Source: Bacteriovoracaceae bacterium (GTDB lineage: Bacteria > Bdellovibrionota > Bacteriovoracia > Bacteriovoracales > Bacteriovoracaceae). Taken from it: a DNA stretch of 64,000 nt. A program made the position numbers and the translations under genes. Below are positions 1 to 64,000 of the stretch, piece after piece (position 1 is the stretch's first letter; each line of letters opens with the position of its first letter). The DNA lies in assembly GCA_013141065.1 (NCBI GenBank), contig JABFRR010000003.1, forward strand, positions 1-64,000. The letters are read 5' to 3'. A model generated the notes under the pieces. The model worked only from the letters and a program-made list of their open reading frames with translations, searched no databases and had not been told where the DNA came from.

Positions 1-619
1 TATAAAATTGATCTTCCAACGCCTTCTTCCACATGATAATTGCATGCTCTGATTTTTCGTGATCCTCGGCACCCACCCCACTACAAGACGGCTCCAAATA
101 TCGACGATCACATATAAGTAAAATCGTACTGATCTACATTCAGATTTTGTATTTGAGATACATCCCAAGACCAAACTTGATTATGCCCTGTTGCTACAAG
201 CTGAGGCTTCTCACGATTCAATGGACGCTTAATACCTGTCTTACTTCTTTTGCGTTAAAAGGTCCGCATCTTTCGCTATTCTATAAAAAGGTTGCCGGCG
301 AGGCAATAATTCTTTTTTCTTCATCAATCAATTTATAATAGATCTCACGCGGAGAATAATCGGCCCACTCTTTCTTAAGCAGAACATTAACGATCTCTTC
401 CTTTTCTTTAAAAGATAATTTATTCTCAGGGGAGGTTTTTCTTCCCTTTTTCTTTATCTCAATTTTATTGCTGGTCTTTTTCCAAAGAAAATATGACCGA
501 GTAGGCACTCCCACGGAATCACAAAATTTTTCTATCGTGATTCCAGCATCAATGGCCTCTTGAGCAGTTTTTAATAACTCTTTTTTTTCTTCAATATTAA
601 GATTTAGTCTTTCTTTTTT
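1..619 (-). pseudogene. IS3 orfB (integrase-core transposase), frameshifted and partial
   Basis: Entered by -1 frameshift from orfA, this frame reads through a typical IS3 orfB N-terminus (KKERLNLNIEEKKELL, then SPREIYYKLI and a SPATFYRI helix-turn-helix). Reading has to change frame near 285-290 (A-run), near 238-245, near 120-130 and near 65-72 to stay in homologous sequence. Beyond the breaks one can still read the DDE-core start NQVWSWDVSQIQ and YLYVIVDIWSRLVVGW. The remainder lies off the left edge. With at least four disruptions no active transposase can be made. Confidence 0.75.
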
Positions 620-1155
620 AGCATATCGAAAGTTTTTTTTTGCAACACGAGAAGGGTCGATAACTTAGCAGTTGTTTTCTCTTGCTCCTGAAGTTCTTGT
701 TGAAGTCTTTCAATTTCGATTTGATCCTCAGACTTTTTATCTGATCTTTGCTTTCTCTTCCCCAAAACTTCAAGTGAGGCATTCTTTACTTGATCTCGCC
801 AGCGTTTAATATCTGAATCATATAGTCCATATTTTCTAAGTAATTTGGCCTTGCCTTGATCGTCGGCCTTTAAATAATTTTCAAGTAAAGAAAATTTTTC
901 TTCTGCAGTATAACGATTAAAGGATTTAGAAGATGACTTTGATTCAACTGAGTCATCATTTTCTTCAACGTTATTGGGTTTGCGCTTTAAATTTGCCCTA
1001 TAATTATAAATTTGCGAAGGCGATATTTCAATTATACGACAGAGGTTAACTGTACTAATATCAGGATGAGTGTCTAAAAAATCGACAATTTCGTTGGTAG
1101 GTGTTGGCCGTTCTTGAAATCTGGCCAATAATTTCGGGTCTAAAAGATTCTTCAT
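604..1155 (-). CDS. IS3-family transposase OrfA
   Basis: This 183-aa protein would bind the element ends. Residues about 20-50 form one helix-turn-helix-like segment (CRIIEISPSQIYNYRANL) and residues about 80-125 form the IS3 orfA type helix-turn-helix (RYTAEEKFSLLENYL then KYGLYDSDIKRWRDQ). A Lys/Glu/Gln coiled coil ending QKKTFDMLKKKD follows, typical of the leucine-zipper end of IS3 OrfA. The frame is intact although orfB is broken, so only OrfA could now be produced. Two N-terminal DNA-binding regions make it longer than the shortest IS3 OrfA proteins. Confidence 0.8.
   Translation of the reverse strand: MKNLLDPKLLARFQERPTPTNEIVDFLDTHPDISTVNLCRIIEISPSQIYNYRANLKRKPNNVEENDDSVESKSSSKSFNRYTAEEKFSLLENYLKADDQGKAKLLRKYGLYDSDIKRWRDQVKNASLEVLGKRKQRSDKKSEDQIEIERLQQELQEQEKTTAKLSTLLVLQKKTFDMLKKKD
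613..619 (-). other. Programmed -1 frameshift site (A AAA AAG)
   Basis: On the minus strand the orfA codons CTA AAA AAG give the heptamer A AAA AAG in the correct phase for X XXY YYZ slippage, seven bases before the orfA stop codon. Slipping back one base enters the orfB frame without a stop. This is the classic signal for making the IS3 OrfAB fusion. It is still present although orfB downstream is decayed. Confidence 0.75.
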
Positions 1156-1272
1156 AGAAAAACTCCTTATACCCCAAATGTTTTTGCGAATTTCGTACCA
1201 ATATCATGTATTTTTTACCATACAAGGAAAAGTTTTTATCTCATGCTTCCGGACTGCAATGTCCCCTGAGAC

Positions 1273-1470
1273 ATGGGGTTCCTGGCATTTTTAGTTGACC
1301 AGATTCAAGAAATTAGTTGTTACACATTTAAGAAATTAATTGAAAAATATGAACAAAAATCCCGCTTGTGGAAAAAGCTTGAAAGCGGTTTTGAGTTTCT
1401 AGAGTTTTCTAGTTGGGATCAATTTTATTATCGAATGTGCTATAATGAAATGCCACCGTCTTCTGGGTAG
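1273..1470 (+). pseudogene. Transposase C-terminal fragment
   Basis: The 65-residue frame (start FLAFLVDQIQEISC, end SSWDQFYYRM) resembles the conserved C-terminal tail of a group of DDE transposases, where a hydrophobic FLAFLVDQIQ stretch is followed by a basic helix and a W-x-x-L/F segment. There is a stop just upstream inside the presumed IS3 end, and no Shine-Dalgarno sequence, so the ATG at 1273 is probably not a real start. The rest of the gene is absent, consistent with disruption by the neighbouring IS3 element. Family assignment is from memory of the tail only. Confidence 0.5.
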
Positions 1471-1645
1471 GTTTTGCGCCCGTTCTGACTTATATTTTTA
1501 AACTCTTCAAAGACATTCAATATAAAACTAGTTTTCTTTAAGAAAAGTGTGAACTTTTTACCCTAAAATTACAGGAGACTGAAATCGGGTTGACTGGTCG
1601 AGAGGCCGGGAACCGCTGCCAGACATGTAAATATTACAAAGCTGA

Positions 1646-1674
1646 TTGATCAGAAGACATTGCTGCGATATATT
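1646..1674 (+). promoter_or_regulatory. Candidate sigma-70-type promoter of carD
   Basis: TTGATC (1646-1651) and TATATT (1669-1674) are separated by 17 bases, giving a predicted start near 1681 and a leader of about 20 bases that carries the TTGGAGGTC ribosome-binding site of carD. The rest of 1471-1700 shows no supported gene. Confidence 0.5.
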
Positions 1675-1701
1675 AAACTGTCATTAAGTTTGGAGGTCTA
1701 A

Positions 1702-2175
1702 ATGTTTTCAATTGGAGATTATGCAGTCTGCCCCGGTCACGGTGTCGGTCAGATTTGTGACATTGAAGAAAGAGAAATGGGTTCACAGACCAAAACTTTC
1801 TACATCATCAAGATTTTAGCTAACGGCATGACCGTTATGGTGCCAACTGATAGTGAAACCGGAATCAGAGGGCTTGTTGGTGACGCTGAAGTTGCTGAAG
1901 TTTACAAGCTTCTTTTAGATCACGACATTAAAGTTGATAATTCAACTTGGAATCGCAGATATAGAGAGTATTCAGCAAAGATTAAAACGGGTTCAGTTGT
2001 TGAGATTGCTGAAGTTCTTCGCCAGCTTTTCTTGTTAAAGGACAAAAAGAGTCTTAGTTTTGGTGAAAAGAAAATGCTCGATCAATGCCGTGAATTATTA
2101 GCACAAGAGATCTCTTTAACTAATCAAATTGACAAAAACTCAATCAATGAAAAAATAAATTCTTATTTCCAATAG
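1702..2175 (+). CDS. carD: CarD/CdnL-type RNA polymerase-binding regulator
   Basis: This 157-aa protein belongs to the CarD_CdnL_TRCF family, whose members bind the RNA polymerase beta subunit and stabilise open promoter complexes, notably at rRNA promoters. The N-terminal RNAP-interacting domain starts F-S-I-G-D-Y-A-V-C-P-G-H-G-V-G, a signature of the family; the C-terminal half is helical, with Trp83 (STWNRRYREY) at the position of the conserved promoter-contacting Trp of CdnL. A strong GGAGG lies eight bases upstream of the ATG. It is followed by a large hairpin and cysS. The short length, without an extra domain, fits CdnL rather than the longer CarD of Myxococcus. Confidence 0.93.
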   Translation: MFSIGDYAVCPGHGVGQICDIEEREMGSQTKTFYIIKILANGMTVMVPTDSETGIRGLVGDAEVAEVYKLLLDHDIKVDNSTWNRRYREYSAKIKTGSVVEIAEVLRQLFLLKDKKSLSFGEKKMLDQCRELLAQEISLTNQIDKNSINEKINSYFQ

Positions 2176-2216
2176 GCAGTTATGTTAGACTGTTAAAGTC
2201 TAATAACTGCAATTTT
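2176..2216 (+). terminator. Hairpin after carD, possible terminator or attenuator before cysS
   Basis: Immediately after the carD stop, arms 2176-2191 and 2197-2210 pair over 14 base pairs with one bulged G and a 5-base loop (GTTAA). The following tract AATTTT is short, so termination may be partial and some transcription may continue into cysS, whose start is only 13 bases further on. Confidence 0.55.
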
Positions 2217-2228
2217 GGAAAAATATTT

Positions 2229-3686
2229 ATGGAAATTCTCGTCTTCAATAATCTTACTCGTTCAAAAGAAGTATTTAAGCCAATTAACCCCAAAGAAATC
2301 AGATTTTATAGTTGTGGCCCCACAACTTATAACTTTCTTCATGTCGGAAATGCGAGAGCTGCTGTGGTGGCAGATTTATTTCATCGAACACTTAAGGCCT
2401 TTGATTACAATGTTAAATTTGTAAGAAACTTTACAGATGTAGATGATAAAATTCTCGAAACCGCTCGAACTAGAGGTATTCATCCTAGGGAGCATGCTCA
2501 AGAGTTTATTAAAGAATGTCTAATTGATTATGATCACCTCGGAATGTTGCCGGCTTCTGTCATGCCTTTAGTGAGTGAGACGATGCCTGAAATTATTGCG
2601 ATGATCGCAGAATTAATAAAAAAAGGTTATGCCTATAAAGTTCCCAAAGATGGTGGAGAAGAAGTTCTCTATAATGTTCCAAAATTTACTGATTATGGAA
2701 AACTCTCTAAGGTCCAATTGGATTCACTTCAACACGGAATTCGGGTTGAAACAGATGGGCATAAAAAACACCCTTCCGATTTTGTTCTTTGGAAACCAGC
2801 CAAGCCGGATGAAGGGTGGAGTTGGGAGTCACCATGGGGACAGGGAAGACCTGGCTGGCATATTGAGTGTTCAGCAATGGCGAAAAAACATTTAGGTGAC
2901 ACTATAGATCTCCACCATGGTGGAGTAGATTTAATTTTTCCTCATCATGAAAATGAAATAGCCCAATCAGAAGCAGCTAATGGTTGTCCATTTTGTCATA
3001 ATTGGGTCCATAACGAATTTCTTAACTTTGGTTCAGAGAAAATGTCTAAGTCATTAGGCAATGTTGTGACGATTCGAAAATTTACTGAAACTTATTCTGG
3101 GGCAATTTTAAGACACATACTTTTATCAGTTCATTATAGATCTAAATTAGAATGGACGGAGGATTCGATTTCTAAAGCAATCAGTGAAATTGAACGTATT
3201 CATGAATTTGCCATTAGCTTGTATGGCACTCACAAGTCTCGAGATATACACGCAGGTGAAATTGAAAAAGTTAAAAAAGCATTTATAGATATTAAAAAAG
3301 AATTGGCCAATGATTTTAATGTTCCAGGTGCGATGGGAGTATTTTTTGGTGTAATTAAAGATTATAACCGCATTGTTAAAGATGGTTGTGCTGACGAATA
3401 TATTTATGCTGTCATGGATATTGTGAATTTTATGAAACTAGCAACTGGTCTGATTCATGATTATCCTGAAGAAGTTTTAAGACAATTAAATCTAGCAAGA
3501 AAGCATTTATCTGGAACTAGCAATGCTGGTGGTGAAGCTGAAATAGAGGGACTACTGATTGAAAGAAAAGAAGCTCGTGCCACTAAAAACTGGGGACGAT
3601 CTGACGAAATAAGAAATCGTCTTACTGAATTAGGAGTGGTCGTTAAAGATAATCCAGATGGAAGTTATAGTTGGAGTTATAAATAG
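2229..3686 (+). CDS. cysS: Cysteinyl-tRNA synthetase
   Basis: This cytoplasmic class I synthetase charges tRNA-Cys. Visible signatures are the Zn ligand Cys in YSCGPTTYN, the HIGH-equivalent FLHVGNARA, the second Zn Cys in WHIECSAMAKKHLG, the HHGGVDLIFPHHENEIAQSE block that supplies the remaining Zn ligands, and KMSKSLGN. At 485 aa it is the usual length and ends with the DALR-type anticodon-binding region and a tail. The ATG lacks a strong Shine-Dalgarno; GGAAAA lies upstream. Its stop TAG shares its last base with the GTG start of the nitroreductase gene, so the two are translationally coupled. Confidence 0.97.
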   Translation: MEILVFNNLTRSKEVFKPINPKEIRFYSCGPTTYNFLHVGNARAAVVADLFHRTLKAFDYNVKFVRNFTDVDDKILETARTRGIHPREHAQEFIKECLIDYDHLGMLPASVMPLVSETMPEIIAMIAELIKKGYAYKVPKDGGEEVLYNVPKFTDYGKLSKVQLDSLQHGIRVETDGHKKHPSDFVLWKPAKPDEGWSWESPWGQGRPGWHIECSAMAKKHLGDTIDLHHGGVDLIFPHHENEIAQSEAANGCPFCHNWVHNEFLNFGSEKMSKSLGNVVTIRKFTETYSGAILRHILLSVHYRSKLEWTEDSISKAISEIERIHEFAISLYGTHKSRDIHAGEIEKVKKAFIDIKKELANDFNVPGAMGVFFGVIKDYNRIVKDGCADEYIYAVMDIVNFMKLATGLIHDYPEEVLRQLNLARKHLSGTSNAGGEAEIEGLLIERKEARATKNWGRSDEIRNRLTELGVVVKDNPDGSYSWSYK

Positions 3687-4480
3687 TGAATGACCCTAAA
3701 AATATTTTTACTGAAATGGGAGAAGTAAAGTTTGATCAAGATCCTTTTCAAAAAGGTGGAAGTGATTATTTTAATCCAGCTGAATTTAGAAGATTAGTTG
3801 AAGCCCGCCGTTCTGTGAGAAAATTTACTAATGAAATAATTCCAGACTCTGTTATTGCTGATTGTTTTGATTTAGCACTCTTAGCCCCTAATTCTTCAAA
3901 TTTGCAGACCTGGGAATTTATTCGCGTGAAAACCACAGCGATAAAAGAGCAAGTGGCCTATGCATGCTTTTCTCAATCAGCGGCGAAGACTGCAGCGGAG
4001 CTTATTATCTGTGTCGCCCGGACAGACAATTGGCGTGCTCATAGTAAACAAATGCTTGAAGAATTTAAAAAGCTTCCTATAGAAACTCCTAAAGTTGCTA
4101 AAACTTATTACGGTAAATTGGTTCCTATCGTTTATAGTGTAGGATGGCTCAACATTCTGACTCCATTTAAATGGATTTTTAATACCATCGGAGGATTTTT
4201 CACCGTTGTACCGAGAGATCCTATCAGTAGCTTTGGAATAAAAACCTGGGCGACGAAATCATGTGCTCTGGCCTGTGAAAATTTAATGTTGGCCATTCGT
4301 GCCCATGGCTTTGACACTTGTCCGATGGAAGGCTTTGATGCTTGTAAAATCAAAAAAGCTGTTGGTCTCAAAGGTGGAGCAGAAATTGTTATGGTGATTG
4401 CTGCCGGAAAAAGAGCAGATGGTGGAATATATGGGCCGAGATTAAGGTTTAATAAGTCGCAGTTTCTAAAAGAAGTTTAA
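3686..4480 (+). CDS. Nitroreductase-family protein
   Basis: The 264-aa protein has the nitroreductase fold start RRLVEARRSVRKFTNE, with RRSVR expected to contact the FMN phosphate, and APNSSNLQTWEFI, the conserved S/N-x-Q-x-W segment. The central GIKTWATKSCALACENLMLAIRA and GFDTCPMEGFD continue the family pattern. Members reduce nitroaromatics, quinones or enones with NAD(P)H; the substrate here is unknown. The start is GTG at 3686 because GGAG lies 9 bases upstream and the next ATG (3716) has no ribosome-binding site. An insertion around residues 110-170 (hydrophobic LNILTPFKWIF) makes it longer than the shortest members. Confidence 0.85.
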   Translation: MNDPKNIFTEMGEVKFDQDPFQKGGSDYFNPAEFRRLVEARRSVRKFTNEIIPDSVIADCFDLALLAPNSSNLQTWEFIRVKTTAIKEQVAYACFSQSAAKTAAELIICVARTDNWRAHSKQMLEEFKKLPIETPKVAKTYYGKLVPIVYSVGWLNILTPFKWIFNTIGGFFTVVPRDPISSFGIKTWATKSCALACENLMLAIRAHGFDTCPMEGFDACKIKKAVGLKGGAEIVMVIAAGKRADGGIYGPRLRFNKSQFLKEV

Positions 4481-4500
4481 GTTTTTTCAAGGATTGAAAA

Positions 4501-5304
4501 ATGAAATATGTCATACTTTTTTTGATGCTAGCTTTTGAAGTAAAAGCAGCAGAGCCAACTTCAGATTTTTTAAGTCTTTGTAAAACAACTCTACAAAATA
4601 ATCAAAAAGCACTTCCCCTTTGTGAGACGATTCATCAAAAATATTTTTTAAAAAATAAAACATCGGATATTGCTCCTTTTTTACCTAAAGATGTTGGGGC
4701 ACCAAGTTCTCCCATAGATGATAAGGTGCAATTTTTTATATTTAATGATCCCAATTATATGTCTGGGATAGCCTACTGTTATTTTGTCTATAGAAATTGG
4801 ATTAGCCCTAGTGAAATTGGGCCAGATACACTTGCGATGAGCGCATCTGGATTTTCAATATTAAATGAAAATATAAAGGACTATCAAAAGTGGTTAGTAG
4901 CAAGTACCGAAGGAAAAAAATGTAAAAGTCGAGTTGAAAAAGAATCAGAAGTAACAGTTGCCGATTTAGAGATTTCTTTAAAAGGAAAAGTCGCACTTAT
5001 TGGAATTAATCCTTACGCTATTATTCATTCACCAGATGTGTCGCTTGAAAGTGTCGAAAAAGAAATGCTCTTAACGGTCAATCATGAAAGAATTCATGCT
5101 TATCATGTGGCCTGTCCTTCTTTTGAAAAATGGTCAATAAAAGAATGGGAAAAACTTCCAAGTGCTAAAAAGAATGAGTATATTAAAAAATATCCAAGTT
5201 ACACTTGGAGCATCCCTAAAATTGCAGGAAGAGAATATATAGGCTTCTTATTTGAATCAACTCCTGAAAAAATTACTGAACATGTTAAGGGTTGTAAAAT
5301 CTAA
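4501..5304 (+). CDS. Exported protein with HExxH motif, function unknown
   Basis: The 267-aa product starts with a short signal peptide (MKYVILFLMLAFEVKAAEP, likely cut after KAA). Residues 195-199 read H-E-R-I-H inside TVNHERIHAYHVACPSFEKW, an HExxH zinc-peptidase-type motif, with a possible downstream glutamate ligand in GREYIGFLFE. Several cysteines suggest disulfides in the periplasm. I do not recognise a named family, and peptidase activity is inference from the motif. It follows the nitroreductase gene by 20 bases with AAGGA before the ATG, so it may be co-transcribed. Confidence 0.75.
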   Translation: MKYVILFLMLAFEVKAAEPTSDFLSLCKTTLQNNQKALPLCETIHQKYFLKNKTSDIAPFLPKDVGAPSSPIDDKVQFFIFNDPNYMSGIAYCYFVYRNWISPSEIGPDTLAMSASGFSILNENIKDYQKWLVASTEGKKCKSRVEKESEVTVADLEISLKGKVALIGINPYAIIHSPDVSLESVEKEMLLTVNHERIHAYHVACPSFEKWSIKEWEKLPSAKKNEYIKKYPSYTWSIPKIAGREYIGFLFESTPEKITEHVKGCKI

Positions 5305-5306
5305 TT

Positions 5307-6530
5307 TTACAAAACGATTTCATGGGCAATGTCACGCTCATTATACCTTGAAGCCATTGTGTGTCCGTACGCACCGGCATTATCAATGACAACTAAATCA
5401 CCGCTGGTGAGTTTGGGTAATTTTCTTTTGACTCCAAAACAATCTGCTGTTTCACAGATAGGACCTACTATATCAGTGGTGAGATTTTTATTCGATTTTG
5501 TCTCTGGCAGAACTTCATGATAAGCCTCATAAAGTGCCGGACGGATTAAATCATTCATTCCAGCATCAACAATGGTAAAGTGGCAATTATCAGAGACTTT
5601 AGTTCTTACAACTCTTGAAACTAAAACTCCCATTTTTCCAACGAGAATTCTGCCTGGTTCAAATACAACTCTAGGACAATGTTCAGTCTTACTGTAGTAA
5701 TATTTTTCCAAGGCCTGAGAGACTGTTTTCATGTAAGTATCGATTGAAGCAAGTTTGATTTTTTCTTCGGCCGTATAGTCGATTCCAAGACCCCCTCCCA
5801 CATCGAGAAACTCCAAAGGGACATCAATGGACAAGGCAAGTTTGGAGAGTTCGGCAATGGCCTTTATCGTTGCATTTAATTCTGTTAATTGACTTCCGAT
5901 ATGAATCGATAGACCAACCAAGGTAGTATTGGACCAAAACTCTTTAACATCTATAGCTTCAAGAATATCTTCTTTTAATAATCCAAATTTATGGGTTTTA
6001 TTACCAGTTGAAATATGTTTATGGGTTTTTGCACTGACTTTTGGATTGAGTCTAAAGGCGACTCGGGCCTGGCGCTTCAATTTTTTGGCAATTTTATTTA
6101 TGAGTTCAAGCTCTTCAATGGATTCGACATTAAAGGAATAAATCCCTTTTTTTCCACAACTAAGAGCGAAGGAAATTTCTTCAGATGTCTTTGCAACCCC
6201 TGAAAAAACAATTTTTTGTGGGTCTATTCCCGCCTTGAGTGCTTTTTTTAATTCGCCGCCGGATACAACATCGGCTCCGCTTCCCATCGATTTAAGTAAA
6301 CTCAAAATTTTATCATTTGAATTAGCTTTGAGCGCGTAGCAAATAAGGGGAGAGGGGATCTCATTACTTAAAGCTGTTTTTTGAAAATTGCCATAATAAT
6401 GTCGCAGCGTTTTTTTACTATATAAATAGAATGGAGTTTTAAGCTTTTTGGCTATCGTGTCCAATCGTTTTCCATCAAAAGTGAGGTGATTATTTTTGTA
6501 TTGAAGAGGACTTGGTAGTATATTTTTCAT
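5307..6530 (-). CDS. lysA: Diaminopimelate decarboxylase
   Basis: This PLP enzyme makes L-lysine from meso-diaminopimelate, the last step of lysine synthesis. The PLP lysine is in YALKANSN, followed by [14 protein letters not shown]; also seen are the HIGSQ motif, [17 protein letters not shown] and near the end [11 protein letters not shown] with the active-site Cys, then [15 protein letters not shown] chose ATG at 6530 (407 aa) over the upstream TTG at 6551, because a perfect TATAAT sits six bases before this ATG. It is divergent from uvrB across 27 bases. Confidence 0.95.
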
Positions 6531-6536
6531 AGAAAC

Positions 6537-6542
6537 ATTATA
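6537..6542 (-). promoter_or_regulatory. -10 element TATAAT directly upstream of lysA ATG
   Basis: On the minus strand TATAAT occupies 6542-6537 and the lysA ATG begins at 6530, six bases later, which places the expected transcription start at or next to the A of the ATG. No Shine-Dalgarno is present. A leaderless lysA mRNA is therefore likely. The -35 region is weak. The same bases read on the plus strand (CATTAT) could serve as -10 for uvrB, whose ATG is 17 bases away. Confidence 0.5.
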
Positions 6543-6557
6543 GAAGATCAAATCTCA

Positions 6558-8573
6558 ATGAATAAAGAAAATTCCAACAAAAAAACAATTTTTAATTTGG
6601 TCACGCCATTTGAAGCAGCAGGGGACCAACCCAGGGCGATTAAAGAGCTTGTCGATGGTTTTAATGCTGGGAAAACCAAACAGACACTATTGGGTGTGAC
6701 AGGATCTGGTAAAACATTTACCATGGCCAATGTGATACAGGCTTTAGGAAAAAAAACACTTATCCTGGCCCATAATAAAACCTTAGCAGCTCAGTTATAT
6801 GCTGAATTCAAAGAATTTTTCCCACATAATGCTGTTGAATATTTTGTTTCCTACTACGATTATTATCAGCCAGAAGCTTATGTGGCGGGTTCTGACACTT
6901 ATATAGAAAAAGACTCAGCGGTTAACGATGAAATTGAAAAACTGCGCCACTCCGCGACTCGTAATTTAATTGAACGAGAGGATGTCATTGTGGTGGCTTC
7001 TGTTTCGTGCATTTATGGTATCGGATCAAAGGAAGAGTATGGGTCCCTCAAGGCATCCCTTTCAGTAGGTGAAATTCTCGATCGAGACGATCTTCTAAAA
7101 ATTTTGGTGGCCATTCAATATGAGAGAAACGATATTGATTTTTCTCGTGGAACTTTTCGAGTGAGAGGAGATGTTGTCGAAGTGTTTCCGGCCCATGAAG
7201 AAAGTAATGTGGTCCGGATCGAATTTTTTGGAGATGAAGTTGAAACCATTGCCATGGTTGATCCTTTGCGTGGAAAAGTCGTTGAATCTCTAAAGTCTGT
7301 GACCATTTTTCCCAAATCACATTACGTTGTCAGTGAAGAAAAATTAAAAAGTGCATTGGAAAATATAAAAATAGAATTACGTGAAAGAATTCAAGAATTT
7401 CAATCTCAAGAAAAATTACTTGAAAGACAAAGAATAGAACAGCGAACTCTTTATGATATAGAAATGATGGAAGAGCTTGGTTATTGTTCAGGAATCGAAA
7501 ATTACTCTCGTCATCTTACCGGTGCTAATCCTGGAGACCCACCACCAACTTTAATTGATTATTTTGATCGCGATTTTTTAATGATTATCGATGAGTCCCA
7601 TATTTCTGTATCACAAGTTGGTGGCATGTACAGAGGGGACAGGGCCCGTAAAGAGAATTTAGTCAACTATGGTTTCAGACTTCCTTCTGCTCTGGATAAT
7701 CGGCCTTTAAAGTTTAATGAATTCGAAGAACGACAAGATATCGTGATGTATGTGTCGGCCACTCCAGCTAATTATGAACTAGAAAAAACTCATGGTGAGT
7801 ATGTCGAACAAATTATTCGTCCAACTGGTTTATTAGATCCTGTAATAGAAGTTCGTAGTGCAGAAACTCAAGTGGATGACCTTTTAATTGAAGTCAGAAA
7901 GACTATAAAAAATGGTTTTCGAGTCTTAGTGACAACCTTAACTAAAAAGCTCGCGGAAGAATTAACAAAATTTTATGCTTCTAGTGGTATTAAAGTTCGA
8001 TATTTACATTCTGATATCGACACTCTTGAGCGCATGGAAATATTAAGAGACTTAAGACTTGGTGAGTTTGATGTATTAGTGGGAATCAATCTTTTAAGAG
8101 AGGGTTTAGATTTACCGGAAGTGGCATTAGTGGGAATACTGGATGCGGACAAAGAAGGATTTTTAAGATCTGATAAATCACTCATTCAAACGATAGGGCG
8201 AGCAGCTAGAAATTCAGAAGGGCGGGTTATACTTTATGCATATAAGACCACTAAGAGTATGAACTATGCTATTAGTGAAACTCAAAGAAGAAGAAATATT
8301 CAAGAAGCTCATAACCTCAAGCACGGTATTACTCCTATCACTATAAAAAAAGCTGTGAGTGGAGGAGTGATTGAAACACTCAGAGGTACCAAGGCAGCCA
8401 AAGGTGCTAAGAAAAAACAATCGATGGAACATCTCACACCAGAAACACTAGATAAGCGCATAATAGAATTAAAAAAATTAATGAAAGAAGCTTCTAGGGA
8501 TTTAAATTTTGAAGAAGCAGCGAAAATTCGAGATGAAATTAAATCAATAACAGATTTACGAATTTTGCTGTGA
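6558..8573 (+). CDS. uvrB: UvrABC system protein B
   Basis: UvrB is the damage-verifying helicase-like subunit of nucleotide excision repair. The 671-aa length matches the family. Motifs in order: Walker A GVTGSGKT near residue 48, the beta-hairpin [21 protein letters not shown] region that inserts between DNA strands, the DESH box, the SAT motif ([10 protein letters not shown]), [26 protein letters not shown], and a C-terminal UVR coiled coil ([20 protein letters not shown]) that binds UvrC. No clear Shine-Dalgarno precedes the ATG. Its last 18 bases overlap the convergent gene on the other strand. Confidence 0.98.
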
Positions 8574-9101
8574 GATAAGTTTCGAAGTCAGCTTCGCAAT
8601 TCTCACTCGGCAATCAATACTATGATCATGATCTAGGAGAATGTCTTGAAGCTCTTCACCGAAGCCTAAAGTGAAAGCAAAATCATCTGCCTCAACTTGT
8701 GCAGTCAATGTTTCAATCTTTTTTTCAGTGTGTTGATAGAATATATGGCCAAGCTCGTGGGCCAAAACTGCTACAGCGTGAAGTGCACTTGCTGATCTCA
8801 ACATGGTGATCATCTCTGGAAAAACTAAAACCAGATGATGATTTTGAGTCCTCCCAATAGCACAACTGAGATGGGCCTGACAGGGGATAAAGTAAGTTGG
8901 ATGAGATGTAAAAAATTTTATGTGCTCTTCTTCATTTAGACTTTCCAGTAAAATAGTAAACGCTCTTTTTATTAAGCGGTCTTCACTGATCCATTTGTGA
9001 TTTTTGTCTTCTATAAATTGTTTTATAAAATCAGCTTTTGAAGATGACTGTTTTGTGTTTTTGTTTAATAGTGGCAATTTTTTTTTAATTAATGCGAACA
9101 T
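8556..9101 (-). CDS. HELGH zinc-metallopeptidase-like protein
   Basis: In the 181-aa product residues 115-119 read H-E-L-G-H within [13 protein letters not shown], and a glutamate about 19 residues further ([13 protein letters not shown]) fits the HExxH...ExxxD pattern of gluzincin-type peptidases such as the M48 group or ImmA-like proteins. There is no convincing signal peptide, so it is probably cytoplasmic or associated with the inner face of the membrane. I start it at ATG 9101; an upstream ATG at 9128 would add nine residues but lies across a sigma-28-like -10. Substrate and role are unknown. Confidence 0.7.
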
Positions 9102-9108
9102 ATTTAAC

Positions 9109-9135
9109 TTATCGACAATTTTTCTCAAAAATTAA
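9109..9135 (-). promoter_or_regulatory. Possible sigma-28 (FliA)-type promoter of the HELGH gene
   Basis: On the minus strand TTAATTTT (9135-9128), 11 bases, then GTCGATAA (9116-9109) matches TAAAGTTT-N11-GCCGATAA at 13 of 16 positions with exact spacing. The ATG at 9101 starts seven bases after the -10, so the transcript would be leaderless. The overlap with the alternative N-terminus makes this uncertain. Confidence 0.35.
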
Positions 9136-9232
9136 CTTTTCTAGACTGGTACCGAGCTTTTAACTCAGGTAATCTTTGACCCCAGTGATTAAAAGCAAGA
9201 ATTTAGGTAGTATCATAACTAAGAGGTTATTA

Positions 9233-9604
9233 ATGCTTAAACAGATATGTTTATTTTTCATCGTCTTTTTTCTCATAATGGGAGAAGTCTTTGCGATCGA
9301 ATCTCTTGATGGGTTTTTAGTCAGTGCCTACGATGATCGCTTTAAAGTTATTTCTCCTGAAAAATTTAAGGCGAATATGGAAGTCATTGTTGAAAATAAA
9401 ACTCTAGTTAGGCTAATTGGTAAGCTAGTTTTAAATAATAAAGACAGTGTGAATTTTATAGCAGTAGATTCAGAACAATATAAAACTGTGAATGTTAAGT
9501 TAAAAAAAAGTGATGTCTTGCATTTTGTTCCACTTACACCCGCTTTTCAAGAAGTAGAACTTATTGTTGGTAATAAAATTTATGAAATTCCTCCCAAAAA
9601 ATGA
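9233..9604 (+). CDS. Small exported protein, function unknown
   Basis: From ATG 9233 the 123-aa product opens with a signal peptide (MLKQICLFFIVFFLIMGEVFA) followed by a short mature part of about 100 residues with predicted beta character (VEVIVENKTLVRLIGKLVL-like alternation). The start is set by AGAGG seven bases upstream; an ATG-less extension to 9176 would put charged residues before the signal peptide. It overlaps the next gene by 23 bases, so the two are coupled. I do not recognise a family. Confidence 0.7.
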   Translation: MLKQICLFFIVFFLIMGEVFAIESLDGFLVSAYDDRFKVISPEKFKANMEVIVENKTLVRLIGKLVLNNKDSVNFIAVDSEQYKTVNVKLKKSDVLHFVPLTPAFQEVELIVGNKIYEIPPKK

Positions 9605-10748
9605 AATAAAAAAAACAATTCTCGTTATTTCCGATCTGCACCTGGGAGCGGGATTAATTGTTGTTAAAAGGAAAAATTTCCTAGAAGATTTTCATTATGA
9701 TAAGGAACTAATTGAGTTTATTGAATATCACGGAAGTCTTCATTATCAAGAAAGAGAAGTTGAATTAATTATTAATGGCGATTTTTTAGATTTGCTCTCG
9801 GTTCCTTTTGTTCCTTATTTTGATGATGAATTTTGGAGTGAAGAAGCATCATTAGCAAAACTTAAAATGATTGTTAATGCTCATCTTGAAGTTTTTGATG
9901 CTCTAAAAAACTTTATAACTTACCCTAAAAATTCAATTGTCTATATTCTAGGTAATCATGATGCCGAATTGGTTTTTGAATCTTTAAGACAGTATCTCGT
10001 TGATTTATTTCCCCTCGAGGATCAGTCAAAATTCAAGATTTTACTTAACACAGATGATGTTTATATTCCTGTTGAGGGAGTTGTTTTAAAGCACGGCCAT
10101 GAATATGAAGTGGCCCATCACTATGATCCAATCAAATCGATTGCGACAGACATTGATGACAAAAAGTATTTTATACCTCCTTGGGGATCGTATTATGTCA
10201 CTCGTGTAATTAATAAATTTAAAGAAGGGCGAGATTATATAAATTCAGTAAGGCCAATAAATAAATTTATCATCAATGGGATAATTTACGATACTCTTTA
10301 CACTGTCAGGTTTGGATTTTCTAATTTTTATTATTTTTTCATGGTTAGATTTCTCATGATTTTCAAACAAAAAAAAGGAATACTTGATGTTTTGGACCTC
10401 GCTCGTCAAGAGATTCAACTCTTTCAAAATTATGAAATACTTACTGAAGAATTCGTTACCGCCAATGAAGATGTCCATGCATTAATTGTCGGTCACACAC
10501 ACGATCCAATTTATAGAGAATACGACGATGGATCAATTTTCATCAATACCGGTACATGGACAAAAATGTACAATTTAGACTTTGGAAAAAATTTTTACGG
10601 TGCAAGATTAACTTTTGCAAAAATTGATGTAAAAGAAAAATTGGAACCACTAGAAAATATAAGCAGTTCAAAGTTTGATCATCTCGATATAAGCCTAAAT
10701 GAATGGAGGGGTAAGAGTGACTTACCCTTTAAAGAATTTCGATATTAA
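9582..10748 (+). CDS. Calcineurin-type metallophosphoesterase
   Basis: The 388-aa protein has the full set of metallophosphoesterase motifs: SDLHLG near residue 17 (D-x-H), NGDFLDLL (GDxxD), LGNHDAEL (GNHD), LKHGHEY and GHTHDPIY (GHxH). It resembles the bacterial UDP-2,3-diacylglucosamine hydrolase/cell-surface phosphoesterase branch, but it carries a large insertion between the GHE and GHTH motifs that includes a hydrophobic stretch (FSNFYYFFMVRFLMIF). The substrate cannot be named. ATG 9582 is preferred over TTG 9564. It overlaps the upstream exported-protein gene and ends five bases from the convergent cheX-like gene. Confidence 0.85.
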   Translation: MKFLPKNEIKKTILVISDLHLGAGLIVVKRKNFLEDFHYDKELIEFIEYHGSLHYQEREVELIINGDFLDLLSVPFVPYFDDEFWSEEASLAKLKMIVNAHLEVFDALKNFITYPKNSIVYILGNHDAELVFESLRQYLVDLFPLEDQSKFKILLNTDDVYIPVEGVVLKHGHEYEVAHHYDPIKSIATDIDDKKYFIPPWGSYYVTRVINKFKEGRDYINSVRPINKFIINGIIYDTLYTVRFGFSNFYYFFMVRFLMIFKQKKGILDVLDLARQEIQLFQNYEILTEEFVTANEDVHALIVGHTHDPIYREYDDGSIFINTGTWTKMYNLDFGKNFYGARLTFAKIDVKEKLEPLENISSSKFDHLDISLNEWRGKSDLPFKEFRY

Positions 10749-10753
10749 TTATT

Positions 10754-11263
10754 TTACTCTACTGTTGAATAACATAGTTCCATATAAATGGGACCCATCT
10801 CAGAATCAAATGGGATAACAACAATCGTCGTTCCAGCAGGATATGTAATCGAATGATTTTTTCCTTCAATAATCGAAGGAATCGCCATATTAGATGAATA
10901 GCCTAGTGTCTTGAGATCTCTCTTGGCATTACCCATAATCATGTTTACAAGTTCACCACCCATATCATGAATATCAGGATGATATGTTGTATAGGTTTCA
11001 GAAAGCATTTTGCTCGCAATTTTAAAATAGGTTTCGTAAGGAAATGAGATAACGAGCATAGCTTTATAAGGTGACTTTTTGTCTCCTTTATCTAGTTCAC
11101 CAGATAAACCAATAAAAGCAGTGATATCACCTCTAGACGTAGTTTCCTTTTTAATTTCAGGTTTTTTAGGACTCAAAGTACAAGAGGCCATTGTTAAAAA
11201 AATATTTTTACAGGCATCTACAAATGGGCGAGAAAAATCGATAAAATTGTTTTCAGTTGACAT
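10754..11263 (-). CDS. CheX-like chemotaxis phosphatase domain protein
   Basis: The 169-aa protein fits the CheX/CheC/FliY phosphatase fold. The catalytic ExxN is in GGELVNMIMGNAK (Glu104, Asn107); only one such motif is present, as in CheX. CheX dephosphorylates CheY-P. It is the last gene of a five-gene operon that also encodes a CheY two genes upstream, which would be its natural substrate. Residues 30-60 (SPKKPEIKKE...) are an insertion in the N-terminal part. Gap to the gene before it is 11 bases. Confidence 0.85.
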   Translation of the reverse strand: MSTENNFIDFSRPFVDACKNIFLTMASCTLSPKKPEIKKETTSRGDITAFIGLSGELDKGDKKSPYKAMLVISFPYETYFKIASKMLSETYTTYHPDIHDMGGELVNMIMGNAKRDLKTLGYSSNMAIPSIIEGKNHSITYPAGTTIVVIPFDSEMGPIYMELCYSTVE

Positions 11264-11274
11264 GTTTACTCCAG

Positions 11275-11772
11275 TTATAAGCCTAAACTTTGCATTAAAT
11301 CATCTATAGAATTTTGATTAAGATTTCCATCGATTGTACAAGACGATCGATCGATATCTTTAAATTTTGCCGAAAGCCAATTAAGTCTTGTGACTAATGC
11401 TTTCGGATTAATTTTTTTCATTGAACTGTCATTTCCTTCTTTAATCGCGGTGATCATTTTTCTTAAGACATCAAGAGAATCATAAAGAATAGCAACCACA
11501 ACTTCAATGAGAGGAATGTCTTTAATTTGAGAAGATTTGTAACCGATTATTTTTCCTAATTCACAAAAAATAGCAACTTCACTAGCGCCAATAGATTTAG
11601 CCGCACCCATGATTCTATCGATAATCTGACCAAATTTTTCCAATTCTTTGGGACTATTGGGATTTTCTTCTAAGTGTTGCAAGCATTCTTCAAGTTGATC
11701 AAAAAGACTTTCAGCCTCGATACAAAAATCAATCACAATTTCCTTCATAGAAGGATCATCAAGCATTGTCAT
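11275..11772 (-). CDS. HPt-like helical protein lacking the phospho-acceptor His
   Basis: The 165-aa all-helical protein aligns by eye with the HPt (CheA P1) fold: a helix ending KFGQIIDRIMGAAKSIGASEV corresponds to the HxxKG-x-A-x-x-x-G core, but the histidine position is Asp52 (I-D-R-I-M-G-A-A-K). The rest of the helix (the small residues and Gly) is kept. It could not relay phosphate in the usual way and may instead bind CheY or be a scaffold. A C-terminal extension of about 60 residues follows. It lies between cheY (15-base gap) and the cheX-like gene. The HPt assignment is moderately sure. Confidence 0.65.
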   Translation of the reverse strand: MTMLDDPSMKEIVIDFCIEAESLFDQLEECLQHLEENPNSPKELEKFGQIIDRIMGAAKSIGASEVAIFCELGKIIGYKSSQIKDIPLIEVVVAILYDSLDVLRKMITAIKEGNDSSMKKINPKALVTRLNWLSAKFKDIDRSSCTIDGNLNQNSIDDLMQSLGL

Positions 11773-11787
11773 ATTAAAATCTCATCT

Positions 11788-12183
11788 TTATTTAAAAATT
11801 TTATCAATCTTTTCTTTAAGAACTGCCGCGGAGAAGGGCTTAACAATAAAATTACTGACTCCAGCTTTTACCGCGATGACAACGTTACCTTGTTCGGCCT
11901 CTGCCGTGATCATGAGAAATGGGAGTTTTTCTAATCCACTTGTTGATCGAACATTTTTTAATAAATCGAGTCCTGACATTTGAGGCATGTTCCAATCTGA
12001 AACTATAAACTCATAAGGATTTCCTTCTTTGATTGCATTTTGAATCATTGGCCAGGCCGTGGCACCATCGTCGGCTTCTGTAATATTGGTAAATCCAATT
12101 TGACCTAACATGTTTTTAATTATTTTTCTCATTGTTGACATGTCGTCAACTACGAGAATTTTGATGTCTGCCTTTAGTGCCAT
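11788..12183 (-). CDS. cheY: CheY-like single-domain response regulator
   Basis: The 131-aa protein is one receiver domain: acidic pair Asp13-Asp14 (VVDDMSTMRK), phospho-acceptor Asp63 (VSDWNMPQMSG), Thr93 (MITAEA) and Lys115 (VKPF). Start VVDDMSTMRKIIKNML and DWNMP are close to the chemotaxis CheY consensus, so it probably acts on the flagellar motor or on the other products of this operon. GGAG precedes the ATG. Within the operon it stands between the degenerate HD-GYP and HPt genes, with a CheX-type phosphatase downstream. No CheA is encoded in the window. Confidence 0.93.
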   Translation of the reverse strand: MALKADIKILVVDDMSTMRKIIKNMLGQIGFTNITEADDGATAWPMIQNAIKEGNPYEFIVSDWNMPQMSGLDLLKNVRSTSGLEKLPFLMITAEAEQGNVVIAVKAGVSNFIVKPFSAAVLKEKIDKIFK

Positions 12184-12208
12184 TAATTAACTCCTCTCAA
12201 AATAAAAA

Positions 12209-13282
12209 TTATGCTGCTTTGTTTTTATCTAAACTTGTATCGATACTTTCTTTATTTTCAATTTTATCAGTATTTATTAATGTAATTATAGACTGAAATA
12301 CCTTTTCTCCAAAATCAAATTCGAGGCCTTGCATATAAGATTTTGATTTCATCGCGATTAAGATGGCCTTCATTGATTGTTTTCCACCAGTAATTTTTCC
12401 ACTTGAGTATTCAAATAGGTGGGACACAGCCCCCACAATCTGAGAAAGGAGCTCAATTTGCTCACCATATTTCATTGAAGGATAGCCGTTTCCGCTCATG
12501 CGTTCGTGATGATCAAGAATAATTTTTTTACATCTTTCACTGATATTGATCTGACTTTTTTTAATTAAATGATGACCCAGAATTGTATGCTTTTGAAATA
12601 GAGTTCGCTCTTTTTCTGGGAGCGATAGGTAGGGGGTTCTCGCAATTGCCAGAGGAGTTTGGGTGAGACCCAAGTGTCCCAAGTAAGCTCCGCAGATGAT
12701 GTCTGATAAAGCATCCTGATCAACTATATTGCAGTTCTTTGCTAGTAGATAAGATACGGCAACAATTCTGTTAGTAAAATTATCTTTGTCGAGGTGAGTT
12801 TTAGCCAGGTGTATGGCCAATGAAACAGTGGGGGAAATTGTCACGCTAAAAGTTAAAATCTCCAATCTCGCATTTTCAATGATAACTTCAAAATTGTCAG
12901 TTTGACAGGCCAATTCAAATTGGCTTTGGAAATGAAATGCCCCTGATTTTTCGTCATGCATTTCTTTAAGCCTGATATTCATCAGTCTTTCTTTTTCTAG
13001 TGGATGAAGCTCTCTTTCTTTTAAGGAAGGAATTTCACTAGCATTCATCTCTTGAGCGACCAAAAAAGTTTTTCTCTGATTTTTTAAAATGGCCAATCGA
13101 CCACCTTTATCAAAAAGATAATCAAGGAAATCTAAGTGTTCTTTAGTAAGAGGACGATTACCATTTAAAAACATTGAGAACTTTTTATGAAGTGGATTAA
13201 AAATATAGAGTTGAAAAGGAAAATTCTTTTTTCCTTTTAGATGTTCTCTTTCAATAATAAAAAAATCATATTCTGTTTTCAT
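12209..13282 (-). CDS. Degenerate HD-GYP domain protein
   Basis: Residues about 155-345 of the 357 aa follow the HD-GYP pattern: the second signature is DHHERMSGNGYP (HHE at 258-260), and QKHTILGHHLI matches the conserved HT/HH helix. The first signature, normally LLHDIGK, reads YLGHLGL at 200-206, so the metal-binding His-Asp pair is missing, and the Asp of HHExxDG is Ser. It is therefore probably not a working c-di-GMP phosphodiesterase but could bind the nucleotide or partners. The N-terminal 130 residues are unrecognised. Gaps to both neighbours are about 25 bases. Confidence 0.75.
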   Translation of the reverse strand: MKTEYDFFIIEREHLKGKKNFPFQLYIFNPLHKKFSMFLNGNRPLTKEHLDFLDYLFDKGGRLAILKNQRKTFLVAQEMNASEIPSLKERELHPLEKERLMNIRLKEMHDEKSGAFHFQSQFELACQTDNFEVIIENARLEILTFSVTISPTVSLAIHLAKTHLDKDNFTNRIVAVSYLLAKNCNIVDQDALSDIICGAYLGHLGLTQTPLAIARTPYLSLPEKERTLFQKHTILGHHLIKKSQINISERCKKIILDHHERMSGNGYPSMKYGEQIELLSQIVGAVSHLFEYSSGKITGGKQSMKAILIAMKSKSYMQGLEFDFGEKVFQSIITLINTDKIENKESIDTSLDKNKAA

Positions 13283-13306
13283 GTCAATTTTCTCGAAAAT
13301 TCTCTA

Positions 13307-16069
13307 TTAACTTGCTTTTTTCTTACCAAATAAACCGCTGAAAAATCCCAAAACTGTTTTTTTCTCTTCAGGTTTGCTTTCATTTATATGTGCCTCAGCT
13401 TTGTCCTCAAGTTGCGTATCTCTCAGTGGTTGAACCTTGTAGCGCTCAATCGTATCTAAAAAGACAGTTCTGGCCATTTCTAGGACAGTCAAGATGGAAT
13501 TGGAACTCTTTGGATCTATTCCACTTGGAAAATAAATATACGCCATTCCCATGCGGTCTATTCCATCAAAATAGGGAAAAATCAATTCAACTGCCTTTGA
13601 CTTAAGTTCTTGTTCTGCCCAGCTAGGCAATTCAACATCTTCCCAGACAACATCGTTCTTTATTATTTCTTCACAACGCCAAGTAGACATTGATTTCTCT
13701 TGAAAATGTTCAAAGAGAACTTTGTCATTTTTCTTTTCGATCCACCATTCTTTCAGCGTTGTTGAAACCTTATCGTTTGATGCTTCAGAAAACATACTAT
13801 AAGATTCACTAAATTTTTTCTCAGACAATTTATAAGAATAAAAAATAGGAATACCTTGATATTGACTTAAGATTTCTTGAGCAAGTAAGTTTAAAATTTG
13901 TTTAGGTTTAATTTCTTTTGTATAAATACTATTAATTATCGAAATCGAAAAATCTAAACTTTTTGGATCAATTTCGACGACTTTAAAAGATCCCTCATCA
14001 TCATCGTTTTTAAGTTGATTATTAATAGATCTTATAGACTGGCCTTCAGCGTTTTGGTTCCAGCCACTTGCCATTGAATCGAATTCTTCTTTGAGCTTGC
14101 GATAGTCAATGGTCTGTTCACCCAAATCTTTTCCAGTTCCTAGGTCAGGGCCGTTGCCACTACGTGAACCTTTTGTCCCATTTATGAGCTCTAAAGTAGT
14201 CGTTTTTTCTGTTAAATTATCCCAACTATGTTCTTTTTTCTTCGCATCTCCACCGCGATAAAATGAATCGATTTTTTCGACATTTCCTTCATGAGTTGTG
14301 TGTGTGCGAGTTTTAGCAAATTGAGGATTGTTGAGATCTCGCTGTCTTTGTTCTTTTTCTTCGATTAGATTTTGTGGAGAGGTTTGTCTTTCGCGCTCGT
14401 TTAATGTCGGTTCCTCGAGAGATTTAAGTGATAATCCAAGATCATCAGAATCATCTAATTGCTTAGAAGCAGCTTCTTTTTCTTTGCCGGGCTCTAGCTT
14501 CAAATCGTTTACAGATTTTTCTCTATAGTCTTTATTGGATTCGTCTTCAACATTTAACTCTCGTTTTTTGTCTTCACTATTATCCGTTTTATCTATTTCT
14601 AGTTTGTTTTTATCATTTTCATCATTGTTTTCTTCATTGTTTTTTTTCTTTCGAGCGTAGAGGTCTTGAGAATCAGTTTGTTCATCTAGATCTTTTTTTG
14701 ATCCGTCAGATCGGCCTTCCATACGAGTTCTTATTTTATCGACTGTCCCTTCGTTGCCAATCATATTTCCATCAATTTTATCAACTTCTCCTTCATGAGA
14801 AGTATTTGTATCTTCAGGAGTGATGTCATCTTTTTTGGATTTTTTTAGAGCTGCTTCTTCAAGATTTAATTCTTTATTTTTTTTTCGGCTATTTTCTAAT
14901 TCCGAATTGTCGTATTCCTTATTTTCTTGAGTAATTTCTTCTTCCGCGATTTCTTCAGTTTTTGCAATCTTGCCTTTAAGGTGACCACCTAAATCTTCTT
15001 CTTGAAATTTTTCTTTTTCCTTTTCTAGAGTATCTTCGATTTGCTCAAATAATTTTTTTCTCTCTTTCGTCGCCTCTGCTTCAATGTCTTCTTTTTTCTT
15101 TTTCTTTAGAGCTTCTTCAAAAAGTAAATCCAGGTCGTCTAAGGTAGGTGACTTGTTTTCGTCTTCTGCTGGAAGATCAGGCTGATCAAGCCTTTTTTGC
15201 TTTATTGAACCTTCGTCAATCACATCTTGATAATTGCTTTTTTTCTTTTGTGCTTCCTGTGCGATTTCTTGATCGATACTTTTTAGACTTCTAAGATTTT
15301 CGTCTTCTTCTTCACCGATTATGTCACTTTTTTTATTTTTCCCTCGAAGATACATGTCAATGGCATTTTCATCTTCGAGAAGTTCTACTTTAGAGTTTTC
15401 TTCTTCGTAACCATTATCATTGGCATTTTTTTTTCGGTCAGATTTCCAATGTGTGTCTATAGATTCTTCTTGTGGCTTAATTTTTCCTTTAAGATTTGCA
15501 CCGTAGTCGAGTACATTGTCATCATCAGAATTAAATTTCTTTTTCTTAATTAGTTCTTGATCGTTAGTATTAGCTTGAGACTCAGATTTATTTTTTATTT
15601 CGAGCTCGGCTTCTTCCGCTGATATGGGCTTATTGGTTTCAATTGATTTTACAACTTTTTCTGCTTCTTCTTGTGGCTTAGCTGTTTTAATAGAACGCAT
15701 GAGCAGTTTTACTTTGTACAAGAATGTTTTTGGAGGAGTACTTTCTAAAATACTTTCAGTTAATCCTACTTTTGTAAATTTGATTAATGTTTTAGCAGGT
15801 ATTTCTTTTGGTGAAAAAAGTATCGTTTTACACTGATTTTTTGCGAGCATTGATTTATTTTCTTGTAAAAAAGTCGCACATTTTTTTGCGTTTGATGCAA
15901 GAATTAAACACTGGCCAGTTGTTGCAATGAATTGTGACAATTCTTTTAAGTCATCAATCAATGAAATTTCGATATTTTCATCGCCCGCAATTCCTTCAAG
16001 AACTTCATGCAGTTTTTTAACTGGCTCTGACATTGGGGGAATTATGATTAATTGTTTCTTGTTTTCCAT
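13307..16069 (-). CDS. Very large charged low-complexity protein with receiver-like N-terminus and GAF-like C-terminus
   Basis: First gene of the signalling operon, 920 aa, no signal peptide. Residues 1-125 alternate beta and alpha (QLIIIPPM, CLILAS, KTILFSPKEI) like a receiver fold, without the acidic pocket. Residues about 130-700 are Lys/Glu/Asp/Asn-rich and probably disordered, with short recurring units: HEG(E/N)V(D/E)KID twice, LKGKI twice, KDL(D/G)EQT twice, EGRSDG/RGGD spacers. Residues about 725-900 look like a globular GAF-type sensor (ELIFPYFDGIDRMGMAYIYF). I infer a scaffold or sensor for the downstream CheY/HPt/HD-GYP-like proteins. Function is not known. Confidence 0.7.
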   Translation of the reverse strand: MENKKQLIIIPPMSEPVKKLHEVLEGIAGDENIEISLIDDLKELSQFIATTGQCLILASNAKKCATFLQENKSMLAKNQCKTILFSPKEIPAKTLIKFTKVGLTESILESTPPKTFLYKVKLLMRSIKTAKPQEEAEKVVKSIETNKPISAEEAELEIKNKSESQANTNDQELIKKKKFNSDDDNVLDYGANLKGKIKPQEESIDTHWKSDRKKNANDNGYEEENSKVELLEDENAIDMYLRGKNKKSDIIGEEEDENLRSLKSIDQEIAQEAQKKKSNYQDVIDEGSIKQKRLDQPDLPAEDENKSPTLDDLDLLFEEALKKKKKEDIEAEATKERKKLFEQIEDTLEKEKEKFQEEDLGGHLKGKIAKTEEIAEEEITQENKEYDNSELENSRKKNKELNLEEAALKKSKKDDITPEDTNTSHEGEVDKIDGNMIGNEGTVDKIRTRMEGRSDGSKKDLDEQTDSQDLYARKKKNNEENNDENDKNKLEIDKTDNSEDKKRELNVEDESNKDYREKSVNDLKLEPGKEKEAASKQLDDSDDLGLSLKSLEEPTLNERERQTSPQNLIEEKEQRQRDLNNPQFAKTRTHTTHEGNVEKIDSFYRGGDAKKKEHSWDNLTEKTTTLELINGTKGSRSGNGPDLGTGKDLGEQTIDYRKLKEEFDSMASGWNQNAEGQSIRSINNQLKNDDDEGSFKVVEIDPKSLDFSISIINSIYTKEIKPKQILNLLAQEILSQYQGIPIFYSYKLSEKKFSESYSMFSEASNDKVSTTLKEWWIEKKNDKVLFEHFQEKSMSTWRCEEIIKNDVVWEDVELPSWAEQELKSKAVELIFPYFDGIDRMGMAYIYFPSGIDPKSSNSILTVLEMARTVFLDTIERYKVQPLRDTQLEDKAEAHINESKPEEKKTVLGFFSGLFGKKKAS

Positions 16070-16193
16070 ACACCAGTCATTTCGTCCTTTTTCCTCTAAA
16101 AAGTGAGAAAAATAGCAGGTTTTCTCTATAAAGAATGAAACAAGATACCTGATCTTTTTGGTTTGAATTCATCGCAAATAAAAATTAAAAAGC

Positions 16194-16221
16194 TAAAGCT
16201 TCCAAAAATATAATCCGAAAT
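16194..16221 (+). promoter_or_regulatory. Sigma-28 (FliA)-type promoter of flagellin
   Basis: TAAAGCTT (16194-16201), 12 bases, then TCCGAAAT (16214-16221) is close to TAAAGTTT-N11-GCCGATAA, one base longer than the optimum. It gives a leader of about 125 bases before the flagellin ATG. The intergenic region 16070-16354 holds no other supported gene; the promoter of the divergent operon was not resolved. Confidence 0.5.
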
Positions 16222-16275
16222 AGTATTCAATCAAAAGCTGAGTCATGGTGACGACGCTTGAAACCAAATTCTGTT

Positions 16276-16288
16276 GAGCAGTATGCTC
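16276..16288 (+). other. Small hairpin in flagellin leader
   Basis: GAGCA-GTA-TGCTC forms a 5-bp stem with a 3-base loop in the untranslated leader, upstream of two purine-rich ribosome-binding-like tracts (AAGGAGGG near 16320 and GGGAGGA just before the ATG). It overlaps a 9-mer that recurs in two other intergenic regions. Role unknown. Confidence 0.3.
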
Positions 16289-16354
16289 GTTGACTAATCC
16301 GCATAAGGATAATCAAGACCAAGGAGGGACGACCGAAACTACAGGGAGGATCTC

Positions 16355-17188
16355 ATGGGTTTACGTATCAACACGAACGTTACATCTCTTGCTGCTCAAC
16401 GCACACTTGGTGTTAACAACGCAGAACAAGCTTCGACACTAGGGAAGCTATCATCAGGGACTAGAATCGTAAAAGCTGCAGACGATGCTGCAGGACTAGC
16501 GATCTCTGAAAAATTAAGAGCACAAATTAGAGGTGTCAATCAAGCGGAACGAAACGCTAATGATGGTATCTCAATGATTCAAACTGCAGAAGGTGGTTTG
16601 AATGAAGGCTCAAACATTCTTATTCGATTAAGAGAACTTGCAGTTCAATCAGCATCAGACACAGTAGGTGAAGCTGAAAGAAAATTTACAGATCTTGAAT
16701 ATCAAAACTTAAAACAAGAATTAGAAAGAATTTCTCAAGTTACAGAGTTTAACGGAAAGAAGCTTCTTAATGGTGAAGGTGATAAGTACGATTTTCAAGT
16801 TGGTATCAACAATGATGATTTTCAAGATAGAATTAAGTACGATGCTGCTAAATCGAATTCTTCACTCGCAGGATTGGGAATTGGTGAACTTTCTGTCGGA
16901 ACAAAAGATGAGTCACAAGCTTCTTTAAACAAGATTGACATGGCCATTCAAACTGTTTCAGGACAAAGAGCAGAATTAGGTGCGGTTCAAAACCGTCTAA
17001 CTTCTACAATTAATAATTTACAAACAAGTTCAGAAAACTTATCTGCTGCTAACTCTCGTATTAGAGATACAGATTTCGCTGCAGAATCAGCAAGAAATAC
17101 AAAGATGTCTATCTTAACTTCTGCTGGTACATCAGTGTTGTCTCAAGCTAATGCTCAAGGACAAGCTGCACTTAAGCTTTTAGGTTGA
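16355..17188 (+). CDS. fliC: Flagellin
   Basis: The 277-aa protein is a minimal flagellin with only the D0/D1 domains. The N-terminus MGLRINTNVTSLAAQRTL and KLSSGTRIVKAADDAAGLAI, and the C-terminus RIRDTDFAAESAR then LSQANAQGQAALKLLG, are the conserved coiled segments that form the filament core. There is little variable D2/D3 region (residues about 150-200), typical of short flagellins in Bdellovibrio-like bacteria, which often carry several copies. GGGAGGA lies seven bases before the ATG. A strong terminator follows. Confidence 0.97.
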   Translation: MGLRINTNVTSLAAQRTLGVNNAEQASTLGKLSSGTRIVKAADDAAGLAISEKLRAQIRGVNQAERNANDGISMIQTAEGGLNEGSNILIRLRELAVQSASDTVGEAERKFTDLEYQNLKQELERISQVTEFNGKKLLNGEGDKYDFQVGINNDDFQDRIKYDAAKSNSSLAGLGIGELSVGTKDESQASLNKIDMAIQTVSGQRAELGAVQNRLTSTINNLQTSSENLSAANSRIRDTDFAAESARNTKMSILTSAGTSVLSQANAQGQAALKLLG

Positions 17189-17216
17189 TTCTTAGTTAAA
17201 AATTTTTTTAAGAAAG

Positions 17217-17242
17217 GCCCGCTAGAATGGCGGGCTTTTTTT
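17217..17242 (+). terminator. Rho-independent terminator after flagellin
   Basis: GCCCGC (17217-17222), 7-base loop, GCGGGC (17230-17235), then seven T residues. It lies 28 bases after the flagellin stop and just before the 3' end of the convergent minus-strand operon. Confidence 0.92.
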
Positions 17243-17245
17243 ATT

Positions 17246-18253
17246 TTAGAGTACAAAATTTTCCCCTGGCTTAGGAGCTTTAAAGTTTAGTACTTTGAGC
17301 TTGTCCATCGCTAAGAACAAATCTTTTTCTGGCGAATCAATGGCCTCATCAGTTAATTGAAAAGTACCAAAATGCATTCCTAAACTTAATTTAGACTCCA
17401 AATCAAGATGAGCAAGGACAGCATCTTCTGGGTTCATATGCATGTCTTTCATAAACCAACGAGGTTCATAGGCACCAATAGGCAATAATGAGATTGTTGG
17501 CGCTCCTAATTTTTTTCGAATCTCTTTAAAGTGATCACCATAACCAGTATCACCGGCAAAAAATATTTTTTCATTTAATGATTCTATAAAAAATCCACCC
17601 CATAGAGATTTATTGATGTCGAATGGAACTCTTGAAGACCAATGCTGGGCCGGAGTAAGTGTGATTTTTATTTTTTCTGCAATTGTTTTTGAATCCCACC
17701 AATCAATTTCAATAATATTCGTTGCCCCAAATCCTCGAATAAGTTCAGCATTATTTAGGGGAACAATAAACAAGGGGGAAAATTTTTGGTCAAGACGCCT
17801 AATAGTATCTCTATCCATATGATCATAATGATTATGAGAAATTAAAACGATATCAATTTTTGGCAAATGTTCAAATAAAATGGCCGGTTTATGAACTGCC
17901 ACAGGACCTGCAAATGAAACGGGACTTACTCGATCACTCCAAACTGGGTCAGTTAAAATATTTGTTCCTTGGGATTGAATGAGGAAAGTCGCATGAGTCA
18001 CAAATGTAATTGAAACTTTAGCAGGATTTGGTTCAGGTGGAATAATTTCAGGAAATTTGACTGCGTGCTTTGCGGGCCATTTTTCAGCAGAAAAACCAAA
18101 CTTCCATTTTAATAAATCAAAAAAAGAATTGGGATGAGTTCCATTGGTATTATAAAAAGTTTTACCGTTATAATGATCAGACATCTTATAGTTTCCGTTT
18201 GTTCCACAAGAATACAATAATGAAAAAAGAACTAATATTTTAGCATTCACCAT
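17246..18253 (-). CDS. Metallo-beta-lactamase-fold lipoprotein, NAPE-PLD-like
   Basis: The 335-aa product has a lipoprotein signal (LFSLLYSC lipobox) and a metallo-beta-lactamase hydrolase domain: HATFLIQ and NILTDPVWSDR, the metal motif SHNHYDHMD, TPAQHWSSR, the FAGDTGYGDHF aspartate and a final GMHFGTF histidine. This combination is characteristic of the NAPE-PLD/UlaG-like hydrolases, whose bacterial substrates are mostly unknown. It would sit on the outer face of a membrane. It is the last gene of the aromatic-type operon, three bases after the GST gene, and may not belong to the pathway itself. Confidence 0.85.
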   Translation of the reverse strand: MVNAKILVLFSLLYSCGTNGNYKMSDHYNGKTFYNTNGTHPNSFFDLLKWKFGFSAEKWPAKHAVKFPEIIPPEPNPAKVSITFVTHATFLIQSQGTNILTDPVWSDRVSPVSFAGPVAVHKPAILFEHLPKIDIVLISHNHYDHMDRDTIRRLDQKFSPLFIVPLNNAELIRGFGATNIIEIDWWDSKTIAEKIKITLTPAQHWSSRVPFDINKSLWGGFFIESLNEKIFFAGDTGYGDHFKEIRKKLGAPTISLLPIGAYEPRWFMKDMHMNPEDAVLAHLDLESKLSLGMHFGTFQLTDEAIDSPEKDLFLAMDKLKVLNFKAPKPGENFVL

Positions 18254-18256
18254 TTT

Positions 18257-18868
18257 TTAAAAAACCTTGGCTTTGATCGCCCCTGGACGATTCATTAATC
18301 TGTCCATATAGCGAGCTATTTCAGGGTTAGGTTTTACTAAAAAGTCGTGTGCCCCTGGTATGACAGCTGCGAGCATAATATCAGCAGCACTAAAACCACT
18401 TGATAAAATGTAATCTTGCTTGCTAAGAACTGGTAACAATATAGTCTTCATTATTTCACATTGTTCTTTTACAAATTTGTGGGTCACTTCAGTTTCTTCT
18501 GGTGTGTTGACATGAGTGAACATTCTCGCAATCACACATTCAAGGCTGGCCGTCGACCAAACCATCCATTTAACATATTCGGCCCGTAAATGAATATTTT
18601 CATAATGAGGAGCGAGTTTTCCAAGCGCGTATCGATCGGCCAAGTAAAGACAAATTGCCGCTGATTCATGAAGAATTAAATCTCCATCTACTATTGTTGG
18701 CACTCGGCCCATAGGATTAATCAATCTATAGTTAGCAGAATCCATTCCACCTTTTTTCTTATCGAGAAAATGATTGCGGTAAGGCACTTCCATTTCTTCA
18801 AGCAGCCAGCGAACCCTGTCACTTCTATCTTGATAGGCCATTGCATAGAGATCAATTGGTTTATTCAT
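18257..18868 (-). CDS. Glutathione S-transferase family protein
   Basis: 203 aa. The N-terminal thioredoxin-like domain contains the cis-Pro loop and G-site (NPMGRVPTIVDGDLILHESAAICLYLAD), with the E-S pair that binds the gamma-glutamyl group; the C-terminal domain is helical (DYILSSGFSAADIMLAAVI, with the conserved N-capping S-x-x-D). The start region DLYAMAYQDRSDRVRWLLEEM replaces the usual Ser/Cys motif with a Tyr/Gln/Asp segment, so the catalytic residue is unclear. AAGGA precedes the ATG. In this operon it may act as an isomerase on a CoA-pathway side product; that is inference. Confidence 0.85.
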   Translation of the reverse strand: MNKPIDLYAMAYQDRSDRVRWLLEEMEVPYRNHFLDKKKGGMDSANYRLINPMGRVPTIVDGDLILHESAAICLYLADRYALGKLAPHYENIHLRAEYVKWMVWSTASLECVIARMFTHVNTPEETEVTHKFVKEQCEIMKTILLPVLSKQDYILSSGFSAADIMLAAVIPGAHDFLVKPNPEIARYMDRLMNRPGAIKAKVF

Positions 18869-18888
18869 AAAATCCTTAATTTTAAAAT

Positions 18889-20376
18889 TTAAAAAATGGC
18901 GTCAAACCACATTTTTTTAGACCTTTCATTACAATCAGATTCCCAAACGTGACGAACTTCAAGATAACTCATTATTCCTTCAGGGCCCATTTCACGACCA
19001 ATGCCTGATTGTTTAAAGCCACCAAAAGGCATCCCGGGATTTAATAAATGATACTCATTGATCCATACGGTTCCAGCTTCAAGTTGTGAGGCGATCATAT
19101 GAGCTTTTTCATTGTCATTTGTCCAGACAGCACCAGCCAGGCCATATTTAGAATCATTGGCAAGCGTGATTGCTTCTTCAATTGTTTTAAATTTAGTAAT
19201 TCCAACAACTGGACCAAAAACTTCTTCATGAAAAATTGTATTTTTTGGTGATATAAGAAAAGCAGTTGGTTCTATGAAAAATCCATTTTTTAATTCACCT
19301 GTCGTAACTCTCGAGCCACCACATAACAAAGTGGCTTCTTCTTGTTTTGTTTTTTCAATAAAACTCATAATGGTATTAAGTTGTTTTTCACTGACAACTG
19401 GGCCCATGCCAGCATTGGGATCACTGGTTAGAGTTGGTTTAACATCTTTTATTCGTGACAAGAATTTCTCCATGAATGCCGGATAAATTTCATCTTGAAT
19501 TAAGAGTCTTGTACCAGAGTCACAGGCCTGTCCAGAGTGGTAAAGGAAAGCATAAAGTGCTCCATCAACGGCCAGAGATAAGTCAGCATCATTTAAAACG
19601 ATGTTAGCGGATTTTCCCCCCAGTTCCATTGTGGCTTTTAAGACATGGGGAGCGACACTTTTTAATATTTCTTTGCCGACTTCTGTTGATCCAGTAAAAG
19701 CTACTTTACGAATTAGTGGATGTGATATGAGTGCGCGACCAACATCTGCACCACCTGTAATAATATTGACAACTCCCGCTGGCACTCCAGAGTCTTTAAG
19801 TATTTCAGCTAGGATATAAGCCGATGCCGGCGTTTCTTCAGCGGTCTTTAAAACAGTCGTGCATCCCGTAGCTAAAATAGGCCCAATTTTCCATCCGGCC
19901 ATGACTAGAGGAAAGTTCCAAGGAATTATTTGAGCACAAACACCGATGGGAGAAAATTCACGAGAGTTGATTGAAAAACCTGCTCGAGAGGCAGCTTCAT
20001 CTTTTTCGTGTAGCTTTAATTCACGAGCAACTTTACTCATCACTTTAAAAAAGGAAGCTGTATTGTGTACGTCTGCTTTTGCTTTTCTCATAGTTGAGCC
20101 TGAATCTTTGATTTCAAGTTCGACTATTTCACGTGAGCGTTCTTTGATTTTTTCTGAAATTTTAAGAAGTATGTCGGCCCTGGCCTCTTGAGACATACTT
20201 TTCCATTCTGAATGATAAAATGCTGTATGGGCTGCACTGACAGCATCGTCTACATCTTTAACTGAAGGGACATGATATTTTGCCACTTCTAATCCATTGG
20301 AAGGATCATATGATGTCTTTAGAGTATGATGAGAGGAGTTTTTGAATTCACCATTGATAAAGAGTTTAATTTCCAT
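18889..20376 (-). CDS. NAD(P)-dependent aldehyde dehydrogenase
   Basis: This 495-aa ALDH-superfamily enzyme shows the catalytic Glu in ELGGKSANIVLND, the catalytic Cys in HSGQACDSGTRL, the cofactor loop FTGSTEVGK and PWNFPLVMAGWKIGPIL. The start is ATG 20376, because AGGTGG sits at the right distance; the GTG three codons upstream lies inside that ribosome-binding site. In the operon it could oxidise the ring-opened semialdehyde of the phenylacetyl-CoA pathway, the role of the ALDH part of PaaZ, but there is no attached MaoC hydratase domain. The substrate is inferred from context only. Confidence 0.9.
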   Translation of the reverse strand: MEIKLFINGEFKNSSHHTLKTSYDPSNGLEVAKYHVPSVKDVDDAVSAAHTAFYHSEWKSMSQEARADILLKISEKIKERSREIVELEIKDSGSTMRKAKADVHNTASFFKVMSKVARELKLHEKDEAASRAGFSINSREFSPIGVCAQIIPWNFPLVMAGWKIGPILATGCTTVLKTAEETPASAYILAEILKDSGVPAGVVNIITGGADVGRALISHPLIRKVAFTGSTEVGKEILKSVAPHVLKATMELGGKSANIVLNDADLSLAVDGALYAFLYHSGQACDSGTRLLIQDEIYPAFMEKFLSRIKDVKPTLTSDPNAGMGPVVSEKQLNTIMSFIEKTKQEEATLLCGGSRVTTGELKNGFFIEPTAFLISPKNTIFHEEVFGPVVGITKFKTIEEAITLANDSKYGLAGAVWTNDNEKAHMIASQLEAGTVWINEYHLLNPGMPFGGFKQSGIGREMGPEGIMSYLEVRHVWESDCNERSKKMWFDAIF

Positions 20377-20390
20377 TTTTTCCACCTTTT

Positions 20391-21653
20391 TTAATATGCC
20401 TTTAAGAGTTCTTTAAAATGACTATCTTGAATTTTTCCATTTCTTGAGCACATGAGATTATCTACATCAATTTCATAATAGATCATTGCCTTTTCATTCG
20501 TGTCGTAGAATTCAAGGTAGCAGTCTTCAAATCCTATAACATGGCCGTATTCATGACGAATGGTCCACATTTGGTCAAGACTTGAAAGAGGATATTCAGA
20601 TTCCATTGTTATAAGATTGCCTGCTATTCCATTTACATTGGCCGTTACTCCAGATTTAAACTGAATACTTGGAATGTCTTCACTCGATTTTTTAAAATCT
20701 AATATGAGATATTTTTGATTTTTAGACCATTCAGCTTCGACATTAAACTTTAGCCAATCCTGCACTTCAATATTTTGAGGGATTTGAAAAGGAGAAGTGA
20801 GAACATTTTTATCACTATCCCAAAAGATTTCAGGACGTGTTTTTTTTATTGTAAAAAATAGGTCGTACATTTTTTGGCCATATTTTTTAAAGCGTTCATA
20901 AAAGCCGAAGAGATTATTTCTTTTTAAGTAGGAAATAAGTTCATCTCGGCAATCATTTGGATCAAAATCTCCATTTTTGCAAAGATCGATAAGCCATTTT
21001 GTATATTGAGATTGTTCATGAGAGGGCATCGTGGGATAACTTTTTAAAACAATTTCTAAATTTGGTATTTGACCTAAATGGAGGAAAGCTCGAACATCAA
21101 AAATTGATTTATTGATATACCAAGAAAGCCATTCTCGTGATTTTGCCCATCTAATAGTTGCTTGATAAATTCGATCTAAACTTCTCATGGAATTGACAAA
21201 TTCCTCATCAGATACAAAAAGGGGAGGAGTTGAGGGAAGAGTCTCATTTGATATTAGAAGTTCAACTAATTGAGGATGAGTTTTTAATAAAAAGTCTTCT
21301 AAACGCTTTTTTAGAATAGAAGTGTTATTTTTTAAGGGATCACTGTAGGGTATACCCCCAGATTTTTTAGGAGAAGAAAGATCCAGCCAAGTATCTTTAG
21401 GTCTATTGGCATTAATCGTATTGATCCATAAACTAGCTTTTTTTCCCATGGATAAAAGGTTTTCGAGCTCTTTTACTTCAGGATCGAGTAAGGAATTTTG
21501 TAAAGAGAGTTTTTCTTCTACTGCTTTAATTTGAGCTTGAGAAAAAGGTAAACCAAAGGGCCCGACATGTGGGGGATGTTCAGTTTTAAGACTGGCACTT
21601 CCATCAGAACTCATTAAAGTAAAAATTAAAAGTGTGAGGGTTTTTATTAACAA
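20391..21653 (-). CDS. Exported metallopeptidase-like protein (HExxHxxGxxD)
   Basis: The 420-aa product has a signal peptide (MLIKTLTLLIFTLMSSDGSA) and near the C-terminus HEYGHVIGFED (His367, Glu368, His371, Gly374, Asp377), the metzincin-type HExxHxxGxxD zinc site; DNLMC at about 398-402 could be the Met-turn. The preceding 340 residues are unrecognised, but residues 236-262 (ELISYLKRNN...YERFKK) recur in the protein at the right edge of the window. It overlaps the thiolase gene upstream by 7 bases and precedes ALDH by 14 bases, so it is transcribed within the aromatic operon. Likely secreted or periplasmic; substrate unknown. Confidence 0.8.
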   Translation of the reverse strand: MLIKTLTLLIFTLMSSDGSASLKTEHPPHVGPFGLPFSQAQIKAVEEKLSLQNSLLDPEVKELENLLSMGKKASLWINTINANRPKDTWLDLSSPKKSGGIPYSDPLKNNTSILKKRLEDFLLKTHPQLVELLISNETLPSTPPLFVSDEEFVNSMRSLDRIYQATIRWAKSREWLSWYINKSIFDVRAFLHLGQIPNLEIVLKSYPTMPSHEQSQYTKWLIDLCKNGDFDPNDCRDELISYLKRNNLFGFYERFKKYGQKMYDLFFTIKKTRPEIFWDSDKNVLTSPFQIPQNIEVQDWLKFNVEAEWSKNQKYLILDFKKSSEDIPSIQFKSGVTANVNGIAGNLITMESEYPLSSLDQMWTIRHEYGHVIGFEDCYLEFYDTNEKAMIYYEIDVDNLMCSRNGKIQDSHFKELLKAY

Positions 21654-22843
21654 TTTTTAAAACTCACAGCAATGCCTTGACCCACGCCAATACACATTGA
21701 GGCAAGACCCTCTCTTATTTTTTTATCTTTTTTCATTTGATGAGCAAGAGTTGTGACAATACGAATACCAGAGCTTCCCAGAGCATGGCCAATGGCAATA
21801 GCACCGCCATTTTTATTGACGATGTTGGTATCTAAATCAAGTCCCTTAATGCAGGCAATTGCTTGAGCAGCAAAAGCTTCATTGAGCTCAACACAGTCAA
21901 AGTCAGTAATTTTTTTGTTATATCTTTTAAGTAGTGTCTTCACTGCTTCGACGGGGCCAATACCCATTGTGTTGGGATGAACTCCTCGAGTGGCAGCACC
22001 AGTAATTTCAATCATAGGAGTAAGTTTATGAGTTTTTAAAAACTCTTCACTGACTAAAAGAAGTCCTGAGGCACCGTCGTTCATTGGGCTTGAATTTCCA
22101 GCTGTGACAGTACCGTCTTTTTTAAAAACAGGTTTTAGTTTTGCCAGGGCTTCAAGACTTGAGTCTGTTCTTGGGCATTCATCTTTAGAGAAGATAAAAC
22201 TTTCTTTTTTTAATTCGACGTTAAGTGGAATAATCTCATCACTAAAATCCCCACGCTCCCATGCACTGATAGCTTTTTTATGAGAGTTCACAGCAAACTG
22301 ATCTTGTTCATCACGAGAAATTTTATAAATACTGGCCACTTCTTCTGCAGTTTCTCCCATCGTCATGAGGGGGAACATTTTTTCCATTTTGGGATTTTGA
22401 AATCTCCAACCTAATGTTGTATCAAACATTTTTTGGTCTCGTCCGAAAGCTTCTCCGGCCTTTGCCAGTACATAAGGAGCACGTGTCATACTTTCAGCAC
22501 CAGCAATAACTAAGCAGTCAGCTACTCCGGCTTGTATACGTGAATATCCATCAATCAATGCATCTAAAGAAGATCCACAAAGTCGATTTATTGTTGTTCC
22601 GGGAACTTCAAGTGGATAACCGGCTAAGATCAAACTCATGCGAGCTAAGTTTCTATTGTCTTCACCGGCCTGGTTTGCACATCCAACGATAACATCATCA
22701 ACGAGAGTTGGATCAAAGCTGAAATTTTGTTTTAAGTCTAATAAAACATGGCCTAAAAGATCATCGACTCTTACAGAAGAAAGTTTACCAGCTAATTTTC
22801 CAATGGCAGTTCTTTTTGCATTAACAATATATGTTTTTTTCAT
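21647..22843 (-). CDS. Acyl-CoA thiolase (acetyl-CoA acyltransferase, PaaJ-like)
   Basis: The 398-aa enzyme shows all thiolase motifs: nucleophile Cys89 in NRLCGSSLDAL, the GAESMTRAP segment, NGGAIAIGHALGSSGIR with the catalytic His, and the C-terminal CIGVGQGIA Cys. It cleaves 3-oxoacyl-CoA to acetyl-CoA. In this operon the likely substrates are the 3-oxoadipyl-CoA and dehydrosuberyl-CoA intermediates of phenylacetyl-CoA breakdown, as for PaaJ, but a general beta-oxidation thiolase cannot be excluded. The ATG overlaps the stop of the preceding gene by four bases. Confidence 0.92.
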   Translation of the reverse strand: MKKTYIVNAKRTAIGKLAGKLSSVRVDDLLGHVLLDLKQNFSFDPTLVDDVIVGCANQAGEDNRNLARMSLILAGYPLEVPGTTINRLCGSSLDALIDGYSRIQAGVADCLVIAGAESMTRAPYVLAKAGEAFGRDQKMFDTTLGWRFQNPKMEKMFPLMTMGETAEEVASIYKISRDEQDQFAVNSHKKAISAWERGDFSDEIIPLNVELKKESFIFSKDECPRTDSSLEALAKLKPVFKKDGTVTAGNSSPMNDGASGLLLVSEEFLKTHKLTPMIEITGAATRGVHPNTMGIGPVEAVKTLLKRYNKKITDFDCVELNEAFAAQAIACIKGLDLDTNIVNKNGGAIAIGHALGSSGIRIVTTLAHQMKKDKKIREGLASMCIGVGQGIAVSFKNC

Positions 22844-23502
22844 AGTTTTATGGCCTCTAATTTAAGTTGATGTGAGATTCGGTAGCGGTCTTCACCAGTC
22901 ACTTCTCTTAATTCACGAAGGAGTTCAATGATGAGCGAAAGTCCAATTTTTTCTCCCCATTCAAATGGGCCTAAAGGGTAATTCACCCCGTGTTTCATAG
23001 CGAGATCAATGGAATCTTTACTTGCTAAATTTTCTTCAATCGCAAAATAGGCTTCGTTAATAATCATAGAAACGACGCGTGGATAATGAAAAGCCAGTTT
23101 TAAATTGTCATGAAAAACAGGAGTCATTCCAATATGCTGATAAAAGTTTTCGATGACAGACTTAGTCGCTTGGTCTGTCTTATCTTTTACTGAATATTCA
23201 AAAGCTTTTGACGGAGAGTAAAAAAAAGTAGAGACGGCACCTTGAACATAGGGGCAATTATTGTAAATCCATTCGCCCCAAGAGAGACTTAAATCACTAA
23301 TGATTTTTGCTTTTGTCGTGCGGGCCAATTCTTTGATGAAATAATATTTTTTTTGAGTGCGCAACTGGCTGCAATCAATGACGTAGTCATAGATATCAAA
23401 GCTGGCCATTGCCTCTTCTATACCCCTGACCTCGTAATGCATTTTTATTTCTTTATAAGAGGGGTGATTGTCTTCTGCAATTACTAAAACATTATGAATC
23501 AT
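22840..23502 (-). CDS. PaaH C-terminal part as a separate ORF (3-hydroxyacyl-CoA dehydrogenase C-domain)
   Basis: The 220-aa protein matches the second half of the two-module PaaH. Its C-terminal 100 residues (VVSMIINEAYFAIEENLAS, then DLAMKHGVNYPLGPFEWGEK) are the extra 3HCDH C-terminal domain found after the dehydrogenase core in PaaH; the first 110 residues form a degenerate Rossmann-like fold without GxGxxG. The gene overlaps the preceding PaaH-core gene by 11 bases, and 288 plus 220 residues add up to about the length of intact PaaH. A natural gene fission is the simplest reading. Confidence 0.8.
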   Translation of the reverse strand: MIHNVLVIAEDNHPSYKEIKMHYEVRGIEEAMASFDIYDYVIDCSQLRTQKKYYFIKELARTTKAKIISDLSLSWGEWIYNNCPYVQGAVSTFFYSPSKAFEYSVKDKTDQATKSVIENFYQHIGMTPVFHDNLKLAFHYPRVVSMIINEAYFAIEENLASKDSIDLAMKHGVNYPLGPFEWGEKIGLSLIIELLRELREVTGEDRYRISHQLKLEAIKL

Positions 23503-24358
23503 AATGATAAAATCCTATTTTTGTTTTTCTTCCTAAGCGCTGGCTATCAACCATTTCTTTTTGGAGGCGGTGGGGTTTAAACCTAGGCTCTTCAAAAAAT
23601 GCATGATAAACAGACTCAGTCACACTTAAGTTGACATCTATTCCAATAAGATCCATGAGCTCAAAAGGGCCCATTTTAAATCCACCAACAGCTTTCAATG
23701 TGGTATCAATTTCTTTGATGGTATCTAAATTATAATTTGTACATGCCCTTAGGGACTCACCATAAAAGTTTCTTGCAACACGATTGACGATAAAGCCAGG
23801 AGCGTCGTTGCATTCGCAGGCAACTTTTCCTCTTTGGTTAAACCAATGTGCGATAGATTGTGCTAGTTTTTTATCTGTTAAGTTTCCACTGATCACTTCA
23901 ACTAATTTCATGATTGTCGCTGGATTAAAGAAATGGAGTCCAAGAAAATTAGACCTGCGATCTAGGCTTAAGCTACTTGAGAGTTCCGTGATGGGGAAAG
24001 ATGAGGTGTTTGAAGCGATAATTGTCTCTTTTGAAACAATTTTTTCAAGGTCAGTGAAAAGTTTTCTTTTAATCTCTTTATTTTCGATGATGGCTTCAAT
24101 GACTAATTCACAGTTTGGTGAAATCTCTTGTAGCTTTACAACCTTTAGTGCTGTCTTAAAGTGATTAGATTCTTCTGCTGTCAATTTGCCTTTTGCAGTG
24201 AGGGAATCGAGATTTTTTTTGATTCCCTCAGAACTTAATAATGCAAGTTCATAATTGCTATCAACTAATTCCACATTAATTTTTTGTTGTAAAAACCACT
24301 GAGCAATGCCAGCTCCCATGGTTCCTGCTCCAATGACAACAACTGTCTTAAAAATCAT
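23492..24358 (-). CDS. 3-hydroxyacyl-CoA dehydrogenase core (PaaH-like)
   Basis: 288 aa. The NAD-binding start VIGAGTMGAGIAQWF (GxGxxG), catalytic region NTSSFPITELS and LGLHFFNPATIMKLVEVI with the catalytic His-Glu pair, and the C-terminal NDAPGFIVNRVARNFYGESLR identify a 3-hydroxyacyl-/3-hydroxybutyryl-CoA dehydrogenase. On its own it is the length of an Hbd enzyme, but the next gene encodes the domain that is fused to it in PaaH. The ATG overlaps the PaaA-like stop (ATGA), so translation is coupled. Confidence 0.92.
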   Translation of the reverse strand: MIFKTVVVIGAGTMGAGIAQWFLQQKINVELVDSNYELALLSSEGIKKNLDSLTAKGKLTAEESNHFKTALKVVKLQEISPNCELVIEAIIENKEIKRKLFTDLEKIVSKETIIASNTSSFPITELSSSLSLDRRSNFLGLHFFNPATIMKLVEVISGNLTDKKLAQSIAHWFNQRGKVACECNDAPGFIVNRVARNFYGESLRACTNYNLDTIKEIDTTLKAVGGFKMGPFELMDLIGIDVNLSVTESVYHAFFEEPRFKPHRLQKEMVDSQRLGRKTKIGFYHYDS

Positions 24359-25197
24359 AAAGTCTTTTCTGTTGGCTTACGTGTTTCTCTTTGAGGTTGA
24401 TCTTCTTCACGGTACTCCGGAATAGTTAAGCCTACTTCATCACACATTTCTTTAATTTCTTTTACAAAGACCTCACGAATTTCGCCGTTAGTTCTTTGTT
24501 TTAATCCTAGATTGACATAAAGATCGTTGGAGACACCTTGCGATGAACCAAAAACGTTCATAACTCTAGGCCACCAAAGATTTAATCGGTCTTGTAAGAA
24601 GGCTTTTTGTTCAGGATCTTTTGATAATATCTTTACCCATTTATCTCCATGAGCAAGATGCATAACTTCTTCTTTATAAATTCCTTCAATGGCCTTCTTC
24701 CAAGGAAGATAGCTTGAGTTGAAAGTGTCTTGAAGTTGGTGTCCTGCTGCACGGTCCATTAGAAAGTTAAAAAGAATATAGTCAGTCCAGTGCTTAATAT
24801 CGTAGTAAAAAATATTGACTCGATAATCTTCTTTTAATCTTTTAAAACCAATATTGATTTTATCTTCTGGTAATTTATATCCGAGTTCACATTTGGCCGT
24901 GTGCTCAGTTGTATTTTGTCCCAATTCGTCTAATAAACGATAGATGACAGAAGCATGTCTCATTTCATCTTTTACCATTTGAGCGACCAGAACTTTTTCT
25001 TGAAGTGTTGGCGCTTTTTCTATCCAAGGCATGTAGCCAAGTGCACCCGAGTATTCAGAGTCTCCTTGCATCCACAATAAATTAAGCAAGTGTTTGCGGT
25101 AAAATGCTGGCATTTCTTCATTGGCCTCAAAAGTCCTGCCATTTTTAATTTCTTTAAAGAGTTGTAGTTCTTCAGAACTATAAGCATGAGCTGTCAT
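24355..25197 (-). CDS. PaaA-like ferritin-fold monooxygenase subunit (phenylacetyl-CoA epoxidase type)
   Basis: The 280-aa helical protein resembles PaaA, the catalytic subunit of the di-iron ring-1,2-phenylacetyl-CoA epoxidase. Candidate iron ligands are Glu48 (MQGDSEYSGALGY), Glu78 and His81 (DEMRHASVIYRLLDELG), Asp148 (FLMDRAAGHQL) and Glu177/His180 (KEEVMHLAHGD). In Proteobacteria PaaA needs PaaB, PaaC and the reductase PaaE; none is encoded in this window. It lies between the PaaG-like and PaaH-like genes as expected for the pathway. The exact substrate could be another aryl-CoA. Confidence 0.8.
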   Translation of the reverse strand: MTAHAYSSEELQLFKEIKNGRTFEANEEMPAFYRKHLLNLLWMQGDSEYSGALGYMPWIEKAPTLQEKVLVAQMVKDEMRHASVIYRLLDELGQNTTEHTAKCELGYKLPEDKINIGFKRLKEDYRVNIFYYDIKHWTDYILFNFLMDRAAGHQLQDTFNSSYLPWKKAIEGIYKEEVMHLAHGDKWVKILSKDPEQKAFLQDRLNLWWPRVMNVFGSSQGVSNDLYVNLGLKQRTNGEIREVFVKEIKEMCDEVGLTIPEYREEDQPQRETRKPTEKTL

Positions 25198-25220
25198 CGG
25201 TCCTCCTAGGAGTTATTAAA

Positions 25221-26009
25221 TTATTGTCCGGTAAAAATTGGTGATCTTTTTTCAAGAAAAGCTGTTAAACCTTCTTTGTAGTCTGCACTTTTTCCTAAGT
25301 ATCTTTGCACTTGGGTTTCTCGTTCCATTGACTGAGTGAAAGAACTATCAAGAGAAGCTTTAATATTTTTCTTTATCATCTCACATGAAAGTGGAGAGAG
25401 TTTATTAATTGCTTGAGCGTATTGTTTTGCAATAAATAAAACATCTTCATTTATTGCATTGATAATTCCGGCCTTATGAAGATCTTCACTCATGAGTGCT
25501 TCACCCATTAAAAAAAATTCCATGGTTTTTTGGTAACCAAGTGCTCTCGAAAAGATATAAGTTGAGCCAGCATCGGGAGCGAGGCCTAATTTACTGAAAG
25601 CCCCAACAAATTTTACATTTGGTTTTGACACTAACAGATCACAAGCAACTGCCACTGAGACACCGGCACCAGCACAAACTCCATTAATAGCCGCAATTAC
25701 GATTTTTTTAGAATCACGGATCGAGTTTATTAGCGGGTTCCATTCGGTTTCTAATGTGGTCCCTAAATCGACTCCGCCATTATTTGCCTGAACACTTCTA
25801 TCGTTTAAGTCTTGACCAGTTGTGAAGGCTTTTCCTTCACCTGTTAAAATAATTGATAATACCTCAGAAGATTTATTGGCATCGCGAATAGCGAGAACAA
25901 TTTCCATTTTAGTATCTGCATTCATTGCATTGTAAACTTCTGGGCGATTAATTGTGATAAGCGCAGTCTGGTCTTCTTTTTGATACTTTATATTTTTATA
26001 CTGAGACAT
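25221..26009 (-). CDS. Enoyl-CoA hydratase/isomerase, PaaG-like
   Basis: The 262-aa crotonase has the oxyanion-hole segments GKAFTTGQDLNDRS and INGVCAGAGVSVAVACDL and the typical end GLTAFLEKRSPIF. The phrase GQDLNDR, with Asp and without the catalytic Glu pair of hydratases, is typical of PaaG, which isomerises the ring epoxide to an oxepin and shifts double bonds later in the pathway. It is one base apart from the PaaF-like gene and 23 bases from the PaaA-like gene. Confidence 0.88.
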   Translation of the reverse strand: MSQYKNIKYQKEDQTALITINRPEVYNAMNADTKMEIVLAIRDANKSSEVLSIILTGEGKAFTTGQDLNDRSVQANNGGVDLGTTLETEWNPLINSIRDSKKIVIAAINGVCAGAGVSVAVACDLLVSKPNVKFVGAFSKLGLAPDAGSTYIFSRALGYQKTMEFFLMGEALMSEDLHKAGIINAINEDVLFIAKQYAQAINKLSPLSCEMIKKNIKASLDSSFTQSMERETQVQRYLGKSADYKEGLTAFLEKRSPIFTGQ

Positions 26010-26010
26010 T

Positions 26011-26790
26011 CTAATTTCCTTTATAACTTGGAGAACGTTTTTCTAAAAACGCTTGCATTCCTTCTTTTTGATCAAGGGAAGCAAAAGTTAAATAGAAGTT
26101 GCGTCGTTCGAAATCCATTCCATCTTTCAAAGTCATTTCAAAGGACTTATTAACGGCTTCTTTGGCTAGGCGAATAGCCACAGGAGCACGCTCTGAAATT
26201 TTTAAAGCGAGCTCAAAAGTTTCTTGCATGAGGGTAATTGAAGGAACGACTTTTGCAACTAGTCCCCATTCATAGGCAGTCTTGGCATCAATCATCTCAC
26301 CAGTTAAGACCATCATCATTGCTTTAGATTTTCCAATAGCTCGTGTGAGTCGTTGAGTTCCACCTGCGCCTGGAATTGTTCCAATTTTAATTTCCGGTTG
26401 AGAAAATTTGGCGTCTTCACCGGCGATAATTAAATCACATGACATTGCAAGTTCGCATCCACCACCCAAAGCAAAACCATTGACGGCAGCAATGATGGGT
26501 TTGGTAATCAGTTTCAACATTTCCCATGTTCGAAAACGTTGATCATTGATTTGGTCAATAGGTGTTGCTGAAACCATTTGAGCTATATCTGCTCCAGCTG
26601 CAAAAGCTTTATCACTGCCAGTTAAAATGATGACACGGACTTCTGGATTGGTATCGAGTTTTAAAAAACAATCGACTAATTCATGCATGAGGTCTGTCGA
26701 TAAGGCATTGAGTACTTTAGGACGATTAAGAGTCACTAAGGCAATGTGAGAATTATTTTTATAAGGAAATTCACAAAGAATATTTTCCAT
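26011..26790 (-). CDS. Enoyl-CoA hydratase, PaaF-like
   Basis: 259 aa. FAAGADIAQM and NGFALGGGCELAMSCDL are the two oxyanion-hole blocks, and EIKIGTIPGAGGTQRLTRAIG carries the second catalytic Glu of true hydratases (short-chain enoyl-CoA hydratase type). The end EGMQAFLEKRSPSYKG is standard. It would hydrate 2,3-dehydroadipyl-CoA in the phenylacetate route or other short enoyl-CoAs. It is five bases after the EthD-like gene. Confidence 0.92.
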   Translation of the reverse strand: MENILCEFPYKNNSHIALVTLNRPKVLNALSTDLMHELVDCFLKLDTNPEVRVIILTGSDKAFAAGADIAQMVSATPIDQINDQRFRTWEMLKLITKPIIAAVNGFALGGGCELAMSCDLIIAGEDAKFSQPEIKIGTIPGAGGTQRLTRAIGKSKAMMMVLTGEMIDAKTAYEWGLVAKVVPSITLMQETFELALKISERAPVAIRLAKEAVNKSFEMTLKDGMDFERRNFYLTFASLDQKEGMQAFLEKRSPSYKGN

Positions 26791-26795
26791 AGTGA

Positions 26796-27104
26796 TTATA
26801 CCTTGATTATTTCTTCTTCAGCAAAATGAACTGAAACGATATCTTTGTAATTTGTGAAAGCATCTTTTCCAGCGGCCATATTTTCAGGAGAGCTCATTGC
26901 CGTTTTAAAATCATTTTGAGTTGCAAAACAAAGCTCGGCCACTAAGTGTAATTCACTTGCTCCTCGAGGTCCGCCGGTAATTTTTGAGAATCGAAATTCT
27001 TTTACGAGTGGGACTTTTTTTGCAATTTCCATGTGGCTTTTGTACCAATCATTAAATGCATTAACATCGGCTGGAGCTTTGTAGATTGCAATCATTTTAA
27101 ACAT
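26796..27104 (-). CDS. EthD-family small protein
   Basis: The 102-aa protein fits the dimeric alpha-beta barrel EthD/YgfJ-like family: start MFKMIAIYKAPADVNAFNDWYKSHM, a conserved histidine region, and FRFSKITGGPRG. Family members assist in aromatic or ether degradation or act as small enzymes with unclear reactions. It is the first gene of the aromatic-type operon; AAGGAAA precedes its ATG, and about 208 bases separate it from the divergent oxidoreductase gene. Confidence 0.8.
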   Translation of the reverse strand: MFKMIAIYKAPADVNAFNDWYKSHMEIAKKVPLVKEFRFSKITGGPRGASELHLVAELCFATQNDFKTAMSSPENMAAGKDAFTNYKDIVSVHFAEEEIIKV

Positions 27105-27312
27105 ATGTTTTCCTTGAGTATTTCATTAGTAAATTTTCAAAATATTAACATCAGACTTTTCTCTTTAGCAAATGATCCCTTATCATTGCTTTAGACAAAG
27201 ATTGACTGAGTGAGTCGTACTCGTTGACGATCATTTTCAATGCAGTGTGGAAATTGAATAATATCACCTAAGAGCATTTTCATTTTGAATAGATTCGTGA
27301 GATATTTTTCGG

Positions 27313-30300
27313 ATGAAAATAGAAATAAAAAATGGAAATGAACTCATCATTGAAGGCGGCCTTGAAGCCGGGTTTCATCTATATACTGGCTACCCAGGTT
27401 CGCCTCTAGCGGACTACTTCAATATTCTTTATGAAAGAAAAAATGAGTTTAGACAAAAAGGCATAAGAGTCGTCATCGCCAATAGTGAAGCTAATGCCGC
27501 GGCCATGGCCTCGGGAGCAAAGCAGGCCCATAAAAATGTTCTTGTGGCCATGAAGTCGATGGGTTTACATGTTGCAAGTGACGCTTTGTCGGTCGGCAAT
27601 TTTGCCAATCCTGGTACAGGTGGTGTTGTCATTGTCGTGGGGGATGATCCCTGGTCAATTTCGACTTCAAGTCCAGCTGATTCACGTTACTTATTTAAAC
27701 ATCTTCACATTCCATTTTTAGATCCATCGACCCCACAAGAATTAAAAGACTGGATGAGTGTTGCTCTTGACTTGAGTGTTACGACTTCTGTCTATCAAGG
27801 AGTACTGCTGACAACCTTTATGGCCGAAGGCGGTGGTCGAGTTTTATTAGGTGAAGAGAAAATTATTAACCATGAACTCATTGAACTTGATCCAAGTACT
27901 TTTGATCTTGCTAAAAATGTCATGGTCCCGCCCAATTCGATGCGAGCAGATGTAGCGATGATTAAAGAGCGATTTCCCAAAGTCATAAAAAAACTTAAGG
28001 AATTGAGTCTTGACCAATTTTTTGGAAAAACTGATTCAAAACTTGGCTTCATTACAAGTGGAGCTGTTTTTGAAATTTTAAAACAAGTCTTAGATGATAA
28101 TCATGCACTTGAGCGTTTTAGCTTATGTAAGATAGCTGCTCCTTATCCTTTAGTTGATGAACTCTTGCTACCCTTTTTAAAAAATCTTGATACATTAATT
28201 GTTGTTGAAGAAAAGCGAGGTTTTCTTGAAACAGAAATCATTGAAGTCATAAATAGACATGCTCTTAAGTGTGTTGTGTATGGAAAAACATTTGACGACA
28301 TTGAAGGATTTCCAATTTACGGTGGATTAAATTACGATATTGTTTGTGATAAAGTTTCACAAATATTATCTAAACTAGGTTATCAGGCCTGCCATCAAAC
28401 ATCTCCAGGTGTTGTTTTAAACGAGATGATGCCAAGGAGACTACCGACATTTTGCCCAGGATGCCCTCACAGAGAAACACTTTCTCTTCTTAAAGATTTA
28501 CGAGGTCATTTAAAAAAGCAAAACATTAATCTCATTTCACATGGAGATGTTGGTTGTTATTCACTTTCGTTTTTGGAACCCTTTAAAGAAATGCATAATC
28601 TCTCTGCCATGGGACAAGGGGGAGCTCTTGGAGCAGGTGTCGATTTATTTACCACAAATCCATCAGTCGTGTTGATGGGAGATTCAACTTTTTTTCATTC
28701 TGGAATTACGGACATCTCAAATTCTGTTCAAATGGGTCATAATATTACTTACATTCTTCTTGATAATGACAATACTGCAATGACAGGACACCAAATGTCA
28801 CCACGAACAGGAGAATCAGTTGATGGCTTTAAAAGACCTGCTCAAGATATACTAAAATTAGTGCAGGCCTTAGGTGTGGACGAGGCGATAGAAGTCAACC
28901 CGAGTGATCGATACTTTTATCAAAATCTCCTGAGAGAAACGGTTTTAAAAAATGGCACAAAAGTTATCATTTCAAATAAAGAATGTGCTCTTACTTTTCA
29001 TGGAAGAAGTAAAGCTCTTGAAAGAAAAATTTTTATTAAGAACGAAACAATTCCTTTAAAATCTTTTTATCAAATCAATACAGATGCCTGTGAGGATTGC
29101 AGAGCGTGCGTTGAAATGACAGGTTGTCCTGGTCTATCTCAAATCTTTGATGCCTATGGAAGTAAAGTGACCATTGATCCTCAAATATGTGTGAGTGATA
29201 GTTACTGCACAAAAATAAAAGTCTGCCCAAGTTTTGAGTTAGTAGAAGTAAGGGATTATCATCCAACCAAATATCAAAACCGAAATCAAGAAAACTCTGA
29301 GAATTTTATTTTGGCCAAGCCCTTGATGAAAGTGTCACTTGAAGAGATATTAAAGGGTAGAGATTTTAGAATTGTCGTTACAGGCGTTGGTGGATCTGGA
29401 GTCACAACCATTTCAAGAGTTCTCGCTGAAGCAGCTAAAGAAATGGGTGGCAGGACTGATATTGACTTTAAATTTGTCGATCAAAAAGGTTTGGCACAAA
29501 GAAATGGGAATGTGACAAGTCATCTCGCACTTTATAAAAAAGGGAAATCTCACGCGCAAGTAACTCCTTTAGGTGGCGCAGACTTATTATTATCTCCTGA
29601 TTTATTAGATGGCTCTCATCATTTGTCTTTTTTAAGTTCACAAGGTGAGGCGATCTTAGACACTCATTTTCAAATGCCACTTTCAATTCTTCTCGATCGA
29701 GGAATTGAAAAAGAACCTATTAATGAAGAAAGTTTAAGAACGAAATTGAAGACACTCCTCAAAGAACGCTTGAGTTTATTGCCACTTAAAGAAAGCTCTG
29801 AGCTTAAATTAGGTAAAAGTGTCTATGCCTCTGCAATGATATTGGGAGCGGCCTTTCAAAAAGGTTTATTACCTTTTTCAGAGGAGGATTTGAAAGGTGC
29901 ATTTAGTAGAACTATGAAAAAAAATGAACTAGAAAATAATTTAGCAGCATTTACTCTGGGACGCAGGCTTTCACAGGGAGAGATGTTTGATCAAAAAATA
30001 ATTGCTCAAAACTCACTCAGCTCCATTGAACTTTATCGTCAGTCTATTCGTGAATGTTTCTTTTTAAATGTAGAGACTCATCTTGCACTTTTTGAACATT
30101 CAGTTTCGGAGCTCTCACTATTATTTAAGAATCATCCTAAGATAAAGGATGAATATTGTGCTCGATATATTCATGATCTTATTATTTATGATAAAGGTGT
30201 AAATGTTAAGGATTTTATAAAAAATACTCACGCGCTCTTACCAATTCATGTCGAAAATATCGATATGGCCTTAAGGGTTTTAGCAAAAACTTATTTTATT

Positions 30301-30666
30301 AAAGATGAAGTTTTTATTGCCCACACGATGGTTTCACCCATGAGAAGAGTCAGTGATGATCGATATTATAAAAATTTGGGATCAAGTTTTCATAAAACTT
30401 TTATTAACCGTCCGAGCTTTGATTTGGGATCTAAAAAGATAGAGTTTGATTTTTCTCCAAGGGGATGGATGCTTAAAGTAATGAGGCATGCGAGGTTTCT
30501 TAGAACTCTTTTGCCAGCATGGCACCATAAAGAGCATTTGATCGCATTGGAAGTTCGAAATAAACTTTACTCAAACGAGTTAAGTTATTCTGATCTTAAA
30601 AGATTAGACAATATAAAGGGTTATCGAGAGGTCCGTTATGAATCTAGTCAGTACCTGAAGGTGTAA
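27313..30666 (+). CDS. Fused indolepyruvate/aryl-pyruvate ferredoxin oxidoreductase
   Basis: The 1117-aa fusion converts aryl-pyruvates (from Trp, Phe, Tyr) with CoA and ferredoxin to aryl-acetyl-CoA. In order: a pyrimidine-binding POR domain (GNELIIEGGLEAGFHLYTGYPGSP), a thiamine-diphosphate domain (FCPGCPHRE, HGDVGCYS, MGDSTFFHSG), an Fe-S region with CEDCRACVEMTGCPG and SYCTKIKVCPSF, and a gamma domain (GVGGSGVTTISRVLAEAA). The C-terminal 200 residues follow the fused bacterial IOR pattern (DUF6537-like). It is divergent from the aromatic operon, and making phenylacetyl-CoA directly would explain why no phenylacetate-CoA ligase is seen. Confidence 0.93.
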   Translation: MKIEIKNGNELIIEGGLEAGFHLYTGYPGSPLADYFNILYERKNEFRQKGIRVVIANSEANAAAMASGAKQAHKNVLVAMKSMGLHVASDALSVGNFANPGTGGVVIVVGDDPWSISTSSPADSRYLFKHLHIPFLDPSTPQELKDWMSVALDLSVTTSVYQGVLLTTFMAEGGGRVLLGEEKIINHELIELDPSTFDLAKNVMVPPNSMRADVAMIKERFPKVIKKLKELSLDQFFGKTDSKLGFITSGAVFEILKQVLDDNHALERFSLCKIAAPYPLVDELLLPFLKNLDTLIVVEEKRGFLETEIIEVINRHALKCVVYGKTFDDIEGFPIYGGLNYDIVCDKVSQILSKLGYQACHQTSPGVVLNEMMPRRLPTFCPGCPHRETLSLLKDLRGHLKKQNINLISHGDVGCYSLSFLEPFKEMHNLSAMGQGGALGAGVDLFTTNPSVVLMGDSTFFHSGITDISNSVQMGHNITYILLDNDNTAMTGHQMSPRTGESVDGFKRPAQDILKLVQALGVDEAIEVNPSDRYFYQNLLRETVLKNGTKVIISNKECALTFHGRSKALERKIFIKNETIPLKSFYQINTDACEDCRACVEMTGCPGLSQIFDAYGSKVTIDPQICVSDSYCTKIKVCPSFELVEVRDYHPTKYQNRNQENSENFILAKPLMKVSLEEILKGRDFRIVVTGVGGSGVTTISRVLAEAAKEMGGRTDIDFKFVDQKGLAQRNGNVTSHLALYKKGKSHAQVTPLGGADLLLSPDLLDGSHHLSFLSSQGEAILDTHFQMPLSILLDRGIEKEPINEESLRTKLKTLLKERLSLLPLKESSELKLGKSVYASAMILGAAFQKGLLPFSEEDLKGAFSRTMKKNELENNLAAFTLGRRLSQGEMFDQKIIAQNSLSSIELYRQSIRECFFLNVETHLALFEHSVSELSLLFKNHPKIKDEYCARYIHDLIIYDKGVNVKDFIKNTHALLPIHVENIDMALRVLAKTYFIKDEVFIAHTMVSPMRRVSDDRYYKNLGSSFHKTFINRPSFDLGSKKIEFDFSPRGWMLKVMRHARFLRTLLPAWHHKEHLIALEVRNKLYSNELSYSDLKRLDNIKGYREVRYESSQYLKV

Positions 30667-30673
30667 ACTATTT

Positions 30674-33100
30674 TTAAGGTAGCTGCCTTTTCAGTAAAAT
30701 GGGGGCAGCCGTTTTTGGATCTAGTGGCCAGTGATGTCTTGGATACTCCCGACTCAATTCTTTTTGCATTTGAGGATAATTATTCACCCAAAAGCTATTC
30801 AGATCTTTTGTGACTTGTAATGCCCGTTTGTGAGGTCCCAGTAATTTAAAAGTGAGAGGAATCTTTCCCTCTGCTATGCTTGGTGAATACGTTAATCCAT
30901 AAAAATCTTGTATTACACTTTCTGCGTAGACCTCATAGAGATTTTCATTGTGTATTTCATAATGAAGTTTTGTACTTCTTTTATCTGAAAAATTGATTTT
31001 TGTGGGAAATAGTTTATCGAAGTCTTGAGTCTTCTCTTTATTTATATAATCTAAAATTTCACTTTTTAACTCAAGTAGAAAGTCTTCTTGATGCTGCAAT
31101 GTGACGACTTCTAAATCACTCCATTCTAAAGAATAAATATCGATGAGCATTTGTGAGTCGTAGTTGTCACAATTTGATTGACCAGTTCCATAAAAAAAAG
31201 AAAAGAATTTATATCTAATAAGATCTTCTGATTTGAAAAAAGATTCCAATAAGTTTTGAATTATGGCCCTTCGTTCACTGTTTTTATCATCATTGTTCTT
31301 TTCTGAAAATGACACTTTCTCACTTAAGGTCAGAATACCTAGTTTGGTTCTATGTAGGGTTTTCTTTTTTCCAGTAGAAGTGATCTCATCTATAGATACT
31401 TCTTTAAGTACATGCTTGAATTTTAATAGAGCACTGACTTCAATTGGGTAAATATCAGTCACTTCATCAGCTGCATTTGTCATGAGGATGATAATAAAGG
31501 TTCCTTCTGGGAGTCTTCCATATTTTTCTTCAACAGAAGGATGCAATATAAAATTTTCTCCATTGTGCAATATAACTTTTTTATGTGCGCTAATAATTCC
31601 AGCAACATCTAAAAAACCATGAAGTAAGATTTCATCCAGGTCCATTTCTTTGGGAGAGGCACTATAAGATTTCTCCATTTTATTTCTTAACTTTAATTCA
31701 AAGTCTTTTTTTAATTCTCTTTCTAGGTAAGGCGATAAAATATGAAGTAAGTCCTTTATTTGATTTATTGAGATTGAAGGTATTTCACTTTCAATGAGGG
31801 CCAAACGTAAATCCAGACTCAAATCTAAATCCATACCTTTTTTAGTTAAGTGAAGTGACTTATCTATTAAAGTTAAAAATTCTAATTGTTGATAGCTAAT
31901 TTCTTGATGATAACTAGGAGGTGCTTCTAAAAAATAGCTCAATTCAATGCTTGTATGTAGACGTAATATAGAAAGGTAGGATTCCATTAGTGAGGATCTC
32001 ATGACTTCAGGAATTTTAAATTTGGGCCTTGATTCATAATCTTGTTCAGAATAAAGGCGATAGACATAACCATTGGCCACTCGATTTGATCTGCCTGCCC
32101 TTTGGTCAGCGTTTGCTCGAGCTATTTTCTTAGTGATGAGTTTTCCAAAACCAGTTTTAACATTTCCTTGGTATTCACGCTCAAGCCCTGAATCGATAAC
32201 AACATTTACAAATGGTATTGTTAGTGATGATTCAGCAATATTTGTAGAAATAACTATTTTTATTTGTGAGCGGGTTTCTGAATAGCTCAAGGCAAACTCT
32301 TGCTCATTTTTACTTAGTTCACCATGAAGTGGGGCCAGATCATAATGACTCATTAATTCATCATCATTATTTAATGATTGCATGAGCTCATCAATTTCTC
32401 GTTTACCTGGAACAAAAATGAGAATCCCTGTGACTGGATCGTTTTGCTTAGGAATTTGTTCTTTTAAAATGGTTTTGACTTTTATTGCCAATTTTTCTTT
32501 TAAAACAATGGGATTATTTTGCAAAAAGAAAATTCTTTGTGGAAAGGGTGGGACAATGACACTAAATTCCTTTAGGTCTGGAATTTTTTTCTTTAAAAAT
32601 TGAGTATCAATTGTTGCTGACATAAAAACGACATGAAGAGGTATTGATAATCTCACTCTTTCTTCCATGATTTTCTTTAGGTGGTAAAAAGCGATATCTG
32701 TTTCTAGGTGACGTTCATGAAACTCATCGAGAAAAATAATTTCATATTCACTCAAGAGTGGGTCGTTTTCTATTAACCTAACCAAAGTGCCTTCAGTAAT
32801 GAATAGTAGTCTTGTCTCTTTTGAATAGGCCCTTTCACCTTTAAAAAGATAACCTACAAGTTCACCGACTTTAGTTTTTAAATCAAAACTAATTCTTGTT
32901 GCCTGCATTTTTGCAGCAAGCCTGCGAGGCTCAAGGACTAAGATTTTATTTGCGGTGTGATTTAGAAGTGCTGCTGGCACTTTTGTCGTTTTACCAGAAC
33001 CCGTGGAAGCATTAATTAATGAGTACTGAACAGACAATATCATCTGAGATATTTGCTTTAAATATTGGTTTATTGGGAGAGGAATCAATTGAGAATTCAT
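30674..33100 (-). CDS. hrpB: ATP-dependent helicase HrpB
   Basis: 808 aa, the length of HrpB. DEAH-type helicase motifs: GSGKTTKVPAALL (Walker A), DEFHERHLETD (DExH variant), SATIDT, and QRAGRSNRVANGYVYRLYSE (motif VI). The C-terminal HrpB-specific domain ends with AEGKIPLTFKLLGPHKRALQVTKDL and REYPRHHWP, a conserved family signature. HrpB proteins are RNA-type helicases of unclear cellular role. It stands alone, convergent with the oxidoreductase gene (7-base gap). Confidence 0.95.
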   Translation of the reverse strand: MNSQLIPLPINQYLKQISQMILSVQYSLINASTGSGKTTKVPAALLNHTANKILVLEPRRLAAKMQATRISFDLKTKVGELVGYLFKGERAYSKETRLLFITEGTLVRLIENDPLLSEYEIIFLDEFHERHLETDIAFYHLKKIMEERVRLSIPLHVVFMSATIDTQFLKKKIPDLKEFSVIVPPFPQRIFFLQNNPIVLKEKLAIKVKTILKEQIPKQNDPVTGILIFVPGKREIDELMQSLNNDDELMSHYDLAPLHGELSKNEQEFALSYSETRSQIKIVISTNIAESSLTIPFVNVVIDSGLEREYQGNVKTGFGKLITKKIARANADQRAGRSNRVANGYVYRLYSEQDYESRPKFKIPEVMRSSLMESYLSILRLHTSIELSYFLEAPPSYHQEISYQQLEFLTLIDKSLHLTKKGMDLDLSLDLRLALIESEIPSISINQIKDLLHILSPYLERELKKDFELKLRNKMEKSYSASPKEMDLDEILLHGFLDVAGIISAHKKVILHNGENFILHPSVEEKYGRLPEGTFIIILMTNAADEVTDIYPIEVSALLKFKHVLKEVSIDEITSTGKKKTLHRTKLGILTLSEKVSFSEKNNDDKNSERRAIIQNLLESFFKSEDLIRYKFFSFFYGTGQSNCDNYDSQMLIDIYSLEWSDLEVVTLQHQEDFLLELKSEILDYINKEKTQDFDKLFPTKINFSDKRSTKLHYEIHNENLYEVYAESVIQDFYGLTYSPSIAEGKIPLTFKLLGPHKRALQVTKDLNSFWVNNYPQMQKELSREYPRHHWPLDPKTAAPILLKRQLP

Positions 33101-33246
33101 GGTTAGAGAATATTTTAAAGTAGCTCAGACTACAATGAAATTTGTACATACTATTTTTAAGATCTTAATAAGATAATTTTTTAGATAGTATTCTTCTTTT
33201 TTGTTTGGTATTGACAGGGCATTAATTACTCACTCAAGGAGATCTT

Positions 33247-33561
33247 ATGAAAATTATAGTCATTTTTAGCCTCTTGGTCTTTTCATCCCTAGCAATGGCA
33301 TTCGAAGATAGATGTTATGACTCTGCAAAAAAAATAGCGTTTTATACAGTCAAAGATAATGAAGAAGTTCTCACTTTAGAAGATTTTGAAAATAAATACA
33401 GAGAAGATAGTGTTGAAGTTATTAGGCATAAAAGTTGGCAAGAAGAGTACTGGTCGTTTTCAAGCAATTCTTCAATCATCAATGTTGAAATTCATTCTCT
33501 TAAAGGTAAGTGCTTTGTTAAGAAAGTCGATTTTTCACAAAATGACCAAGATTGGGAATAA
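33247..33561 (+). CDS. Small exported protein, function unknown
   Basis: 104 aa with a clear signal peptide (MKIIVIFSLLVFSSLAMA, cut before FEDRCYD). The mature 86 residues contain two cysteines (CYDSAK and KGKCFVKKV) that could form one disulfide. AAGGAG precedes the ATG and a strong terminator follows, so it is a single-gene unit. No family recognised. Confidence 0.75.
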   Translation: MKIIVIFSLLVFSSLAMAFEDRCYDSAKKIAFYTVKDNEEVLTLEDFENKYREDSVEVIRHKSWQEEYWSFSSNSSIINVEIHSLKGKCFVKKVDFSQNDQDWE

Positions 33562-33594
33562 AAAAGGATTATCAATTTAGCTTTTAAGTTCAAT

Positions 33595-33619
33595 GCCTCG
33601 TTTCAAGCGAGGCTTTTTT
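33595..33619 (+). terminator. Rho-independent terminator
   Basis: GCCTCG (33595-33600), 7-base loop, CGAGGC (33608-33613), followed by six T residues; it ends the small exported-protein transcript. Confidence 0.92.
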
Positions 33620-33754
33620 ATGTCAGTTTTACTACTCCCCACCATCATAAATTAAATGTTGTTATACTTGAGCGAATTATACTTATTTGGCATTACTATT
33701 GCTTGGATAACGATTGAAAACAACTCCACCAAAAAAACGGATGATTTTTGGAGC

Positions 33755-33785
33755 CCTTTTAGCACTATTGTAGTGCCATAAAGGC
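33755..33785 (+). other. Hairpin upstream of the GX3-repeat gene
   Basis: CCTTTTAGCACT-ATTGT-AGTGCCATAAAGG can fold into a stem with a perfect GCACT/AGTGC core and an imperfect CCTTT/AAAGG base. There is no T-run directly after it, so it looks like a leader structure rather than a terminator. It lies about 50 bases before the ATG of the 1085-aa gene. The rest of 33620-33833 shows no gene. Confidence 0.3.
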
Positions 33786-33833
33786 CCTAAAAAGATTGTT
33801 TTATTATTTTTGGTGACGTTAAGGAGATTTAGT

Positions 33834-36800
33834 ATGCATTTTTTCACACACTTTTTTCTTATGTTACTCGTCTTGGTTAGTGCAGTTTCAGCGAATGATA
33901 TTCCTGGCTACATAGGTAAGCAATCTTTTAGATTGCAAGATGATCAGGAACTTGAAAACGTTAATCGACGTGCTGAAGATGCAAAAATTAATGTCGCCAG
34001 GGCAGAACAAGCTCAAGAGCAAATAGGCAATCAACTTCGAATTCTAGAAAATCAACAGACTTCTATAAAAGATAAAATGGAGCTTTTGGCAAAAGAAGTT
34101 AGTGATATGAAAAATGCTAAGACTTCTTTAGTGACTAAATTAGATGAACTTAAAAAAACGCCAGAAGTAAATGCAGAGGCAATTACCAATGTCACAAAAG
34201 AAATTGCTGATCTCGATGCAAAAATCTTAGAAAGAAATAAAATTGCAGGGGCGCTTAAACTTGAAAGTGCGCCATTAAATGTTCGTATCGATCAAGTAAG
34301 AAGTGATTTTAATATTGCTGCAAGAAAAACAGAAGATGCTCGTCAAAGAATGCAAGTTATTGCCAGAGAAAGAGAAGAATACCGCTTAGAATTAATTGCA
34401 GCAATTAAAAAAATAAATTATGAAGGTTCTCGTGTTGGTCAATCGGATGGTTCTAGTGATGGTGCTGATCTTGCTTGGAGAATGGCAAATGATCGTGGAG
34501 CTATCGACGGAAGTAACGATGGTGGAAGTTCTGGAACTAGAGACGGACAAGATCGTTTTTACCGAAGAGGATCAGAGCAAGGGGAACGTGATGGTTCTGC
34601 ACGTGCTCGCCTGGATGGAGTGAGAGACGGTTCAAGAGAAGGAACACTAAGTGGTAACAGTACTGCTGGATCTCGCGAAGGAAGAATCGTTGGATTAAAA
34701 AGAGGTGATGCTTCTGATGCCGCAAGCGTTGGGACAATTCAAGGAAAAAAAGCTGGATTTGATCGTGCCGTTGTGACTGGTGCAGCTAACGGAAGAAATA
34801 TTGGTGAGAGTGAAACGACAAAAAAACTTGAGACAGAACAACTTAAAGATGTAGGGCTTGATGGATCATTTGCAGGAAGTTTTGCAAGAAGATCACCTGA
34901 TTATCCGGGAGATTTTAATGGGTCAAATTTCAGACCAACAATTAATCACAGCAAAGAAATTTTAAGAAAAGCTTATGCGGATGGATATCTTTTTAATTAT
35001 CGTCAGTTCACGAGATATGAATTCGAAAGACGAATTGATAATGATTATAATCTTCGTTATGACGCTAGTTTTAAAACAGCTTATGACCAGGCCGTTAATA
35101 GAGATTACCCAGCTTATTACGATCAAGGTCGTAGAGAGGCAGACGCTCGAGCTTATGGACGTGATTATCCAGTCATTAAGGGTGATGCTTTTAAAGCGGC
35201 ATTTGACCAATTTAATGAAAATCCTAATCGTGGCAGTGGAGAATTTAAAGCTGCTTATGCTCAATCAGAGCTTTCAGCTTATAACGAAAGATATGAGGCG
35301 ATCAGAGTTTCAAATTTTGACCGTGTAGAGCAAGAAGTTTTTAATGCGAATATCACAGCTCAGACAGAAATTTATCGTCAAAAAAGAACGGCTGAGGTTA
35401 CGGCCATTTATAATAACCATGCTATCTTAGATTTTGTTTCAAGTGAAATGTTTGATGGTGGAATTAAGGGCGTCGCTAAATTAGATGGAGTTTTCCAACC
35501 AAGTGAGACAACAATCCATAATGTTGTTATTCGCAATTTTGGATTTAAAAATGCTACGAATGTAAGTGTAGTATTAAACGATGGCCAGTCATTTCAAATT
35601 CCAAGTATCCCGGCCAGAAGTCTAGTTTCGATAAAAGGTGCAGGTCAATCTTTTGTGACTTCAGGATTAAATACGACTTATAAGTCTAGTTTAAAAGTTA
35701 TCTCGCCACTTACTTCACAAGATGCAGTTGAAGCGCGACACTTTGATAGATTTAATGGTGGTGTATTAAAAGAAGCTGATATTAAAAATGTGCGAGTTGT
35801 ATACCCATTAGCGCTTTCAGGTCTTTCTCTTGAGTCTCAATTACTTAAAGGAACAAAGAATAAATTAAAGATCACTCTTACGAATAATTCAAAACGTGAG
35901 TATAAGGGTGAATTAAAAATTAAATTGTTAGTTAATTCTCAAAATCCAATTATTACAAAAGAATTTAGTACAGTTGGAACTCTTGCGTCTTCTTTAAGTT
36001 TATCTGATGCTGAAATTTTAGTTGATTCTGAAGCAGATGCTTACAGAGATTTATCTTTATCTGCTTCTATTGAACAAAATGGCGTTTTAATCGGAATTTT
36101 ACCGGCCGATTTTGTGACGATGGCAAAAGCACAATTTGCCGATAAAGGTAACGTGCCAGTCCTTGTTGCTAATTCAGATACTCACCTTGATAGATTCTTA
36201 GATGCACTAAACACATTAGGTGGATCTGATAAAGTTTCAATTCTCGATTTAAGTTTAGCTTCTTTAAATGCTGGAACGATTAATAATGGTTTATCTGAAA
36301 AAGTTCTATTGATCGTTGATGATGCTAATGGCTCAAGTATTAAATCGCTAAACACTTTTGTGTCTAAGTCAAAGACATCGGCTTATTTATTTATAGATGA
36401 TGCAATATCTGGATTAAAAAATGTTCAATCACTTCCTGCACTCAAAGATGCAGTTAAGCTTTCATATGGTAAACGTCCAGTCGTTTTTTCTAATCCTCAC
36501 CGGGCCACTGGTGTGTTAAAGGCATCCTCTTTTATGCAGTCTAGCCTTGCTAATATGAAAGCTGATTTAAGACTTTCATCTTTACTGGCGTTAAGTGCAC
36601 CAAAGCACCTTGCTGTGTTGAATGCAGAAGTCACTGCCGATGGATTTTCCACTCCAAATGATGCGATTAAAACTTTCTCTCTTAAGGCCTTATCAGAAGT
36701 ATTAGCAATCAATATTGCTTATGATGAATCAGGTGGTATTTTTAGTCGTGATAAAAAATGGGCAAAAATGATCGCAGAAGACGGTTCATTATTTCACAAT

Positions 36801-37091
36801 CAGTTAAAATCGGCTTCTTCAGGTGACGTTGTTGTTTCTAAATTGCCAATGATTTTGTCGGCCATCGCCATGAGAGAAACAATATCAAGTGCTATGAATA
36901 GAGGAGAAGGGATTTATCGTGAGATGAAACTCAAAATCACGAATGCAACAAACAATGTCTTAGATGATATGAATAAATCTTTTGAGAAAAATTTGAAAAA
37001 GAATTTTAAAGAGTTGTATAATAGAGCCTATGCAAATAAGGCAACCCACAACCCATTTTTTATTCCTGAGCCAACGAATCCAAACAATTAA
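33834..37091 (+). CDS. Large exported coiled-coil protein with a GX3 repeat array
   Basis: 1085 aa from ATG 33834, chosen for AAGGAG and because a signal peptide (MHFFTHFFLMLLVLVSAVSA) follows at once; a GTG at 33810 would add eight residues. Residues about 35-190 are a coiled coil rich in Glu/Lys/Ala. Residues 198-324 are glycine every fourth residue with Asp/Ser/Arg between (GQSD, GSSD, GAID, GSND). Residues 360-530 are Tyr/Arg/Asp/Ala-rich (AYADGYLFNYRQFTRYEFER). The last 500 residues look like beta-sandwich and mixed domains. Exported to the periplasm or surface. Function unknown; it overlaps the following subtilase-like gene. Confidence 0.8.
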   Translation: MHFFTHFFLMLLVLVSAVSANDIPGYIGKQSFRLQDDQELENVNRRAEDAKINVARAEQAQEQIGNQLRILENQQTSIKDKMELLAKEVSDMKNAKTSLVTKLDELKKTPEVNAEAITNVTKEIADLDAKILERNKIAGALKLESAPLNVRIDQVRSDFNIAARKTEDARQRMQVIAREREEYRLELIAAIKKINYEGSRVGQSDGSSDGADLAWRMANDRGAIDGSNDGGSSGTRDGQDRFYRRGSEQGERDGSARARLDGVRDGSREGTLSGNSTAGSREGRIVGLKRGDASDAASVGTIQGKKAGFDRAVVTGAANGRNIGESETTKKLETEQLKDVGLDGSFAGSFARRSPDYPGDFNGSNFRPTINHSKEILRKAYADGYLFNYRQFTRYEFERRIDNDYNLRYDASFKTAYDQAVNRDYPAYYDQGRREADARAYGRDYPVIKGDAFKAAFDQFNENPNRGSGEFKAAYAQSELSAYNERYEAIRVSNFDRVEQEVFNANITAQTEIYRQKRTAEVTAIYNNHAILDFVSSEMFDGGIKGVAKLDGVFQPSETTIHNVVIRNFGFKNATNVSVVLNDGQSFQIPSIPARSLVSIKGAGQSFVTSGLNTTYKSSLKVISPLTSQDAVEARHFDRFNGGVLKEADIKNVRVVYPLALSGLSLESQLLKGTKNKLKITLTNNSKREYKGELKIKLLVNSQNPIITKEFSTVGTLASSLSLSDAEILVDSEADAYRDLSLSASIEQNGVLIGILPADFVTMAKAQFADKGNVPVLVANSDTHLDRFLDALNTLGGSDKVSILDLSLASLNAGTINNGLSEKVLLIVDDANGSSIKSLNTFVSKSKTSAYLFIDDAISGLKNVQSLPALKDAVKLSYGKRPVVFSNPHRATGVLKASSFMQSSLANMKADLRLSSLLALSAPKHLAVLNAEVTADGFSTPNDAIKTFSLKALSEVLAINIAYDESGGIFSRDKKWAKMIAEDGSLFHNQLKSASSGDVVVSKLPMILSAIAMRETISSAMNRGEGIYREMKLKITNATNNVLDDMNKSFEKNLKKNFKELYNRAYANKATHNPFFIPEPTNPNN
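34425..34805 (+). repeat. Protein-coding GX3 (12-nt period) repeat array
   Basis: Within the 1085-aa gene, residues 198-324 show glycine at four-residue spacing over roughly two dozen units, with a few longer gaps (RFYRR, ARARLD, ASDAASV, FDRAVVT). Units such as GSSD, GSND, GTRD, GERD, GVRD, GSRE recur. A deca-GX3 array is known from the Yae1 N-terminal family, but here it is longer and in an exported protein. The DNA units are diverged, so this is an old protein repeat, not a recent tandem duplication. Confidence 0.7.
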
Positions 37092-37911
37092 TATCTTGAT
37101 AAAATTGCTTAGATTGCCGTTCCTTTTGGGGGCGGCTTTTTTATTTATAGCTGCTGTTTCACCCACTGACGCCTATTCAGAGATTAAAGTTGCCATTATT
37201 GATACCGGTTTTTGCCCAGAAAAACTTGTTAAAATTAAAAAAAATATCACAATCCAATCGCAAATCGATTTTACCAGACATAAGAAGTGGGATTGTAGCA
37301 AGATTTCAAAAAAAGTCTTAAATTCTTCACCTCGGTTTCATGGCCATAAAGTCTTGTTAGAGTTTTTAAAATTTGCACCCAAAGGAGAAAAAATTACTGT
37401 TAAGCCAATGGTGGTTTTTGACTTAAAAGGCGAGCAATCTAAAGAGGCATGGATTAAGGCCATAAAGTATGTTGAAAAGGGAAATTTTGATTTCGTTTTA
37501 TCTGCAAGTGGTTTTGTCACAAAAGAAAAATTTATTGATGAGCTCCCTGGCATTTGGTTTGTTCCTTCAGGTCGAATAGAGCGTTCTATCAAAAAAAACA
37601 CAGTGCTTTTTCCTCAATCCTTGGCCCCGCAAGTAAATCTTTATCTCATTGGTGATTATCATGATGGTCGCGAAACATTTTACGACCAGTCTCTACTTTT
37701 CCAAAATGTCATTGACTATTATTTTCCTGTTGGTAAGGGATTATTTAAGGGGACATCTAGAGCAGTAGCAGAGGCTTTTGGTATTGCTTTAAGGTCTTGT
37801 TATAAAGCAAAAGAGCTTAGTCCTCCTCATGCAATGCGCTTATGTCTTTTGAAGAAATCTAAAAATCTCCGTGATCCCGTGTTAAAAATAGATTTCAAAA
37901 CCTATCAATGA
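37030..37911 (+). CDS. Divergent subtilase-like (S8) exported protein
   Basis: The 293-aa frame holds the three S8 blocks in order: VAIIDTGFCP (Asp58), RFHGHKVLLEF (His104) and GTSRAVAEAFG (Ser243), plus a possible oxyanion region. The core is smaller than in usual subtilisins and the flanks are unlike them, so activity is uncertain. A hydrophobic segment LPFLLGAAFLFIAAVSP (about 29-45) would be the signal peptide; from ATG 37030 it has a long basic lead and overlaps the previous gene by 62 bases, so a TTG at 37096 or 37105 may be the real start. Co-transcription with the GX3 protein is likely. Confidence 0.7.
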   Translation: MQIRQPTTHFLFLSQRIQTINILIKLLRLPFLLGAAFLFIAAVSPTDAYSEIKVAIIDTGFCPEKLVKIKKNITIQSQIDFTRHKKWDCSKISKKVLNSSPRFHGHKVLLEFLKFAPKGEKITVKPMVVFDLKGEQSKEAWIKAIKYVEKGNFDFVLSASGFVTKEKFIDELPGIWFVPSGRIERSIKKNTVLFPQSLAPQVNLYLIGDYHDGRETFYDQSLLFQNVIDYYFPVGKGLFKGTSRAVAEAFGIALRSCYKAKELSPPHAMRLCLLKKSKNLRDPVLKIDFKTYQ

Positions 37912-37926
37912 TGTTAACGTTTTTTG

Positions 37927-39261
37927 ATGAGAGAATCAGTATCTGCTGTTTTTACAACTAGCACACAAATTTATTTTATAAAACGACAAAACTATTTATC
38001 AGTTTTTCCAGGTTATTACGCTACACCCGGTGGAAAAGTGGATACCACAGATAGTTCTACTGTTCTTGAACACACTTTTTGGCCTTCGCACATAAAACCT
38101 CAAATTCTTCACGCATTAATTCGTGAAGTAAAAGAAGAGTTAAATTTTGATTTATTAAAGGCCATAAAAGAAGGTCATGTTCTGGCAATAAATGATATTG
38201 GAATTGCCATTACTCCAGAATTTAATCCTTATCGCTTTAAAAATTATTATTTTAATATCAGGCTTAAGTCTCCAATCGATTTTCAAGTGGATCAAAATGA
38301 AGTGGAATTTGGAGAGTGGCAATCAGCAGACCAACTGCTTGAACGCTATCATCAGGGAAGTGTTTTAGCTGTACCTCCGGCCATTACATTACTGAAGGCT
38401 TATAAACGTAATCCTCTTCATGATAGTCCCATCGATATGACTTTGCCTTATGATCCAGAAACAGAAGTTCCGATGATTGAATCTCTATGTGGAGTGAAAC
38501 AATTCTTGCCCCTTTCTCACACTTTTCCACCGGCCAATAGAACAAATAGTTTTATCATTGGTGACAATGATTCTTTTAGATACTTAATTGATCCCTCACC
38601 TAAAGATGAAAAAGAATTAGCTAAATTTATTAAATCAATTTCCCAAGTGGGCTTTGATCGAATTTTAATAACACATCATCACCCTGATCACTATGAATTT
38701 GTCCGCGAAATATCAAGACACTTTAATGCCGCTATCAGCATGAGTCAGTATACCTATCAAGCAATAGGTGAAGACTTTTTTAATGGTTTTGATATTACTT
38801 TTTTAAAAGAAGGAGATGTGATTACCAAAAGTCTGGGGAGTGATGTGATAGTCTTTGAAGTTCCCGGTCACGATGAAGGGCAACTTGCTTTGGCACCCAG
38901 ATCCTTAAATTGGTTTTTAGTTGGTGATTTGATTCAAACTATTGGTACAGTCGTTATTGGTGGCCCAGAAGGGGACATGAGTAAATATTTTCATTCGCTT
39001 AAAAAAGTCATAGATTTAAATCCCAAAAATATAATCCCCAGCCACGGAATTATTGTTGGTGGAACTAATAAATTAACTGAGACACTTAATCATCGATTAG
39101 AAAGAGAAAAACAAATAATCGCTCTGCTTCATGACAATAAATCGGAGCAAGAAATGCTCGATATTGTCTATGCTGGTTTAAAGCCTGAATTGCTTCCTTA
39201 TGCTTTGAAAACAATAGAGGCCCATTTAAAAAAAATTAGATCAGATCTAAATCTAGGATAA
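37927..39261 (+). CDS. Nudix hydrolase fused to metallo-beta-lactamase domain
   Basis: 444 aa. The N-terminal 150 residues are Nudix-like: YATPGGKVD, then after about 25 extra residues ALIREVKEELNFD, i.e. a Nudix box with an insertion between the Gly and the REUxEE helix, as in NUDT7/NUDT19-type CoA or nucleotide hydrolases. Residues about 185-410 are a metallo-beta-lactamase domain like LACTB2: THHHPDHYEF, EVPGHDEGQLAL, VGDLI and PSHGIIVGG. The fusion suggests a two-step hydrolase on a nucleotide- or CoA-linked compound; the substrate is unknown. ATG 37927 is preferred to TTG 37924. It ends nine bases inside the convergent acs. Confidence 0.85.
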   Translation: MRESVSAVFTTSTQIYFIKRQNYLSVFPGYYATPGGKVDTTDSSTVLEHTFWPSHIKPQILHALIREVKEELNFDLLKAIKEGHVLAINDIGIAITPEFNPYRFKNYYFNIRLKSPIDFQVDQNEVEFGEWQSADQLLERYHQGSVLAVPPAITLLKAYKRNPLHDSPIDMTLPYDPETEVPMIESLCGVKQFLPLSHTFPPANRTNSFIIGDNDSFRYLIDPSPKDEKELAKFIKSISQVGFDRILITHHHPDHYEFVREISRHFNAAISMSQYTYQAIGEDFFNGFDITFLKEGDVITKSLGSDVIVFEVPGHDEGQLALAPRSLNWFLVGDLIQTIGTVVIGGPEGDMSKYFHSLKKVIDLNPKNIIPSHGIIVGGTNKLTETLNHRLEREKQIIALLHDNKSEQEMLDIVYAGLKPELLPYALKTIEAHLKKIRSDLNLG

Positions 39262-41118
39262 AGATTTTTTTGTTTTAATAATAATTTCGACAATCTCTGG
39301 ATTTAAAAGTGTAGAAGTATCTCCAATATTTTCAATTTCATTTTCCACAATTTTTCTTAAAATTCGTCTCATTATTTTACCAGAACGAGTTTTTGGAAGA
39401 CCATCTACAACTTGAATCAAATCAGGTCTAGCAATTGGGCCAATGATTTTTACAACCAGATCTCGGATTTCTTTTTCAAGTTTTTCTGAGTCCACTACAT
39501 TATTTGTTGGTACTACAAAAGCATAGATTCCCTGGCCTTTGACTGGATGGGGAAGACCTACAACAGCACTTTCTACAATGTCGACATGCTCATTAATGGC
39601 CTCTTCAACTTCTGCAGTCCCTAGTCTATGGCCGGAGACATTGATGACATCATCGACTCGACCAGTAATTCGGTAAAAACCATTGGCCTCTCTTCTGGCC
39701 CCATCACCGGTAAAATAATAACCTGGATAAGTTGTAAAATAAGTTTGAATAAAACGTTCATGATCACCATAAATTGTTCGAGCAAGTGAAGGCCAAGGAG
39801 TTTTCAAACAGAGATTGCCACTGGCAACCAAATCTTTTATTTCGACTCCTTGTTCATTCATCAAAGCAGGCTCAATTCCTTCTAATGGGAGACTGGCATA
39901 ACCTGGTTTGAGCTCGGTGATGCCTGCAAGGGCAGATATAAGAATACCGCCAGTTTCCGTCTGCCACCAAGTGTCTACTAAAGGGCATCGTTCTTTACCG
40001 ACATATTTATGATACCAAAGCCATGCTTCATCATTTATTGGTTCACCAACTGATCCCAAAACTTTGAGGGATTTCATTTTAAATTTTTCAGGTATTTCGT
40101 GGCCAAATTTTTCTAGAGAACGAATTGCAGTAGGTGCAGTATAAAGATGTGTGACTTGATGTTTTTCTACCACTTCCCAAAATCTTGCAGGAGTTGGATA
40201 AGTAGGAATGCCTTCAAACATGACAGTCGTTGCCCCGTTTAAAAGTGGTCCGAATGTCATGTAACTGTGTCCAGTAATCCATCCGATGTCGGCAGTACAC
40301 CAAAAAATATCATTTTCCTTATACTGAAAAACATCTTTAAAGCTTTTACCAACATGAACCATGTAGCCGGCTGTTGTATGAAGAAGCCCTTTTGGTTTTC
40401 CAGTGGAACCAGAAGTGTAGAGTATAAAAAGCGGGTCTTCTGATTTCATCGTGACGGCCGGACAATAAAGTTCAGCGTCTTTTATTAATGCATCATAATA
40501 GTAATCTCTTCCCTGTTTCATCGAAATTTCTTGAAGAGTGCGCTTAACGACGAGAACTGTTTTTATGCTCTCTAAGTCTACTATAGCTTCATCAACCATT
40601 TGTTTCAGAGGAACAATTTTATCACCTCGAAATCCACCATCATGGGTGATAATCATTTTTGCATTTGAATCTTCAAGACGTCCGCGAAGTGAGAGTGGAG
40701 AAAACCCTCCGAAGACCACTGAAAATATCGCGCCAATTCTCGCACAGGCCAGTATTCCAATCATTAATTCAGGAGTCATTCCCATATAAAAACAGACGAC
40801 ATCTCCTTTTTTAATGCCGCGGTTTAATAATAGATTTGCGAAGCAACAAACACTGATATGGAGTTCTCCGTAAGTGAGAAATGAAGCAAGCTCGTTTGGA
40901 TTGTTGGGTTCGAAAATAAGTGCTTTTTTTTGTCTTCTGTCCTCAAGATGACGATCAAGACAATTTTCAGTAATGTTAAGCTCACCACCAACAAACCATT
41001 CAACATTTGCTTTATGAAAGTCTCCGGTTTGAAGTTTTTCCCATTTTTTTCTCCAAACAAAGCTTTGAGCGACTTGGGACCAATAGTCTGATTGTTCATT
41101 TGAAAGAAGTGTGGGCAT
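39253..41118 (-). CDS. acs: Acetyl-CoA synthetase
   Basis: 621-aa AMP-forming acyl-CoA synthetase of the Acs group. Adenylate motif YTSGSTGKPKGLLHTTAGYM, the WCTADIGWITGHSY and DTWWQTETGG blocks, TGDGARREANGFYRITGRVDD hinge and the catalytic Lys in TRSGKIMRRILRKI, the lysine that protein acetylation controls in this family. It turns acetate with ATP and CoA into acetyl-CoA. Slightly shorter than E. coli Acs (652 aa). GGAGAAC precedes the ATG. A propionate preference cannot be excluded from sequence. Confidence 0.93.
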   Translation of the reverse strand: MPTLLSNEQSDYWSQVAQSFVWRKKWEKLQTGDFHKANVEWFVGGELNITENCLDRHLEDRRQKKALIFEPNNPNELASFLTYGELHISVCCFANLLLNRGIKKGDVVCFYMGMTPELMIGILACARIGAIFSVVFGGFSPLSLRGRLEDSNAKMIITHDGGFRGDKIVPLKQMVDEAIVDLESIKTVLVVKRTLQEISMKQGRDYYYDALIKDAELYCPAVTMKSEDPLFILYTSGSTGKPKGLLHTTAGYMVHVGKSFKDVFQYKENDIFWCTADIGWITGHSYMTFGPLLNGATTVMFEGIPTYPTPARFWEVVEKHQVTHLYTAPTAIRSLEKFGHEIPEKFKMKSLKVLGSVGEPINDEAWLWYHKYVGKERCPLVDTWWQTETGGILISALAGITELKPGYASLPLEGIEPALMNEQGVEIKDLVASGNLCLKTPWPSLARTIYGDHERFIQTYFTTYPGYYFTGDGARREANGFYRITGRVDDVINVSGHRLGTAEVEEAINEHVDIVESAVVGLPHPVKGQGIYAFVVPTNNVVDSEKLEKEIRDLVVKIIGPIARPDLIQVVDGLPKTRSGKIMRRILRKIVENEIENIGDTSTLLNPEIVEIIIKTKKSLS

Positions 41119-41244
41119 GATGTTCTCCAGATATTTCAGAAATAGTATGATTATATTAAATCACTTAATAAACTGGCTGACTAGAATGATGCTTATTTTT
41201 TATTATTTTCTTTGAATTGGTCTCTGGTAGATTAAAAGACCTAT

Positions 41245-41278
41245 ATGATAATGGAATCAGAACTGACACCATTATCAT
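41245..41278. repeat. 10-bp perfect inverted repeat between acs and the small exported-protein gene
   Basis: ATGATAATGG (41245-41254) and CCATTATCAT (41269-41278) are exact complements around a 14-base loop. It lies just after the 3' end of the minus-strand gene at 41293-41697 and about 125 bases before the acs start. No clear T-run follows on the minus strand, so it may be a weak terminator or an operator of acs. Confidence 0.55.
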
Positions 41279-41292
41279 TTAGGTAGAGCAAA

Positions 41293-41697
41293 TTAGTCAT
41301 TCAAGTCAAATTCAAAGTAAATTTTTGTAAGTGTCAGTTTGCAATCTGAAAGTCTAACACTTACGATATTAACAGGATATTTTTCAAGAGGTGCATCGTC
41401 ACACGTAACAAGCTGTTTGTTTCCTTCTCCTGCCCATGGATTTACAATAGCAGTAACTTCTGCCGTATTATTATTAATCAACTTAACAACAAATGCTTTC
41501 TTGTTTTTACAAACTGATCCCACCACTGGAGCGAGGTTGCCACCTGCCATTTTTTCAAAATCCAAGGCTTGCCCGGACGTCTCAATTGTTCTGGTTCGAA
41601 GCGCTCTCAAAACATCATTTTTGCAAGATGGAGATAAAGTTGAAGCCATCGATGACAAAGAGAATGCAAGTAAAGAAATAGCTAAAATTGTTTTCAT
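41293..41697 (-). CDS. Small exported protein, function unknown
   Basis: 134 aa with signal peptide MKTILAISLLAFSLSSMAS. The mature part contains four cysteines (PSCKND, GSVCKNKK, VTCDDAP, LSDCKL), enough for two disulfides, and repeated Asn/Val beta-like stretches. GGAGA is upstream of the ATG. No family recognised. The 239 bases upstream (41698-41936) show no gene. Confidence 0.75.
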   Translation of the reverse strand: MKTILAISLLAFSLSSMASTLSPSCKNDVLRALRTRTIETSGQALDFEKMAGGNLAPVVGSVCKNKKAFVVKLINNNTAEVTAIVNPWAGEGNKQLVTCDDAPLEKYPVNIVSVRLSDCKLTLTKIYFEFDLND

Positions 41698-41936
41698 AAA
41701 ATCTCCAATTAATTAAGAATGCCAGTTACGTATCATAGAAACATTCGTCAGAATTTGATTCATCTGACTTTTCCCCATAATTACATGGTCGAAAATAAAG
41801 TGTAAAAAGATTGGTCGGCCTCAGCGAGGATAACTGGCTAAAAAATCATAAAACTAACTGATTCGCTTCTTAAAGGGTGCTACTCGGTTTGTAAATTACT
41901 TATTGATTGGTGTTGTATCGGGAAGATTTATTAGAA

Positions 41937-43277
41937 TTAAAATTGATATTTTTCTTTGAGGTATCTGAACATTTCTACTTTTGCTTCAAGCTTTATTAAT
42001 CCTCGCCAAATACTAACCGTCCCGGGCTCTCCGTCGCTTTTACGGCCATTAAAGCCCCCCATCTTAGCGACAAATCGTAGGGCCTCTCTAATCGTTATTC
42101 TTTGATCATCAGATATCTTATTTTCTATTTTCAAAACGAGTGATTCTTCTTCTGAAAAAGAAAGACTTGAATCTTCATCTGGAGCTGCTTCTGCTAAATG
42201 TTTAACGTAATAAATTCTCCACGCAATAACTGAAAATAATGTGATATATTTTTCTAGTCGCTCAAATGTTCTTAATGATGCTCTCTCAACTTTGCATCCG
42301 CCATCTTTTAAAATTTTAAAATAATTTTCAATGTGCCAGCGTTTCTTATAATAATCAATGACTCTAGAAGCATCTCCAAAATTTTTCAATGGCAAACTTG
42401 TCAGCAAGATCCAGTGCAATCGATCTTTCTCTGCAACTTCCCCAGTCGTACTTATTTCTAATATATTTAACACCACTTTTCTTTTTACAGAAGTAAGTCC
42501 ATTAAGTTTGAAGCTAGGATCAAAAAATTCTATCTCACCGTACTTTACAATTGCATCCACATCTTTTTTTAACTTCGTATGAAATATTTTGAATTCATGA
42601 TCAGTTTTCTTTTTGTTCAAATGCCAGCGAAGATAATGATCTCCATTTTCGATTATTCGATCGTGCTTGGATCTAATTATAAAATCTTTATTATTTTTTA
42701 TTAAAGTAAATAGAACTTCAAACTGATCTGCCTCCCTGTCAGCGACGTGAATGAGTTTTGTGCCTTTAGGACAATGCTTTTCTGTTTCTAAAATTGCCTC
42801 TGCCCAACGATCACTTTCTTTCTCCCACATATCATCGTATGCACGACTCCATGTTGATAAGGCCATAACTCCTAGAGGTACATCATTGATATTTACAGCT
42901 AAACTATAATGTCCAATAAAACCATGAGTCTCTTGATCTCCAGCTTTTCCACCAATATTACCTAAGCCTTTTATAGATCTTTTTGAATTGAAGCTAAAAA
43001 AGCTAGAATAATGAATCATCAAAGCTACAGATTCATTTTGAAGTCTCGAAGAAGTAGACTCACGATGCTCAAATAATATTTTATCTGACGAGAAATTCTT
43101 GTGACTGAAGAGACGATAAGTTGCTTTTTTATCTGCAAAGTTAACTACCGCTTTATTAATAGTTTCGTCAGGACGTCGTGAAAAAATATTCGCCATAGAG
43201 AAAAAGCGATCGCGAAGTCTTTTATCTCCAAATTCAATATTCTTAAATTCTTTTTCTAGCCAATCGCTTTCACTCAT
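41937..43277 (-). CDS. IS4/IS50-type transposase, first catalytic Asp apparently missing
   Basis: The 446-aa frame is complete and resembles the Tn5/IS50 transposase: an N-terminal DNA-binding domain (WLEKEFKNIEFGDKRLRDRF, then KKATYRLFSHK), the second Asp in HVADREADQFEVL, the YREK signature YYKKRWHIENYFKILKDG with the catalytic Glu, and a C-terminal dimerisation region. At the first catalytic Asp, where relatives read QDTT before the beta strand, this protein reads HYSS (ALMIHYSSFFSF). Loss of that residue should abolish cleavage. I found no matching terminal inverted repeats. It may be a dead or repurposed transposase. Confidence 0.85.
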   Translation of the reverse strand: MSESDWLEKEFKNIEFGDKRLRDRFFSMANIFSRRPDETINKAVVNFADKKATYRLFSHKNFSSDKILFEHRESTSSRLQNESVALMIHYSSFFSFNSKRSIKGLGNIGGKAGDQETHGFIGHYSLAVNINDVPLGVMALSTWSRAYDDMWEKESDRWAEAILETEKHCPKGTKLIHVADREADQFEVLFTLIKNNKDFIIRSKHDRIIENGDHYLRWHLNKKKTDHEFKIFHTKLKKDVDAIVKYGEIEFFDPSFKLNGLTSVKRKVVLNILEISTTGEVAEKDRLHWILLTSLPLKNFGDASRVIDYYKKRWHIENYFKILKDGGCKVERASLRTFERLEKYITLFSVIAWRIYYVKHLAEAAPDEDSSLSFSEEESLVLKIENKISDDQRITIREALRFVAKMGGFNGRKSDGEPGTVSIWRGLIKLEAKVEMFRYLKEKYQF

Positions 43278-43536
43278 TTAATAAAAATAATTGCAACGAT
43301 GTGGATGGCCAAGCAAAAAAATCTAACAGGGCCTTACATTTGAAAATGTCAACGAGTTAAAGAAAACTTGTGGGTAATTGTTAGTTTGATTCATTAAGAA
43401 CATGTAAATTTTTCTCTCCAGGCCAAGAGGTGCACTATTGCCAATTTTTAATGGCACTCAGTGAACATTTCTTTAAGAAGCTAAATGTTTATAATCTGGA
43501 GGAATTAAACTATGGCTGCTTTTCCGATCTATTTTC
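43278..43536. other. Intergenic region without a supported gene
   Basis: Between the transposase start and the promoter of the exported-protein operon I see no gene. It contains the palindrome ACATTT-GA-AAATGT (43336-43349) directly next to a copy of the recurring 9-mer CTCGTTGAC (minus strand, 43356-43348), and a purine-rich GGAGGAATTAAACT before a 40-codon frame that I rejected. Confidence 0.4.
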
Positions 43537-43563
43537 TCAAGTTATTCGCCAGTTATCCGATAA
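43537..43563 (+). promoter_or_regulatory. Sigma-28 (FliA)-type promoter of the exported-protein operon
   Basis: TCAAGTTA (43537-43544), 11 bases, TCCGATAA (43556-43563) matches TAAAGTTT-N11-GCCGATAA at 13 of 16 positions with exact spacing. Transcription would start near 43570, leaving a leader of about 15 bases that contains the GGAG of the 882-aa gene. In Bdellovibrio a FliA-like factor is known to drive attack-phase genes, so this suggests attack-phase or motility-linked expression. Confidence 0.65.
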
Positions 43564-43584
43564 GATGGTCTATAGGAGTCTCAT

Positions 43585-46233
43585 ATGAAGATGGTCGTAG
43601 GCTTTTTAATACTCACTTTAATAGGGATTTCTGACGTTCATGCGCAGTCTTCTTCGTATGGTTTTACAAATCCGACGCTCTCTAGTAGTGGAACTGGACT
43701 TTCTGCAACCAGTAGGTTGGGAATTTCAATCGGTAGTCAATCAGAGCCTGGTATTTCTAGAATTCCGATGCAAAGTTATAGTTCTGTCTCTGGTTCGATT
43801 GATTGTCCTCAAACGACTTATTCATTGACTGAACCAATCCAAGATATGACTGAATTTGGACAAAGCTTTTCACGTTTCACAAGCTGCAAAAGGGAACCGC
43901 TTCTAATACAGAAGTTTTTGAAATCTCGCTTTAATAATACGAATTGCACTCGGGCTTTGGCCTGTAAAAGAAGTTTAACTGATCCACTTAATGCGGATAA
44001 GTTTGAGGCAGTGGATGATAAACTAAATATTCTCATTGCTAAAGATCATGCAAAAAATTTAATTGATCGAAACTTATCCCAATTAGAGCGTCTTGAAATT
44101 CTAAAAAAGTATGCGGCTAAAGAATTCAATTTAAAGGTTAATTCTAAATGCTCCGCCCCCCTATCATTAGATAAAAAATCGGATTCGTGTATGCCGGACT
44201 TAGTAGGCGAAGGTTTCCAACGTCACCAAGAGTTATGTGAAAAAGGCTCAGCGTGTTTTAAAAATCAAATGAATGGTAGTGGTACAAAATCTTACGCAGA
44301 CTTTAAAACTGAATTTATTAAAGAAAATCCAGAAGACAAGTCATCTTCATATTTGATGCTGAAATTTTTAGAATCTAAGGTCGATCAAAAAAGCCTTGTC
44401 ACTTTTGCGAAAGTTCCTCAACAAATTAACGAGGCAGCTAACTTGTTTAGTTCTGAGTCCTTTAAAAAACTCGGTGAAGAAGAGAAAATGAAAGAATTTT
44501 TTAAGCACTTCCCACCAGATGGAGCAGGGCTATTTGGAGATCCCGTTTTGGGATTTGATTTTAACAGCAATGATTTTAAAAAATTAAAAAAATCTACAGC
44601 ATTTAATGATTTGATGAAAATTTTAAATAAAAAATCACTTGATAAAACTGCATTTATTTCAGAGTTTAATAATTTTAGAAAAAAACGTGCTGAATACCAC
44701 TTAAGTAAAGGTGAAGTCTGTAATTCGGCACTTAGTTTAAATACAATTTGTAATGAAACGACAAAAATCTCTAAGGGAGAACTACTTAATTTAGATTCAG
44801 ATACAGCTAACACATTAGCCTCTGAAATGAGTGGAGATTATTCTGATTTGGCGGATTTTTCTGTAATCTTTGGAGTAGGTTTTGGTCAAAATGAACTGGA
44901 GACATTGGCCGATGCCAATCGTTGCCGCGCATTTGGACTTGCTGAATTTAGTTCGGTGTCATTAGCTGATTTGCAAAGCCCAATTGATACTAGTTTTATG
45001 GGACTCGGTAATATCTCTGGCTATGGTTCTGGTGGCAGTGTTTCAACGTATTATGGACTTGGAAATAGCTCTAGCTCAATTAGATTAGGTTCGAGTGTTG
45101 AATCAAGTGGCTTAGATAAATCTCCAGAAACTATCAATGAACCATATGGTTTAAAAGAACCTGTAGTCGGCATAGGTAATTCTGCCAATTCAAATGATCA
45201 TCTCGATGAAAGTGAAGCGGAAAGCTCTAATAATAGCATAAGTAATTTCAGCCCTCAGGCTACTGGGGCGAATCAATATTTCCCAGAGCCATTTAATTCT
45301 TCAGGCCAAAATTTTAATGCAGGAAATTTCGGATCGGGAATTGTTGATGATGAAAGTGATGATGAAAAACTTAAAAAAGCAGTTGCGGCCAATAGTCAAT
45401 TTGATGGAGTTGCAGCTAAAGCGACTACGGCAGATGATCGAGTAAGTGAATTATTAAAAAAACTCGCTGTCGCTGAAGCAGAAGTTACCAGAGTCAAAGA
45501 CGAAGCCAAAACAGCTGAAGAAGCGCGCTTACAAAAAGAAAAATTAGCAGCTGACCAAGCAGTGATTACAGATTTGAAAAAGCAAATATCAGATCTCCAA
45601 AAAAAGCCAGCTGACAAAAAAGTCATTGTGGCTGCAGCTGAACCAGCGGCGAAAGTTATTCAATCTCCAGTGACTCACCTGGGGGCTGACAGCGCAAGTT
45701 TTGCCAGAGGGGATATTGCCTTTCCAAATAAAAAAGCAGTAAGTAATTTTGATTCAGGCGAAGGAGCCATTGAAGCCAGATCTCCCATTAGTGTCGGAGC
45801 GACAAATGCAGCAAGAAATCAAGGTTCAGGGGCCATTTTAACAAGTGTGAATAATTCAGATGGATCTAAGACAACAACACTCCCATCTGGTGATGTAGTA
45901 TTGGAATTTTTTGGAGTAGCTCCTGACAAGATAGAACAACTTTTATCAGAAAGATTTAAAGACCCGGAAGTAAAATCCTTACTTATCGAAGAAGATGGTG
46001 TGATAAAAGAAGTTGTAAAAGTATTTGATGAAAACGGAAAGGATGTCTTTAAACGTATTATTCGTGGCCGCAGAGACGATTCAAAATTTGCTGGAGTAAA
46101 AAGCAATAGGGCACCGGCATCGAATGCTCTAAGCCCTGCTGATTTAAAACGTGCCCAAGACAAGTTGATGCGTGATAGGGCTGAGTATAAAAAATTAAAG
46201 GCGATTACTGACAAAGCTTTTGAAAAGAAATAA
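43585..46233 (+). CDS. Large exported protein, function unknown (first gene of four-gene cluster)
   Basis: 882 aa with signal peptide (MKMVVGFLILTLIGISDVHA). The first 100 residues are Ser/Gly-rich; residues about 100-480 are helical with paired cysteines (NNTNCTRALACKR, KGSACFKNQ, EVCNSALSLNTIC); 480-600 are Ser/Asn/Gly low complexity (SGYGSGGSVSTYYGLGNSSS); 620-690 form a short Ala/Glu/Lys coiled coil; the last 130 residues are a compact region (LEFFGVAPDKIEQLLSERF, EVVKVFDENGKDVFKRI). Overall plan resembles the 804-aa protein at the end of the cluster. Exported; role unknown. GGAG is eight bases before the ATG. Confidence 0.8.
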   Translation: MKMVVGFLILTLIGISDVHAQSSSYGFTNPTLSSSGTGLSATSRLGISIGSQSEPGISRIPMQSYSSVSGSIDCPQTTYSLTEPIQDMTEFGQSFSRFTSCKREPLLIQKFLKSRFNNTNCTRALACKRSLTDPLNADKFEAVDDKLNILIAKDHAKNLIDRNLSQLERLEILKKYAAKEFNLKVNSKCSAPLSLDKKSDSCMPDLVGEGFQRHQELCEKGSACFKNQMNGSGTKSYADFKTEFIKENPEDKSSSYLMLKFLESKVDQKSLVTFAKVPQQINEAANLFSSESFKKLGEEEKMKEFFKHFPPDGAGLFGDPVLGFDFNSNDFKKLKKSTAFNDLMKILNKKSLDKTAFISEFNNFRKKRAEYHLSKGEVCNSALSLNTICNETTKISKGELLNLDSDTANTLASEMSGDYSDLADFSVIFGVGFGQNELETLADANRCRAFGLAEFSSVSLADLQSPIDTSFMGLGNISGYGSGGSVSTYYGLGNSSSSIRLGSSVESSGLDKSPETINEPYGLKEPVVGIGNSANSNDHLDESEAESSNNSISNFSPQATGANQYFPEPFNSSGQNFNAGNFGSGIVDDESDDEKLKKAVAANSQFDGVAAKATTADDRVSELLKKLAVAEAEVTRVKDEAKTAEEARLQKEKLAADQAVITDLKKQISDLQKKPADKKVIVAAAEPAAKVIQSPVTHLGADSASFARGDIAFPNKKAVSNFDSGEGAIEARSPISVGATNAARNQGSGAILTSVNNSDGSKTTTLPSGDVVLEFFGVAPDKIEQLLSERFKDPEVKSLLIEEDGVIKEVVKVFDENGKDVFKRIIRGRRDDSKFAGVKSNRAPASNALSPADLKRAQDKLMRDRAEYKKLKAITDKAFEKK

Positions 46234-46266
46234 TTTAATATTTACATAATTGCTAAGGAAGCATGA

Positions 46267-46929
46267 ATGAAATGTCTGTCATTAGTTGTCTTAGCAATGC
46301 TTGTTTTGACTTTTAGTTATATACAAAACGCTGAAACGGCCAGCAAGATTTGTCATTCTTGTTCTTCTGATTATGTTCCCGGAGCTCAAGTGGATGGTGG
46401 TAAAACATTGGGAGACTTAGCACTTACTGCACAAGATATTTCCGATAGAGATAGTATATTCATGAGTGATTTAAGTATTTATTGCGATGACTTTTATAAT
46501 GGAAAAAACGTTAAAAAAAATATTAGAGAAGTCATTATTCCTAGTATGAAAAAATTTAGTCCTAACAAATCTATAAATGGTTTCTTTATTGAAGCAGGTT
46601 GTAATCCAAATAATTTTGTAGATGCGAAAGCTCCAATCGCTCATATTACTGCTGAAGCTCAAAATCTCAAGTCAGATTATTTGAAGATTTTAAAAGAGTA
46701 TTTTACTGAAACGAAAGAAGGACATTTTTTTAAAGAAATCTTAAATGCAAAAAACACAGAGGGCTACACAACTCTTGATTATGTTCATCATATGGTTAAA
46801 AATAAAAATTATACAAAAGTTAGTGAAAATGATTTAAACGAATATATTAAGTATTTATGTGACAACAAAGCCGAATATTCATTTTTTAAAGAAAAAAAAT
46901 GTAATGGCAAAAAAGTGATCTTAAAATAA
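46267..46929 (+). CDS. Exported ankyrin-like protein, paralogue 1
   Basis: 220 aa with signal peptide (MKCLSLVVLAMLVLTFSYIQNAETA) and a mature start KICHSCSSDYVPGAQVDGGKTLGDLAL with a CxxC pair. The remainder resembles degenerate ankyrin repeats: AKAPIAHITAEA, then NAKNTEGYTTLDYV (the ankyrin hairpin N-x-x-G-x-T-x-L-D) and YIKYLCDNKAEYS (like the repeat end V-x-x-L-L-x-x-G-A). AAGGA precedes the ATG. The next gene encodes a close homologue, about half identical, so it arose by tandem duplication. The ankyrin reading is by eye. Confidence 0.75.
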   Translation: MKCLSLVVLAMLVLTFSYIQNAETASKICHSCSSDYVPGAQVDGGKTLGDLALTAQDISDRDSIFMSDLSIYCDDFYNGKNVKKNIREVIIPSMKKFSPNKSINGFFIEAGCNPNNFVDAKAPIAHITAEAQNLKSDYLKILKEYFTETKEGHFFKEILNAKNTEGYTTLDYVHHMVKNKNYTKVSENDLNEYIKYLCDNKAEYSFFKEKKCNGKKVILK

Positions 46930-47002
46930 AATTCCAATATACGATATTTCCATCAAAAAACACCTAGTACTTGATTAGGCGGCTCCATTATTCGGCTTAA
47001 GT

Positions 47003-47029
47003 TAAAGTCTTTCTTTAAAGTATCGATAA
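47003..47029 (+). promoter_or_regulatory. Sigma-28 (FliA)-type promoter of ankyrin-like paralogue 2
   Basis: TAAAGTCT (47003-47010), 11 bases, ATCGATAA (47022-47029): 13 of 16 positions of TAAAGTTT-N11-GCCGATAA with exact spacing. It lies 45 bases before the ATG at 47074, so the second paralogue and the 804-aa gene can be expressed separately from the first two genes. Confidence 0.65.
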
Positions 47030-47073
47030 GTTATTTATAATTCAATACTCACTTAATTGAAAAGGAAGCCTGC

Positions 47074-47742
47074 ATGAAAGCTCTGTCATTGGTTATTTTT
47101 ACTATGCTGATAGTGACTTTTAGTTTTAGTCAAAATGCAAAAGCAGCTAGTAAAGTTTGTTATTCATGCGCTGCTGATTATGTTCCAGGTAATCCTGTCG
47201 ATGGGAATAAAACTCTGGGAGCGCTGGCGCTCCTTTCGGAAGATATGCTTTCAGAGAAAGATAGTGTTTTTATGAGTGATTTGAGTATTTATTGTCAAGG
47301 TTTTCATCGTGGTACAGATGCTGAAAAAACTATGAAAGAAAAAATAATTCCTGATATGAAAAAATATAGTCCTAATAAGTCGATTGATGGTTTTTTTATT
47401 GAAGCTGGATGTAATCCTTTAAATATCGCAAATGCTAAATCACCGATTGCCCATATTGCAGTAGAGTCACCGACATATCGATTGGAGCACTTAAAAATTA
47501 TTAAAAGTTATTACCAAGAATTGAAAAGACCAGAGTTTTTTGAGAAGATTATAAATGCCAAAAACACTAGAGGCTATACTACATTAGATTATGTGCAACT
47601 TATGCTTGAAAATAAAAGTTATGTAAAAGTTGTTGAAAAAGGAATGAATGAATTTATTCAGTATTTATGTGATAACGGAGCTGTTTATTCAATTTATAAA
47701 GAAAAAAGACAGTGTGACGGAAAGTATGTGGTTGTAAAATGA
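47074..47742 (+). CDS. Exported ankyrin-like protein, paralogue 2
   Basis: 222 aa, same plan as paralogue 1: signal peptide (MKALSLVIFTMLIVTFSFSQNAKA), KVCYSCAADYVPGNPVDGNKTLGALAL with CxxC, KSPIAHIAVES, NAKNTRGYTTLDYVQLML and FIQYLCDNGAVYS, the last two very like the inner and outer helices of an ankyrin repeat. Its own sigma-28-type promoter and an AAGGA site precede it. Its stop overlaps the ATG of the 804-aa gene (ATGA), so these two are translationally coupled. Confidence 0.78.
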   Translation: MKALSLVIFTMLIVTFSFSQNAKAASKVCYSCAADYVPGNPVDGNKTLGALALLSEDMLSEKDSVFMSDLSIYCQGFHRGTDAEKTMKEKIIPDMKKYSPNKSIDGFFIEAGCNPLNIANAKSPIAHIAVESPTYRLEHLKIIKSYYQELKRPEFFEKIINAKNTRGYTTLDYVQLMLENKSYVKVVEKGMNEFIQYLCDNGAVYSIYKEKRQCDGKYVVVK

Positions 47743-50153
47743 TTTTCATAAGATTGGTTTTAATTTCACTAGCAGTGTTTCATACCAGTTTGATTCTGGC
47801 TGAAACAACTCAATCACCTTGTCTGACAAAAGATGGATCTTTAGGTCTTAATACGCTAGAAAAATACGACTGCAATTTAGTTCAAGAAATTATAAAAGAT
47901 CCCAAAGTAAAAAGTGAATTCACTCAAGAAATTCAAAAGAAGCTTGCTCAGAAATTATCTAAAAAAGTCTCTGAATCGCTCGAAGAAATTGGACTCTTAG
48001 ATGCCTATTTCGATAGTTTAGGACTCGATTTGAGTCAGAATTCAAGTGATGTTCAAAAAAATTGTCAGCTCAAAGAGATGGCAAGACCCAAATGTGCTTT
48101 AGATGAAATTGCCAAGAAAAAGATAGCAGTACTCAGTTCTTTTTTTCCAACAATGAAAAAAGAAAAGATTAGAGGAAAAGTTCAATCTTCACTTTTAGGT
48201 GGCATGATCGCTAAGTCCAGTGAAGTTCGTGGGAGCGGAAATTCAAAAAATATTAATGAATGCCCAGGTGAATCTCAAGCGGGTAAATTTTTTATTGAAG
48301 CTCAATTTAGCAATGTAGATGCAAAAGAATTAATCACAGGCTTAAAAAGTGGCAAGGGACGACAAATTCGTAGAACCTATGAATTATATCCTCAACTCAA
48401 AATGATTTCAGAAATTCCACAATTATTAAGTATTTTTGAAAAGGAAATGATTGCTTTTATACCAGGAAATCTCTCCGAAAAAGAATTTGTTGATCAATTT
48501 ATTAAACGGCCTGAAACTCAAATGCAGTTAGCCAAAAAATTAGCAGATAAGTGTGAAGCAATTGCCACAAATATTGACGATTTTATTTGTAAAGAGCCAG
48601 TTCACTTGGCGACAACAGAAGCAGATCGAAAAGCTTTACTTGGCTCAAAAGAAGATTTACTTAACAAAGAGATTGCTCGTGGTTATAGTTGTGCTGTGAC
48701 CGATGAAAAAGAATTAGTAAAAGAGCAAACGATAGGTGCTTGGTTTGCAAGTTTTTCAAAAGATCTAAGAGATGAAGTAAAAAGTGACGAAGTAGCATTA
48801 TTTGCAGAGCCATTTTGTAATTTATTTTCTTGTAAAGATGAGCAAGTAAAAAAACTTCCGTCGTGTAAAACTGGTGGACCGATTAAAGGTCAAGAATTAC
48901 ATGATCTACTTTGTCTTGCTAAGTCTGATAATTGTACGTCAAAAATTCAAAAATATATTTCGTATTTAAAACTCATCGAAAAAGACGCAGCGATTTCTTT
49001 AAACCAAGGATCTCTTGCTTCAAGCACACCAGAAAATAATTCAAGTGGAGCTAAGTCAGAGAAACCTTCTGGTTACTCTTCATTTTATCAAAACTTTTTA
49101 GGTGTTGAAGGAACCTTACTGGCCGAAGGAAAAGTTCTCACTCCTTCTGCGATTGAAAATAAACGCGCTGAATTTCAAGAAAAGAAAATTGGTTCAGATG
49201 CCAATCTTAATTTAGCAGAAAAAATTGAACCAAAGGTGAGTCCTAGCGCCACACTTGCACCTGGACGAGATAATGAATCGATAAGCACACAGGCATTGGC
49301 CAGAACACCATCGGGGCAGGATAGTTTTGTGACTTCGTCAAATAATCAAATGAGAAAAATTCCCTATCAAGTAACGATACCAAGAAAAGCTGAAAGGGCA
49401 TCTGGTTTTTCACAAAGCACACCGGCGAGTAACTCACAATCTGGCAATGACATAAAAGAACTTCAAGCTGAATTGGCAAAAGTAGTAAAAGGATTAAATG
49501 GTTCAGATGAACAAAATTTAAAAACTGTTTCTCAAAACAATCAGGTTGTCGTTGGTAATGTCCCAAAGTCTAGTGGAACCTCTGACATGACGAGAGCAGA
49601 AAGAGAAAGGCTAGAGCGCTATCGACAAAGTTTAGGAGCTTGGGAAAATCGATTGCAAAATTGGTCGAGTGACTTAAGACAACGTGAAGTGCAAGGATTT
49701 AATGGATCGAAAGCAGATGAAACTCCTAAAGATGCATTGGCTATTAATAATGGAAAAGGTGTTTCGCCGGGAAATAAAGCAAGTTCGGTTTTAAGTATGA
49801 ATTCTGGAAATGCTAAAGGGGCAAAAATAACTGAAGGCGGAAATGAACAAGCAGCTGATAAATTTTTAGCAGATGATGGATCAATTATTCTTAATTCTGA
49901 AAATTTATCTTCTTTTGGACGAGAGACACTTTCAAAAATTGGAATTTTGTCTCAAGAATCTTTTATTTTAAATGTAAGGCACGAAAATCGAATATATGCC
50001 ATTCCTGTTCAATCTTTTAAGCACAAAGGGAAAAGTATTTTTGTACCACTTTTAAATGAAAAAAATCGTAATTTAGCAAAAATTGTCATTGAGAGTCCTC
50101 TTTTTAGTGACTACCGAAATTATCGTGCTGAAACGGAAGTGAGTTCTCTTTAA
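47739..50153 (+). CDS. Large exported protein, function unknown (last gene of four-gene cluster)
   Basis: 804 aa with signal peptide (MIFIRLVLISLAVFHTSLILA). Residues 20-410 are helical with regular cysteines (SPCLTK, YDCNLVQ, NCQLKEMARPKCAL, DKCEAIA, FICKEP, GYSCAV, CNLFSCK); 410-590 are Ser/Asn/Lys low complexity with a charged helix; 600-660 hold a coiled coil (TRAERERLERYRQSLGAWEN); the end is a small beta-rich unit (ESFILNVRHENRIYAIPV). Order and cysteine spacing recall the 882-aa protein without strong identity. Together with the ankyrin-like proteins it may form an exported complex; this is inference. Confidence 0.78.
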   Translation: MIFIRLVLISLAVFHTSLILAETTQSPCLTKDGSLGLNTLEKYDCNLVQEIIKDPKVKSEFTQEIQKKLAQKLSKKVSESLEEIGLLDAYFDSLGLDLSQNSSDVQKNCQLKEMARPKCALDEIAKKKIAVLSSFFPTMKKEKIRGKVQSSLLGGMIAKSSEVRGSGNSKNINECPGESQAGKFFIEAQFSNVDAKELITGLKSGKGRQIRRTYELYPQLKMISEIPQLLSIFEKEMIAFIPGNLSEKEFVDQFIKRPETQMQLAKKLADKCEAIATNIDDFICKEPVHLATTEADRKALLGSKEDLLNKEIARGYSCAVTDEKELVKEQTIGAWFASFSKDLRDEVKSDEVALFAEPFCNLFSCKDEQVKKLPSCKTGGPIKGQELHDLLCLAKSDNCTSKIQKYISYLKLIEKDAAISLNQGSLASSTPENNSSGAKSEKPSGYSSFYQNFLGVEGTLLAEGKVLTPSAIENKRAEFQEKKIGSDANLNLAEKIEPKVSPSATLAPGRDNESISTQALARTPSGQDSFVTSSNNQMRKIPYQVTIPRKAERASGFSQSTPASNSQSGNDIKELQAELAKVVKGLNGSDEQNLKTVSQNNQVVVGNVPKSSGTSDMTRAERERLERYRQSLGAWENRLQNWSSDLRQREVQGFNGSKADETPKDALAINNGKGVSPGNKASSVLSMNSGNAKGAKITEGGNEQAADKFLADDGSIILNSENLSSFGRETLSKIGILSQESFILNVRHENRIYAIPVQSFKHKGKSIFVPLLNEKNRNLAKIVIESPLFSDYRNYRAETEVSSL

Positions 50154-50283
50154 TCCAGAGCAGCAATGCAGGCTGAGATATTTACCTCAAAATCCACATT
50201 TATAACTGGGTAGACCTTTACTGAAATCATTCAATTTCCTACACTATTAGCAATATCTTAATGCAAATAGTTATGGGGACTTC

Positions 50284-51909
50284 ATGGACGTTATAGAAAC
50301 ATCAATTGATGTGAATTCTGAAATTTTTAATGAAAATAAATTCTATCATCAAGCTTTGCGAGACGAGCTTTTTTTAAAATTAAAAAAAATAAAAGATGGT
50401 GGTGGTGCCGACCAAGTGAAGCGTCATCATGAAAGGAAAAAATTTTTAGCAAGAGAACGAATTGAAAAAATTCTCGATGAAGGTTCACCTTTTATCGAAC
50501 TTTCAACTTTAGCGGCTTATAATCTTTATGAAGAAGAAGTTCCAGGCGCAGGCCTTGTAACTGGTATTGGGAGAGTTCAAGGCATCGAGTGTCTTTTTGT
50601 GGCAAACGATGCGACTGTTAAAGGTGGTACGTATTTTCCCATGACCGTAAAAAAACATTTGCGCGCTCAAGAAATCGCACTTGAAAATTTTCTCCCATGT
50701 ATTTATTTAGTTGATAGTGGAGGAGCTTTTCTTCCTAAGCAAGACGAAGTTTTTCCAGACCGTGATCATTTTGGTCGCATTTTTTATAATCAAGCCCAAA
50801 TGTCTGCCAAAGGAATTCCCCAAATCGCTGTAGTCCTTGGTTCGTGCACCGCTGGTGGAGCTTACGTTCCTGCGATGAGTGATGAAACTGTTATTGTTAA
50901 AGATAATGGAACAATCTTTTTAGGCGGGCCACCACTCGTTCAAGCAGCGACAGGAGAAATTGTTACAGCTGAAGATCTTGGTGGAGCTGACGTTCATACA
51001 AGAATAAGTGGCGTGAGCGATCACTATGCTAACGACGAAGAAGAAGCGTTTATCATAACTCGAAATATAATTGAAAATCTCAATTATAAATCTCCCGGAA
51101 ATATACAAGGATTAACAAAGAATAATAATAAAGTCAGTGAGCCTTTATACGCTGCTCATGAACTTTATGGAATTATTCCTAAAGACACTAAAAAGCCTTT
51201 TGATGTGAGAGAAATTATCGCTCGCATTGTTGACGGTAGTGAATTTCATGAATTTAAAGAACGCTACGGCAATACTCTTGTGACAGGTTTTGCTCGCATT
51301 CACGGCAATCAAGTCGGAATCGTCGCTAATAATGGAATTTTATTTTCAGAAAGTGCACAAAAAGGTGCGCATTTTATTGAGCTTTGTGGACAAAGAAAAA
51401 TCCCCTTAGTTTTTCTACAAAATATAACGGGCTTCATGGTTGGTCGTCAGTATGAAAATGAAGGTATTGCTAAGCACGGAGCAAAGATGGTCACGGCCGT
51501 TTCAACGGTGCAAGTTCCAAAATTTACAGTGATCATAGGTGGATCTTTTGGAGCAGGTAATTACGGAATGTGTGGCAGAGCTTTTTCACCGCGCTTTTTA
51601 TGGATGTGGCCGAACTCTAGAATTTCAGTCATGGGTGGTGAACAAGCAGCTAAGGTTTTATCAACTGTTAAGCAAGTCGGTTTAAAAGCCTCAAAAAAAC
51701 CTGAAATGAGTGCGACAGAAGTAGCCGCTTTTGAAAAACCAATTTTAGATAAATATGAAATTGAAGGAAGTCCTTATTATTCAAGTGCAAGACTTTGGGA
51801 TGATGGAGTCATTGATCCCATTCATACGCGAGATATTTTAGGCCTGGCCATCGCCACTTCACTTAACTCCGGAATAAGCGAAACTAAATTTGGTGTTTTT
51901 AGGATGTAA
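50284..51909 (+). CDS. liuB: Methylcrotonyl-CoA carboxylase beta (carboxyltransferase) subunit
   Basis: 541 aa. Carboxyltransferase domains: [55 protein letters not shown] (the DSGGA-x-L-P and FPD signature of MCC beta), [16 protein letters not shown] with the acyl-CoA oxyanion hole, and the second half with [16 protein letters not shown] and [15 protein letters not shown] for carboxybiotin. It carboxylates 3-methylcrotonyl-CoA in leucine degradation. It is the first gene of a six-gene operon; GGGGA precedes the ATG. Confidence 0.95.
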
Positions 51910-51913
51910 TACT

Positions 51914-52690
51914 ATGAATTTTAAATGTGAAATAGACTCTCGTGGTGTAGCCACTGTAACTTTAAATAGACCTGAACTTCACAATGCTTTTAATGATGAA
52001 TTAATTAAAGATCTCATTAAGTGTTTTGGGGATCTTGAAATAAATAAAAATGTTAGGCTTGTTGTTTTAACTGGTGAAGGAAAATCATTTTGTGCAGGTG
52101 CAGATCTTAATTGGATGAAGGCCATGAAAGATTATTCCCATGCGGAGAATCTTAAAGACTCACAAAATCTCGCAGAACTCTTCACAGTCATTAATCAATT
52201 TTCTAGACCAGTCATCGGTAAAATTAATGGATCCGCTCTCGGTGGTGGAGCTGGACTTGTCGCTTGTTGTGACTATGTCGTTGCAGTTGAAAGTGCTGTG
52301 ATTGCTTTCACGGAAGTTAGGCTCGGTTTACTTCCTGCCGTGATTTCTCCTTTTGTTATAGCCAAAATTGGTGAGAGTCACGCGAGGGCAAGTTTTTTAA
52401 GTGGTGCAAAAATTCCAGTGGCCAGAGCATTTGTTATGGGTTTAGTACATCAAGTGTCAACGAGTGAAAGGCTCAATCAAGATATCGAAGTTGTCGTTTC
52501 TGATTTTTTGTTAGCAGGGCCACAAGCTACAATCTTATGTAAAGAGCTTATTAAAAAAGTGGTAAGTGACAAGGATGTTAAAAAATCTCGTGACTACACT
52601 TGTGAAACAATTTCGAAAGTTAGATCAAGCACTGAAGGGCAAGAAGGCATGAGTGCACTTTTAGAAAAAAGAAAAGCGAGTTGGTATTAA
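51914..52690 (+). CDS. liuC: Methylglutaconyl-CoA hydratase-like crotonase
   Basis: 258 aa from ATG 51914 (the upstream TTG 51890 overlaps liuB and adds eight unlike residues). Oxyanion-hole blocks GKSFCAGADLNWMKAM and INGSALGGGAGLVACCDY and the hydratase-type EVRLGLLPAVISPFV place it in the crotonases; GADLNWMK is characteristic of methylglutaconyl-CoA hydratases. Position between the two carboxylase genes supports this. It is directly followed by the biotin carboxylase gene. Confidence 0.9.
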   Translation: MNFKCEIDSRGVATVTLNRPELHNAFNDELIKDLIKCFGDLEINKNVRLVVLTGEGKSFCAGADLNWMKAMKDYSHAENLKDSQNLAELFTVINQFSRPVIGKINGSALGGGAGLVACCDYVVAVESAVIAFTEVRLGLLPAVISPFVIAKIGESHARASFLSGAKIPVARAFVMGLVHQVSTSERLNQDIEVVVSDFLLAGPQATILCKELIKKVVSDKDVKKSRDYTCETISKVRSSTEGQEGMSALLEKRKASWY

Positions 52691-54193
52691 ATGCAAAAAA
52701 ATAATAAAATAAAAAAAATCCTTATCGCCAATCGCGGTGAAATTGCGATACGAGTCTCTCAGACTGCTAAAGAGATGGGAATAAAAACAGTAAGTCTTTA
52801 TACTGAAGAAGAGTTAAATCTTCCTCACAAAAGTTATAGTGATGAATCTTATAATTTAGGGAGTGGCCCACTCAAAGATACATACCTCAATCAAGATAAG
52901 ATTATAGACATAGCTAAAAAATGTGGTGCAGATGCCATTCATCCTGGTTATGGATTTTTAAGTGAAAAATCTTCGTTTGCAAAAAAAGTAAAAGAAGCTG
53001 GTCTCATTTTTATAGGTCCATCTCCTGAGTCTATAGATTTGATGGGAGATAAAAAAACTTCGAAAATTAAGATTCAAGAATTGGGAGTTCCCTCTATTCC
53101 TGGTTATCATGGTGACAACCAAGAAATGTCTCATCTCATTAAAGAAGCTCATAAAATTGGCTTTCCAGTTTTAATAAAAGCCTCTGCCGGTGGTGGTGGA
53201 AAAGGAATGAGGATTGTTTTTAATGAAAACGAATTTCAAGCAGCACTTGAAGGGGCCAAAAGAGAAGCACTTAATGCTTTTAGTGACGATACTGTCTTGT
53301 TAGAAAAGTATATCACTTCGCCGAGACATATTGAAATTCAAGTGATGAGTGATCAGCATGGCAATCACACTCACTTATTTGAAAGAGAGTGTTCAATTCA
53401 ACGGCGTTACCAAAAAATCCTTGAAGAGTCTCCTAGTCCAGCTGTATCTCCAGAATTACGCTCACGCATGACCGAGGCTGCTCTTAAAATTACTAAAGGG
53501 ATTAACTACGAAGGTGCTGGAACGATTGAACTCATTTTAGATACTGATGGAAGTTTTTATTTTCTTGAAATGAATACTAGACTCCAAGTTGAACATCCTG
53601 TGACCGAGATGGTAACGGGACTTGATCTAGTGAAACTGCAAATCATGGTGGCCCAAGGAGACAAGCTTCCTTACATACAAAGTGATATTAAGCAAAGAGG
53701 TCATGCTATTGAAGTCAGACTTTACGCTGAAGATCCGGATAATGATTTTCTACCGAGTATTGGGACAATCAAAAAAATCGGAAAGTCTAGTGTTCGCGAT
53801 ACCAGATTAGATTGCGGTTATGTCGATGGTAACGTTGTGACAATCTCCTTTGATCCCATGTTGGCCAAGTTAATTTCGTGGGGAGAATCCCGAGATTCAG
53901 CGACAAAAAAATTGAATCTAGCATTAAATGAGATTCTCTTTTTAGGTTTAAAAACTAATCGTGATTATTTGAAACGCATTTTGACTCTGCCAGAATTTAA
54001 AGAAGGATTAACTTTTACTCATTTTGTAAAAACTTATGAGGCGGGATTAAAGCCGAAAGAGCCAAATCAAGAACATTTGGCTTTAGCAGTAGCGGCTTAT
54101 TTATTTAACTCTCAAGAAATGACAGGGCCAAAACAAATTTTTAATAAAACGACAACTGCCTGGGAAAATCTCTCGGGCTTTAGGAATATTTAA
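52691..54193 (+). CDS. liuD: Biotin carboxylase subunit of methylcrotonyl-CoA carboxylase (separate from BCCP)
   Basis: 500 aa. IANRGEIAIRV start, ATP-grasp loop KASAGGGGKGMR, ERECSIQRRYQKI-type EHIEIQ/RHIEIQV block, and EMNTRLQVEHPVTEMVTG mark a biotin carboxylase. Usual MCC alpha subunits are about 650-670 aa with the biotin domain fused; here the protein stops after WENLSGFRNI, inside the linker domain, and the biotin carrier follows as its own ORF overlapping by one base (TAATG). Confidence 0.93.
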   Translation: MQKNNKIKKILIANRGEIAIRVSQTAKEMGIKTVSLYTEEELNLPHKSYSDESYNLGSGPLKDTYLNQDKIIDIAKKCGADAIHPGYGFLSEKSSFAKKVKEAGLIFIGPSPESIDLMGDKKTSKIKIQELGVPSIPGYHGDNQEMSHLIKEAHKIGFPVLIKASAGGGGKGMRIVFNENEFQAALEGAKREALNAFSDDTVLLEKYITSPRHIEIQVMSDQHGNHTHLFERECSIQRRYQKILEESPSPAVSPELRSRMTEAALKITKGINYEGAGTIELILDTDGSFYFLEMNTRLQVEHPVTEMVTGLDLVKLQIMVAQGDKLPYIQSDIKQRGHAIEVRLYAEDPDNDFLPSIGTIKKIGKSSVRDTRLDCGYVDGNVVTISFDPMLAKLISWGESRDSATKKLNLALNEILFLGLKTNRDYLKRILTLPEFKEGLTFTHFVKTYEAGLKPKEPNQEHLALAVAAYLFNSQEMTGPKQIFNKTTTAWENLSGFRNI

Positions 54194-54663
54194 TGAAAAA
54201 AACAATTGAACTAAACAATGAACTTATTGATATTGACATCATCGAACAAAATCCAAAATTTGTGCTTTTTAATTTGGAAGGACGTGAATACACGGTTTCC
54301 TTAGAAAGTAGTGACGACTACCGATTAAACCTTGCTTTTAATCAGTACAACAAAACAGTAGTGGCGGTCGATTCTCACTTTGTAGTTGATGGAGTGGAGT
54401 TTTCAATAAAAGCTCCTAGAAGATCGAGATCTAAATCAAAAGCCACGGGCCTTCATCAAATGACTTCTCCCATGCCGGGAAAGATTCTAAAAATCTTTGT
54501 TAAAGAAGGAAGCGAAGTTATTTTAGGTTCACCAATACTTGTAATGGAGGCCATGAAAATGGAACATACAATTAAAGCGGGAATGTCTGGTAAAATAGAA
54601 AAGATCTACTTTAAAGAAGGAGATCAGGTTGCTGGTGGTGTGGAGCTAGTAAAATTATGTTAA
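54193..54663 (+). CDS. Biotin carboxyl carrier protein of MCC
   Basis: 156 aa. The C-terminal 75 residues are a biotinyl domain with the biotinylated Lys122 in VMEAMKMEH; MTSPMPGKILKIFVKEG is the preceding strand. The N-terminal 80 residues correspond to the linker (BT) region that in fused MCC alpha joins carboxylase and biotin domains. The start overlaps the stop of the carboxylase gene (TAATG), and the end overlaps the HMG-CoA lyase gene by seven bases, showing tight coupling. Confidence 0.93.
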   Translation: MKKTIELNNELIDIDIIEQNPKFVLFNLEGREYTVSLESSDDYRLNLAFNQYNKTVVAVDSHFVVDGVEFSIKAPRRSRSKSKATGLHQMTSPMPGKILKIFVKEGSEVILGSPILVMEAMKMEHTIKAGMSGKIEKIYFKEGDQVAGGVELVKLC

Positions 54664-55577
54664 TGCCCAAAAAAGTCAGCATAATAGAGGTAGGGCCAAG
54701 AGATGGCCTCCAAAATGAAAAAAATATTATAGGTCTAGATGATAAGGTAACTTATATAAAATTACTTTCCGAGGCCGGACTTCGTGAAATAGAAGCCACA
54801 AGTTTTGTGCGCGCTGAAAAAATTCCTCAGATGTCTGATGGGATAGAACTTTATAAAAAACTTTTATTGGAACCTTCTTTAAAACAAACTACTTTATATT
54901 CACTTGTGCCAAACGATGTTGGATTAGAAAATGCACTTGAAGCTGGTGTCAAAGATATTGCAATATTTACGGCGACTTCAAATACATTTAATAAAAAAAA
55001 TATCAATGCAACAATTGATGAATCTCTTAAACGAATTGATTTGGTGATGAAAAAAGCTAATGCCGAAGGCATGAAAGCTCGGGCTTATATTTCAACTGTT
55101 TTTGGCTGTCCTTACGAAGGAGAAACTTCTTTAGTTGAACTAAAGAAAATAGCGACGCATTTGAAAAATCTTGGAATCAAGGAAATTTCTCTAGGTGATA
55201 CTATTGGTGTGGCCAATCCATTACAAGTGAAAGAAGTCATAAATTATTTAAGTAATGATTTTTCACTCGATTTTTTTGCCATGCATTTTCACGATACAAA
55301 AGGGATGGCAGTTGCTAATACCTTGGCCGCTTTGCAAATGGGATTGTCACGCTTTGACTCCTCTTCAGGCGGTCTTGGTGGTTGTCCGTATGCTATTGGA
55401 GCCTCGGGAAATGTGGCCACTGAAGACCTCGTTACACTTTTTAGCTCAATGGGAATTGATTGCGGGGTAGATATGAAAAAATTGGCTGCCGCCTCGAGTT
55501 TCATTCTAAAAAAATTAAATAAGACTTCACAGTCAAAAAGCCTGACGGCCTATCTATCTCAGACGTCACAGAATTAA
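54657..55577 (+). CDS. liuE: Hydroxymethylglutaryl-CoA lyase
   Basis: 306 aa. EVGPRDGLQNEKN start, FHDTKGMAVANTLAAL with the metal-binding His pair (MHFHDT) and GLGGCPYAIGASGNVATED with the catalytic Cys loop are diagnostic for HMG-CoA lyase. It cleaves HMG-CoA to acetyl-CoA and acetoacetate, the last step of leucine degradation; acetoacetate would then be activated by the synthetase at 61477-63393. Overlap with the carrier-protein gene supports one operon. ATG 54657 or 54663 could be the start. Confidence 0.95.
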   Translation: MLMPKKVSIIEVGPRDGLQNEKNIIGLDDKVTYIKLLSEAGLREIEATSFVRAEKIPQMSDGIELYKKLLLEPSLKQTTLYSLVPNDVGLENALEAGVKDIAIFTATSNTFNKKNINATIDESLKRIDLVMKKANAEGMKARAYISTVFGCPYEGETSLVELKKIATHLKNLGIKEISLGDTIGVANPLQVKEVINYLSNDFSLDFFAMHFHDTKGMAVANTLAALQMGLSRFDSSSGGLGGCPYAIGASGNVATEDLVTLFSSMGIDCGVDMKKLAAASSFILKKLNKTSQSKSLTAYLSQTSQN

Positions 55578-55590
55578 GGAGACACAGCTT

Positions 55591-56412
55591 ATGAGTGACT
55601 TTTATTTCCAAACTTTTCCTCATCTTGAAGTTTCATTGAAATTTGATAGTCAATTGTGGGTCAGTCTCAATAACCCTGATCAAATGAATGCCATTAGTTT
55701 AGAAATGATAGATTCATTAATTGAAGTCCTGACATTTGCTGACTTTGATAAAAATATTCGAGTAATTATTTTAACAGGCAAGGGAAAAAGTTTCTGCGCA
55801 GGTGGAGACATCAAAGCGATGGAAGAAAAGTCAGGCATGTTTGCTGGCGAAAGCAATGAACTGCGCATGCGCTACCAACACGGTATTCAACGAATACCTA
55901 AATGCATTGAAGAGTTGAGTGTTCCGGTCATTGCATTAGTTAACGGAGCTGCAATCGGAGCTGGTTGTGACCTCGCAATGATGTGTGATTTAAGAATAGG
56001 CTCAGAAAATTCGAAGTTTGCAGAGACATTCACCCGTATGGGGCTGGTTCCTGGAGATGGAGGAACATTTTTTCTCCAAAGAGTTATAGGCTATTCAAAA
56101 GCAATGCAAATGTTTCTTACTGGAAAGCAATTTCTTGGAATAGATGCGCTAAATTTTGGTTTACTCAATTTTTATTTTGATGCTCCAAATATTTTAGCAG
56201 AAACAGAAAAATTAGCAGAAGTGATATCGTCTCAATCTCCCATCGCTCAAAAGCTAACCAAAAAAGCAATGAAGATTTCATATCTACATGACCTCTCTAC
56301 TTCATTAGATCTTCTCGCCAGCTATCAAGGGATCGCACAAAGAACTACAGATCACTTTGAAGCCTTGAAAGCATTTAATGAAAAACGAACACCAAATTTT
56401 AAAGGTGAATAA
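55591..56412 (+). CDS. Enoyl-CoA hydratase/isomerase family protein
   Basis: 273-aa crotonase with GKSFCAGGDIKAME and VNGAAIGAGCDLAMMCDL and the helix ETFTRMGLVPGDGGTFFLQRVIG. The second acidic residue that hydratases use is replaced in the GLVPGDGG context, where Asp is present, so it may be an isomerase or a hydratase of another specificity. Within the leucine operon (14 bases after HMG-CoA lyase, AAGGAG before the ATG) it is the last gene. Its exact reaction is open. Confidence 0.88.
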   Translation: MSDFYFQTFPHLEVSLKFDSQLWVSLNNPDQMNAISLEMIDSLIEVLTFADFDKNIRVIILTGKGKSFCAGGDIKAMEEKSGMFAGESNELRMRYQHGIQRIPKCIEELSVPVIALVNGAAIGAGCDLAMMCDLRIGSENSKFAETFTRMGLVPGDGGTFFLQRVIGYSKAMQMFLTGKQFLGIDALNFGLLNFYFDAPNILAETEKLAEVISSQSPIAQKLTKKAMKISYLHDLSTSLDLLASYQGIAQRTTDHFEALKAFNEKRTPNFKGE

Positions 56413-56455
56413 AAAAATTGACATAAAAGGTCAGTGCAAGACACAATCTTAAGAG

Positions 56456-56830
56456 ATGTTTAATTTTTTTGTGAATTTCACAATTCCTAAGACAAGTATT
56501 TGGGTGATGGTTTTCTTGGCCTCCTCTTGTACGTCGATGGAATTTATTTCTAGTAGCAAAGACACTCACAGCGTTTCAGCGCAAGCGACCAGTGAGCGAT
56601 TAGTGGAAATTGAAGTCACTAAAGGTTTTTATTTTTGGGGCATGAGTCCAGAAAAACCTGTTTTTAATTTAGAACAAGAGTTTCGTGACTTGGGTGTATC
56701 AAATCCAGCTTATGTGACAATAGAACAGAAATTTACGCTTAGTGATGTGTTACTAACAGTTTTTACTTTTGGACTTTATTCTCCGGTGACTTACAAAGTG
56801 GGATTACTTTCTAATGGTAAGTTAAAATGA
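56456..56830 (+). CDS. Small lipoprotein, Bor-like
   Basis: 124 aa. A hydrophobic lead ending VMVFLASSC forms a lipobox with Cys at the mature start (CTSMEF). The C-terminal part VTIEQKFTLSDVLLTVFTFGLYSPVTYKV resembles the conserved (I/L)TxGIYxP end of the Bor/Iss lipoprotein family. It probably sits in the outer membrane; function is unknown. It overlaps the next lipoprotein gene by four bases. Confidence 0.7.
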   Translation: MFNFFVNFTIPKTSIWVMVFLASSCTSMEFISSSKDTHSVSAQATSERLVEIEVTKGFYFWGMSPEKPVFNLEQEFRDLGVSNPAYVTIEQKFTLSDVLLTVFTFGLYSPVTYKVGLLSNGKLK

Positions 56831-57165
56831 AAAAAGTTTGTATTTTACTTCTACTTTCTTTTTTAACTAGCTGTGGTTCCTTAAGAATTACGCCACAAAA
56901 TTGTAAGTCTAGCGCTTTTTGGAGTTCGCCAGAAATTGTAGCTGAAAAAGATATTGATTCAATCACAAGTGATGAAACAGAAGATACAGAAGATACAGAA
57001 ATTAAAAAAAAAGAACCACTTTTCATTTTTTTTAATACTAATTTGAGGCTTCAAGAACTTTTGAGTGAATACAATACGAGTTGTGGTGAAATTAAGAAAC
57101 TTCGGCTGGAAATTAAGACGACTTTTTTCTTTTGGAGAGAATTGAACTTAATTGTCGAAAATTAA
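56827..57165 (+). CDS. Small lipoprotein, function unknown
   Basis: 112 aa with lipobox LLSFLTSC (Cys at the mature start CGSLRI). The mature part is acidic in the middle (SDETEDTEDTE) and ends with a short helical/beta segment that includes CGEIKKLRLEIK. The start overlaps the stop of the Bor-like gene (ATGA), so both form one unit, ended by the terminator at 57214. No family recognised. Confidence 0.7.
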   Translation: MKKVCILLLLSFLTSCGSLRITPQNCKSSAFWSSPEIVAEKDIDSITSDETEDTEDTEIKKKEPLFIFFNTNLRLQELLSEYNTSCGEIKKLRLEIKTTFFFWRELNLIVEN

Positions 57166-57213
57166 AGATTTTGTGATTGGTGCCAGGGATTGGCAACATT
57201 CATTTCATATGAA

Positions 57214-57237
57214 GGGCCAAGGATGGCCCCTTTTTTT
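57214..57237 (+). terminator. Rho-independent terminator after the lipoprotein pair
   Basis: GGGCC (57214-57218), 6-base loop, GGCCC (57225-57229) and eight bases including seven T residues. It also lies a few bases beyond the 3' end of the convergent gene at 57245. Confidence 0.88.
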
Positions 57238-57244
57238 ATCAAAT

Positions 57245-57682
57245 TTACTTAACTAATTTATATGTAAACGTTTCAACGTTAGGATGAGAATGACAATTGT
57301 CATTTGTGATTTCATAATTAACTGAGACATCAACAAAGCTCGTTTCTACTTCACCATATTCATTAGAACGGCCTGAAATTAGTAAAAATGCCTGAATCGA
57401 TTCGCCACACATTGTTTCATTAAAATCAAAAAACATATTTTTCGCCTTAAATGAAAAACGGTCTTCTCTTGATCTTGTGATTGAGGCACTTAAATTTTTT
57501 GGAAGTTGTGTGTCTGATCCACTCACTTCAAGTAAGTTAGCATCTAAATTAAGAGATAATGAATCAAAACAGAAAGTCTGTGGGATATTGCTTGGTGTTT
57601 TTGCAGTTGCTTCATAACAAGTCGCTGCGTTAGCCGTTAAGTTCATGCCGAGACAAAATAATGTAGTAATTAGCGTTTTCAC
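57245..57682 (-). CDS. Small exported protein, function unknown
   Basis: 145 aa with a signal peptide (MKTLITTLFCLGMNLTANA). The mature protein has predicted beta strands (SFVDVSVNYEIT) and four cysteines (CYEAT, FCFDS, MCGES, NCHSHP), compatible with two disulfides in the periplasm. AAGGAG lies upstream of the ATG. No family recognised. Confidence 0.75.
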   Translation of the reverse strand: MKTLITTLFCLGMNLTANAATCYEATAKTPSNIPQTFCFDSLSLNLDANLLEVSGSDTQLPKNLSASITRSREDRFSFKAKNMFFDFNETMCGESIQAFLLISGRSNEYGEVETSFVDVSVNYEITNDNCHSHPNVETFTYKLVK

Positions 57683-57771
57683 TATGACTCCTTTTTTATT
57701 AACTGTTGGAGTGTTCCTATCATAAAAAAGGAGAAAACTATATTAGATTAGTGTTAGGATTAGTCTTCACC

Positions 57772-59823
57772 TTAGTCTTCATCTAGTGAACCAAGCAGGT
57801 TTGAAAAAAAGCTTTTTTTATAATCGGTCGCTTCGGCTTCAGTTAAGTGCCCAAAAGTTGTTCGATCTTGCTCAATAATAAGATTTTTATTACCTAATTC
57901 ATTAATAAAACGAGACCTAAATCTTGGTGTATCTTTGCCAAAAAGTTTTCGTTGTTTACAAAAAGTCATAATGAGCCGCTCTTGGGCACGTGTAATTCCT
58001 ACATAGCAAAGTCTTCTTTCCTCAGAAATGTCTTCACCTTGAGAAATTGTTTTTTTATGAGGCAAGGTTTCTTCTTCAAGACCTACTAGAAAGACTGTTT
58101 TGAACTCCAGGCCTTTAGAAGAATGAAGTGTCATAAGTGTGACTTCATTTTTTCTGACATCGCCATCTTCTTCATCACTCATCTCTTCTTTATCTTGGGA
58201 GTCTTGTAAGAGAAGGCGTTCACAAAAAGTCTTTAGGTTAGCATTTTCTTTAAAGTAATTAGTAAAACGCTCACTCGATTCAATAAAATGCATGACATCA
58301 TTACGGCGTCGTTCAACTTGTTTGGCATTATCATACTGTTTATCGATAAAATTCAAGTAATCGATTTCTTCAATTAAATTAGTAATTCCAGCGGCCAAAG
58401 AATGTTGATCGAATATTTTTTTATACTTTCTAATGAGCTCAACAAATTTAGTAATTCCTGGTGCTCGTTGGGGATCAAGCCCAGGGTGTTTTTCTAATGC
58501 ATTAAATAAAGCGATATTTTCTTCTTGAGCTTTATTTAAAAATTTTTCAAGAGTCGCATTTCCAATACCTCGGTGAGGAATATTTAAAACACGGCGAATG
58601 GCCATCTGGTCATTTGGATTTAAAATCACAAAAAGATAGCTCATCAAATCCTTAACTTCTTTTTTATCGTAAAATTTTTGTCCACCAATTATCGTATAGG
58701 GAACTTGGCTCAATCGTAGTTGGTCTTCTATAGGAGGGGCTTGAGTATTGCTGCGGTATAATATGGCTATATCACCTAAGTGACCTCCAGCGCCCTGATG
58801 ACGAACGACTTCTTCTACTATAACTTCAGCTTCGTGATCAGTGTCGCCCATTGCCCACAAAAGAGGTATGTGATCACTCTTTTTTTGACTCCAAAGCGTT
58901 TTATCTCGGCGTTTTTTATTTTCTTTAATAACGGTATTAGCCAGGTTTAAAATTGAACTTACTGAGCGATAGTTTTCTTCAAGCTTAATTATTTTTGCAC
59001 CTGAGTATATTTTTTCAAACTCTAAAATATTTGTAATGTCGGCCCCTCGAAATCCGTAGATTGATTGATCATCATCTCCAACGACACAAAGATTATTGTG
59101 AGTTGAAGTTAAATGTTTGATGAGTTCAAATTGTAAGGTGTTCGTGTCTTGATACTCATCAACCATAATATATTTAAATTTTTCAGAGTAAGCTTTGGCT
59201 ATGTCAGAATTTTCTTTAAATAATTTTAAAGTTAAAAAGAGAATATCGTCGAAATCGATAGCATTAAAAAACTTTAGTTTTTCTTGATAATACCTATAAG
59301 TATACTCTGTGGCGTGCGAGTAAGGGTCTTCTGGATTAAAATGATTTGAATCAGCAAAATCTAATTCTGTGATTCCTGCATTTTTTAAAAAACTTATTTT
59401 ACTTTGAACATCTTTAGCATCGAATTTTTTTTCTGCATGATAAAGTTTAAGGGCTTCACGCACAATACTTAATTGATCAGATTGATCATAAATAGAAAAA
59501 TTAAGATGGTAGCCAAGTTTTTCAATTTCTTTTTTTAAAATCCGTACACCCAAGGAGTGAAAAGTAAGGAGCGAAACTTTACGAGATTTTCTCGATCCTA
59601 AAAGGGTGATAACTCTTTCACGCATTTCTTTGGCCGCTTTATTGGTAAAACTCACACCCAAAATTGATTCACCACTAATGCCTAAATTATCAACCATATG
59701 AGCAATTCGATAGGTAATCGTTCGGGTCTTTCCAGAGCCCGCACCTGCTAAAATAAGCACTGGGCCTTCGATTGTTTCGGCGGCCTCTCGCTGTTTGTCA
59801 TTTAATCCGCTTAGAGAAATCAT
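57772..59823 (-). CDS. UvrD/Rep/PcrA-type DNA helicase
   Basis: 683-aa superfamily 1A helicase. Motifs: Q-motif LNDKQREAAE, Walker A ILAGAGSGKTRTITYRIA, DEYQDTN, VGDDDQSIYGFRGAD, LEENYRS, MTLHSSKGLEFKTVFLVG and EERRLCYVGITRAQ. It unwinds DNA in repair and replication restart. Shorter than UvrD of E. coli (720) and close to Rep. No Shine-Dalgarno is visible before the ATG at 59823. Confidence 0.95.
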   Translation of the reverse strand: MISLSGLNDKQREAAETIEGPVLILAGAGSGKTRTITYRIAHMVDNLGISGESILGVSFTNKAAKEMRERVITLLGSRKSRKVSLLTFHSLGVRILKKEIEKLGYHLNFSIYDQSDQLSIVREALKLYHAEKKFDAKDVQSKISFLKNAGITELDFADSNHFNPEDPYSHATEYTYRYYQEKLKFFNAIDFDDILFLTLKLFKENSDIAKAYSEKFKYIMVDEYQDTNTLQFELIKHLTSTHNNLCVVGDDDQSIYGFRGADITNILEFEKIYSGAKIIKLEENYRSVSSILNLANTVIKENKKRRDKTLWSQKKSDHIPLLWAMGDTDHEAEVIVEEVVRHQGAGGHLGDIAILYRSNTQAPPIEDQLRLSQVPYTIIGGQKFYDKKEVKDLMSYLFVILNPNDQMAIRRVLNIPHRGIGNATLEKFLNKAQEENIALFNALEKHPGLDPQRAPGITKFVELIRKYKKIFDQHSLAAGITNLIEEIDYLNFIDKQYDNAKQVERRRNDVMHFIESSERFTNYFKENANLKTFCERLLLQDSQDKEEMSDEEDGDVRKNEVTLMTLHSSKGLEFKTVFLVGLEEETLPHKKTISQGEDISEERRLCYVGITRAQERLIMTFCKQRKLFGKDTPRFRSRFINELGNKNLIIEQDRTTFGHLTEAEATDYKKSFFSNLLGSLDED

Positions 59824-59906
59824 AGGGAAAAAGAGTACTAAAACTCAGGGAGTCTTGCTATAGTTTTTCTAGTTTTAACCCCCTTAATTAAGCGGAGATT
59901 CATTTT

Positions 59907-60893
59907 ATGGCCTTAAAACAAAATAAAAAGAAGGATAAGAAGTTATTAGTTAAAAAAAAGCCTATTAAAAAAACAGTAGTTAAAAAGTCCCTCACTAAAA
60001 GTAAACTTAATACTGATAAATTGTTGGATGATTCACTTTTAGAACTTATCCGTGTCACAAGTGCAGAACTGCCAAACGATGTCCAAAAAGTCATATTAGA
60101 AGCATTAGAACGCGAAGAAAAAAATACGACTGCCGCATACGCAATGAATATTATAAAAGCTAATATTGACCTTGCAAAAAAGAAGTCTCAGCCTTTATGC
60201 CAAGACACTGGCACAGTTATTTTTTACGTTACTCATCCAGTTGGATTAAACCAAACAAAGTTTTCAAAACTGATAAAAAAAGCTGTCGTAGCTGCAACAA
60301 AAAAAGGCTACCTTCGCCAAAACTCAGTTGATTCATTGACCGGTGAGAACTCTGGCTTAAACGTAGGCCCGGGACATCCAGCGATTCATTTTCATGAGCA
60401 TGCAAAAAAATCAATTGAAGTTAAACTGATGCTCAAGGGTGGAGGATGTGAAAACGTCGGTGCTCAGTATTCACTTCCCAATACCGCACTTGGTGCTGGA
60501 AGAGACCTCGATGGCGTGAGAAAAGTTATCCTCGATGCTGTCTTTAAAGCTCAAGGTAAAGGATGTGGCCCAGGAGTTCTTGGAGTGTGTATAGGTGGAG
60601 ACAGAGGAGCGGGTTACATTGAATCAAAAGAACAATTATTCAGAAAACTGGATGATAAAAATAAAATAAAATCTCTGTCTGATCTTGAAGTTGAAATAGT
60701 AGAAACTTCTAATAAACTAGGTATTGGGCCTATGGGCTTTGGTGGGAAAACGACACTTCTTGGTTGTAAAATTAGTGCGCTTAATAGACTACCAGCTTCT
60801 TTTTTTGTATCGATTTCCTACATGTGTTGGGCCTATAGACGTCAAGGCATTGAGCTTGGAAGTTCAAGCACAATTAAAAAATGGCTTTATTAA
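59907..60893 (+). CDS. Fumarate hydratase class I, alpha (N-terminal) subunit with Lys-rich extension
   Basis: 328 aa. From about residue 40 it follows the alpha subunit of Fe-S class I fumarases/L(+)-tartrate dehydratases: KSQPLCQDTGT with the first cluster Cys, GGGCENVGAQYSLPN and GKGCGPGVLGVCIGGDRG with the other two. Residues 1-38 are an extra Lys-rich, hydrophilic tail (KKKDKKLLVKKKPIKK) not usual for the family. GGAGA is eight bases upstream. Together with the next gene it converts fumarate to malate. Confidence 0.92.
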   Translation: MALKQNKKKDKKLLVKKKPIKKTVVKKSLTKSKLNTDKLLDDSLLELIRVTSAELPNDVQKVILEALEREEKNTTAAYAMNIIKANIDLAKKKSQPLCQDTGTVIFYVTHPVGLNQTKFSKLIKKAVVAATKKGYLRQNSVDSLTGENSGLNVGPGHPAIHFHEHAKKSIEVKLMLKGGGCENVGAQYSLPNTALGAGRDLDGVRKVILDAVFKAQGKGCGPGVLGVCIGGDRGAGYIESKEQLFRKLDDKNKIKSLSDLEVEIVETSNKLGIGPMGFGGKTTLLGCKISALNRLPASFFVSISYMCWAYRRQGIELGSSSTIKKWLY

Positions 60894-60910
60894 GTTAAGG
60901 AATTAAATAA

Positions 60911-61480
60911 ATGAAAAAATTAAATTATCCATTTTCACAAGAACAAATGAAAGAATTAAAAGTCGGCGACATGGTCCTTTTGACAGGAAAACTTTTTACT
61001 GGTCGAGATGCTGTACATAAAAGACTACACGATGGAATTAAGCCTCCAGTAGATTTAAAAAATCAAATTATATATCACTGTGGACCTGTTATTTTACAAG
61101 ATCCTAAAACAAAAGAATACCGAGTCACTGCAGCCGGGCCCACTACTTCAATTCGAGAGGAGCCTTACCAAGCTGACGTAATGAAAGATTATGGAATTGT
61201 AGGAGTTATCGGAAAAGGTGGAATGGGGGCAAAAACTCTTGCAGGTTGCAAGGCATATGGATGTGTTTACTTCCATGCTATCGGTGGTGCCGCGCAAGTT
61301 TTGGCAGAAAAAATTGATAAAGTGAATGCTGTTCATTGGTTAGATCTCGGGTCCCCTGAAGCCATTTGGGAACTTTCTGTTACGGACTTTCCTGTTGTTG
61401 TCACTATGGATGCTCATGGGCACTCTCTTCACGCAGAAGTTGAAGCTTCATCAAATGAGGCTTTAAAAAAATTGTTATGA
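60911..61480 (+). CDS. Fumarate hydratase class I, beta (C-terminal) subunit
   Basis: 189 aa. GDMVLLTGKLFTGRDAVHKRL, HCGPVI, TAAGPTTSIREEPYQADVM and GKGGMGAKTL are the beta-subunit substrate-binding signatures. With the gene 17 bases upstream it forms the heteromeric enzyme of the TCA cycle. AAGGA precedes the ATG, and its stop overlaps the acetoacetyl-CoA synthetase start (ATGA). Confidence 0.93.
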   Translation: MKKLNYPFSQEQMKELKVGDMVLLTGKLFTGRDAVHKRLHDGIKPPVDLKNQIIYHCGPVILQDPKTKEYRVTAAGPTTSIREEPYQADVMKDYGIVGVIGKGGMGAKTLAGCKAYGCVYFHAIGGAAQVLAEKIDKVNAVHWLDLGSPEAIWELSVTDFPVVVTMDAHGHSLHAEVEASSNEALKKLL

Positions 61481-63393
61481 GTGAAAAATTATGGGAACCA
61501 AGTCAAGAGAGGATAGAGCAGTCTCAGATGTGGAAACTGATGAGCTCCTCCAAATGTAATTCATATAGAGATTTGCATCGTTATTCTGTTGAACATAAAG
61601 AAGATTTCTGGGAACAACTTATCAAAAGTAACAATGTTATTTTTGAGGGAGACCTAAAACCTGTCTTGTTAGAAGATAATTTTTCAAATTATACTTGGTT
61701 TAGTAAGGTAAAATTAAATTTTGCTGAAAATTTATTGAACCATGGGAAAGATGAAGATATTGCGATCAATTTTTTTCACGAATCAGGCTTAGCAAAAAAA
61801 ATTAGCTATCAATCTCTGCGCTCGGAAGTTTGTGCTCTTCAAACATATTTAAAAGAAACTTTAAATGTGGGAGATGTCCTGGCCGCTTACATGCCAAATA
61901 TTCCTGAAACGATAGTCTCCATGCTTGCGACATCTAGTCTTGGAGCTACGTTTACATCCACTAGCTGTGATTTTGGAATTGAAGGAGTCCTGGATAGATT
62001 CGGACAAACAAATCCCACGGTCTTAGTTGCAGCTGTCGGTTATGAATATGGCCAAAAATATTTTGACTTAACTGATAAAATTCTAGCGATTCAAGAAAAA
62101 ATACCTAGTCTTAAAAAAATCATTCTGGTTGATTTTTTAGATAAAGGAATTGATCGAGCCAAAATTAAAAATGCCGATATTTATTCAGATATTATTAAAC
62201 AATATAATAATAAACAAGAATGTGAATTTTTAAGACTGCCTTTTTCTCATCCACTTTATATTATGTACTCTTCTGGAACCACAGGGAAACCCAAGTGTAT
62301 TGTTCACTCACAGGGTGGAAGTTTACTTCAGCACATTAAAGAATTGGGTTTGCATTGTGATCTAAGCGCCCAAAAATCTATTTTCTTTTTTACTACATGT
62401 GGATGGATGATGTGGAACTGGCTAGTGAGTTCTCTTTATTTTGGTTCCACTGTTGTGATATATGAAGGCTCACCAGCACTGCCGTCGCCGGAGTATTTTT
62501 TTAATATTATTAAACGAGAAAGTATTAACATATTTGGAACTTCTCCAAAATTTTTAAAAGCATTAGAAGATACTAGTGCCAAATTTAGTGAATACCCAAC
62601 ACTTGAAATAATTCTCTCGACAGGTTCACCATTGTTGCCAGAGCAATATGATTTTGTTTATCAAAAAATAAAAAAAGATGTTCTCCTTGGAAGTATTTCA
62701 GGAGGAACAGATATTCTTTCGTGTTTTATGCTCGCTTGTCCCGTACTTCCTGTTTATCGTGGAGAGATTCAATGCCTAGGTTTGGGAATGGATATAGAGG
62801 CCCTAGATGAAAATTTTCATTCAGTTATTGACCTTGAAGGGGAGTTGGTTTGCAAACAAACTTTTCCAAGTCGCCCACTTTATTTTTTAAATGATCCTCA
62901 GAATGAAAAAATAAATGCCGCTTATTTTAATCAAATCCCAGGGGTATGGGCCCATGGTGATTTTGTAAAAGTGACGTCTCGGGGGGGAGTCATTGTCTAT
63001 GGACGGTCTGATGCGACTTTAAATCCTGGAGGAGTTCGAATTGGAACTGCTGAAATTTATCGACAAACAGAAGGACTCTCATACATTCAAGATTCTCTTT
63101 GTGTTGGTCGTCCAAATGCAGGCGATGTTGATGTCTTATTGTTTGTAAAACTTAAAGAGAATGAAGTTTTATCAAATGAGAGAAAAAAGCAAATAAAAGA
63201 CCTTATAAAAAAGAATACTACGCCTCGGCATGTCCCGCGTGAAATAATAGAAGTGAGTGATATTCCCTATACTCGATCTGGAAAAAAAGTTGAACTGGCC
63301 GTCGCCAGAATTGTTTCAGGTCGGCCTGTGACAAATAGCGAGGCGCTCATGAATCCAGAGTCTTTGGCCCAGTATGAAAAATATAAATTATAA
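61477..63393 (+). CDS. aacS: Acetoacetyl-CoA synthetase
   Basis: 638-aa AMP-forming synthetase. MYSSGTTGKPKCIVHSQGG (adenylate motif), FTTCGWMMWNWLVSSLYFG, SISGGTDILSCFMLACPVLPV and DATLNPGGVRIGTAEIY are typical of AACS; the catalytic Lys is in YTRSGKKVELAV. It activates acetoacetate, such as that released by the HMG-CoA lyase encoded 6 kb upstream. Overlap with the fumarase gene indicates a shared transcript. Confidence 0.93.
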   Translation: MSEKLWEPSQERIEQSQMWKLMSSSKCNSYRDLHRYSVEHKEDFWEQLIKSNNVIFEGDLKPVLLEDNFSNYTWFSKVKLNFAENLLNHGKDEDIAINFFHESGLAKKISYQSLRSEVCALQTYLKETLNVGDVLAAYMPNIPETIVSMLATSSLGATFTSTSCDFGIEGVLDRFGQTNPTVLVAAVGYEYGQKYFDLTDKILAIQEKIPSLKKIILVDFLDKGIDRAKIKNADIYSDIIKQYNNKQECEFLRLPFSHPLYIMYSSGTTGKPKCIVHSQGGSLLQHIKELGLHCDLSAQKSIFFFTTCGWMMWNWLVSSLYFGSTVVIYEGSPALPSPEYFFNIIKRESINIFGTSPKFLKALEDTSAKFSEYPTLEIILSTGSPLLPEQYDFVYQKIKKDVLLGSISGGTDILSCFMLACPVLPVYRGEIQCLGLGMDIEALDENFHSVIDLEGELVCKQTFPSRPLYFLNDPQNEKINAAYFNQIPGVWAHGDFVKVTSRGGVIVYGRSDATLNPGGVRIGTAEIYRQTEGLSYIQDSLCVGRPNAGDVDVLLFVKLKENEVLSNERKKQIKDLIKKNTTPRHVPREIIEVSDIPYTRSGKKVELAVARIVSGRPVTNSEALMNPESLAQYEKYKL

Positions 63394-63403
63394 ATGAATA
63401 TTT

Positions 63404-63994
63404 TTATTTGAATATTTTTAAACGAAGCTCTTTAATTTCTTCTTCGCTCGGCTTTGCCTTGTATTCATCTCGGTAAGCTTTTAAAATGCGATCAAATTGT
63501 TCTTCTTTTAAATCTTGTTCTGTTTTCAATGGTTTTTTATTGGCTTCGATTATGGAGTCAGATAGGTTTTCAAACTCTTGAAGAAACTCTTTTTTTTCTT
63601 CTTCTTGTTCTTGGTCAATTGATCCACTCAATTTATAATTCATTTTATTATAATAAAAATAAAATGAAATTGAAAATGCCATGGGTTTATACACTTTTCT
63701 AAATCTTTCATATTGGTCAATCATATTTTGTTTTTTTAGATAAGCGACTAATTCGCTATTGTGAGCATCTAGGCCATCAAGGAGTATTTTTTTCAATAAT
63801 TCTTCTGGGATGTTAACTTTTTCAACCCATGGAAGATCATAAGGCATAACAAAAAATTTTCCAATTTTATGCTTAAAGAATCTCGTTATCAAATAACCAG
63901 CATTTTGAAATTTAGTGTATTGATCTTTTTCAGGTATTCTTTTTATGACGCCTTTTAGCCCCATAATAAGAACATCTTCTTGTATCATTCGCAT
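63404..63994 (-). CDS. Unknown protein, possibly truncated by the window edge
   Basis: The frame gives 196 aa from an ATG only six bases from the window end; the real start may lie further right. The protein is helical, with a charged C-terminal 60 residues. Residues 80-100 (ELVAYLKKQN...YERFRK) match the segment ELISYLKRNN...YERFKK of the exported metallopeptidase at 20391-21653, including about 11 of 20 identities, but no HExxH motif is present. No signal peptide is visible in this part. Confidence 0.55.
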   Translation of the reverse strand: MRMIQEDVLIMGLKGVIKRIPEKDQYTKFQNAGYLITRFFKHKIGKFFVMPYDLPWVEKVNIPEELLKKILLDGLDAHNSELVAYLKKQNMIDQYERFRKVYKPMAFSISFYFYYNKMNYKLSGSIDQEQEEEKKEFLQEFENLSDSIIEANKKPLKTEQDLKEEQFDRILKAYRDEYKAKPSEEEIKELRLKIFK

Positions 63995-64000
63995 TAGTCT

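What the first reader, a model, noticed from the sequence alone, without database searches (positions are those of the whole stretch)
43537..50153. Four exported proteins of unknown function under sigma-28-type promoters
Two very large Cys-patterned exported proteins of similar plan flank two ankyrin-like exported paralogues, in one direction over 6.6 kb. Two near-consensus FliA promoters (43537 and 47003) serve the cluster. In Bdellovibrio a FliA-like factor controls attack-phase transcription, so these proteins may act at the prey-contact stage. None has a domain I can name.
Basis: partly seen in the sequence, partly recalled or inferred. Interest (0 to 1): 0.75.

Follow-up and report, generated by a model that had tools for sequence, protein, structure and literature searches.

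The report
Sigma-28-driven, fast-changing exported protein cluster
In an uncultured relative of predatory bacteria, four exported proteins of unknown fold sit behind two promoters of the type that switches on the hunting stage in Bdellovibrio, and in related genomes a large and a small protein travel as a matched pair whose front part appears to change as a unit, as expected of something that touches prey or another changing partner.

Summary
Four exported proteins lie at 43585-50153: BIG1 (882 aa), SMa (220), SMb (222) and BIG2 (804). The two FliA-type sites are the best two in the 64 kb, and the promoter is conserved before BIG1 and SM relatives: 12 of 13 BIG1 and 15 of 18 SM upstream regions match the published Bdellovibrio attack-phase consensus at 9/11 or more, versus 22 of 314 other genes. 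The genome encodes FliA and has the motif before motAB, pilB-pilT and a TadA-type ATPase. SM and BIG2 are a conserved gene pair in several Bacteriovoracaceae genera; SM was found in 22 of 368 genomes of the phylum, all in this family (one hit spurious). Cysteines are strictly conserved. In one assembly, two copies show that SM plus the BIG2 N-terminal module has a different history from the BIG2 C-terminus and flank, as if exchanged as a cassette. No convincing domain or structural match was found; 'ankyrin-like' is not supported by profile searches. Best explanation: attack-phase, disulfide-rich contact proteins with a fast-changing N-terminal module and a matched small partner. A role in predation is inferred, not shown.

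The parts
43537..43563 (+). P1: FliA (sigma-28)-type promoter of BIG1, TCAAG-N15-CCGATAA
   Evidence: Best-scoring site in the window; site at -46 to -52 in 12 of 13 BIG1 upstream regions; in 11 of those regions, aligned on the site, boxes are 92-100% and the spacer 36% identical
43585..46233 (+). BIG1 (P0001), 882 aa exported protein
   Evidence: profile hits in 14 of 14 same-genus genomes, in G010 only over a short stretch; directly beside the acetoacetyl-CoA synthetase-like gene (label by eye) in 10 of 13 BIG1 loci read
43804..44925 (+). BIG1 Cys-rich N-terminal region (residues 74-447)
   Evidence: 10 of 11 cysteines invariant in 10 of 10 sequences, none after residue 447
46267..46929 (+). 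SMa (P0002), 220 aa exported small protein, 33 nt behind BIG1, no FliA site of its own
   Evidence: upstream score only 7/11
47003..47029 (+). P2: FliA-type promoter of SMb-BIG2, TAAAG-N16-CGATAA
   Evidence: Second-best site in the window; 15 of 18 SM upstream regions score 9/11 or more; a sigma-70-like match overlaps at 47014-47041
47074..47742 (+). SMb (P0003), 222 aa exported protein with 6 invariant Cys
47739..50153 (+). BIG2 (P0004), 804 aa exported protein, start overlaps SMb stop (ATGA)
   Evidence: the pair is kept in other genera
47802..49100 (+). BIG2 N-terminal variable, Cys-rich module (residues 22 to about 454)
   Evidence: Holds all 13 cysteines; in a relative its tree rejects the sister grouping found for the C-terminus
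49461..50150 (+). BIG2 C-terminal region (residues 575-804): coiled coil, linker and short conserved domain
   Evidence: The part recognisable in most other genera (profile positions about 610-833)

Best explanation
The cluster is two FliA-controlled operons, P1-BIG1-SMa and P2-SMb-BIG2. They make exported, disulfide-rich proteins of the motile attack-type cell. SM and BIG2 work as a matched pair: SM binds the Cys-rich N-terminal part of BIG2 in or beyond the periplasm, as escort, assembly partner or guard. The conserved C-terminal part of BIG2 fixes or exports the protein, and its fast-changing N-terminal part meets a changing target, most likely the surface of prey. Lineages change that contact specificity by replacing SM plus the BIG2 N-module as one cassette behind the same promoter. 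Shown here: the genes, conserved promoter sites, FliA in the genome, gene pairing, conserved cysteines, and one case of separate histories for the SM/N-module and the C-terminus. Inferred: promoter activity, disulfides, SM-BIG2 binding, surface location, prey as the target.
For: Promoters conserved: BIG1 12/13 and SM 15/18 at 9/11 or more to TTAAG-N16-CCGATA, controls 22/314; BIG1 11/13 at 10 or more, controls 1/314; an earlier scan with mechanical start codons and E. coli-type weights gave BIG1 11/14, SM 11/18, controls 7/243; footprint. Consensus and FliA as attack-phase regulator: PMC3627812 (passages); FliA control of the Tad pilus in predators: PMC5430801 (passages). FliA gene at 280.8 bits. 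Same motif before motAB, pilB-pilT and a TadA-like ATPase in this genome. SM directly followed by BIG2 in 16 of 18 distinct same-genus SM genes and in 8 of 10 regions fetched from other genera. SM and BIG2-N distances agree (Mantel 0.863) better than SM and BIG2-C (0.662) among 12 pairs. Cassette case: G012 contigs C167/C168; trees of SM and BIG2-N (11 rows, G010 left out) reject them as sisters (p-AU 0.005 and 6e-5), BIG2-C joins them at 100/98; amino-acid identity SM 52%, BIG2-N 39%, BIG2-C 82%, flanking gene 53/66. Fast evolution of BIG1: dN/dS 0.29-0.46 in five genome pairs, 0.05-0.10 for a neighbouring enzyme gene in the same pairs.
Against: No expression data and no proof that this genus hunts. 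No structure: AlphaFold models are poor (pLDDT 51.5 and 35.8). No test of binding between SM and BIG2; Mantel values share the species history, and the C-terminal stretch is shorter and noisier. The cassette reading rests on one pair of contigs in one fragmented assembly (87% complete, 5% contamination); the placing of C168 with G013 is well supported for BIG2-N (99/99) but not for SM (82/76). Two other genes near BIG1 also change faster than the enzymes (dN/dS 0.10-0.32), so part of BIG1's speed may not be special. The flagellin gene in the window has only a weaker site at 16194. In other genera only 4 of 9 SM genes have a site of 9/11 or more, and BIG1b has one in 1 of 4. The genome-wide motif search gives 31 matches against 23 for the reversed control, so many single matches are chance. 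SMa breaks the simple pair rule (two SM, one BIG2 here).
Confidence: 0.42

Rival explanations
1. SM is a self-protection or inhibitor protein and BIG2 (perhaps BIG1) a secreted effector that acts on the prey envelope, as Bd3460 guards Bdellovibrio against its own Bd3459/Bd0816 endopeptidases; the cassette changes because effector and guard must match.
For: SM has about the size of Bd3460 (220 aa, 23 kDa, exported; PMC4686830 passages), is encoded next to its large partner, and SM and BIG2-N change together. Some SM have a lipobox-like start by eye, which would keep them in the envelope.
Against: No convincing enzyme or toxin domain in any member scanned. No ankyrin profile match for SM. The conserved end of BIG2 matches no enzyme profile.
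Confidence: 0.2
2. The proteins are structural or accessory parts of the flagellum, sheath, pili or cell surface of the swimming cell, with no direct part in meeting prey; they change fast because phages or grazers see them.
For: FliA-type control; the same motif before motAB and pilus genes; one distant SM-BIG2 pair lies near motA/motB-like genes by eye (L154).
Against: Found in few of the genera searched (SM 8 of 48 genera of the class, BIG2 6 of 48), whereas motility and pilus genes are general in such bacteria (general knowledge, not tested here); copies per assembly vary up to about five, unlike machine parts.
Confidence: 0.22
3. The FliA-like sites are chance or bystander sites and the genes are expressed from ordinary promoters in all phases.
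For: Total motif counts are near chance in the window and genome; a sigma-70-like site overlaps P2.
Against: Conservation of both boxes over a diverged spacer and contrast with 314 control genes.
Confidence: 0.05

Closest known systems
Attack-phase FliA regulon of Bdellovibrio bacteriovorus (PMC3627812, PMC5430801; passages seen)
   Same: Same promoter type; that regulon also holds many uncharacterised proteins, cell-surface proteins and the Tad pilus operon; FliA gene present here
   Different: Promoter activity and attack-phase timing untested here; SM was not found outside this family in the phylum-wide search
Mosaic adhesive trimer (MAT) fibres of B. bacteriovorus (PMC10769870; passages seen)
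   Same: Works alike if the reading is right: exported, several copies, constant part plus exchangeable contact part
   Different: MAT have a constant N-terminal beta domain and variable C-terminal tips, 13 of 21 with an S74 domain; here the variable part is N-terminal, Cys-rich and mostly helical in a poor model, the constant part C-terminal, and a small partner gene changes with it; no S74 or fibre profile hit
Bd3460 self-protection ankyrin protein with Bd3459/Bd0816 (PMC4686830; passages seen)
   Same: Exported protein of about 220 aa encoded next to its larger partner
   Different: No ankyrin profile match in SM, six invariant cysteines, partner matches no endopeptidase profile

Membership tests
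FliA (sigma-28) regulon | Near-consensus -35/-10 boxes at fixed spacing just before the gene | tested here: met
   (BIG1 and SMb; not SMa or BIG2, which would be co-transcribed)
FliA (sigma-28) regulon | FliA encoded in the same genome | tested here: met
   TIGR02479, 280.8 bits against cut-off 189.6
FliA (sigma-28) regulon | Transcription from the site depends on FliA | not testable with these tools
   Needs start-site mapping or a reporter assay
Ankyrin-repeat proteins | Significant match to an ankyrin profile | tested here: not met
   No ankyrin family at E up to 1 in 17 or 15 SM-type proteins; PF12796 finds 3 places in G000 (2 over its cut-off), none of them SM; profile comparison with those three proteins gives nothing
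Ankyrin-repeat proteins | Stacked helix-turn-helix repeat fold | tested here: inconclusive
   Model pLDDT 51.5; many ankyrin structures among the weak hits, best E of all 0.48, none at 0.001 or less
MAT fibres | S74 or fibre domains as in part of the MAT family | tested here: not met
   None in BIG1/BIG2 by Pfam, NCBIfam or PHROGs
MAT fibres | Conserved N-terminal beta-rich domain and trimeric beta tips | not tested
   No MAT sequence was compared directly; the BIG2 model is too poor to judge
Polymorphic toxin systems | Constant N-terminal trafficking part, variable C-terminal toxin domain, small immunity gene downstream (definition recalled) | tested here: not met
   Here the C-terminus is the constant part, the small gene lies upstream of BIG2, and no toxin domain was found

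The most novel reading that the evidence does not exclude
SM plus the BIG2 N-module is an exchangeable recognition cassette of predatory Bacteriovoracaceae, made under the hunting-phase sigma factor: a second, unrelated solution to the problem that MAT fibres solve in Bdellovibrio, with each contact module carrying its own matched assembly or guard protein.
Probability: 0.27. Interest if true: 0.8.

Novelty: new variant of a known kind. Interest (0 to 1): 0.58.

Why it matters
How predatory bacteria other than Bdellovibrio recognise and enter prey is largely open. A family-restricted, FliA-type-controlled, fast-changing protein pair with an apparently exchangeable front module gives named, testable candidates. 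It also suggests that sigma-28 control of motility plus contact machinery (motAB, type IV pilus, Tad-type ATPase, these genes) reaches into uncultured Bacteriovoracaceae. If the role were different (surface change under phage pressure, effector and guard), the pair would still be a two-protein system without a known fold.

Tried and rejected
Domain searches gave nothing usable: Pfam, NCBIfam, PHROGs, PDB sequences. PADLOC was not run. The best weak hits, told for completeness: FlxA-like in 5 of 14 BIG1-type proteins (best 1.8e-4; below the curated cut-off in P0001), FemAB in 2 of 14 (4e-4), Erv1/Alr in 1 of 17 SM (0.0012), a septin chain for the BIG1 profile (0.038). I read the BIG1 ones as coiled-coil resemblance and did not follow the Erv1/Alr hit.

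BIG1 and BIG2 as homologues: rejected for lack of signal over full length and in separate N- and C-terminal comparisons.

Ankyrin reading: tested and not supported. AlphaFold models of SM (3 sequences) and BIG2 (2 sequences) are too poor to use; BIG1 was not modelled, and only the SM model was searched for folds (PDB library).

Spurious hits dropped: G016/L155 (SM profile at 1.7e-5 in a 340 aa protein that by eye is methyltransferase-like, without BIG2) and G020/L089 (BIG1 hit in an ORF that by eye is a DEAD-box helicase). Weak BIG1-profile hits in other genera (mostly in coiled-coil and linker columns) were not counted as BIG1.

The average dS of the left flank of C167/C168 (0.55) misleads: its first 50 codons are nearly identical, probably shared assembly ends, and the rest has pS 0.58-0.86. 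I therefore use amino-acid identity of the remaining 66 residues (53/66) and the trees, and make no claim about the left boundary of the exchange.

HMG-CoA reductase as a predator sign: present in 34 of the 35 own, same-genus and same-family genomes (not G010), but PMC4646340 (passages) itself calls mevalonate-pathway genes poor markers for environmental samples, and it proves nothing here.

Promoter test choices: start codons were chosen by eye for the signal peptide in some relatives (for example L063, L064, L070, L076), which affects which 150 nt were scanned; the second half of the broken BIG1 gene L081 was dropped (13 of the 14), L155 was left out of the other-genera set (9 of 10), one SM had only 92 nt upstream; the 314 control genes come from the same loci and are not independent of each other. 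The footprint uses 11 of 13 BIG1 regions (N15 sites only, aligned on the site), so box identity is favoured by the choice of rows; spacer and flank values are not.
Full report
WHERE IT IS. The window is the start of contig C9 of an unnamed 3.58 Mb genome of 21 contigs. The only named relative found is a Bacteriovoracaceae assembly (L001); that family belongs to Bacteriovoracia in Bdellovibrionota. I call the four genes BIG1 (43585-46233, 882 aa), SMa (46267-46929, 220 aa), SMb (47074-47742, 222 aa) and BIG2 (47739-50153, 804 aa). SMa starts 33 nt behind BIG1; BIG2 overlaps the SMb stop by 4 nt. With the two promoter sites this suggests two operons, P1-BIG1-SMa and P2-SMb-BIG2. No terminator-like site was found on the + strand of 43200-50400, so read-through is possible. 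A Tn5-type transposase gene (41937-43277) lies just upstream on the other strand.

THE PROMOTERS. A scan with the E. coli FliA consensus (recalled) ranks 43537 and 47003 first and second of both strands of the window, both between genes. The count at that score (3) is not far from the shuffle mean (1.7), so count alone proves nothing. The stronger test uses a consensus from outside this data: TTAAG-N16-CCGATA, present in 92 of 140 attack-phase promoters of Bdellovibrio (PMC3627812, passages). Allowing N15 or N16 within 150 nt of the start codon, 12 of 13 BIG1 and 15 of 18 SM upstream regions match at 9 of 11 positions or more, against 22 of 314 other genes of the loci and 1 of 12 BIG2 genes. 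At 10 of 11 or more it is 11 of 13 BIG1 and 2 of 18 SM against 1 of 314. In other genera 4 of 9 SM genes reach 9, two of them with 11 of 11, a score that no control reaches. In 11 BIG1 upstream regions aligned on the site the -35 box is 100% identical, the -10 box 92%, the spacer 36%, the flanks 43-44%: selection on the boxes over a diverged surrounding. The misses are SMa (7/11), L068 and L085 (8/11) and the BIG1-like copy L069 (8/11). BIG1b, a second large gene behind BIG1 in four genomes, has a site in 1 of 4.

FLIA AND ITS OTHER LIKELY TARGETS. The genome has a FliA gene (TIGR02479, 280.8 bits, cut-off 189.6); 17 of 18 genomes searched have one above cut-off. The pattern TMAAG-N14..16-CGATAA has 31 matches in the genome, 23 for the reversed control. 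Of the 30 matches held as loci, 11 lie outside ORFs of 60 aa or more and within 45 nt of a start. These are BIG1, SMb, motA (331 bits, above cut-off) with motB behind it, pilB (just below cut-off) with pilT (above cut-off) and a pilC-type gene behind it, a cupredoxin-like exported protein with a TadA-type ATPase (below that model's cut-off) behind it, a heme-synthesis-type membrane protein by eye, and five exported proteins or lipoproteins. In Bdellovibrio the Tad operon is under FliA (PMC5430801, passages). The flagellin gene at 16355 has only a weaker site at 16194.

THE FAMILIES. With single sequences BIG1, BIG2 and SM are each found in 12 of the 14 same-genus genomes (own included) and, apart from three weak hits, nowhere else among 57. 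With profiles BIG1 is found in 14 of 14 same-genus genomes, in G010 only over a short stretch. SM is found in 22 of 129 genomes of the class and 22 of 368 of the phylum, all of one family; one of these (G016) is spurious on reading. BIG2 is found in 23 of 129. Outside the phylum only the genome-contig scan with BIG2 was run, which reaches close relatives only. SM is directly followed by BIG2 on the same strand in 16 of 18 distinct same-genus SM genes; the exceptions are SMa and one at a contig end. The same holds in 8 of the 10 regions fetched from other genera, where six of the pairs stand before a long gene that by eye is PutA (two of the six read in full or nearly so). Between most genera only the last part of BIG2 is recognisable (profile positions about 610-833). 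BIG1 lies directly beside the gene that by eye is acetoacetyl-CoA synthetase in 10 of 13 BIG1 loci read; in the window a transposase and a small gene stand between. SM-BIG2 pairs sit at several places and number up to about five in one assembly.

WHAT THE PROTEINS LOOK LIKE. No library names a domain convincingly (the weak hits are told under Tried and rejected). Cysteines are the most conserved residues: 6 of 6 in SMb (17 of 17 members), 11 of 13 in BIG2 strictly (11 of 11), 10 of 11 in BIG1 (10 of 10), and in both large proteins all of them lie before residue 450. For exported proteins this points to disulfide bonds (inference). Behind the Cys-rich part come a linker with a coiled coil and a short C-terminal domain. 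BIG1 and BIG2 share the plan but no detectable homology. The ankyrin reading rests on a motif (N.KN..G.T.LDY ... GA.YS) that no profile confirms. The SM model has pLDDT 51.5; its best fold match, not an ankyrin, has E 0.48, with many ankyrin structures below it. This stays open rather than shown.

EVOLUTION. BIG1 changes fast under purifying selection: dN/dS 0.29-0.46 in five genome pairs against 0.05-0.10 for a neighbouring enzyme gene in the same pairs (the synthetase in four, the carboxylase in one), with dS near or at saturation in several. Two other genes near BIG1 (33810-37091 and 37030-37911 in the window) lie between (0.10-0.32), so part of the speed may not be special. The pair shows something more specific. 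In assembly G012 two contigs, C167 and C168, carry the same surroundings. The flanking gene is identical at 53 of the 66 residues that are not shared assembly end, the promoter region at 121 of 147 nt, BIG2-C at 82%; but SM is 52% and BIG2-N 39% identical. The change falls near BIG2 residue 460 of C167: pN drops from 0.51 to 0.13 between neighbouring 50-codon windows, inside the conserved stretch F..N.LG.EG, which in C167 starts at residue 456. Trees of 11 pairs (G010 left out) agree: BIG2-C joins C167 and C168 (100/98), while SM and BIG2-N reject that grouping (p-AU 0.005 and 6e-5); C168 goes with G013 in both, firmly for BIG2-N (99/99), weakly for SM (82/76). So SM and BIG2-N share one history while the C-terminal part and the surroundings follow another. 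Among 12 pairs, SM distances track BIG2-N (Mantel 0.863) more closely than BIG2-C (0.662). This is one case in a fragmented assembly; two strains may be mixed in it, which would make the two copies alleles rather than paralogues without changing the mosaic. A second pair of contigs of the same assembly (C64/C196) shows no such break in the part held: SM and BIG2-N are 90 and 91% identical. No claim is made about the left boundary.

HOW IT MOST LIKELY WORKS. FliA switches the operons on in the swimming cell together with the motor and pili. The proteins are exported. SM and BIG2 form a matched pair through the Cys-rich N-module; the conserved C-terminal part serves anchoring or export; the N-module faces something that changes. 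In a family known for predators, prey surface is the first candidate, phage second. The steps from pairing to binding, and from fast change to prey contact, are inference. The nearest functional parallel is the MAT fibre family of Bdellovibrio, for which the authors discuss tip swapping (PMC10769870, passages), with reversed polarity and no shared profile. The alternative parallel is Bd3460, the exported self-protection protein of about the same size (PMC4686830, passages).

IN PRINT. Literature listings for Bacteriovorax, Bacteriovoracaceae, Bdellovibrio, FliA, attack phase and prey-recognition terms and passages of a comparative-genomics paper on Bdellovibrionota (PMC11656739) showed no description of this pair. 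For most papers only titles and abstract starts were seen, and only open-licence papers are held, so this is not a proof of absence.

Noticed in passing
L063:7126-12519 and L064:1-3570: In two relatives (G003, G009) a very long protein gene lies near BIG1 and SM-BIG2 with several short genes, some of them membrane proteins by eye; the G003 protein (1797 aa) ends like a YD-repeat/RHS protein by eye, and the one in G009 was not read in full.
   Followed up: no
window 41937-43277: A Tn5-type transposase gene (446 aa, three Pfam domains) stands directly upstream of BIG1 on the other strand, between genes that are neighbours in most relatives read.
   Followed up: partly
window 33810-37911: A 1093 aa protein, exported by eye, without any Pfam match overlaps the start of a 293 aa gene; both recur near BIG1 in several relatives.
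   Followed up: partly
L220:2629-4470 (G000:C8): Another exported Cys-rich protein (613 aa, transglutaminase-like core plus TPR) has a FliA-like site TCAAG-N14-CCGATAA 30 nt before its start.
   Followed up: partly
L222 and L224 (G000:C9, C13): Two long lipoprotein-like proteins by eye (one at least 1619 aa and running off the stretch fetched, one 1463 aa) also stand right behind FliA-like sites.
   Followed up: no
L024:3009-3155 and L032:3070-3219: Around the FliA-like site of two related copies an inverted repeat (CTCGATAA ... TTATCGAG or similar) overlaps the -10 box and the leader; not seen by eye in the window copy.
   Followed up: no
L154:5753-11580 (G106): In one distant genus the SM-BIG2 pair is followed, after one gene on the other strand, by genes that by eye are motA and motB.
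   Followed up: no
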